Assembly: GCA_002473085.1 (NCBI GenBank) | Contig: DKTP01000018.1 | Span: 1 to 30,303, forward strand | Direction of reading: 5' to 3' | Source of the DNA: Anaerolineales bacterium UBA7227 | Lineage (GTDB): Bacteria > Chloroflexota > Anaerolineae > Anaerolineales > Villigracilaceae | Length of the DNA: 30,303 nt | Shown: piece after piece, positions 1 through 30,303 of the stretch | Numbering within the stretch: position 1 is the first letter of the stretch | How the letters are laid out: the number at the start of each line of letters is the position of its first letter | Program-made: the position numbers and the translations under genes | The notes under the pieces: model-generated | What the model was told of the DNA's origin: nothing | Seen by the model: the letters and a program-made list of their open reading frames with translations, nothing else | Databases searched by the model: none

Positions 1-1
1 C

Positions 2-1051
2 GCGGTCGAAGGTCCGCTGGAAGAGGCGGGGCCGCTGGCCGGACTGCGCGGCGTCCTGCCCTTCGTCGGCGGGATCGTCCAACCCGGCAAGCCGGTGGGA
101 CAGTCGTTCCGCCTCCAGGCCAGCCAGTCCCAGCAGGAGGACGCGTCCCTGCTCGGGCAACTGATCGCCGCCGAGACACAGCCCAAGCCGCTACGCGGCA
201 CGGGCATTTTCCGCTCACAGCGCGTCCTGCGCTGGGTCCTTTCGGCCCTGCTCATCTTGCTGGCAAGCGCCGCCATCCTTGGCCGCACGCAGGCCGTGCC
301 GCTGCCCGCGGCGCTTTCGCCTGAGAGCGCGCTGGCGCTGCCTATTCTGGAATCCCTGCCGAACGACGCGCCGATTTTGATGATCTTCGACTACGACCCC
401 GCGCTATCCGGGGAACTCGAAGCCGCCGCCGCGTCCTTCGTGGACCGTCTGCTGGGTCTGCGTTCCCCGCGCGTGACCGTCCTTTCGACCTCTCCCATCG
501 GCCCGGCGCTGGCCGAGCGTTTCTTTGCCGCGAGCGTCGCGAGACAAAACTACCGTCCCGGACAGGACTACGTCAACCTGGGCTACCTGCCCGGCGGCGA
601 GACCGGCATCCTGTCGTTCGCCGTCAACCCGCGCGCCGCGCTCCCCTCGCGCTCCTGGGACGCGCCCGCCGCGCAGGGCGTATCCCGCTTCTCGGACTAC
701 GCCGCGGTCATCCTGCTCACCGACCAGGCCGAGACCGCCCGCGCCTGGGTGGAGCAGACCGCCGCCCACCGCGCGGGACATCCCCTGATCGTCGTCGCCA
801 GCGCGCAGGCCGCGCCCATGATCCAGCCCTACCTGCTTTCGAGACAAGTCAGCGCCCTCGTGAGCGGATTGCGCGACGGCGCGGCCTTCGAAGCCTCCAG
901 CGGGACGGGCGGCCCCGTCCGCAAATATTGGGACGCGTACAACTTCACGCTCACGCTCGCCGTCCTGCTCATGGCATTCGGCGGCTTGTGGAATCTCATT
1001 GCCGGCGCGCGCTCGCGCCGAGTTTCGGACGAGGCCCGACATGAATCCTGA
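2..1051 (+). CDS. Membrane protein of unknown function, 5'-truncated by window edge
   Basis: The frame is open from base 2, so the true start lies outside the window; a GTG at 95 is only an internal possibility. I do not recognise the family. Two hydrophobic segments stand out: one about 50 residues after the GTG (core VLSALLILLASAAI) and one near the C-terminus (core LTLAVLLMAFGGLW), followed by an Arg-rich tail. The roughly 190 residues between them read like a soluble alpha/beta domain and include VTVLST, AVILLTD and HPLIVVAS strands. A two-anchor protein with a domain on one side of the membrane fits. It ends 11 bp inside the next gene, so the two are probably translationally coupled and belong with the MutL-like cluster. 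The function is unknown. Confidence 0.75.
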   Translation, partial: AVEGPLEEAGPLAGLRGVLPFVGGIVQPGKPVGQSFRLQASQSQQEDASLLGQLIAAETQPKPLRGTGIFRSQRVLRWVLSALLILLASAAILGRTQAVPLPAALSPESALALPILESLPNDAPILMIFDYDPALSGELEAAAASFVDRLLGLRSPRVTVLSTSPIGPALAERFFAASVARQNYRPGQDYVNLGYLPGGETGILSFAVNPRAALPSRSWDAPAAQGVSRFSDYAAVILLTDQAETARAWVEQTAAHRAGHPLIVVASAQAAPMIQPYLLSRQVSALVSGLRDGAAFEASSGTGGPVRKYWDAYNFTLTLAVLLMAFGGLWNLIAGARSRRVSDEARHES

Positions 1052-1712
1052 ACTCATCTCCGGCATCGTCGGTTTCATCCTCACGCTGATGATCTTAAGT
1101 TACCTCGTCGGCGATAACGCCCTCTTCCGCTTCGCCGTGCATGTCTTCGTCGGCGTCTCGGCGGGATACGTGGCCGTGATCGCGCTTTACCAGATCGTCA
1201 TCCCCTACCTGGTTGCCCCGCTGATGAGCGCGCCCATGCTGGAACGCGGCCTCCTGCTGATCCCCCTGATTTTGAGCGTGTTGATGCTGATGAAGATCTC
1301 GCCGCGTCTCGGTCGTCTGGGCGGACCGGCCGTCGGCTACCTCGTCGGCGCGGGGGCGGCGGTGGCGGTCGGCGGAGCCGTACTGGGGACGATCCTCCCG
1401 CAGGTCGGCGCGGCCGCCGAACCGTTCAATATCGCCGCCCTGATCCAGCGCGGCGTCAACCCGATCGAGTCGCTGTTGAACGGCGCGGTCATGCTGGTCG
1501 GCGCGGTCGCCACGCTGGCCTATTTCCACTTTGGCGCGCGCCGCGCCGAAGACGGTTCCGTCAAACGCGGCTTCCTGTTCGAAGCCTTCGCCTGGCTCGG
1601 GAAGTTGTTCGTGGCCCTCACGCTCGGCGCGCTGTTCGCGGGCGTCTATAGCGCCGCGCTGTCCGCGCTGGTGGAACGCATTCATTCCCTGTTCTCCATT
1701 TTTGGATTCTGA
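1041..1712 (+). CDS. Polytopic membrane protein of unknown function
   Basis: A protein of 223 residues starting at the ATG at 1041, which overlaps the previous stop; a GAGG about 8 bp upstream supports this start over the in-frame upstream start at 999. About six hydrophobic segments run from the N-terminus (ELISGIVGFILTLMILSYLV) to the C-terminal helix around LFVALTLGALFAGVYSAALSAL. No enzymatic motif was seen and I do not recognise the family. It is followed after 2 bp by the MutL-like gene, so the four genes from the left edge to 4518 look like one transcription unit. A membrane-complex partner of the other three is a reasonable inference, but nothing in the sequence shows a specific activity. 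Confidence 0.8.
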   Translation: MNPELISGIVGFILTLMILSYLVGDNALFRFAVHVFVGVSAGYVAVIALYQIVIPYLVAPLMSAPMLERGLLLIPLILSVLMLMKISPRLGRLGGPAVGYLVGAGAAVAVGGAVLGTILPQVGAAAEPFNIAALIQRGVNPIESLLNGAVMLVGAVATLAYFHFGARRAEDGSVKRGFLFEAFAWLGKLFVALTLGALFAGVYSAALSALVERIHSLFSIFGF

Positions 1713-1714
1713 TT

Positions 1715-3460
1715 ATGCCGATCTCATTGACGGACGACCATTCCCTGCTGGCTGTGGACGTTGGCGCCACGACCACGCGGGCCGCGCTTTTCGACGTGGT
1801 GGAGGGCGGCTACCGCTTCCTCGCGGTGGGACAGGCTCCCAGCACGGCCGAAGCGCCCTTCAAAGACATCGGCCTCGGCGTGCGCGCCGCCATCGAAAAC
1901 ATCCAGTCCATCACGGGGCGGACTTTTCTCGACGCGGACCGCAAATTGATCTCGCCGTCCCGCGCCGACGGTTCGGGCGTGGACCTGTTCACGGCCACGC
2001 TTTCGGCCGGGCCGTCCATCCGAACCGTCATCGTCGGTCTGCTCGCCGACGTCTCGCTCGAATCGGCCCGCCGCCTCGCGGAGACCGCCTACGGCCGCGT
2101 CGTCGAAAGTCTCAGCCTGGCAGACCGCCGCCGCCCCGACGAGCAGATAGACGCCATCCTGCGCGCCCGCCCGGACCTGATCGTGCTGGCCGGCGGGACG
2201 GACGGCGGCGCGTCGCGCTCCGTCCACATGATGCTCGACACAGCGGGACTGGCCTGCTACCTCATGCCAAAAGAGAAACGTCCCGCCATTTTATTCGCCG
2301 GGAACAACAGCCTCGCCGACGACGTGAAGCGGCTGCTGGAAAGCCTGACGCCCGCCCTGCACTTCAGCCCGAACCTGCGTCCCTCGCTGGACGTGGAAGA
2401 CCTCGACCCGGCCATGAGCGAGCTCTCGCAAATCGTCACCGGCATCCGCCGCGGACAGTTGCGCGGCGTGGACGAACTGGAGGCCTGGTCGAACGGACAC
2501 GTCTTCCCCACAGCCTACGCCACCGGGCGTATGACGCGCTTCCTCAGCCGCCTGACCGGCGCTTCCGGCGGCGTGTTGAGCGTAACTCTCGGCGCCTCCG
2601 CCGCGAGCGTGGCCGCGGGCTTCAACGGCGACCTGTGCCTGCGCGTGTACCCGCAATACGGGCTGGGCGAAAACCTGGCCGCCCTCGCCCAAAACACGGA
2701 ACTGGACGAACTCATCCGCTGGCTCTCGCTGGACATCCACCAAAACAGCGTGCGCGACGCCATCTATCAGCGCTCGCTGTATCCGTCCACTGTGCCGGTC
2801 ACGCCCGAGGAACGCGCCATCTCGCAGGCGTTGGCGCGTCACACCCTGCATTTAGCCGTGCGCGCCGCCCAGCGCGACTTCCCGCCCGCGGCGCGGTCCG
2901 ACCTCCTGCCGGCCTTTGAATTCATCTTCGCCAGCGGCGCGGCCCTCACCGACGGCGCTACGCCCGGCCAGAACCTGCTCCTGCTCTTAGACGCCCTCCA
3001 GCCGACGGGCGTCACCCAGGCGATGCTCGACCGCAACAACCTCTTGCCCCTGCTGGGCGCGGCCGCCGATTTGAATCAACTCCTGCCGGTGCAGGCGTTG
3101 GAATCCGGCGCGTTCCTGAACCTCGGCACGACGGTTTCGGTCGTCAGCGCCGCCTCGCACGGCGCTCCGGTCCTGCGGGCGCGCCTGAGATACGCCGACC
3201 GCAACGAAGCCAACATCGAAGTCAAGCGCGGCGCTTTGGAATTGCTCCCGCTTGGGGCCGGGGAGGCGGCCAAACTCACCCTGCAGCCGCTCCACCGCGC
3301 CGACGTGGGATTCGGCCCCGGCCGCGGCCAGACCATCACCGTCCACGGAGGCGCGCTGGGACTGGTCATCGACGCGCGCGGCCGCCCGCTGCAATTGCCG
3401 TCCGACGCGGTGCGCCGCCGCGAGCTCTTCAAAAAATGGCTGTGGACGCTGGGAGGCTAA
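1715..3460 (+). CDS. MutL-like (glutamate mutase accessory family) ASKHA-fold protein
   Basis: A protein of 581 residues. The N-terminus has the actin/Hsp70/sugar-kinase phosphate-1 pattern, AVDVGATTTRAALFDV at about residues 13-28. Later glycine-rich patterns (LAGGTDGGASRS, LNLGTTVSVVSAASHG) fit an ATPase of the ASKHA fold. The whole protein resembles the family named after MutL of glutamate mutase operons, which is unrelated to the mismatch-repair MutL. In characterised clusters MutL sits beside the B12-dependent mutase subunits MutS and MutE. Neither is present here; the neighbours are membrane proteins and a barrel protein, so a role in glutamate mutase reactivation is doubtful. The start is 2 bp after the previous stop with no clear Shine-Dalgarno, suggesting coupling. 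The family call is fairly firm and the function open. Confidence 0.72.
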   Translation: MPISLTDDHSLLAVDVGATTTRAALFDVVEGGYRFLAVGQAPSTAEAPFKDIGLGVRAAIENIQSITGRTFLDADRKLISPSRADGSGVDLFTATLSAGPSIRTVIVGLLADVSLESARRLAETAYGRVVESLSLADRRRPDEQIDAILRARPDLIVLAGGTDGGASRSVHMMLDTAGLACYLMPKEKRPAILFAGNNSLADDVKRLLESLTPALHFSPNLRPSLDVEDLDPAMSELSQIVTGIRRGQLRGVDELEAWSNGHVFPTAYATGRMTRFLSRLTGASGGVLSVTLGASAASVAAGFNGDLCLRVYPQYGLGENLAALAQNTELDELIRWLSLDIHQNSVRDAIYQRSLYPSTVPVTPEERAISQALARHTLHLAVRAAQRDFPPAARSDLLPAFEFIFASGAALTDGATPGQNLLLLLDALQPTGVTQAMLDRNNLLPLLGAAADLNQLLPVQALESGAFLNLGTTVSVVSAASHGAPVLRARLRYADRNEANIEVKRGALELLPLGAGEAAKLTLQPLHRADVGFGPGRGQTITVHGGALGLVIDARGRPLQLPSDAVRRRELFKKWLWTLGG

Positions 3461-3462
3461 CC

Positions 3463-4518
3463 ATGCTTGCGCCGGTCACACACATTCTTGCGCTAACCGC
3501 CATCCAACGGGAACGTCTCCTGCCCGTGCCGGGCGTCGTCAACGCGCGGATCAACCAGCGCGTCTCGGCCAGCGACGTGGTGGCCGAAGCCCACTGGGCG
3601 CGCGAACACGTTTTGATCGACGTGGCGCGCAAACTGGGCGTCGCGTCCGCCGTGGCCGACCGCCTGATCCGCTGCGCGGAGGGCGACCAGGTGGTCGCCA
3701 ACGCGCTGATCGCCAGTGGGAAAGGCGTGTTCCCGCGCGAAGTCCGCGCCCCGCGCGATGGCCGCGTGGCCGTGGTGGGCGGGGGCCGCGTCCTGCTCGA
3801 AGTCGGCGAGGTGAACGTGGAACTGCGCGCCGGGCTGCCGGGCCAGGTGACGCAGATAGTCCCCGACCGCGGCGTTGTCATCCAGACCGCCGGGGCGCTC
3901 GTCCAGGGCGTCTGGGGCAACGGGCGCATCGACGCCGGCCAGTTGATCAACCTGATGGAGAAACCCGATTCCGAATTCGACGCCGGGCGGCTGGACGTGA
4001 GCCTGCGCGGGTTCGTCATCCTCGGCGGGGCGGCCGGCAAAGCCGAGGCGCTGCGGGCCGCGGCCGAACTGCCCGTGCGCGGACTCATCCTCTCCAGCCT
4101 GCATCCCGCGCTCATCCCGACGGCGCTGCAAATGCGCTATCCTATTTTGGTGATGGACGGCTTTGGCAAACTGCCGATGAACTCCGCCGCCTACCGCCTG
4201 TTAAGCACCAACGTCAACCGCGAGGCCACCGTCAACGCCGAGACGTTCGACCGCTATAGCGGCGCGCGCCCCGAGGCGATCATCCCCCTGCCGGTGGCAT
4301 CGGAACCCGCGCCGCCTCTGGATGTGGAGGAGTTTGCCGCCGGCCAGCAGGCGCGCCTGCGCGCCGCGCCGCATTACGGAGCGATCGCCTCCATCGTCCG
4401 CCTGCTGCCCGGGCTGACGACCCTGCCGAGCGGATTGCGCGCGCCCGCCGCGGAAGTCCGCCTCGAAGCGGGCGGCGAGACCATTGTCCCTCTGGCAAAT
4501 TTGGAAGTTGTGGGATAA
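3463..4518 (+). CDS. Conserved hypothetical with a lipoyl/barrel-like N-terminal half
   Basis: A protein of 351 residues. The ATG at 3463 is chosen over an in-frame ATG at 3436 because GGGAGG sits 7 bp upstream and because 3436 lies inside the MutL-like gene. Residues of about 80-150 are rich in short beta strands separated by Gly and Pro (VRAPRDGRVAVVGGGRVLL, then GVVIQTAGALVQGVWGNG), which resembles a biotinyl/lipoyl-type hybrid or KOW-like barrel. A central segment (VRGLILSSLHPALIPTAL, then YPILVMDGFGKLPM) reads as an alpha/beta domain. The C-terminal part again has barrel-like strands. No catalytic signature or membrane segment was found. It follows the MutL-like gene after 2 bp and ends before a probable new promoter, so it closes the operon. 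Its function is not known to me. Confidence 0.75.
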   Translation: MLAPVTHILALTAIQRERLLPVPGVVNARINQRVSASDVVAEAHWAREHVLIDVARKLGVASAVADRLIRCAEGDQVVANALIASGKGVFPREVRAPRDGRVAVVGGGRVLLEVGEVNVELRAGLPGQVTQIVPDRGVVIQTAGALVQGVWGNGRIDAGQLINLMEKPDSEFDAGRLDVSLRGFVILGGAAGKAEALRAAAELPVRGLILSSLHPALIPTALQMRYPILVMDGFGKLPMNSAAYRLLSTNVNREATVNAETFDRYSGARPEAIIPLPVASEPAPPLDVEEFAAGQQARLRAAPHYGAIASIVRLLPGLTTLPSGLRAPAAEVRLEAGGETIVPLANLEVVG

Positions 4519-4530
4519 TTATGCTATCAT
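4501..4530 (+). promoter_or_regulatory. Candidate promoter of the LPNTG-protein gene
   Basis: TTGGAA at 4501-4506 and TATCAT at 4525-4530 are separated by 18 bp; TATGCT at 4520-4525 is an alternative -10. The boxes overlap the 3' end of the preceding gene. A leader of about 30 nt would hold the Shine-Dalgarno AAGAGGAG at 4553-4560. Judged by eye only. Confidence 0.35.
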
Positions 4531-4568
4531 TCAATGAAACTGGACAACGCGCAAGAGGAGAGTGACCC

Positions 4569-5120
4569 ATGTATGAAGGCGACGACCTGGACACCCTGGA
4601 AGACGAAAATCCCCCGGAAGAATCGGGGAACCGCGCCTTCCTGATTGTGGCCGCGATCTTAGGCGGGATTGTCTTTCTGTCCATTGCATGTCTGGCTGTG
4701 TATGGCCTGTATGTGTTGCCGCGCCAAAAACAGGCGGCCGTAAACCAGCAAAACACGCTGGTGGCGCAGAACTTGCAAGTGAACGAGGCCTTGACGCAAA
4801 AAGCCGTCTCGGACGCGCTTTCTCAAACGCCGGCCGCCACCGCGACCCTCGAACCGACCGCCACGCCTCTCATCCCGCCGTCCACGACCACCCCTGAAGC
4901 CGCCACCGACACGCCCGACCCGCAAACGGCCACCGTCGCCGCGGCGTTGACCCAGGCCGCGCAAGCCCAATTGACGGTGACCGCCATGCCGACTACCACG
5001 CAGCTGCCCAACACCGGCTTCTTCGACGACGCCGGCGCGCCGGGACTCTTTGTGATGGCGCTGGCGCTGGTCGTCGTCATTCTGCTGGCGCGCAGGCTGC
5101 GGACTTCGCCGACCAAATAG
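4569..5120 (+). CDS. Surface protein with N-terminal TM anchor and C-terminal LPNTG sorting signal
   Basis: A protein of 183 residues: acidic N-terminus (1-20), a hydrophobic helix at about 23-50, then a Thr/Pro/Ala-rich low-complexity stretch at about 85-145. The C-terminus has LPNTG at 146-150, a hydrophobic segment at about 158-174 (FVMALALVVVILLA) and a basic tail (RRLR). Motif, helix and basic tail in that order are the layout of a sortase sorting signal. The first helix lies about 20 residues in and has no obvious signal-peptidase site, so the protein may instead span the membrane twice. A good Shine-Dalgarno (AGAGGAG) precedes the ATG and a strong terminator follows, so it is probably monocistronic. 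No sortase gene is in the window. It is unlikely to be an enzyme. Confidence 0.8.
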   Translation: MYEGDDLDTLEDENPPEESGNRAFLIVAAILGGIVFLSIACLAVYGLYVLPRQKQAAVNQQNTLVAQNLQVNEALTQKAVSDALSQTPAATATLEPTATPLIPPSTTTPEAATDTPDPQTATVAAALTQAAQAQLTVTAMPTTTQLPNTGFFDDAGAPGLFVMALALVVVILLARRLRTSPTK

Positions 5121-5141
5121 AACATATCCAAAATTAAAATC

Positions 5142-5178
5142 AACGGGACGGCAGTCAATCTGCCGTCCCGTTTTTTTT
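5142..5178 (+). terminator. Strong intrinsic terminator, probably bidirectional
   Basis: A perfect 13-bp stem (AACGGGACGGCAG at 5142-5154 with its complement at 5160-5172), a 5-nt loop and a run of eight T at 5171-5178. On the minus strand the same hairpin is followed by GATTTTAATTTT, so it can also end transcription of the convergent restriction gene, whose stop codon is only 6 bp away. Confidence 0.92.
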
Positions 5179-5183
5179 GTCAT

Positions 5184-5921
5184 TCATTCAATGTTTGGAG
5201 TTTCATCGGAATTTATTTTGTAGATGCCGCCCGGCTCGGCAATTTTTCGCGAACCATCGGGGGATGGAGGAAAAACGATCTTATCAACCAAAAATTTCCC
5301 GATTGTGTCGTAATCCAGCATGTATTTTGGAGGGCGCGGCTTGCCGTTACTATTTCGTCCCTGGTGATGAATGCCAAGAGCAGATCTGTTTTTTGAGGTC
5401 ACAACCAGAAATAATATTTCGACAAGTTCCGCCTTCGTTTTTCTGTAACGCGATACGCTGGTTCTTTGTTCGCGATCAATTTCGTATTTTGATTTGCCTC
5501 CTTTTAATTTTCCGTGCCATTTTTGAAACGACCTGTTCATATCGTTGTATTCGACATCGCACAGGGCGATAACAAGTCCGTGCGCGCCATACTGTTTGAT
5601 GCTCCAATCCATTGCTTCCGAGTCGTTTAGAATTGACCGGTGATCATCTGATTTTAGAGCCTTGGCTTTCAAATCCCAATTGATTGTCCCTTTGAAGTCG
5701 AAACATGCTGTTTTGACTCTTCCAAATTTGTCGCCAGGAATTAAAAACGATCCTGCCAATTTCTCAAACGCGATGTACTCAAAATAGAACCCCCACCACT
5801 CCATTTGCCGCCAATTGAAATTTGCCGCTTTTAGTTCCAATACACTTTTTCGCCCGTCCCAAAAGACAGGAAAGTCATTCAGCAGGTTCTTTGCCAATAG
5901 AATATCACGTTTCACCGTCAT
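5184..5921 (-). CDS. Probable type II restriction endonuclease (PD-(D/E)XK-like)
   Basis: A protein of 245 residues. It follows the SPPY methyltransferase after 9 bp, and its Shine-Dalgarno (AAGGAGA) overlaps the methyltransferase stop, the usual layout of a type II pair. A plausible nuclease core is visible: E48 in WWGFYFEYI, then D75 in CFDFKG, then D83-L84-K85 in NWDLKAKA, matching the E...D...(D/E)XK arrangement. The tail is basic and polar. I do not recognise the exact family or the recognition site. Base composition is clearly more AT-rich than the host genes on either side, which suggests transfer together with the methyltransferase. A frameshift is not apparent. The REase role is inferred mainly from position plus the DxK motif. 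Confidence 0.75.
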   Translation of the reverse strand: MTVKRDILLAKNLLNDFPVFWDGRKSVLELKAANFNWRQMEWWGFYFEYIAFEKLAGSFLIPGDKFGRVKTACFDFKGTINWDLKAKALKSDDHRSILNDSEAMDWSIKQYGAHGLVIALCDVEYNDMNRSFQKWHGKLKGGKSKYEIDREQRTSVSRYRKTKAELVEILFLVVTSKNRSALGIHHQGRNSNGKPRPPKYMLDYDTIGKFLVDKIVFPPSPDGSRKIAEPGGIYKINSDETPNIE

Positions 5922-5930
5922 GTCATCTCC

Positions 5931-6830
5931 TTAAAACAACTTTTGCTGGGATCGAAACTCACTCTCGATCCGCCTGCGCGCGATCTCACAATATTCGTTG
6001 CTAACCTCAATTCCGATATATTTGCGATCGTTGTTGTGCGCCATGACGCATGTTGTACCGCTACCGCACATGGGATCCAAAACAACATCGCCCGGTTCAG
6101 AAAAGCATAAGATCAGATCCTCGGCAAGTTTGTCTGGAAATGTAGCGGGATGTTGAAGCTTTAACCGATTGCCTTCCGTATTGCTCGTTGAATATTGCCA
6201 GACCGTCCCCCGACATTTCATCGGGTTTACTGCTTTTGGCTCGATCGTTTTGAAACCGCCGTTTGTCAGCCTATCCGTTCCCGAATAGATTTTACCTGCA
6301 TGTTTACTAGGCACCATAAGGTGTTCTTTATGAAAAGTCTTGGGGCGATCTCCCTTGAAGAAAATCAAAATATATTCATGATCCACTCGAAAACGCTGAT
6401 TCCACCATGCGCCCGGGTTGCCATCACGTTTATATATCACGCTTTCAAAAAGTTTCCACCCGGCCTCGTCCACCCAATTGACAGCCAGTCGAAATGACGT
6501 GAGCGATTTTGCAAAGTTCTTTGTCCCATCGCCGATAACCACAATAGCCGCTCCGCCGTCCTTTGTGATCCTGTATAGATGTTTGCCGAGCTTTTCGAAA
6601 TCAAAAGACCAATTTTTTTTATAATCTCGAATTCCATCATAGGGCGGGGAAAAAACGATTAGATCTATGACATTATCAGGGAAAGTTGAAAGCAGTTCCA
6701 AACAATCGCCATTTAAAATTTGATCCAGGTTTAATTTGGCGGCCTGACTGCTGTTTTCACGAGCCGTATCCTGTAATTTTTTTTGTTTGATGGAATATGC
6801 AATTTGGGCTTGTTCTTTTACTTTTCTCAT
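5931..6830 (-). CDS. Beta-class DNA methyltransferase (probably N4-cytosine), type II R-M
   Basis: A protein of 299 residues. Motif IV is SPPY (61-64) in IDLIVFSPPYDG and comes before motif I, DPMCGSGTT (252-260), followed by IGIEVSNEYCEIARRRI; this order defines the beta class. SPPY rather than DPPY favours N4-cytosine methylation, although some N6-adenine enzymes carry similar motifs. The segment of about 130-235 between the two motifs should hold target recognition. The first 35 residues are basic and helical. It modifies the host DNA at the site cut by the nuclease encoded 9 bp downstream. There is no controller gene beside it. A TAAAAT box 6 nt from the ATG with no Shine-Dalgarno suggests a leaderless mRNA that starts within the 36-bp gap after the DUF1801 gene. 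Confidence 0.92.
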   Translation of the reverse strand: MRKVKEQAQIAYSIKQKKLQDTARENSSQAAKLNLDQILNGDCLELLSTFPDNVIDLIVFSPPYDGIRDYKKNWSFDFEKLGKHLYRITKDGGAAIVVIGDGTKNFAKSLTSFRLAVNWVDEAGWKLFESVIYKRDGNPGAWWNQRFRVDHEYILIFFKGDRPKTFHKEHLMVPSKHAGKIYSGTDRLTNGGFKTIEPKAVNPMKCRGTVWQYSTSNTEGNRLKLQHPATFPDKLAEDLILCFSEPGDVVLDPMCGSGTTCVMAHNNDRKYIGIEVSNEYCEIARRRIESEFRSQQKLF

Positions 6831-6836
6831 GCCTGT

Positions 6837-6842
6837 ATTTTA
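6837..6842 (-). promoter_or_regulatory. Candidate -10 box for the R-M operon
   Basis: On the minus strand, TAAAAT is followed by 6 nt and then the methyltransferase ATG, which would place the transcription start at the start codon. No good -35 was found. Read-through from the upstream DUF1801 gene on the same strand is an alternative. Confidence 0.35.
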
Positions 6843-6866
6843 CCTTCAACCCAGCATAAAGTATCC

Positions 6867-7328
6867 TTAACCCACCGCTTTCTTCACCAGCGCGGCGATC
6901 CTGGTCTCTTCGGCGGCGGTCAACTTTTTCAGCGCGAAGGCGACCGGCCACATCGCGCCTTCGTCAAGATTTGCGTCATGCTGGAAACCGAGCGTCGCAT
7001 ACCTTGTGTTGAATTTTCCCGCGGACTGGAAAAAGCAGACCACCTTCCCGTCCTTATTAGCATAGGCAGGCATCCCGTACCAGGTCTTCGGCAGGAGGGA
7101 CGGCGCGCTGGCTTTGACGATCTCATGGAGCCGCTTCGCCATGGAACGGTCCGGCTCCGTCATCGCGGCAATCGCCGCCAGCACGGCCTTTTCCCCGGCT
7201 TCCCTGTCTTTGCTGGCGCGCTCTTCCGCCTTCAGTTCTTTGGCGCGTTCCCGCATCGCGGCTTTTTCTTCATCCGTAAATCCCGCAGATTTATTCTCGG
7301 GCTTTTGTGCGCTTTTCTTCGGACTCAT
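6867..7328 (-). CDS. DUF1801-family protein
   Basis: A protein of 153 residues. The ATG at 7328 is chosen because AAGGAGA lies 5 bp upstream; a longer reading from 7346 would translate that ribosome site as protein. The conserved core is [18 protein letters not shown] at 83-100, followed by [12 protein letters not shown] and a C-terminal helix [17 protein letters not shown]. This matches the small DUF1801 (YdhG-like) fold, some members of which have been described as iron chaperones; that role cannot be read here. The first 50 residues are a charged, Lys/Glu-rich, probably helical extension. It stands alone upstream of the R-M pair on the same strand and has host-like base composition. Confidence 0.85.
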
Positions 7329-7410
7329 GGAAATCTCCTTTGGCAATTGACTTTTAAATCGAAATTCGCTCGCCCAAAACGGGCGGATGGAGCCACTCTA
7401 ACCAGCGCGG

Positions 7411-8145
7411 CTATATTTTCTCCACCACCCAAAAATGGGACAGTCCCAGCCCGCGCAGGGGCGTCTTTTCCAAAAACTGCAAAACGCCGCGCAGGAACTT
7501 CCCGAACGCGCCGAAGCGCGCGATGATATTGTCGTACGCGCCGAAGACGACCGTGCGTTCCACGAAACGGACGGGCAGTCCCGTGAACAGTTTCTCCAGG
7601 TCGCGGCGCGAATAGACGCGCACGTGCGGCGCGAGTCTGTCGCGCCAGGCGCGCGGCAGGTAATTCACCAGCGGGATGTTGCCGAACTTGTACCGTCCGC
7701 GCCAGTAGATGCCATGCGTCTCAAAAGGATAGCCCCGGTTCGGACAAAAGATCACGGCCCGCCCGCCGGGATATAACACGCGGATCATCTCGCGCGCCGC
7801 CTCGCGGTCGTCCTGCACATGTTCCAGCACCTCGTGACTCAGGATCAGGTCGAAGGACTCCGACGGAAACGGGAGGCGCTCCCCTGCCGCGTTCAGGATG
7901 CGCGGCGAACGCGTCCGCGCCTCGGCCGCGCGGGCGAAGTCGTACTCCAGCCCGAACACCGTCCCGCCGGAGGCCGCGAGCTTCTCCACATACATCCCCA
8001 CGCCGCAGCCGTTTTCCAGGACATGCCCGCGGGCGCGCTCCCCCGCCGCGCGCAGGATCATCGCCAGGCGGCGGTCCTGTCCGGCGCGCCACACATACGA
8101 GGGTTCGCCGCGCAGCGCGGCCTTGTCGAAATCGCGCTCCGTCAT
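7411..8145 (-). CDS. Class I SAM-dependent methyltransferase (Methyltransf_11 type)
   Basis: A protein of 244 residues. The ATG at 8145 overlaps the TGA of the peptidase gene (ATGA), which fixes the start and implies coupling. Motif I is VLENGCGVGMY (about 43-52), an acidic strand end follows (GLEYD), and LPFPSESFDLILSHEVLEHV (about 91-110) is the post-motif signature of Methyltransf_11 proteins acting on small molecules or lipids. The C-terminal third is aromatic and basic, which often marks a membrane-near or lipid substrate. It is the last gene of the kinase-PfkB-peptidase-methyltransferase operon. The substrate is unknown. A small hairpin beyond its end lacks a T-run, so the operon terminator is not clear. 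Confidence 0.88.
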   Translation of the reverse strand: MTERDFDKAALRGEPSYVWRAGQDRRLAMILRAAGERARGHVLENGCGVGMYVEKLAASGGTVFGLEYDFARAAEARTRSPRILNAAGERLPFPSESFDLILSHEVLEHVQDDREAAREMIRVLYPGGRAVIFCPNRGYPFETHGIYWRGRYKFGNIPLVNYLPRAWRDRLAPHVRVYSRRDLEKLFTGLPVRFVERTVVFGAYDNIIARFGAFGKFLRGVLQFLEKTPLRGLGLSHFWVVEKI

Positions 8146-9269
8146 CGTCTCACCGCAAACGCCTTCTCCGCAAAATCGGCCAGCGCGTTCAGTCCCCGCG
8201 CCAGCGGCGCCACATCCACAAATTCGGCGGAGGTATGCGCGCCGCCGCCGGTCGTCACGCCCATCACCAGCGCGGGCAGGCCGCGGCTGATCGGCACGTT
8301 CGCGTCCGTCGAACCGCCGATGAGACTCGCCTCGATTCCCTGCGCGCGCAGACATTCGACCGCGCATTGGACGAGCGGATGCGACGCGGGGATCTCCCCG
8401 CCCGGCCTCCGCCCGATCGACTCCGCCTCCACGCGGACGCCGGGGCGGTTCGCGGTTTCGAGGAGCGCATCCACGCCCGCGACGAGATTCGCCAGCGCCG
8501 GCGTGGATTCGGAGCGCAGGTCCAATTCGAAGGCGGCCTCCGCCGCGATGGTGTTGATCGAAGTCCCGCCGGAGATCGTCCCCACGTTCAGCGTTGTGCG
8601 CGGCGACGAGGGCAGGGACAGCGCCGCGATGCGCGCCGCCAGATTCGCCAGTTCATGCACCGCCGAAGGCTGGCCGTAATCCGACCAGGCGTGCCCGCCC
8701 GCCGTCCGCGCGGAGACGCGGTAACGCTGTACCGCCACCGCGCGATGGTAGACGTGTCCCAGCGCCATCCCCTCGATGACAAGGTAGGCCGTCACGCCCG
8801 CGCCGAAGCGCTCCACAACAGCCTTCATGCCGCGCAGGTCGCCGAGACCTTCTTCGCAGGTATTTGCCGCCAGCCAGAGATCGCCCGGCAGGCGGGCGCC
8901 GCGCTCGCGTAGTTTCCACACGAGGCCGAGGAGCGCCGCGACGCCCACCGAGTTGTCGCCGATGCCTGGGCCGTGGATCCGCTCCGGGTCACGCGCGAGG
9001 CGCAGGTCGGTCCCGCGCGGGAACACGGTGTCGAGGTGCGCGCTGACGACCAGCGGCGGCGCGTCCCCGCCGGGAATCCGCCCGAAGACGTTGCCAGCCG
9101 CGTCGGTTCCGACATCCAGCAAACCTTCCGCGAGGAACCGGGCGCGCACGAATTCCGCGCGCTCGCGTTCGTCGAAGGTCGGCGCTGGGATCTGCTGGAT
9201 TTGGACAGCCAGTTCGATTACACGCTCGGTTACATGATTCTGCCGGTCGTTTTCCATAGTTCGTTTCAT
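8142..9269 (-). CDS. M20-family metallopeptidase / amidohydrolase
   Basis: A protein of 375 residues. Zinc-site motifs of the M20 (ArgE/DapE/CPG2) family are present: H78 and D80 in SAHLDTVFP, D105 in GIGDNSVG, and E139-E140 in NTCEEGLG. The dimerisation-domain pattern TISGGTSINTIAAEA follows. Members hydrolyse peptide or N-acyl bonds in the cytoplasm. The sequence does not distinguish dipeptidase, DapE-like deacylase or carboxypeptidase, and no signal peptide was seen. The start at 9269 overlaps the stop of the sugar kinase by 4 bp (ATGA) and its end overlaps the methyltransferase the same way, so three products are made from one message by coupled translation. Confidence 0.9.
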   Translation of the reverse strand: MKRTMENDRQNHVTERVIELAVQIQQIPAPTFDERERAEFVRARFLAEGLLDVGTDAAGNVFGRIPGGDAPPLVVSAHLDTVFPRGTDLRLARDPERIHGPGIGDNSVGVAALLGLVWKLRERGARLPGDLWLAANTCEEGLGDLRGMKAVVERFGAGVTAYLVIEGMALGHVYHRAVAVQRYRVSARTAGGHAWSDYGQPSAVHELANLAARIAALSLPSSPRTTLNVGTISGGTSINTIAAEAAFELDLRSESTPALANLVAGVDALLETANRPGVRVEAESIGRRPGGEIPASHPLVQCAVECLRAQGIEASLIGGSTDANVPISRGLPALVMGVTTGGGAHTSAEFVDVAPLARGLNALADFAEKAFAVRR

Positions 9270-10264
9270 ACAACCCGGACGGTTTCTCGCAGCGCTTCCA
9301 GCCGCGCTTCGACCAGTCCGCGCATGGCGTCGAGCGGATGGTACGGGCCGGAGCCCTCCACCGCCAGCGAAGCCGAGACGTTGCCGAGCAGCGCGCCTTC
9401 GAGCGGGTCGAAATTTTTACGGTAGCCCGCTAAAAAACCGCCGCAGAAGGCGTCGCCCGCGCCGGTGGGGTCCACGAGACGTGCCGGGTAGGCGGGAACT
9501 TCCCAGCGGCGTTGGGACACCGCGTCGTAGACCAGTTGTCCGCGCTCGCCGCATTTGACGATCACGAATTCGCAGCCCCACTGGCCGATGGCCGCGGCCA
9601 TCTCCCAGGGGTCGCGCGTCTCGCCCCAGAAGAGGGACGCGAGCTCCTCCAGCGAGGGCAGGAAGGCCGTCAACCCGTGGACGAGGACGCGCGCTTCGCG
9701 TTGACGTTCGGGGAGCATCACCGCCGCGGGCGGGTCGAGGGTGAGGACGCGCATCGCGCCGCTCAGCCGGTCGGTGAACTGCCGCTGTGTGGACAGTTCC
9801 AACGGGCAGATGTGCATCGCGTCGGCGTCCGAGTAATCGGTTGGGAGGTCGGCCAGCTGCGGCGAGGCCGGGTCGGGCGGCGCGCCCGCCGTCTGCGGGT
9901 CGGAGCGGAGTCCCAGCAGCGCTTTGGGGAAGGGAATCCCGCGCTGCGCGAATTGTCCGACCGGGTTCGCGCGCGTGGCCTCGAAGTTTTCGTTGTAGGC
10001 GATGAAGGCGCGCTGGTCGAGCGCGCCCTGCTGGATGCGGATGCCGCGTGTGTCCCAGCCGCGGCTCGCCAGGTCTTTCAGCCACTGGCGCGGCAGGTCT
10101 TCTCCGGCGCGTCCCACCAGCCCGACGCGCTTTTCCCACACGCCCAGCCCGCCGGCGGCGTAGAGGAGATTTCCGCCGGGGGAATCGAGCCGGGGCGCGC
10201 CGACGGGCGGGAGCAGATATTCGCGTCGGATCTGGCCGACCAGGACAAAAAAGGACGGATTCAT
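9266..10264 (-). CDS. PfkB-family carbohydrate kinase
   Basis: A protein of 332 residues. The PfkB C-terminal signature DPTGAGDAFCGGFLAGY is at about 265-281, with D271 as the likely catalytic base. The N-terminal half has the glycine-rich substrate pattern SPGGNLLYAAGGLGVW (28-43) and GLVGRAGED. The family phosphorylates sugars or nucleosides with ATP; nothing visible fixes the substrate. A Pro-rich insert at about 100-155 is longer than in ordinary ribokinases. It starts 17 bp after the histidine-kinase stop and overlaps the peptidase gene by 4 bp. Start choice: the first ATG of the frame is used, without a strong Shine-Dalgarno. Confidence 0.88.
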   Translation of the reverse strand: MNPSFFVLVGQIRREYLLPPVGAPRLDSPGGNLLYAAGGLGVWEKRVGLVGRAGEDLPRQWLKDLASRGWDTRGIRIQQGALDQRAFIAYNENFEATRANPVGQFAQRGIPFPKALLGLRSDPQTAGAPPDPASPQLADLPTDYSDADAMHICPLELSTQRQFTDRLSGAMRVLTLDPPAAVMLPERQREARVLVHGLTAFLPSLEELASLFWGETRDPWEMAAAIGQWGCEFVIVKCGERGQLVYDAVSQRRWEVPAYPARLVDPTGAGDAFCGGFLAGYRKNFDPLEGALLGNVSASLAVEGSGPYHPLDAMRGLVEARLEALRETVRVV

Positions 10265-10281
10265 GAATTGCGGATTTCCGC

Positions 10282-11529
10282 CTAGGAAATAAAAACCTTC
10301 TCGGCCGCGCTGGCTTGCGAGGCGTTGATCGGGAGCAGGAAAATGAAGCGGCTTCCCTGTCCCTCCACGCTTTCGGCCCAGATGCGTCCGCCGTGCATTT
10401 CCACCATGGCTTTGGCAACCGAGAGTCCCAGTCCCATGCCGCCGTATCGCCGCGTGAGGTGATTCTCCACCTGATAAAACCGTTCGAAGACGCGCGTCAG
10501 GTCGGACGCGGGGATGCCGATGCCGTCGTCCGCGACCGAGACCTTGACGTAGCCCGGCACCGCCTCCACGCTGACGAGGACGTGCCCGCCGGATTCGGTG
10601 AACGTGATGGCGTTGCGCACCAGGTGGCTGAGCGCCACCTCGATCTTGCCCGCTTCGCCCTCCGCCGTCAGCGGGGATGACGGCGCGGCGAGGCGCAGGT
10701 CCACGCCTTTGCGCCGCGCCTCCTCGTGGAACGATTCGACCACGTCCTGCGCGAGCCGCGTCATCACGACCTGTTTCTGCCGGACGCGCGCCGCGCCGCT
10801 CTGGTAGTTGTCCACGCTGGAGAGATTGTCCACGATCTCCTTCAGCCGCGTGGCGTTGCGGATGATGAGGTCCAACTGCTCGTGATATTTCTTGTCCGTC
10901 AATTCGCGCAGGAAGGTGGCGTGACCGAGGATCAGCCCGAGGGGAGTCCGCAGCTCGTGGGAGGCGATGGCGATGAAGTCGGCCTTGAGACGTTCCAGGC
11001 TGGAGGTCTCCGCCTGCAGGCGTTCGATCTGTTTTTGCAATTCGCTTTCGTGGATGGAGAAGGCCGCCAGCGCGGCGAGGGTCTCCAGCACGGCGATGTC
11101 TTCCTCGGTATATTCGCCCTTCCTTTTGTTGACCGCTTCCAGCACGCCGAGCGGGCCGCCGCGGAACATGAGCGGCGCGGCCAGGATGGAGCGGGTGCGC
11201 GCGCCGGTCAGGCGGTCCACTTCCTTGTAGTGACGCTTGTCGTGCGCGGTGTTCTGCACCAACAGCGGCTCGGCGTGACGGAACACCCAGCCGGCCGCGC
11301 TGCCTTCGAGCGGCACCTGCACCCCGCGCAGGAACTGCAGCTGCTCGGGCGGCGCGGCGATGAAGAGCAGGTTGTCCGTCCCGGATTCGTAGCGCAGGAT
11401 GGAGGCCGATTCGCTCGAAGTGAGTTCGCAGACCTCCTCCACCACAGATTGCAGGAACGCGTCGAACTCCAGGGACGCGCCCAGGGTCTGGACCACGGTC
11501 AGGAGGCGGTTGATGCGTTCGATGTCCAT
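10282..11529 (-). CDS. Cytoplasmic GAF-domain sensor histidine kinase
   Basis: A protein of 415 residues with no membrane segment. A GAF domain covers about 15-162, then a short coiled coil (ESELQKQIERLQAETSSLER), a HisKA domain with the phospho-acceptor H191 in IASHELRTP, and a HATPase domain with the N box around N306, G1 DDGIGIP (334-340) and G2 GMGLGL (364-369). All residues needed for autophosphorylation appear intact. It should sense a soluble or internal signal through GAF and pass phosphate to a response regulator, but none is encoded nearby. It heads the operon with the sugar kinase, peptidase and methyltransferase. A TATAAT box at 11545-11550 on the minus strand leaves a leader of only about 8 nt. 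Confidence 0.93.
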   Translation of the reverse strand: MDIERINRLLTVVQTLGASLEFDAFLQSVVEEVCELTSSESASILRYESGTDNLLFIAAPPEQLQFLRGVQVPLEGSAAGWVFRHAEPLLVQNTAHDKRHYKEVDRLTGARTRSILAAPLMFRGGPLGVLEAVNKRKGEYTEEDIAVLETLAALAAFSIHESELQKQIERLQAETSSLERLKADFIAIASHELRTPLGLILGHATFLRELTDKKYHEQLDLIIRNATRLKEIVDNLSSVDNYQSGAARVRQKQVVMTRLAQDVVESFHEEARRKGVDLRLAAPSSPLTAEGEAGKIEVALSHLVRNAITFTESGGHVLVSVEAVPGYVKVSVADDGIGIPASDLTRVFERFYQVENHLTRRYGGMGLGLSVAKAMVEMHGGRIWAESVEGQGSRFIFLLPINASQASAAEKVFIS

Positions 11530-11544
11530 AAGATGCCCGCGCAG

Positions 11545-11550
11545 ATTATA
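11545..11550 (-). promoter_or_regulatory. Candidate -10 box of the histidine-kinase operon
   Basis: A perfect TATAAT on the minus strand, 15 nt before the ATG. The -35 position, about 17 bp further upstream, reads GCAACA, which is weak. No Shine-Dalgarno lies in the short leader. Confidence 0.4.
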
Positions 11551-11658
11551 CTTGAGGGCCGGTAAGATGTTGCCTTTTTGAGGCCGTCAATTGATGGAAT
11601 GCCCGTCTCGAAACCGTGTAAAATGGAGACCTGCAAAACATATTTCAAGGAGATTTAA

Positions 11659-12744
11659 ATGTCGCCAAAAAAAGTTCGCGTTGCCGTCATCGGAGTCGGC
11701 AATTGCGCCTCCTCGCTCGTGCAGGGAGTGGAATATTACAAGAACGCCAAAGATAACGACGTCATCCCCGGAATCATGCACGCCCGCCTGGGCGGATACC
11801 ACATCCGCGACGTGGAATTCACCCTCGGCATTGACGTCAACATCACCAAGGTCGGCAAGGACCTCTCCGAAGCCATCTTTGCCGAGCCGAACAACACCTA
11901 CAAATTCTGCGACGTTCCGAACCTGAACGTCCCGGTCGTGCGCGGCATGACCCACGACGGCCTCGGAAAATACCTATCGCAGATCGTCGTCAAGGCGCCC
12001 GGTCCAACGGCGGACATCGGAAAACTGCTCAAAGAGACGAAGACCGACGTGGTGGTCAACTTCCTGCCGGTCGGCTCCGAGATGGCGACGAAGTGGTACG
12101 TGGAACAGGCCCTGGAGGCCGGCTGCGCCTTCGTCAACGGTATCCCGGTCTTCATCGCCTCGTCCGAATACTGGTCGAAGCGCTTCCGCGACGCCAAACT
12201 CCCCATCCTCGGCGACGACATCAAATCGCAGGTCGGCGCGACCATCGTCCACCGCGCCCTCACGACCCTGTTCGTGGACCGCGGCGTGCGCGTGGACCGC
12301 ACCTATCAACTGAACTTCGGCGGCAACACCGACTTCCTCAACATGCTCGAACGCGAACGCCTCGAAAGCAAGAAGATCTCCAAGACCAACGCGGTCACCT
12401 CGATGCTGCCCTACAAACTCGATCCCGATAACGTGCACGTCGGCCCCTCGGACCATGTGCCGTGGCTGACCGACCGCAAGTGGTGCTACATCCGCATGGA
12501 AGGCACCACCTTCGGCGACGTGCCTCTCAACGCCGAGGTCAAACTCGAAGTGTGGGACAGTCCCAACTCGGCGGGCGTGATGATAGACGCCATCCGCTGC
12601 GCCAAGCTTGCCCTCGACCGCGGCCTGAGCGGACCGATCGTCGGCCCCTCCTCCTACTTCTTCAAGACGCCGCCCAAACAATTCCGCGACGACGTCTGCC
12701 GCGAAAAAGTGGAGGCGTTCATCAAGGGAGAGAGCGACGAATAG
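11659..12744 (+). CDS. ino1: Myo-inositol-1-phosphate synthase (inositol-3-phosphate synthase)
   Basis: A protein of 361 residues. It converts glucose 6-phosphate to inositol phosphate with internally recycled NAD in the cytoplasm. The N-terminal Rossmann motif is [13 protein letters not shown] (8-20). The family signature [11 protein letters not shown] lies at 185-195, followed by [12 protein letters not shown] and a C-terminal substrate region ([18 protein letters not shown]). The length fits the short prokaryotic form seen in actinobacteria, archaea and Chloroflexota rather than the longer eukaryotic one. Shine-Dalgarno AAGGAGA lies 7 bp before the ATG and a TAAAAT box at 11619-11624 may be its -10. 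The product could feed phosphatidylinositol-type lipids or inositol solutes, but no such downstream gene is in the window. Confidence 0.95.
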
Positions 12745-12765
12745 GCGGCTATAAGTTGCATGTTG

Positions 12766-12809
12766 CCAGTTACACGTTACGAGTTACGTAACTTGTAACT
12801 GGTAACTCG
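12766..12809. repeat. Nested inverted repeat built from GTTAC/GTAAC units
   Basis: CCAGTTACA at 12766-12774 pairs with TGTAACTGG at 12794-12802. Inside it is the perfect palindrome AGTTACGTAACT at 12782-12793. A second offset pair, CGAGTTAC at 12780-12787 and GTAACTCG at 12802-12809, also fits, so two alternative hairpins are possible. There is no T-run. It reads like a dispersed intergenic repeat rather than a terminator. Confidence 0.7.
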
Positions 12810-12817
12810 TGTCCCCC

Positions 12818-14005
12818 ATGACGAAACGAATCTTTCTCATACTGCTCCTCTTTGCGAGCATCATCTCCGCCTGCTCGCCCGCGTCGACTCCCGCCCCGAC
12901 CGTGGACGCGAACGCCGCCATGACGCAGGCCTTCGCCACGGTCAACGCCGCGCTGACCGCGACCGCCTCCGCGTCCGCGCCCGAAGCGCCAACCGAAACG
13001 CCCGTCCCGTCCGCCACGCCGACGCGTAGCGGTCCGCCGCCTGAGTTGCCGCCCGCGTATCGGTCGGGCGCGTTGAATCCGCTCGATACGCCGCACACGT
13101 ACATTTCCGACTCGTGCCAATATCTGCGCGCCAAATGGGACCCGAACAACAGCGCGCCTGGCACGATCGTGATGGCGATCATGTTTCACAGCATCGAACA
13201 GGGTGTGCAGAGTTCGTCCAATCCCATGCACATTGGTTCGGGCGATTTCAAGCGCCTGATGAAGAATCTGCACGACTTCGGCTTTCAGGCCATCACTGCC
13301 AGCCAACTGGCCGACTTTCTCGATACCAACGCGAAGATCCCCGCCCGCTCGGTGATTCTGATTCAAGATGACCGTCACTCCGCGGAAAATTACAACGACT
13401 GGTTCCGCCCGTATTGGCAGGAGTTGGGATGGCCGGTGGTGAACGCGTGGATCAGTTTTGACGATAGCATTCGCGCCCGCATCCTTGCGGAAAATATCGC
13501 GCTGGGGCAGGAAGGCCTCGTGGATTTCCAATCGCACGGGACGATCCACAACATCAACATGACCGACGCCTCGAGCGACGAGTACATCCGCAGTGAGTTT
13601 CAGGGATCGGTGACCGACCTCGAGCAGAACTTTGGCAAGAAGCCCGTCGCCATCATCTGGCCTGGCGGCGGATTCGGAATCCGCCCCGTGCAGATCGCGC
13701 GCGAATTTGGTTTCCGCATCGGCTTCACCACGCACCCGCGCGGACCGATCATGTTCAACTGGATTCCGCTGGCCGATGCAGACGATCCCGGCCGCCCCGC
13801 CTACGTTTCGGAGGGATACGTCAACGACCCGCGCATGGTGTTGCCGCGCTACTGGCCTTCGCAGGTGCTGGCAAACCTGGACACCGTCCGCATCATCGGC
13901 AACGAGGCCGCCGCCTACGCCGAGCAGAACAAGGCCGTCGAGTTGGACTACTACGACATCGTCTGCGCGCCGACGCTGGGGCCGATCCCCGCCCTCGCCC
14001 CGTAG
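12818..14005 (+). CDS. Lipoprotein with polysaccharide-deacetylase (NodB-like) domain
   Basis: A protein of 395 residues from the ATG at 12818; an in-frame GTG at 12809 is possible but lies in the repeat. The N-terminus is a lipoprotein signal: MTKR, a hydrophobic core, then ISAC with the lipidated Cys at about 19. A Thr/Pro/Ala linker follows to about residue 75. The catalytic domain shows CE4-like features: MFHSIEQG, an acidic pair in ILIQDDRHS where TFDDG is usual, the metal pair in SHGTIH, and WPGGGFG in place of the usual RxPYG. It is probably anchored outside the cell and acts on cell-wall or capsule polysaccharide, but the motif deviations leave both activity and substrate uncertain. 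No Shine-Dalgarno was found. Confidence 0.82.
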   Translation: MTKRIFLILLLFASIISACSPASTPAPTVDANAAMTQAFATVNAALTATASASAPEAPTETPVPSATPTRSGPPPELPPAYRSGALNPLDTPHTYISDSCQYLRAKWDPNNSAPGTIVMAIMFHSIEQGVQSSSNPMHIGSGDFKRLMKNLHDFGFQAITASQLADFLDTNAKIPARSVILIQDDRHSAENYNDWFRPYWQELGWPVVNAWISFDDSIRARILAENIALGQEGLVDFQSHGTIHNINMTDASSDEYIRSEFQGSVTDLEQNFGKKPVAIIWPGGGFGIRPVQIAREFGFRIGFTTHPRGPIMFNWIPLADADDPGRPAYVSEGYVNDPRMVLPRYWPSQVLANLDTVRIIGNEAAAYAEQNKAVELDYYDIVCAPTLGPIPALAP

Positions 14006-14038
14006 AAATTCTCCCATCCCATTTTGGAGCGTTACGCC

Positions 14039-14380
14039 ATGAGCGACTGCATCTTCTGTAAAATCGTGCAAGGCGAGTTCAAATCAGACCTGGTCCACCG
14101 CGACGAGCATGTGACCGTCTTCCGCGACATCCGTCCCGCCGCGCCGACTCACCTCCTCATCGTCCCCAACCGCCACATCGCCTCGGTCAACGACCTGGAG
14201 AAATCCGACGCGGCGCTGGTCGGACACATGTTCGTCGTCGCGAAGCAGGTCGCCGCGCAGCAGGGACTCGCCGAGAGCGGCTACCGTCTCATCGTCAACA
14301 CCGGCGCGGAGGGCGGGCAGACCGTCTTCCACCTGCACTTGCATCTGCTCGGCGGACGTCAGATGCTGGCGTTGGGATAA
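14039..14380 (+). CDS. HIT-family nucleotide hydrolase (HinT-like)
   Basis: A protein of 113 residues. The ATG at 14039 is preferred over a TTG at 14024 because TTTGGAG gives a ribosome site 10 bp upstream. The histidine triad is HLHLH (98-102) in the C-terminal region, with H102 as the expected nucleophile position. CIFCKIVQGE at 4-13 and PTHLLIVPNRH complete the HinT pattern. Such enzymes hydrolyse purine nucleoside phosphoramidates and aminoacyl-adenylates in the cytoplasm. The gene follows the deacetylase after 33 bp and ends at a hairpin shared with the convergent LysM gene. Confidence 0.95.
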   Translation: MSDCIFCKIVQGEFKSDLVHRDEHVTVFRDIRPAAPTHLLIVPNRHIASVNDLEKSDAALVGHMFVVAKQVAAQQGLAESGYRLIVNTGAEGGQTVFHLHLHLLGGRQMLALG

Positions 14381-14409
14381 AAAATAGAGCGAGAAAATCT
14401 CTCGCTCTA
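14378..14409 (-). terminator. Intrinsic terminator of the LysM gene
   Basis: A 10-bp stem (TAGAGCGAGA at 14385-14394 with its complement at 14400-14409) around a 5-nt loop. Read on the minus strand it is followed by TTTTTT. On the plus strand there is no T-run, so termination of the convergent HIT gene would be weaker. Confidence 0.85.
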
Positions 14410-14419
14410 CCGTTATCGG

Positions 14420-15262
14420 CTATCTGCGTCCCAGCCGGCTGGGCGGCTTTCTGGCCCGCATAGCGTACCAGCCCAACCCCATTCCCCCCAGCAAAAGGAG
14501 CGCGCCCAAAATTCCCGCCCACGGAATGACGCGCCCGCCATCCGTCGGCGCGGGTTCCGCCGGCGCGGCCTGCACGCTCTTGGACTGCGCGCCGAAATCC
14601 ACAAAGGCCAGGTCGCCGGCCTGAACGTCCAGTTTGTAGGACATTTCGCGGGTGGGATTGTATCCTTCGGGGATGGCAACGCTGATATTGTACGTCCCCG
14701 CCGGGACGTCGGTGAAGCAGGCCTGGACCGGCTCCTGGTCCGCGTCGAAGGCGTTGACCGTGCTTTGCGTTTGCGAATACATGCCGTTCACGTCGGTCAT
14801 GCTGACCTCGCCCCCGGCCAGCCCAGACTCGGCCGTCTCGCGCAGGCCGTTCCCGTTGATGTCGTCGAAGAGCAGGATGCAGACCTGGGTCGTCCCCGTG
14901 AAAGGCGTGGGCGTGGGCAGGGGCGCGGTGGGCGTGGGGGAAGGCCCTGGCGTGGGCGTGTAGGCGGCCGGGCCGCCGATCCCGATCAGCAGCTGCATGC
15001 CCGCCGTAAGGTCGGAGCAGTCCGCGCTCAACTGGGGATTCTGACCATACAACTGATCCAATGTCAGCCCGTTCAAGGCCGCGATGCTGATGCAGTTGTC
15101 GCCCTCCTTGACGATGTAGATGATGCGTCCGTCTGGCATGGGCGTGGGCGTGGCGTATTGCGGAAGCTGCAGCGGGGGCGAGGCCTGCGCGGGAAGCGCC
15201 AACCCGAAGAAAACGACGACGGCGGCGAACAGGCTTGAAAGTAGAAGGAAACGTCGGTTCAT
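14420..15262 (-). CDS. Surface protein: LysM, SdrD-B-like domain and C-terminal TM anchor
   Basis: A protein of 280 residues. The start at 15262 is chosen because a signal peptide begins there (MNRR, hydrophobic core to about 24, ALPAQA cleavage region); the reading frame continues upstream only as antisense to purA. A LysM-like domain is at about 47-95 (IYIVKEGDNCISIAALNG to TAGMQLLIG). A Thr/Pro linker follows, then a domain with DDINGNGLRETAESGLAGG, which is the calcium-type turn of SdrD-B/Cna-B-like repeats. A single helix (IPWAGILGALLLLGGMGLGWY) and a basic tail end the protein. Predicted outside the cell, anchored by its C-terminus and binding glycan or peptidoglycan through LysM. It has a TATAAT box 7 nt from the ATG and a terminator at its end. 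Confidence 0.88.
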   Translation of the reverse strand: MNRRFLLLSSLFAAVVVFFGLALPAQASPPLQLPQYATPTPMPDGRIIYIVKEGDNCISIAALNGLTLDQLYGQNPQLSADCSDLTAGMQLLIGIGGPAAYTPTPGPSPTPTAPLPTPTPFTGTTQVCILLFDDINGNGLRETAESGLAGGEVSMTDVNGMYSQTQSTVNAFDADQEPVQACFTDVPAGTYNISVAIPEGYNPTREMSYKLDVQAGDLAFVDFGAQSKSVQAAPAEPAPTDGGRVIPWAGILGALLLLGGMGLGWYAMRARKPPSRLGRR

Positions 15263-15269
15263 TGTCTGG

Positions 15270-15275
15270 ATTATA
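15270..15275 (-). promoter_or_regulatory. Candidate -10 box of the LysM gene
   Basis: TATAAT on the minus strand, 7 nt before the ATG, so transcription would start at or one base before the start codon. The matching -35 position falls in the left arm of the 15285-15313 hairpin and is not consensus. Confidence 0.5.
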
Positions 15276-15284
15276 CACTGACAA

Positions 15285-15313
15285 AAACCCGTTTTTCGGC
15301 AGAAAACGGGTTT
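15285..15313. promoter_or_regulatory. Hairpin / inverted repeat between divergent LysM gene and purA
   Basis: AAACCCGTTTT at 15285-15295 and its exact complement at 15303-15313 flank a 7-nt spacer. The left arm covers the expected -35 of the LysM promoter and the right arm that of purA. There is no suitable T-run for a terminator. A shared operator is a reasonable guess. Confidence 0.55.
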
Positions 15314-15325
15314 GGGCGCGTCTGA

Positions 15326-15331
15326 TATAAT
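15326..15331 (+). promoter_or_regulatory. Candidate -10 box of purA
   Basis: TATAAT, 21 nt before the purA ATG. The predicted transcript would have about 15 nt of leader and include the Shine-Dalgarno AGGAGG at 15343-15348. No consensus -35; the position is occupied by the inverted repeat. Confidence 0.5.
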
Positions 15332-15352
15332 CCAGTCACCGCAGGAGGTCGC

Positions 15353-16642
15353 ATGTCTTTGAATATCGTCGTCGGCGCCCAGTGGGGCGATGAGGGGAAG
15401 GGGCGCATCGTGGATTACCTGGCCGCGGGGGCCGATTATGTGGCGCGCTACAACGGCGGCGACAACGCCGGGCATACCGTTACCGTGGGCGGAAAGATCT
15501 TCAAACTGCATCTCGTCCCTTCGGGCATTGTCCACCCGCACACCACCGCCGTGATGGGAAACGGCATGGTCGTCAACCCGCGCACGCTCCTCGATGAGAT
15601 GACCGCCCTGCGCTCGGCGGGCGTGTCCATCGCTCCCCAGCGCATGCACATCTCGCCCGCCGCGCATCTCATCACGCCCGCCCACCGCGCATTGGATAAC
15701 GCCAACGAAGCCGCGCGCGGCTCCAGCCGGATCGGCACAACGGGACGCGGCATCGGTCCCGCCTACATGGACAAGGCCGCGCGCCGCGGCCTGCGGATGG
15801 CCGACCTGCTCGCGCCAGACTTCGCCGAGCGGCTGCGCGCCCACCTGCTCGATTCCAACCGCGCCCTCAACCTGCTCTCCGCTCCCGAACTGGAGGTGGA
15901 AGCCGAGGCCGAATCCTACCTCGACGCGACCTCGCGCCTGGCCCTCTACATCCGCGATGTGGCGCTGGAACTCGCGCTGGCCCTCAAGCAGGGACAGACC
16001 GTCCTTGCCGAGGGCGCGCAGGGAACGCTGCTCGACCTCGACCACGGCACCTATCCGTTCGTGACGAGTTCCGCCACCGTCGCGCCCGCCGCGCTGACCG
16101 GGCTCGGGCTGGGAATCGCCGCGGCGCGCGAAGCGCGCGTGCTGGGCGTGACGAAAGCCTTCCAGACGCGCGTCGGCTCGGGGCCGTTCGTCACCGAACT
16201 GGAAGGGGAGATGGCCGACCGTCTGCGCGGCACCGGCGCCAACCCGTGGGATGAATTCGGGACGACGACCGGCCGTCCGCGCCGCGTGGGTTGGCTGGAC
16301 GGCGTCCTGCTGCGCTACGCGGTGCGCGTCAACGGGCTGACCGACCTCATCATCACCAAATTGGACATTCTCTCCGGGCTGAGCAAGATCCAGCTTTGCA
16401 CCGGTTATATCGTCAACAACGCGCTCATCCACGACCTGCCCGGCGGCGCGGACGGGCTTTCTGCCTGCGCCCCGGTCTACGAGGAATTCCCCGGCTGGCG
16501 GGCGGATATCACGAGGGTCCGCCGCTGGAAGGACCTGCCGAAGAACGCGCAAAAATACCTGGAACGCATCAGCGCGCTGGCTGAGACGCCGATCAAGTCG
16601 GTGTCGCTGGGTCCGGAGCGGGAACAGATATTGGAAGTGTAG
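15353..16642 (+). CDS. purA: Adenylosuccinate synthase
   Basis: A protein of 429 residues, full length for the family. It joins IMP and aspartate using GTP, the first step from IMP to AMP, in the cytoplasm. The GTP loop GAQWGDEGKGR is at 8-18 with the catalytic D13, and H41 lies in NGGDNAGHTV; both positions match the numbering of the E. coli enzyme. The conserved IGTTGRGIGPAY, EGAQGTLLDLDHGTYPFVT and TTTGRPRR stretches are present. Shine-Dalgarno AGGAGG precedes the ATG by 4 bp. It is alone on its strand, divergent from the LysM gene, with a probable terminator directly behind the stop. Confidence 0.98.
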   Translation: MSLNIVVGAQWGDEGKGRIVDYLAAGADYVARYNGGDNAGHTVTVGGKIFKLHLVPSGIVHPHTTAVMGNGMVVNPRTLLDEMTALRSAGVSIAPQRMHISPAAHLITPAHRALDNANEAARGSSRIGTTGRGIGPAYMDKAARRGLRMADLLAPDFAERLRAHLLDSNRALNLLSAPELEVEAEAESYLDATSRLALYIRDVALELALALKQGQTVLAEGAQGTLLDLDHGTYPFVTSSATVAPAALTGLGLGIAAAREARVLGVTKAFQTRVGSGPFVTELEGEMADRLRGTGANPWDEFGTTTGRPRRVGWLDGVLLRYAVRVNGLTDLIITKLDILSGLSKIQLCTGYIVNNALIHDLPGGADGLSACAPVYEEFPGWRADITRVRRWKDLPKNAQKYLERISALAETPIKSVSLGPEREQILEV

Positions 16643-16680
16643 CCTGTGTCTGGGGGGAGTTTCGACGCGGCGGCTTTTTT
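16641..16680 (+). terminator. Probable intrinsic terminator of purA
   Basis: AGCC(T)GTGTC at 16641-16650 can pair with GACGC(GGC)GGCT at 16664-16675, with one G-U pair and a small internal loop, followed by six T at 16675-16680. It starts within the purA stop codon. Confidence 0.5.
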
Positions 16681-16721
16681 ATGGTTCTGTCCGCGTCATC
16701 CGTGTATTTAAGAAACAGTCT

Positions 16722-19700
16722 CTAACGCGGGGCGGTCTTTTTCCTCCAGGCGGCGCTCATTGGAATGGGGCGTCCGATGCCGTAGCCCTGCGCTTTTTCC
16801 ACGCCTATTTCCCGCAGGCGGTTAATGGTCTCTTGATTCGTGGCGTGTTCCGCGATGACTTGAATCCCGAGCGTATGCGCCACCTGGGTGATCGCCTCCA
16901 CCATGGCCTGGTCTCCCGGATTCGACAGCATGTCGCTGACGAAAACGCCGTCAATTTTGATATAGTCCAGGGGGAGGGTCTTGAGATAACGGAAGGAGGA
17001 GAATCCGCTCCCAAAATCGTCGAGCGCAATCCGGCCTCCCAGTTCGCGAAAGTCCCGAATAAAGCGCTGCGCCTTGCCGATGTGGTGAATGGCGGCGGTC
17101 TCTGTGATCTCGAAGCAGATCTGTTCGAGAGAAATGGAAAATTCCCGCTGTTGTTCGAGAACGTACTCCAGAAGGTTGTCGTCGTCGAGCGAATTGCCCG
17201 AAAGATTGACGGTGACCTGAAGCCCCTCAGTGTCGTGCGTGGACATGGCGTGGAAGGTCTGGCGAATCACCCAGCGGTCTATGGCCGTCATCAGGCCGTA
17301 ACGTTCGGCGGAGGGGATGAACGCGTTGGGGAGGAGGACTTCATTGTTCTCTTTTGCCATGCGGATCAGCACTTCGTAGTGCTTGAACGCGCTCCCCGGC
17401 TCGCTCAGATGCTCGATGGGCTGGCAGTAAAGCAGGAGTTGATCGTTGGCGACCGCGTCGCGCATCTGCGCGGCCTGGATGATCTCGCCGTGCCGCTGGC
17501 TGGTTTCGCTGTCTTCGGCCTGGTACACGTAGACGCGGTTGCGGCCCAGGTCTTTGGCGGTGTAGCAGGCGACGTCTGCCTGGGTGAGCAGTTGTTTGAC
17601 GCTTTCCTTTTCCGCCGTGATCGGCACCACGCCGATGCTTACGCCCACCAGAAACGTGTTCCCCTCCCAAATGAAGGGCAGGTTGTGAAGCCGGGCCAGG
17701 ATCTCGCCGCAAATGACGAGGGCCCGGTCCAGCTGGCAGTTTTCCAGCAGTAGTCCGAATTCGTCGCCTCCCAGCCGCGCCAGCGTGTCGCGTTGGCGGA
17801 ACAGGCCTCCCAGCATCCCGGCGACCTGCTTCAGCAATTCGTCGCCCGCCGCGTGTCCCACCGTGTCGTTCACTATTTTGAACTGGTCGAGGTCCAGGTA
17901 ACAAAGGATGTGCGACAGGCCGCGTTCCCTGGTGTTGATTAAGGCCCGTTCCAGCCGCCTTTCGAACTCGCGCCGGTTGATGAGGCCGGTCAGGCTGTCG
18001 TGCGCGGCGTCGTGCGCCACCTGCCGCGACAGGCGTCTTTCGACGGTGACATCCTGGAATACAAGCACCGCGCCGATGACGTCTCCCCTGCGGTTGCGGA
18101 TCGGCGCGGCGGAGTCGTTGATGGAATGTTCCCGGCCGCCGCGGCTGACCAGGATGGAATGATTAGCCAGCCCGACGACCTTGCCCTCCCTCAGGCAGCG
18201 CTCCACCGGGTTGACGACGGGCAGCCGGGTGTCTTCATTGATGATGCGGAAGACGGCGCGCAGGGGTTGTCCTTGCGCCTCCTCCATGCTCCAGCCGGTG
18301 AGGATTTCCGCGGCCGGGTTGAAGTATTCCACGGTCGCGTGGACGTCTGTGGTGATGACCGCGTCCCCGATGGAGTGCAGGGTCACTTCGGCGCGTTCCT
18401 TTTCTTCGAACAGCACGTCCTGCATTCTTTTGCGTTCGCCCAGTTCAGCTTGCAGGGCGGCGTCGATCTGGCTGCGCTGGATGGCCCCCGCCAGCACGTT
18501 GGCCGCGGCCACCAACCCGTCCACCTCCGCGTTGGTCCAGGCGCGTTCCCGCGCCGCGTCGTCGAAGCCGATGCAGCCCCACCAGAAACCGTCAATGAAG
18601 ATCGGCACGTCGAGCAGGGCTTTCATGCCGCGCCCCAGGATGAACTGGTAGTCGGCGTCGTTCAGGCGTTTGCGATCTCCGATGTAGGGAAGCCCCCGGC
18701 TCATATTTTGATGCCAGCTTTCCAGGTCGTCTTCGCCCAGCGGCGATTGGATGTAACGCGGGTTCCCGAGGTCGCTTTCGAAACCCGGCATAGTCCACTC
18801 GAACAATATGGAGGTTGTCAGCCGGCCGTCTTCCAGCTTTGTGTTTTGAAACAGGTAGGCGTGCGAGGCGCCGATGCTTTTTCCCAGGCTTTCCAACATG
18901 TCGTCTACTTCGCTGCGCCAGTCGGAGGCTTTGAAAAGTCGTTCGGCGAATGCGGCCACCGCGTTCAAAATGGTCTCGCGTTGATGCAGGTCGGTCTCGG
19001 CCTGTTTGCGATCCGTGATGTCCAACGCGGAGGTCAGCTCATACCGCGTGCCGTTGATTTCAAAATGGTCGTTGGATACGAGCGCGGCGCCGATCTCCCC
19101 AGACTTGGAGCGGAAGCGCAGTTCCAGGTTCCTGATTTCCCTGCGCTCCTCCGTCAGCTTGACGATCTTTTGGATGTCTTCGTCAAATGCCCACAAATTC
19201 AGTTCCGAGGCTTTCCGTCCCACCGCTTCTTCATATGCGTAGCCCATAATGTCGCAGAAGGCCTGATTCACGTCCACAAAGCGGCGGTCGGTTTCGATCG
19301 TCATCATCACAGGCGAGGAGTGGAAGGCCTGGTGGAAACGCTTTTCAGAAAATGCCAACGCGGCCTCGATCTGCTGTCGTTCGACCAGTTCTTTTTGCAG
19401 GCGCCGATTGCTTTGAAACAGCGCCTCAACGACCAGCCGTACCATCACCGCGGTCAGGATCAACGCCAGGGAGACGGAGAAGAAGTCGCCGGTCACGCTG
19501 TGCGTGAACGGATTGGGTTCATAAAGCCCGTAAATATCCCCAAAAACCAGCCAGGCGACGCAGGCGATGCTGAAAGCGGTCAGAAGAAACAGCGCCCGTT
19601 TCCGGGCAACCAGGCTGACGATGATCAGGATGGCTGGAAATCCCAGGATGTTGATGTTGTGCACGCCCTGGCCGCGGCTTGCGAGCCAGGTCATTACGGT

Positions 19701-19979
19701 AAGCATGACGAGCGCCAGCAGGATGGCGGCGCTCTCATATTTTTTCCGACGCGCCAGATGGATGCCCGCCAAAACCGGTAGCGTGGAGACGCCCATGGCG
19801 ACGGCGCTGACAACATTTCCGCTCAACGACAGGATCAGGGCGCCCGCGAGCAGCGCGGCCAGAGCCAGGCCGAGAAACCATTTGAAGATCGCCGCGATGC
19901 GCTGTTCGTCCCCGTAGAAATCCAGCGGGGACGGTCTGTGCTGCGGGTCAGGGGAGTCGCCGTTCATGTTTGGCGCCAT
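16722..19979 (-). CDS. Membrane-bound PAS-GAF-PAS-GGDEF-EAL c-di-GMP protein
   Basis: A protein of 1085 residues. Order: about six hydrophobic segments (33-190), PAS (about 205-325), GAF (about 335-505), PAS (about 528-650), GGDEF and EAL. The cyclase site GGDEF is intact (737-741) and is preceded by an inhibitory RxxD site (728-731), five residues upstream as required. The phosphodiesterase half has EVL (869-871) for EAL, VNLSGNS, FEITE, and DDFGSGFSS (987-995), so metal and catalytic residues seem present. It could both make and break c-di-GMP at the membrane under control of its sensor domains. The start at 19979 has GGAG 10 bp upstream; the second Met lacks one. It is monocistronic, with a palindrome at its promoter. 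Confidence 0.95.
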   Translation of the reverse strand: MAPNMNGDSPDPQHRPSPLDFYGDEQRIAAIFKWFLGLALAALLAGALILSLSGNVVSAVAMGVSTLPVLAGIHLARRKKYESAAILLALVMLTVMTWLASRGQGVHNINILGFPAILIIVSLVARKRALFLLTAFSIACVAWLVFGDIYGLYEPNPFTHSVTGDFFSVSLALILTAVMVRLVVEALFQSNRRLQKELVERQQIEAALAFSEKRFHQAFHSSPVMMTIETDRRFVDVNQAFCDIMGYAYEEAVGRKASELNLWAFDEDIQKIVKLTEERREIRNLELRFRSKSGEIGAALVSNDHFEINGTRYELTSALDITDRKQAETDLHQRETILNAVAAFAERLFKASDWRSEVDDMLESLGKSIGASHAYLFQNTKLEDGRLTTSILFEWTMPGFESDLGNPRYIQSPLGEDDLESWHQNMSRGLPYIGDRKRLNDADYQFILGRGMKALLDVPIFIDGFWWGCIGFDDAARERAWTNAEVDGLVAAANVLAGAIQRSQIDAALQAELGERKRMQDVLFEEKERAEVTLHSIGDAVITTDVHATVEYFNPAAEILTGWSMEEAQGQPLRAVFRIINEDTRLPVVNPVERCLREGKVVGLANHSILVSRGGREHSINDSAAPIRNRRGDVIGAVLVFQDVTVERRLSRQVAHDAAHDSLTGLINRREFERRLERALINTRERGLSHILCYLDLDQFKIVNDTVGHAAGDELLKQVAGMLGGLFRQRDTLARLGGDEFGLLLENCQLDRALVICGEILARLHNLPFIWEGNTFLVGVSIGVVPITAEKESVKQLLTQADVACYTAKDLGRNRVYVYQAEDSETSQRHGEIIQAAQMRDAVANDQLLLYCQPIEHLSEPGSAFKHYEVLIRMAKENNEVLLPNAFIPSAERYGLMTAIDRWVIRQTFHAMSTHDTEGLQVTVNLSGNSLDDDNLLEYVLEQQREFSISLEQICFEITETAAIHHIGKAQRFIRDFRELGGRIALDDFGSGFSSFRYLKTLPLDYIKIDGVFVSDMLSNPGDQAMVEAITQVAHTLGIQVIAEHATNQETINRLREIGVEKAQGYGIGRPIPMSAAWRKKTAPR

Positions 19980-20000
19980 TTTTCGTATGCTCCAATCTTG

Positions 20001-20036
20001 ATTTTACCGCGCGCCTTCGGATTGCCAATTGGCAAT
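20001..20036 (-). promoter_or_regulatory. Candidate promoter of the GGDEF/EAL gene with palindromic operator
   Basis: On the minus strand TTGGCA (20023-20028) and TAAAAT (20001-20006) are 16 bp apart. The -35 lies inside the perfect 16-bp palindrome ATTGCCAATTGGCAAT at 20021-20036, a good size for a dimeric regulator. The leader of about 15 nt contains GGAG. Confidence 0.5.
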
Positions 20037-20164
20037 ATGGAAAGGGGCGGGCGGACCGTCAAATAAGAAGGATGAGCCGATCTGCCGTCCCCTGCGCGGT
20101 ATCCCGTCCGCCTGCCGATACGCGCGGCGGCGTGCGCGTTGAGAATAAACGATCGTGCCTCCCC

Positions 20165-20193
20165 TTGACAGGCCTGGGGTTTCGCTGTATATT
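20165..20193 (+). promoter_or_regulatory. Near-consensus sigma70-type promoter of the MFS gene
   Basis: TTGACA at 20165-20170 and TATATT at 20188-20193 with exactly 17 bp between them. This is the best-looking promoter in the window. The start point would fall at about 20200, inside the operator described next. Confidence 0.8.
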
Positions 20194-20197
20194 GATT

Positions 20198-20215
20198 ACT
20201 GACCGCTCGGTAAGT
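20198..20215 (+). promoter_or_regulatory. TetR-type operator over the MFS transcription start
   Basis: ACTGACCG-CT-CGGTAAGT is an inverted repeat with 8-bp arms, one mismatch and a 2-bp centre. The ACCGNNCGGT core is common among TetR-family operators. It begins 4 bp after the -10 box. The TetR protein encoded at 22184 is the likely ligand-responsive repressor. Confidence 0.7.
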
Positions 20216-20234
20216 TTTGAAACAAGGAGAAAAA

Positions 20235-21650
20235 ATGACAGATAAAACTCGCAACCAGTTACTACTGGTTCTCTTCCTTGGCGTGCTGATGGGCGCGCTC
20301 GATATAGCCATTGTCGCGCCCGCCCTACCCGCCATCCAAACCCATTATGGCATCGGCGACCGCGCCCTCACATGGACTTTCACTATCTACGTGCTGTTTA
20401 ACCTGATCGGCACACCGCTGATGGCGAAACTTTCGGACACCTTCGGGCGACGCTCCATTTATATTCTGGATATCGTTCTCTTCGCGCTCGGCTCGTTGAT
20501 TGTCGCGCTTGCGCCTGCAAACCTGTTCGCAGGACTACTTTTCGGGCGCGCATTACAAGGCCTAGGCGCGGGCGGAATCTTCCCCGTTGCCAGCGCGGTA
20601 ATCGGCGACACCTTCCCGCCCGAGAAGCGAGGCGGCGCGCTGGGGCTGATCGGCGCGGTATTTGGGCTCGCCTTTTTGATCGGGCCCATCCTCGGTGGAA
20701 TTATCATGAGCGCCGCGACCTGGCAGTGGTTGTTCATCGTCAACCTGCCCATCGCGCTGGTCGTGATCCTGCTTGGCTGGAATCTGCTTCCCGCACAACG
20801 ACCCGATACACGCGGCGCGTTCGACTGGGCAGGTATGATCACGCTCGGCGCTCTTTTGTCCGCATTCGCGTATGGATTAAATCAAATTGATACAGCCAAC
20901 TTTGTAGGCAGTTTCTTCTCGCTGAGCGTTCTGCCTTTCATCTTGCTCGCCGTTATCCTGCTTTTCGCTTTCATCCGCATTGAAAAGCAAGCCAGCGATC
21001 CCGTTCTGCAACTGACCTTATTCAAGAGTCGTCAATCGGTTTTGGCGAGCGCGCTTTCCGCGGGAGCGGGCATCGGCGAAGTGAGCATGGTCTTCATCCC
21101 CGCGCTAGCCATCGCCGCCCTGCCCGGCGTGGTGGACAAACATACGTCCAGTTATCTGTTGATGCCCGTCGTCCTCGCGCTCGGAATAGGCTCGCCGATT
21201 TCGGGACACATGCTGGATAAATTCGGCTCCAAAGCGGTCGTGACCGTCGGGACGATTTTGCTCGCCGCCGGCTCGCTCATGCTTGGGGTTTGGAACTCCG
21301 CAGTTTGGATGTTCATCGCCGAAGGGGCGCTGATCGGGCTGGGACTTTCCGCCCTCCTAGGCGCGCCGATTCGCTACATCATGCTGAACGAGGCTCCCGC
21401 ATCCCAACGGACTTCGGCGCAGGGAGCGCTCGTCATCTTCACCAGCGTCGGACAGTTGATCAGCAGCGCGCTAGTCGGCGCTGTCGCGGCTTCGGCGGGT
21501 GGCGGCGTGAACGGGTACGGCGTCGCCTATTTGGCGATTGGCGTCATCTCTGTGATGCTGGTTCTGCTGACCTTCGGGTTGAAGAGCCGTCAGCAAGAAA
21601 TCAAACGCGCCGCGCAACTCCAAACTGCGGCGACGCACGGAGGCGATTAA
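20235..21650 (+). CDS. MFS multidrug transporter (DHA2-like)
   Basis: A protein of 471 residues from the ATG at 20235, with AAGGAGA 6 bp upstream. About 14 hydrophobic segments are present. Motif A-like GTPLMAKLSDTFGRRSIY follows TM2, and motif C-like GLAFLIGPILGGIIM is in TM5, typical of proton-driven drug exporters. The loop after TM6 carries LPAQRPDTRGAFDWAG, which is common in DHA2 members. It should export toxic compounds across the cytoplasmic membrane. The strong promoter is covered by a TetR-type operator, so expression is probably induced by a substrate of the pump. The stop overlaps the next start by one base (TAATG). Confidence 0.93.
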   Translation: MTDKTRNQLLLVLFLGVLMGALDIAIVAPALPAIQTHYGIGDRALTWTFTIYVLFNLIGTPLMAKLSDTFGRRSIYILDIVLFALGSLIVALAPANLFAGLLFGRALQGLGAGGIFPVASAVIGDTFPPEKRGGALGLIGAVFGLAFLIGPILGGIIMSAATWQWLFIVNLPIALVVILLGWNLLPAQRPDTRGAFDWAGMITLGALLSAFAYGLNQIDTANFVGSFFSLSVLPFILLAVILLFAFIRIEKQASDPVLQLTLFKSRQSVLASALSAGAGIGEVSMVFIPALAIAALPGVVDKHTSSYLLMPVVLALGIGSPISGHMLDKFGSKAVVTVGTILLAAGSLMLGVWNSAVWMFIAEGALIGLGLSALLGAPIRYIMLNEAPASQRTSAQGALVIFTSVGQLISSALVGAVAASAGGGVNGYGVAYLAIGVISVMLVLLTFGLKSRQQEIKRAAQLQTAATHGGD

Positions 21651-22120
21651 TGTCCTCTTTCGCAATCATAAAGTTCGTGCATGTATTCTCTGCCATGATC
21701 GCGGTCGGGACGAATATCAGTTACAACCTGTTATTGATCAACGCGGCACGCCGCCCCGAAACGACCGTGTTCACGCTCAAGACGATTCGGTTTCTCGACA
21801 GCCGACTGGCGAACCCTTCCTATGCTGTGACGCTCCTCGCGGGTTTGTGGATGGCGTTTGCCGTCCCATTCCCACTCATGACGCCTTGGATATTGGCTTC
21901 CATCATTCTTTATCTGCTCATCGCCGCGCTGGGCGTGGGCGTTTACGTCCCGATCTTTCGCAAGCAGCTCAAACTCGCCGAAAGCGAAGGGACGGACAGC
22001 GAAGCCTATCGCAAGACGGCGCGGCTGGGAATGATCCTCATCTTTGTCGTCACATTTCTCGTGGCGCTGATCGTCTTCTGCATGGTGGTCAAACCGCCGT
22101 TGTGGAGCGGGTGGTTTTAA
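21650..22120 (+). CDS. DUF2269-family integral membrane protein
   Basis: A protein of 156 residues with four hydrophobic segments and the N-terminal pattern IKFVHVFSAMIAVGTNISYN that is usual in DUF2269 proteins. The ATG at 21650 shares its A with the MFS stop codon, which fixes the start and implies coupling. No catalytic motif was seen and the function is unknown. Position between a pump and its TetR regulator suggests it assists or responds to the same compound. Confidence 0.85.
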   Translation: MSSFAIIKFVHVFSAMIAVGTNISYNLLLINAARRPETTVFTLKTIRFLDSRLANPSYAVTLLAGLWMAFAVPFPLMTPWILASIILYLLIAALGVGVYVPIFRKQLKLAESEGTDSEAYRKTARLGMILIFVVTFLVALIVFCMVVKPPLWSGWF

Positions 22121-22171
22121 AATCTTGCGCGCAACTAACGCTGGAGAGCGTCAACCGCGCGGCGGGAATGT

Positions 22172-22177
22172 TACAAT
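22172..22177 (+). promoter_or_regulatory. Candidate -10 box of the tetR gene
   Basis: TACAAT, 6 nt before the ATG, with no good -35 and no Shine-Dalgarno between. If used, the mRNA is leaderless. Read-through from the pump operon is also possible. Confidence 0.3.
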
Positions 22178-22183
22178 TCGTTC

Positions 22184-22765
22184 ATGGCAAACACAGCGAC
22201 CGGTCTCGACGAACAGATCCTTGAAACCGCAAAGGATTTGTTCATCAATAAGGGCTATCACGGCTTGTCCATGCGCGAGATTTCTGACGCGCTGGATGTT
22301 TCCAAAGCCGCCTTGTATTATTACTTCAAGGACAAGGAAGAACTTTTTCTGGCGATCCTGAAAGTATATTTGGACGATATGAGCGCGGCGTTGGACCGCA
22401 TCCAATCCGAAGCCGCTCCCCGTCGTGAACAGATCCGTCATTTCATCGAGTATGTGCTTGCTCAGCCATCTAAACAGCGCGCCACCATCCGCCTCGCCAG
22501 CCAGGAGATTGTCCATCTGACCCCGAAAGCGCGGAAGGCGTTCGACGCCCTGTACCGCGAGAAGTTCGTTGGCAAAGTGCAATCCATCTTGCAGCAAGGC
22601 ATGGACGGCGGCGAATTTCGCGAGATAGAAATTGAAGTGGCGGTTTGGGCGCTGCTGGGAATCATGTTCCCCTATTTTTATCCCACGCATTCGGGCGACG
22701 CTCCCTTGCCGAACGAAGTAATTCAGGAAGTAGCAACGATCTTCCTAAATGGGATTTGCAAGTAA
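22184..22765 (+). CDS. TetR/AcrR-family transcriptional regulator
   Basis: A protein of 193 residues. The N-terminal TetR HTH is clear: ILETAKDLFINKGYHGLSMR, then EISDALDVSKAALYYYFKDK at about 32-51 with the family's YYYF helix. The rest is the helical ligand-binding domain, not assignable to a ligand class. It lies 63 bp after the DUF2269 gene on the same strand. The palindromic site at the MFS promoter fits its family, so it probably represses the pump operon and, if cotranscribed, itself. No second copy of that site was seen in front of its own gene. Confidence 0.92.
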   Translation: MANTATGLDEQILETAKDLFINKGYHGLSMREISDALDVSKAALYYYFKDKEELFLAILKVYLDDMSAALDRIQSEAAPRREQIRHFIEYVLAQPSKQRATIRLASQEIVHLTPKARKAFDALYREKFVGKVQSILQQGMDGGEFREIEIEVAVWALLGIMFPYFYPTHSGDAPLPNEVIQEVATIFLNGICK

Positions 22766-22836
22766 CGTTCCTGTGCGAGAGTCGTCCCGTTCTCGCAAAC
22801 TCTTCACTCCCCTTATATTTACGCGACGCCAAAGAA

Positions 22837-22956
22837 TGTCGTTGCGAGACCTGCGAAGCGAGTCGAAGCAATCTTTTGCGGCGAGGAGATTGCTTCGGGC
22901 TGTGGTCTCGATACATCGCCTTCGACGACACTCGACCACCAGCCCTCGCAATGACA
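22837..22956. repeat. REP/MITE-like element with inverted ends
   Basis: TGTCGTTGCGAG at 22837-22848 and CTCGCAATGACA at 22945-22956 are inverted copies with one mismatch. Inside, CGAAGCAATCT at 22864-22874 and its exact complement at 22887-22897 form an 11-bp stem. The whole is about 120 bp and non-coding. It resembles short dispersed intergenic repeats with TTGCGAG ends seen in several bacterial genomes. It lies between the convergent tetR and ettA genes. Confidence 0.75.
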
Positions 22957-22966
22957 TGATTCTTTT

Positions 22967-24640
22967 TTATCTCTTCAACATCCGATATTTCACGCGATGC
23001 GGGGTCAAATCCTTGCCGAACTTCTCGCGCATCATCGTTTCATAGTCGGACCAGTTGCCGATGTACATCTTCGCTTGAGAATCGTCTTCGAAGACAATGA
23101 GGTGGGTGCAGATGCGGTCGAGGAACCAGCGGTCGTGACTCACAACCAGCGCGGTGCCTGCAAATTCGCTGATGGCTTCTTCGAGGGCGCGGAGTGTGTT
23201 CACATCCAGGTCGTTGGTGGGTTCGTCGAGGAGGATGACGTTGGCGCCTTCGGTGAGGGTCTTGGCGAGGTGGACGCGGTTGCGTTCGCCGCCTGAGAGG
23301 ATGCCGACTTTCTTTTGTTGGTCGGAGCCTGCGAAGTTGAACGAGGAGCAGTAGCCGCGGGCGTTGATCTTACGCTTGCCGAGTTCGAGAGTCTCTGCGC
23401 CGCCTGAGATCTCTTCGTAGACGGTCTTCTCAGGGTCGAGGGTGCGGGATTGGTCAACGTAGGCGAGTTTGACCGTCTCGCCGATTTTGATCGTGCCGCT
23501 GTCGGGAGTCTCTTTACCGACGATCATCTTGAGGAGCGTGGTCTTGCCTGCGCCGTTGGGACCAACTATCCCGACGATAGAGCCTGGGGGAACTGTAGCA
23601 GAAAACCCGTCGAGAATGAGGCGGTCATCATAAGATTTGGTCACTTTATCAAATTCAAAAACAACGTCACCGAGGCGCGGACCAGGCGGGATGTAGATAT
23701 CCAGTTCTTCACGGCGCGCTTCGGCTTCTTGATCCAACAATTTTTCGTAGGCGCTGACGCGGGCTTGTCCCTTCGATTGACGCGCTTTGGGCGACATGCG
23801 AATCCATTCGAGTTCGCGTTCGAGAGTCTTTTGTCGTTTCGATTCAGCTTTCTCTTCGAGTCGGATGCGCTCCTGTTTTTGTTCGAGCCACGAGGAGTAG
23901 TTGCCCTTGTAGGGGATGCCGTAGCCGCGGTCGAGTTCGAGGATCCAGCCTGCGACGTTGTCGAGGAAGTAGCGGTCATGGGTGACGGCGATGACGGTGC
24001 CTTTGTAGTCGCGCAGGTGATGTTCGAGCCACGCCACCGATTCGGCGTCGAGGTGGTTGGTGGGTTCGTCGAGCAGGAGAATGTCGGGTTCGGTGAGCAG
24101 GAGTCGGGTGAGGGCGACGCGGCGTTTTTCTCCGCCCGAGCAGACGCGGATGGGCGTATCCGACGGCGGGCAACGCAACGCGTCCATGGCGAGCTCGAGT
24201 CGGCTGTCGAGATTCCACGCGTCGTGTTTATCAAGTCCCTCTTGCAGTTTGGCTTGTTCGTTGACGAGCGCGTCGAAGTCGGCGTCGGGTTCGGCGAACT
24301 TGGCGTTGACTTCATCGTAGCGGGCGAGCATTTCGACGATGGGCGCCACCGCTTCTTTCACGACTTGGATGACTGTTTTGCTTTCGTCGAGTTTTGGCTC
24401 CTGTTCGAGCAAGCCGACGGTGTAGCCTTTGGACTGTGAGATTTCGCCGATGTAGTCTTTGTCCACGCCTGCCATGATGCGCAATAACGTGGATTTGCCC
24501 GCGCCGTTCAGCCCCAGCACGCCGATCTTGGCGCCGAGGTAGAAGCCGAGGGAGATGTCGCGGAGGATTTGTTTGTTGGGCGGGACGATACGTCCCACGC
24601 GGTTCATGGAGTAGATGACTTGTGTGGTTTCGTTGCTCAT
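22967..24640 (-). CDS. ettA: ABC-F protein EttA (energy-dependent translational throttle)
   Basis: A protein of 557 residues, full length. Two ABC cassettes without membrane domain: Walker A GLNGAGKST (43-51) and later GPNGAGKTT, signatures CSGGEKRRVALTRLLL and LSGGERNRVHLAKTL, and Walker B ILLLDEPTNHLD and VILLDEPTNDLD. The inter-domain linker is charged and carries the EttA-type YIPPGPRLGDVVFEF before the second cassette. EttA binds the ribosomal E site and tunes the first elongation steps to the ATP/ADP ratio; that role comes from the family. The ATG at 24640 has no clear Shine-Dalgarno. A TACAAT at 24687-24692 on the minus strand may be the -10. Confidence 0.95.
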   Translation of the reverse strand: MSNETTQVIYSMNRVGRIVPPNKQILRDISLGFYLGAKIGVLGLNGAGKSTLLRIMAGVDKDYIGEISQSKGYTVGLLEQEPKLDESKTVIQVVKEAVAPIVEMLARYDEVNAKFAEPDADFDALVNEQAKLQEGLDKHDAWNLDSRLELAMDALRCPPSDTPIRVCSGGEKRRVALTRLLLTEPDILLLDEPTNHLDAESVAWLEHHLRDYKGTVIAVTHDRYFLDNVAGWILELDRGYGIPYKGNYSSWLEQKQERIRLEEKAESKRQKTLERELEWIRMSPKARQSKGQARVSAYEKLLDQEAEARREELDIYIPPGPRLGDVVFEFDKVTKSYDDRLILDGFSATVPPGSIVGIVGPNGAGKTTLLKMIVGKETPDSGTIKIGETVKLAYVDQSRTLDPEKTVYEEISGGAETLELGKRKINARGYCSSFNFAGSDQQKKVGILSGGERNRVHLAKTLTEGANVILLDEPTNDLDVNTLRALEEAISEFAGTALVVSHDRWFLDRICTHLIVFEDDSQAKMYIGNWSDYETMMREKFGKDLTPHRVKYRMLKR

Positions 24641-24647
24641 AGTTACC

Positions 24648-24680
24648 AGTGATTAGAGATTAGATGATTGGAGATTAGTG
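24648..24680. repeat. Imperfect GATTAGA-type short tandem repeats
   Basis: Three or four degenerate copies of GATTAGA/GATTGGA lie between the ettA start and the island. The preceding GTTACCAGT resembles the units of the 12766-12809 repeat in inverted form. Probably remains of a dispersed repeat. Confidence 0.45.
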
Positions 24681-24778
24681 GGGCGTATTGTATCAGAGAG
24701 TGAGGAAGGATGAATTTTTTTCACCACAAAGGTTTAATGGGTGCGGATGAATGCAGATGAACGTTAATTTTTTTGGGT

Positions 24779-24784
24779 TAGAAT
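24779..24784 (+). promoter_or_regulatory. Candidate -10 box of the vsr-led island operon
   Basis: TAGAAT, 7 nt before the vsr ATG; no Shine-Dalgarno is visible. A leaderless transcript would start at the ATG. The -35 position has only a weak match. Confidence 0.4.
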
Positions 24785-24791
24785 AATTGAT

Positions 24792-25250
24792 ATGAAGATA
24801 AAGTACCTTCGAGATGGAAGAGCTCCAATTCCTTTGAATGAGATTACTTCAAAGGTTATGAGCGTGAATAAGGCAAAAAACACTACACCAGAAATAAAAT
24901 TTCGAGAACTGCTTTCACAAGAGGGGATAAAAGGATATAAGCTGAATTGGAAAAAGGCAGCGGGTAAGCCTGACATAGCATTTACCAAGCAAAGAGTTGC
25001 GATTTTTATTAACGGGTGCTTTTGGCATCGATGTCCATATTGCAAACCAAGTCTTCCTAAAACACATAGGAACTTCTGGAAACAAAAATTTGCAAAAAAC
25101 AAAATTAGAGATAAAGAAAAAATTACAACTCTACGCAAAGATGGCTGGAAGGTATTGACAATTTGGGAATGTCAAATTAAAAAGCATCCTAATCAATCTG
25201 TTGTAAGGGTAAGGAAAGCGTTGTCTTCATACAGAGGAGTAGATGGCTGA
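24792..25250 (+). CDS. vsr: Very short patch repair endonuclease (Vsr)
   Basis: A protein of 152 residues. Vsr nicks DNA at T:G mismatches formed when 5-methylcytosine deaminates. The N-terminal pattern VMSVNKAKNTTPEIKFRELL is typical. The catalytic Asp is in GKPDIAF (D61), followed by INGCFWHRCPYC and GWKVLTIWEC. C76, C81, C84 and C127 are plausible zinc ligands; C127 sits at the spacing of C117 in the E. coli enzyme, while C81 replaces its zinc histidine. H79 lies in the GCFWH motif. The stop overlaps the start of the cytosine methyltransferase by 8 bp, the classical pairing. Codon use is AT-rich, unlike the host genes to the left. Confidence 0.95.
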   Translation: MKIKYLRDGRAPIPLNEITSKVMSVNKAKNTTPEIKFRELLSQEGIKGYKLNWKKAAGKPDIAFTKQRVAIFINGCFWHRCPYCKPSLPKTHRNFWKQKFAKNKIRDKEKITTLRKDGWKVLTIWECQIKKHPNQSVVRVRKALSSYRGVDG

Positions 25251-26955
25251 TTTCACGGTAATAGATTTCTTCTGTGGCGCTGGGGGTTTTTCAGAAGGAT
25301 TCAGACAGCAAGGTTTTGAAATAATTGCAGGCATTGATAGCTGGAAGCCTGCAATAGATACATTTAATTTTAATTTCGGATTAAATTGCAAACCGCGGAA
25401 TATATTAGAATTTGAATTTTCTATTAAAAAAATTGAAGAATTACCCGACACGCACATAATTATAGGAAGCCCGCCTTGTGTTAGCTTCTCATCTTCGAAT
25501 AAATCCGGCAAAGCAGATAAATCTTTAGGTTTAAAACTTACAAAAATCTTTTTACGAATCGTCGCGGTGAAAAAATATAAGCCGAAGTCTAAATTGAAAG
25601 CTTGGTTTATGGAAAATGTAACCAACTCCAAGGTTCATCTTCCTGCGGCGTATACTTTTGAACAGTTAGGTCTGAAAAGTTGGGCGCTGAAACATAACCA
25701 TGATCCTAAATCAATAGCTATTTCCCTTGACAATAATCGTTCGGCACTTAATTCTGCTGATTATGGAGCACCTCAATCACGAGTACGCATTTTCACAGGC
25801 GAAATTTTAAAAACAAAGGAACATATTGTTCCCGCTCATACTCACCAGCCTCCTAATCAAGATGGAGCATTACCAAGCTACAGGACGTTAGGACAGATTA
25901 GGGAAAATCTTCCAAGTCCCAATTTGGCGAAGCCAAAAGGATCCATGGTTGATCCTTTATATCCAAATATTGAAATCAAAGTTTCGGACCTAACCGATCA
26001 ATTTTATGACACTGGCTTATACGAAGTTGACTGGCAAGGCTCAAAGTTCTTAAAAACCAATCATCCTTATATGGGTTCTATGTTCTTCCCTGAATGTGAA
26101 GACCGTCCAAGCAGAACGATTACGGCCACTAAGATTGGAAATTCTAGAGAAGCAATAGTTCTTCTTTCTGAAGGCAATAGAAAAGGTGATGGTGAATACA
26201 GAACCCTCACCGTAAGAGAAGCCGCCACGTTGATGGGGTTTCCTATAACTTATCAATTCATTGGCTCTGAAGGAAGCAAATGGAAGTTGGTAGGAAATGC
26301 GGTGTGCCCGCCAATTAGCAACGCTTTTGCTAAAGAGGTTCGAAGAGAGTACGACTTAGGAAAGTTTATAGAGTATTTCCCTATGCAACCACTAAATGTC
26401 GTGCCCAACCTAAATACATTTAAAAGAAAAACATTCAACAATCCGCCTAAGAAGAAGCAAGGTTCGAGGTTTAGAAGGCACCCATTTAAAGATGGGAACT
26501 TGACTGTCACCTTATCAAATTATGACATTGAAAAAAACTCCAACAGCTCAATGAAATGGTATACCTCAATTCAATATGGCACAGGCATTAACTCGCTTGT
26601 TATGCAAAAATTTCCAGATGGCTATTTCAAGAAAATAGAAAAAATCATTGTTGGATTTGAAAATGGGCATAAGTTTATTGACATAATCAACAATGGATTT
26701 TCACACCAAGTAGCCGATGCAAAAACTTTGCAGATGATGTATGAAAACCAGCAAAACTATGAAAAATATCTCAACCCAATTAAATTGATCGATGTTGTTG
26801 GCGAGATCATTAATTCAATAGAAATAAGGTCGCCCATTTATGAGCAAAAAGGCAATCAACCTTTTAAGAAACACGCTATCCCCAAAAAGCAAGTTATGGC
26901 ATTGTACGCAATCAATAAAATCTGCTCGATAGCAAACGGAGGAGAGAATGAATAA
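25243..26955 (+). CDS. C5-cytosine DNA methyltransferase with extra C-terminal region
   Basis: A protein of 570 residues. Motif I is DFFCGAGGFSEGF (8-20). The catalytic loop is GSPPCVSFSS with C79. Motif VI is ENV (124-126) and motif VIII is APQSRVRIF with Q178, R180 and R182. The target-recognition region is about 190-315, then motifs IX-X (RTLTVREAATLMGFP and LVGNAVCPPIS). From about residue 370 there are some 190 more residues that ordinary Dcm-type enzymes lack; they contain polar beta-like segments (LTVTLSNYDI, MKWYTSIQYG) and no motif I recognise. Shine-Dalgarno AGAGGAG precedes the ATG. The stop overlaps the ParB-like gene by 8 bp. It should mark host DNA; the recognised sequence cannot be read. 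Confidence 0.93.
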   Translation: MADFTVIDFFCGAGGFSEGFRQQGFEIIAGIDSWKPAIDTFNFNFGLNCKPRNILEFEFSIKKIEELPDTHIIIGSPPCVSFSSSNKSGKADKSLGLKLTKIFLRIVAVKKYKPKSKLKAWFMENVTNSKVHLPAAYTFEQLGLKSWALKHNHDPKSIAISLDNNRSALNSADYGAPQSRVRIFTGEILKTKEHIVPAHTHQPPNQDGALPSYRTLGQIRENLPSPNLAKPKGSMVDPLYPNIEIKVSDLTDQFYDTGLYEVDWQGSKFLKTNHPYMGSMFFPECEDRPSRTITATKIGNSREAIVLLSEGNRKGDGEYRTLTVREAATLMGFPITYQFIGSEGSKWKLVGNAVCPPISNAFAKEVRREYDLGKFIEYFPMQPLNVVPNLNTFKRKTFNNPPKKKQGSRFRRHPFKDGNLTVTLSNYDIEKNSNSSMKWYTSIQYGTGINSLVMQKFPDGYFKKIEKIIVGFENGHKFIDIINNGFSHQVADAKTLQMMYENQQNYEKYLNPIKLIDVVGEIINSIEIRSPIYEQKGNQPFKKHAIPKKQVMALYAINKICSIANGGENE

Positions 26956-28309
26956 AGAACAGAGAATTGAATACTTCACAAAGCTATTAAAGAAAGCCCC
27001 TTATGGCTCCATGGAAGTTTTTTATAAGGGACATAAGCAGAAATTACCTGTTTACGAGATAGACCTTGATTACCTCATCTACAACCCATACAACGGCAGA
27101 ATTGCAAGCCGCGTTAAGTCCTATGAGAAACTTAACAAAGGTGAACGCCTCAATCCAGAAGATGCAGATGACGTGCAGATTATTGAGCAATTTCTGGACG
27201 ACTCGAGTAAACGTAGCAATGTAGACACCTTCAAGAGTCTGCGAGATCAGGGGCAACTAAAATATGGCATTGTAACAAAGGACGGGTACATAATTGACGG
27301 TAATAGGCGGGCAATGCTGTTAAGGAAAGTTGCAAACGAAAAGAAGGAAAAACCTGTATATTTTCTTGGGGTTGTTCTCGAAGAGGAGCTAGACGAGAAT
27401 CCAAAGGAAATCATGAGGCTTGAGACTACCTTTCAGATGGGGGAGGATGCAAAAGTAGACTACGACCCTATAGAAAAGTATCTAAAGTGCAAGGACTTAA
27501 TCCAATACTATCCAGGTGAAAAAGGTATTGAAGAAATCGCAAAAATGATGGGCGAAAAACCATCTACTATAAAAGAGTATCTATCAATTATGGAGCGTAT
27601 GGACGATTATTTAGATAAGCTAGGATACAGTGGTATTTACACCAGACTCAGCAAAACCGAAGGAGCCTTTGTTGATATCAACGGGTATTTAAACAGGTAT
27701 GAGTCTGGAAATTCAGGTAAGGTTAAGTGGAAGTACAAAAAAGCTGATACTGAAGAACTCAAATTGATTTATTATGACTATATTCAGTATATGTATAACA
27801 AAAAAAAGAAAAAGGATGACGAAGAAGATGGAGGAGTGTTTGGAGCAGGGGATTCCAAAGATTATCGAATTATCGGGAAAGCAAGTGAGAAAGAAAGTTT
27901 GTTTTGTGCTAACGAAAAAATCTGGAAAGAGTTCAGAGATAATCATTTTAAGAAAATCGATCCAATAAAAGATGAATTCGAGAACGGAAAATTCAGCATA
28001 GAACAGTTAAGAAAAGATAATGATGGAATGGACTTAAATGTTTTACTCAAAAGGCGAGATGAAGCATGGGCGGAAAGGGTTGGCCCAATCCTCAAAGAAA
28101 ACCTCGGGAAAGCCAAATATAATCTTGAGAACTTCAACAATCAGAACGCTCCTGAAGTTCTTTTAGAGAAGGCGCTTCGCGCACTTGAATCAATAGATAC
28201 CGAGACAAAATCGTTCCTCGAGAAACCAGAAGTAGAGCAGTTGGTTATGGAACTAAACAACAAAACCTGGAATTTCAAACAAATAATAAAAGACCACAAG
28301 AGAGGCTAA
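26948..28309 (+). CDS. ParB/Srx-fold protein with HTH, island component
   Basis: A protein of 453 residues. N-terminal ParB-like domain: a box I-like stretch NPYNGRIASR (46-55) and the phosphate-binding box GYIIDGNRRAMLLRKV (113-128). An HTH-like segment, GIEEIAKMMGEKPSTIKEYL, follows at 193-212, in the place where ParB proteins have theirs. The C-terminal 240 residues are charged and helical, with a Lys run and an acidic run near 285-297 (encoded partly by eight A at 27800-27807), and have no recognised domain. ParB-fold proteins bind nucleotide and DNA, and some are nucleases. No partner ParA is encoded, so plasmid partition is unlikely. Shine-Dalgarno GGAGGAG supports the start, which overlaps the methyltransferase. 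It probably works with the SNF2 protein 1 bp downstream. Confidence 0.82.
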   Translation: MNKEQRIEYFTKLLKKAPYGSMEVFYKGHKQKLPVYEIDLDYLIYNPYNGRIASRVKSYEKLNKGERLNPEDADDVQIIEQFLDDSSKRSNVDTFKSLRDQGQLKYGIVTKDGYIIDGNRRAMLLRKVANEKKEKPVYFLGVVLEEELDENPKEIMRLETTFQMGEDAKVDYDPIEKYLKCKDLIQYYPGEKGIEEIAKMMGEKPSTIKEYLSIMERMDDYLDKLGYSGIYTRLSKTEGAFVDINGYLNRYESGNSGKVKWKYKKADTEELKLIYYDYIQYMYNKKKKKDDEEDGGVFGAGDSKDYRIIGKASEKESLFCANEKIWKEFRDNHFKKIDPIKDEFENGKFSIEQLRKDNDGMDLNVLLKRRDEAWAERVGPILKENLGKAKYNLENFNNQNAPEVLLEKALRALESIDTETKSFLEKPEVEQLVMELNNKTWNFKQIIKDHKRG

Positions 28310-28310
28310 A

Positions 28311-30303
28311 GTGTCTTTTGTTGAACTGAACATTGATGAAGAAAAACGTCAATTCTTAATCCATGGTGATATTTCGCTGATTGTCAAGAATCGCCGCGCA
28401 AAATATTACTTTCTGGATGTCTTGCATGCCATAATAAATGACACATCGGTAGTAATTGACTATATCGAAGCGGATAAGGAATCTGTTTTACAAGACATTC
28501 AAAGCGCGTTGGAAGAATACAATATTGAGCAAAAAGATTCGGAGAGGATCAAGAATGTTCTGAGCGGTTACTTTGAAGAAAAGAGGAACTTCGAAATATT
28601 CGGTCAAAGGGCTAAGGATATTTGGAACAACAAAATATCCGCGACAGAATTTCAAGAATTTAAACAATCTATCGAAACTCACCTAAAAGGCAGAAGCTTA
28701 TATGATAAACAACTTCTTGCCTCCTTTCATCTAGCCTTCTCACAAAACGCATGCAACTTCTCTGTACCTGGAGCAGGGAAAACCACAACAGTTTATGCAG
28801 CATATTCGTATCTTAATAGCCTTTCGCCAGATCATCCCAAGTATGTCAATAAAATTCTGGTAATTGGTCCTTTGAGCTCATTTGGACCGTGGGAAGACGA
28901 GTTTTATCTATGTTTTGGAAAAAGACCCCACTCTGTGCGTTTATCAGGCGGGATGCCCAAAGAAGATAGAGACAGACATTTATTGTCTATCAAGCCAGTT
29001 GAAGAGACGCCAGAATTGACATTGATGTCATATCAAAGCGTTCCAAATAACATTTCTAGCCTCATATACTACTTGCAGCGTAACGGCAACAAAGTAATGG
29101 TGATATTAGATGAAGCGCATAGGATAAAGAACGTTGATGGTGGAGTGTGGGCGCAAGCAACTTTAGATGTTGCAAGGCATTGCAAATCTCGAGTCGTTCT
29201 TACTGGTACGCCACTTCCTAATGGCTATGAAGATATGTATAATTTATTTGAATTCATTTGGCCAGGTAAGGACGTAATTGGTTATTCTGTTTCGCAATTG
29301 AAAGATATGTCGAAAAACCGTTTTGACCCAAGAATCAACCAACTTATTGAAAATATTTCACCTTATTTTGTGCGGATTAGAAAAAGCCACTTAAACCTTC
29401 CTCCAGCTATAAATCACAAGCCGAATTTTATTGATATGGGAGAAACCCAGCGGGAAATTTATGACTTTATTGAAAAGAAATACCTTTCTTACTTTATTGG
29501 TAACGAAACAATATTGTCACTGTCCTCAGAACTTACAAAGGCAAGATTTATCCGTCTGATGCAAGCAGCAACAAATCCAAATCTGCTCAAAACTCCGCTT
29601 GAAGCTTATTTCAAGGAGCAAGGCTTAGGGGACGAGCTTCATATTGATGACACTGAAATAATCCAGAAAATTCTCAGGTTTACTGAATATGAAAAGGCAC
29701 CTCAAAAATTCGTTGTTATAAAAGACATTGTCAGTAAGCTACTCGCCCAAAATGAAAAAGTTGTTATATGGACTACCTTTATTCAAAATACAAAAGAACT
29801 CCAAGGTTACCTAAAAGATTTCGGGATAGAGTCTAGGCTTCTCATTGGAGAGGTTCCCGTAGAGCGAGATGATCTTTCAGCAGAAGGCATTTTGACGCGT
29901 GAAAAGATCATTAGGGAATTTCATGATCCGAATTCATCTTTTAAAGTCATTATTGCAAATCCTTTTGCTGTCTCTGAGTCTATTTCTCTGCACAAAGCTT
30001 GTCATCATGCGATTTACCTTGAGCGCACTTTCAATGCAACTCACTTTATTCAATCGAAAGATAGAATTCACAGAGTTGGCTTAGATCCAAAAACAGAAAC
30101 ACATTATTACTACATTCTTTCAAAGAACTCTATAGACGAGACTGTGCATCATCGATTGCAGGAAAAAGAACAACGCATGCTTGAAATCATTGAAAACGAA
30201 GAAATACCATTGTTCAGCGAAAACATGGACTATGAAATTGACCTCAACAATGACATTAAGGCGATAATCAGAGATTATGTTAGCAATACCTTCGCCAAAT
30301 TGA
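28311..30303 (+). CDS. SNF2-family ATPase/translocase, 3'-truncated by window edge
   Basis: The frame is open from the GTG at 28311 to the last base without a stop, giving 664 residues of an incomplete protein. GTG is chosen because AGAGG lies 5 bp upstream and it follows the ParB-like stop by one base. After an unassigned N-terminal region (1-130) come Walker A VPGAGKTTT (152-160), motif II LDEAH with RIKN (266-274), motif III LTGTPLPN (297-304), and motif VI DRIHRVG (584-590) with the probable arginine finger R588. DEAH followed by RIKN, and DRIHRVG, are typical of SNF2 rather than DEAD helicases. It should translocate on double-stranded DNA using ATP. No nuclease domain is seen before the edge. 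Composition is AT-rich. Confidence 0.9.
   Translation, partial: MSFVELNIDEEKRQFLIHGDISLIVKNRRAKYYFLDVLHAIINDTSVVIDYIEADKESVLQDIQSALEEYNIEQKDSERIKNVLSGYFEEKRNFEIFGQRAKDIWNNKISATEFQEFKQSIETHLKGRSLYDKQLLASFHLAFSQNACNFSVPGAGKTTTVYAAYSYLNSLSPDHPKYVNKILVIGPLSSFGPWEDEFYLCFGKRPHSVRLSGGMPKEDRDRHLLSIKPVEETPELTLMSYQSVPNNISSLIYYLQRNGNKVMVILDEAHRIKNVDGGVWAQATLDVARHCKSRVVLTGTPLPNGYEDMYNLFEFIWPGKDVIGYSVSQLKDMSKNRFDPRINQLIENISPYFVRIRKSHLNLPPAINHKPNFIDMGETQREIYDFIEKKYLSYFIGNETILSLSSELTKARFIRLMQAATNPNLLKTPLEAYFKEQGLGDELHIDDTEIIQKILRFTEYEKAPQKFVVIKDIVSKLLAQNEKVVIWTTFIQNTKELQGYLKDFGIESRLLIGEVPVERDDLSAEGILTREKIIREFHDPNSSFKVIIANPFAVSESISLHKACHHAIYLERTFNATHFIQSKDRIHRVGLDPKTETHYYYILSKNSIDETVHHRLQEKEQRMLEIIENEEIPLFSENMDYEIDLNNDIKAIIRDYVSNTFAKL

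What the first reader, a model, noticed from the sequence alone, without database searches (positions are those of the whole stretch)
24792..30303. Candidate undescribed defence/modification operon: vsr - C5 MTase - ParB-like - SNF2 ATPase
Four genes are packed as one transcript (8-bp overlap, 8-bp overlap, 1-bp gap) in AT-rich DNA inside a GC-rich genome. A cytosine methyltransferase with Vsr is a known pair, and methyltransferases occur with Z1, MORC and DUF4420 genes in mza-like systems and with helicases in DISARM; ParB-like and SNF2 genes occur in dpd clusters. This exact combination is not one I can name. A model: the methyltransferase marks self DNA, the ParB-fold protein reads DNA or signals with nucleotide, and the SNF2 motor acts on unmarked DNA. 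No cutting domain is seen, so the effector may be the ParB domain or a gene past the right edge.
Basis: partly seen in the sequence, partly recalled or inferred. Interest (0 to 1): 0.85.

Follow-up and report, generated by a model that had tools for sequence, protein, structure and literature searches.

The report
Motor-driven restriction operon with ParB-like protein
This looks like a bacterial restriction-modification operon that couples a DNA-marking enzyme to a DNA motor, a ParB-like protein and a nuclease; related operons occur in many phyla, we found no name for the combination, and in this genome a jumping element appears to have broken it.

Summary
In detail: Vsr, a C5 cytosine methyltransferase (MTase), a ParB-like protein and an SNF2 ATPase are packed in an AT-rich islet that ends with the contig. 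The missing cutter is past the edge. In 70 of 77 genome loci with the ParB-SNF2 pair, the next gene encodes a NOV_C/DUF3883 protein, predicted as winged-helix parts plus a PD-(D/E)XK nuclease. This genome has that gene at the end of another contig. Both contigs stop 20 bp inside one insertion sequence and share a 5-bp target repeat, so the local nuclease gene is cut from its start codon. A C5 MTase lies near the ParB-like gene in 75 of 79 loci; the 4 misses are near contig ends. Best reading: an ATP-dependent restriction-modification system that works like CglI/NgoAVII but has different parts (SNF2 motor, NOV_C nuclease, KorB/ParB-fold protein). The ParB-SNF2 pair also travels with DpnII-like, Sau3AI- and BglII-type enzymes and, on lactobacillus and Lactococcus plasmids, with type III Mod-Res, so it looks portable. 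Nothing listed or read in nine literature searches named it. New variant of a known kind; mechanism inferred, untested.

The parts
24792..25250 (+). Vsr: very-short-patch-repair type nicking endonuclease (152 aa)
   Evidence: ORF; PF03852 67.7 bits, E 8.2e-19; PADLOC Vsr 68.7 bits; PDI, CFWH and WEC strings present
25243..26955 (+). C5 cytosine DNA methyltransferase (570 aa)
   Evidence: PF00145 141.5 bits; TIGR00675 105.9 bits over cut-off 100.65; FCGAGGF, SPPC, ENV, QSRVR, GNAV present
26368..26952 (+). conserved C-terminal extension of the MTase (195 aa), no known family
   Evidence: alignment A4 of 17 sequences, the other 16 being 25-53% identical to the window; no detectable relation to the DpnII-like enzymes by profile comparison (probability 0.2%)
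26948..28309 (+). ParB-like protein (453 aa): KorB/Noc/ParB-type domain (about 30-168), helix-turn-helix domain (about 169-260), long helical C-terminus
28311..30283 (+). SNF2-family ATPase, native part; only the last few codons are lost
   Evidence: PF00176 81.9 bits, PF00271 25.5 bits; GAGKT, DEAH, TGTP, QSKDRIHR present; most of the closest homologues are 662-664 aa
30277..30283 (+). first 7 bases, with the start codon, of the NOV_C (DUF3883) nuclease gene, overlapping the SNF2 3' end; the rest is on contig C72 (L101:10460-11459, minus strand)
   Evidence: inferred from contig ends and from P0241, a 333-aa protein that begins MLEELL and whose other 332 residues equal the C72 frame
30279..30283 (.). 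5-bp target-site duplication of the insertion sequence
   Evidence: same 5 bases border the insertion sequence on C144 and on C72
30284..30303 (.). one end (20 bp) of an insertion sequence; the contig breaks inside it
   Evidence: six contig ends of this genome stop 18-20 bp into the same imperfect inverted repeats

Best explanation
The cluster is a restriction-modification operon of an ATP-dependent kind. The C5 MTase marks the host's copies of a short site; Vsr repairs T:G mismatches that arise when 5-methylcytosine deaminates (recalled role of the family). The restriction side is a three-gene module: the NOV_C protein (winged-helix parts plus PD-(D/E)XK nuclease) cuts, the SNF2 protein is the ATP-driven double-stranded DNA motor that powers or licenses cutting, and the ParB-like protein is a nucleotide-switched DNA-binding or clamp subunit that loads or holds the motor at unmethylated sites. 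Shown here: gene content, linkage, folds by prediction, intact motifs, and strong signs that the local copy is broken. Inferred: that the module restricts unmethylated DNA, that ATP (and perhaps CTP) is needed, and which subunit reads the site. In this genome an insertion sequence separates the nuclease gene from its start codon, so here the operon probably modifies but does not restrict.
Confidence: 0.62

Rival explanations
1. Accessory reading: ParB-like and SNF2 (with or without NOV_C) do not form the primary restriction enzyme but a portable helper that serves many R-M systems, for example by clearing bound proteins from invading DNA, carrying on degradation after the first cut, or silencing restriction during establishment.
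For: The pair occurs with restriction enzymes of other families: DpnII/BanI-like in 34 and Sau3AI-type in 8 of 79 genome loci; type III Mod plus Res on plasmids L114, L115 and L122, where the L114 SNF2 is 32% identical over 541 aligned positions to the window's.
Against: 35 of 79 genome loci have no other recognised type II enzyme; NOV_C with conserved active-site residues is nearly always next to SNF2; the DpnII-linked group is one side of a single well-supported branch on the SNF2 tree, so it may be one later addition.
Confidence: 0.27
2. The ParB-fold protein is itself the effector, a nuclease or nucleotide-depleting enzyme, as the first reader allowed and as has been proposed for other ParB/Srx proteins in conflict systems.
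For: ParB/Srx domains with nuclease or NTPase activity are reported (PMC5512222, PMC10853773, PMC12839542; passages only).
Against: Best structural matches are KorB, Noc and chromosomal ParB, several covering the DNA-binding domain too, and a dedicated nuclease is encoded next door.
Confidence: 0.05
3. Chance neighbours in a defence island: an orphan Vsr-MTase pair beside an unrelated ParB-SNF2-nuclease unit.
For: Defence-type genes lie nearby: an N6/N4 MTase at 5934-6830 and an AbiEii-like gene near NOV_C on C72.
Against: MTase linkage in 75 of 79 genome loci across many phyla with none in the outer flanks, compact overlapping genes and correlated divergence of the parts.
Confidence: 0.03

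Closest known systems
CglI / NgoAVII / BceSIV ATP-dependent R-M systems
   Same: C5 MTase plus separate nuclease and SF2 ATPase genes; nuclease with its own DNA-recognition domain (PMC4267653, abstract and passages)
Type II R-M with C5 MTase and Vsr
   Same: C5 MTase with adjacent Vsr; related loci carry DpnII/BanI-like, Sau3AI or BglII enzymes
   Different: An ATP motor and a ParB-like subunit are not part of ordinary type II systems (recalled); the window type shows no stand-alone type II enzyme
SNF2-DUF3883 helicase-nucleases (Ava_2192 neighbourhoods, PMC3710099; BREX-related type 1 helicases with C-terminal PD-(D/E)XK, PMC12839542; passages only)
   Same: SNF2 motor coupled to a REase-fold domain; in PMC3710099 that domain is DUF3883
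   Different: Here they are separate overlapping genes with a C5 MTase and a ParB-like protein; the operon proteins match none of the DUF499 or PglZ families that mark those systems
Zorya ZorD, DISARM DrmD, Dpd DpdE
   Same: SNF2-type ATPases of defence systems; ZorD models give the best PADLOC scores, 86.2 bits
   Different: Far below NCBIfam cut-offs: ZorD 51.5 of 1500, DrmD 38.6 of 610, DpdE 22.6 of 500
KorB / Noc / ParB proteins (CTP-dependent DNA clamps, recalled)
   Same: Predicted fold over the nucleotide-binding and helix-turn-helix domains
   Different: In these loci it sits with an R-M core and an SNF2 motor; the family has a longer stretch between the LETT and PIEKY motifs

Membership tests
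CglI/NgoAVII class | C5 MTase gene in the operon | tested here: met
   PF00145 141.5 bits
CglI/NgoAVII class | R protein with PLD nuclease and B3 DNA-binding domains | tested here: not met
   The nuclease protein of four related loci matches NOV_C and no PLD or B3 model at E up to 0.1
CglI/NgoAVII class | ATP-dependent cleavage of unmethylated sites | not testable with these tools
   Needs biochemistry
Type II R-M | MTase plus a recognised type II restriction enzyme | tested here: inconclusive
   None recognised among the four window genes or the three C72 neighbours scanned; an unknown enzyme family cannot be excluded; met in relatives with DpnII-like, Sau3AI or BglII genes
DISARM | DrmD-type SNF2 helicase together with DrmA, DrmB, DrmC | tested here: not met
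   SNF2 is 38.6 bits against DrmD cut-off 610; best DrmA score of the SNF2 is 17.1 bits, and no DrmB or DrmC row appears for the operon proteins (the MTase table shows 25 of 49 families). Genes beyond the operon were scanned only in part
Dpd | DpdE SNF2 helicase | tested here: not met
   DpdE 22.6 of 500 bits
Zorya | ZorD with ZorA/ZorB motor | tested here: not met
   ZorD 51.5 of 1500 bits; no ZorA or ZorB row for the operon proteins shown
NOV_C / DUF3883 family | PF13020 match with PD-(D/E)XK residues | tested here: met
   4 of 4 relatives over the cut-off; precomputed PF13020 on P0241; residues in 77 of 78
ParB/Noc/KorB proteins | Nucleotide-binding ParB domain followed by helix-turn-helix domain | tested here: met
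ParB/Noc/KorB proteins | CTP binding and clamp closing on DNA | not testable with these tools
   Motif register only, not significant by score

The most novel reading that the evidence does not exclude
The ParB-SNF2 pair is a general, mobile restriction engine: a CTP-switched DNA clamp that loads at unmethylated sites and hands DNA to an SNF2 motor, which then drives whichever endonuclease the operon supplies (NOV_C, DpnII-like, Sau3AI, BglII or type III Res). To our knowledge that would be the first restriction systems to use a ParB-type CTP clamp for self/non-self discrimination, and one module shared by type II and type III R-M.
Probability: 0.22. Interest if true: 0.87.

Novelty: new variant of a known kind. 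Interest (0 to 1): 0.64.

Why it matters
ATP-dependent restriction outside types I and III is known from few examples (recalled; CglI/NgoAVII are presented as prototypes of a distinct class in PMC4267653, passage). A conserved unit in many phyla that couples a C5 MTase to an SNF2 motor, a NOV_C nuclease and a ParB-fold protein, and a ParB-SNF2 pair that also rides with type III systems, would give restriction a new modular architecture and a specific, testable role for a ParB-type nucleotide switch in immunity. It may also explain some C5 MTases that look like orphans because their cutter is not recognised. The ParB-like protein has no PADLOC-DB 2.0.0 match above 18 bits, so scans with that set would miss the pair.

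Tried and rejected
Rejected: ParB as the cutter (see rivals). Rejected: DISARM, Dpd or Zorya membership (scores far below cut-offs). Rejected: that the MTase C-terminal extension is a disguised DpnII-like enzyme (hhalign probability 0.2%). Tried without result: profile search of solved structures for the ParB-like and NOV_C families (best E 0.0065 and 0.029, to a designed protein and a phage collar protein); a partial-correlation test of which subunit co-varies with the MTase recognition region (inconclusive); Foldseek alone on NOV_C (nothing under E 0.001); a degenerate Walker-type DNA pattern in the window (0 matches). Literature: nine searches; no listed title, abstract start or passage read named the ParB-SNF2-DUF3883 combination, but several lists were capped (one search showed 20 of 432), subscription papers and preprints are mostly not held, and REBASE could not be searched. 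A SpyI-type prophage R-M (PMC4260502, passages), the ParB-methylase BCE_0392 (PMC3459991, passages) and a plasmid DUF3883 listing (PMC6098607, passages) proved to be other arrangements.

Sampling: 62 loci with all four proteins in the accepted length ranges were used and the others dropped; 5 of the 62 (BglII and Sau3AI types) entered only the all-loci run. The SNF2 tree used 75 rows, genome loci and the window, with viral loci and broken or cut SNF2 genes left out; it is the quick method and several long branches are unsure. I opened 13 plasmid regions of 70 matching records and 1 phage region of 5; many of the other plasmids are similar Enterococcus records, and the plasmid gene table is incomplete. 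In 400 genomes of the window's own phylum 4 had a match to the ParB-like family, only the window's strong and the other three weak (E 1.6e-27 to 2.9e-8, contexts not opened), so it is rare there. The PADLOC scan of eight neighbouring proteins was added when I checked the report.

Full report
What is there. The window is one whole contig, G000:C144. At its right end four + strand genes are packed with two 8-bp overlaps and a 1-bp gap: Vsr, a C5 cytosine MTase with a conserved 195-aa C-terminal extension, a ParB-like protein and an SNF2 ATPase. Pfam supports the first two and the last strongly. GC is 0.380 in the operon and 0.615 left of it. The motifs looked for in Vsr, MTase and SNF2 are present.

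Related loci. An exact-peptide scan of GTDB species genomes with an alignment of the ParB-like family gave 79 loci, and of viral contigs 13; some genome and viral loci are the same DNA. Rescanning them with profiles built from the neighbouring genes: SNF2 directly follows the ParB-like gene in 77 of 79 genome loci (of the two misses, one ends at the contig end and one has a short ParB-like frame) and in 11 of 13 viral loci (both misses at contig ends). The next gene after SNF2 is a NOV_C protein in 70 of 77 and 10 of 11. The seven genome exceptions are L017 (contig edge), L046, L052 and L054 (a Sau3AI-type gene near instead), L079 and L082 (an HNH gene next), and L051 (SNF2 gene in pieces, NOV_C after them); the viral one is L092. 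A C5 MTase lies within 6.5 kb in 75 of 79 and 11 of 13; the four genome misses each have a contig end within 1.4 kb on one side. No C5 MTase of this kind lies in 368,626 bp of outer flanks, against 86 in the inner 1,107,488 bp, genome and viral loci together. Vsr lies near in 23 of 79 and 4 of 13. Restriction enzyme families near the pair in the 79 genome loci: none recognised 32, HNH only 3, DpnII/BanI-like 34 (two with HNH), Sau3AI-type 8, BglII-type 4; two loci hold both of the last two, with HNH. 'None recognised' does not exclude an unknown family. Hosts include Bacillota, Bacteroidota, Pseudomonadota, Chloroflexota, Omnitrophota, Verrucomicrobiota, Mycoplasmatota and candidate phyla. In the window's own phylum the family is rare: 4 of 400 genomes have a match, the window's and three weak ones.

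The local copy is broken. This genome encodes a NOV_C protein at the very end of contig C72 (E 1.9e-82 to the Omnitrophota one). C144 and C72 both stop 20 bp inside imperfect inverted repeats of one element. Six contig ends of the genome stop 18-20 bp into these repeats, four in one end form and two in the other. Of the eight ways to pair them, two share the bordering bases: C144 with C72 (5 bases, GTTAG) and C135 with C64 (6 bases); the other six share none at 3 or more. That is a target-site duplication of about 5 bp. The window's SNF2 tail departs from its homologues exactly at that point. P0241, a 333-aa protein with a normal start, has its other 332 residues equal to the C72 frame; it stands for a cluster of 6 sequences on 16 contigs. 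So intact copies exist. The element's body was not found, and nothing held spans the junction, so the adjacency of C144 and C72 is a strong inference, not an observation.

A portable pair. ParB-like relatives at 20-38% identity over part of the protein occur on plasmids (66 records at E 1e-5; 70 at 0.1). In all 13 plasmid regions opened, the next gene is annotated as SNF2-related or DEAD/DEAH helicase (in one search the ParB-like gene is split in two). Partners: type III Mod and Res in three and Mod with an IS30 transposase in one; a C5 MTase with a Sau3AI/MutH enzyme or with Vsr and a MutH-like protein; a DUF3883 protein without a listed MTase; the other six show no MTase in the stretch opened, one of them an HsdR gene. 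Homology of the SNF2 protein to the window's was checked for two of the 13: 32% over 541 positions and 31% over 553. Streptococcus phage Javan191 carries a ParB-SNF2-unknown-C5 MTase array.

Evolution. On a quick SNF2 tree of 75 rows the DpnII-like class is one side of a branch with support 100, and the extended-MTase classes need 3 and 4 changes. The window groups with Omnitrophota and Bacteroidota loci of the same type (support 99). Divergence of the parts follows that of the MTase recognition region, but whether any part follows it beyond shared ancestry is unresolved: the DpnII class shows it for five of six parts, the extended class hardly, the pooled set not.

Verdict. Real, conserved and, as far as searched, unnamed; a new variant of ATP-dependent restriction-modification, with a broken copy in this genome. 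What is new is the combination and the portable ParB-SNF2 pair, not the individual domains.

Noticed in passing
window 5184-6830, minus strand: A second AT-rich islet (GC 0.44) with an N6/N4 DNA MTase (PF01555 138 bits) next to a 245-aa protein with no Pfam match and a weak PADLOC REase_II score (21.6 bits): looks like another R-M pair.
   Followed up: partly
L101:7866-8835 (contig C72, near the NOV_C gene): An AbiEii-like nucleotidyltransferase (PF08843 28.6 bits; PADLOC AbiEii 38.5 bits) with a small unmatched upstream gene: a toxin-antitoxin type neighbour.
   Followed up: partly
contig ends C64, C72, C91, C135, C144, C176 of G000: A multi-copy insertion sequence with imperfect inverted repeats and about 5-bp target duplications fragments this assembly; its body and family were not found.
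   Followed up: partly
L008:14271-15530 and L039:6384-7655: Second ParB-like copies beside the operon, after NOV_C and divergent from Vsr respectively; role unknown.
   Followed up: no
L112, L116, L119, L124 (Enterococcus plasmids): The ParB-SNF2 pair follows a protein of about 860 aa and no MTase is listed near; of two such proteins scanned, one has a sigma-70 region 4 match and one none: a possible different partner.
   Followed up: partly
window 26368-26952 and relatives (alignment A4): The MTase C-terminal extension is conserved, of unknown fold, and absent from the short MTases that have a DpnII/BanI-like gene instead.
   Followed up: partly
L053:13198-14694: NOV_C protein of 498 aa with a long C-terminal addition not seen in most relatives; also longer in L069, L072 and L075.
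   Followed up: no
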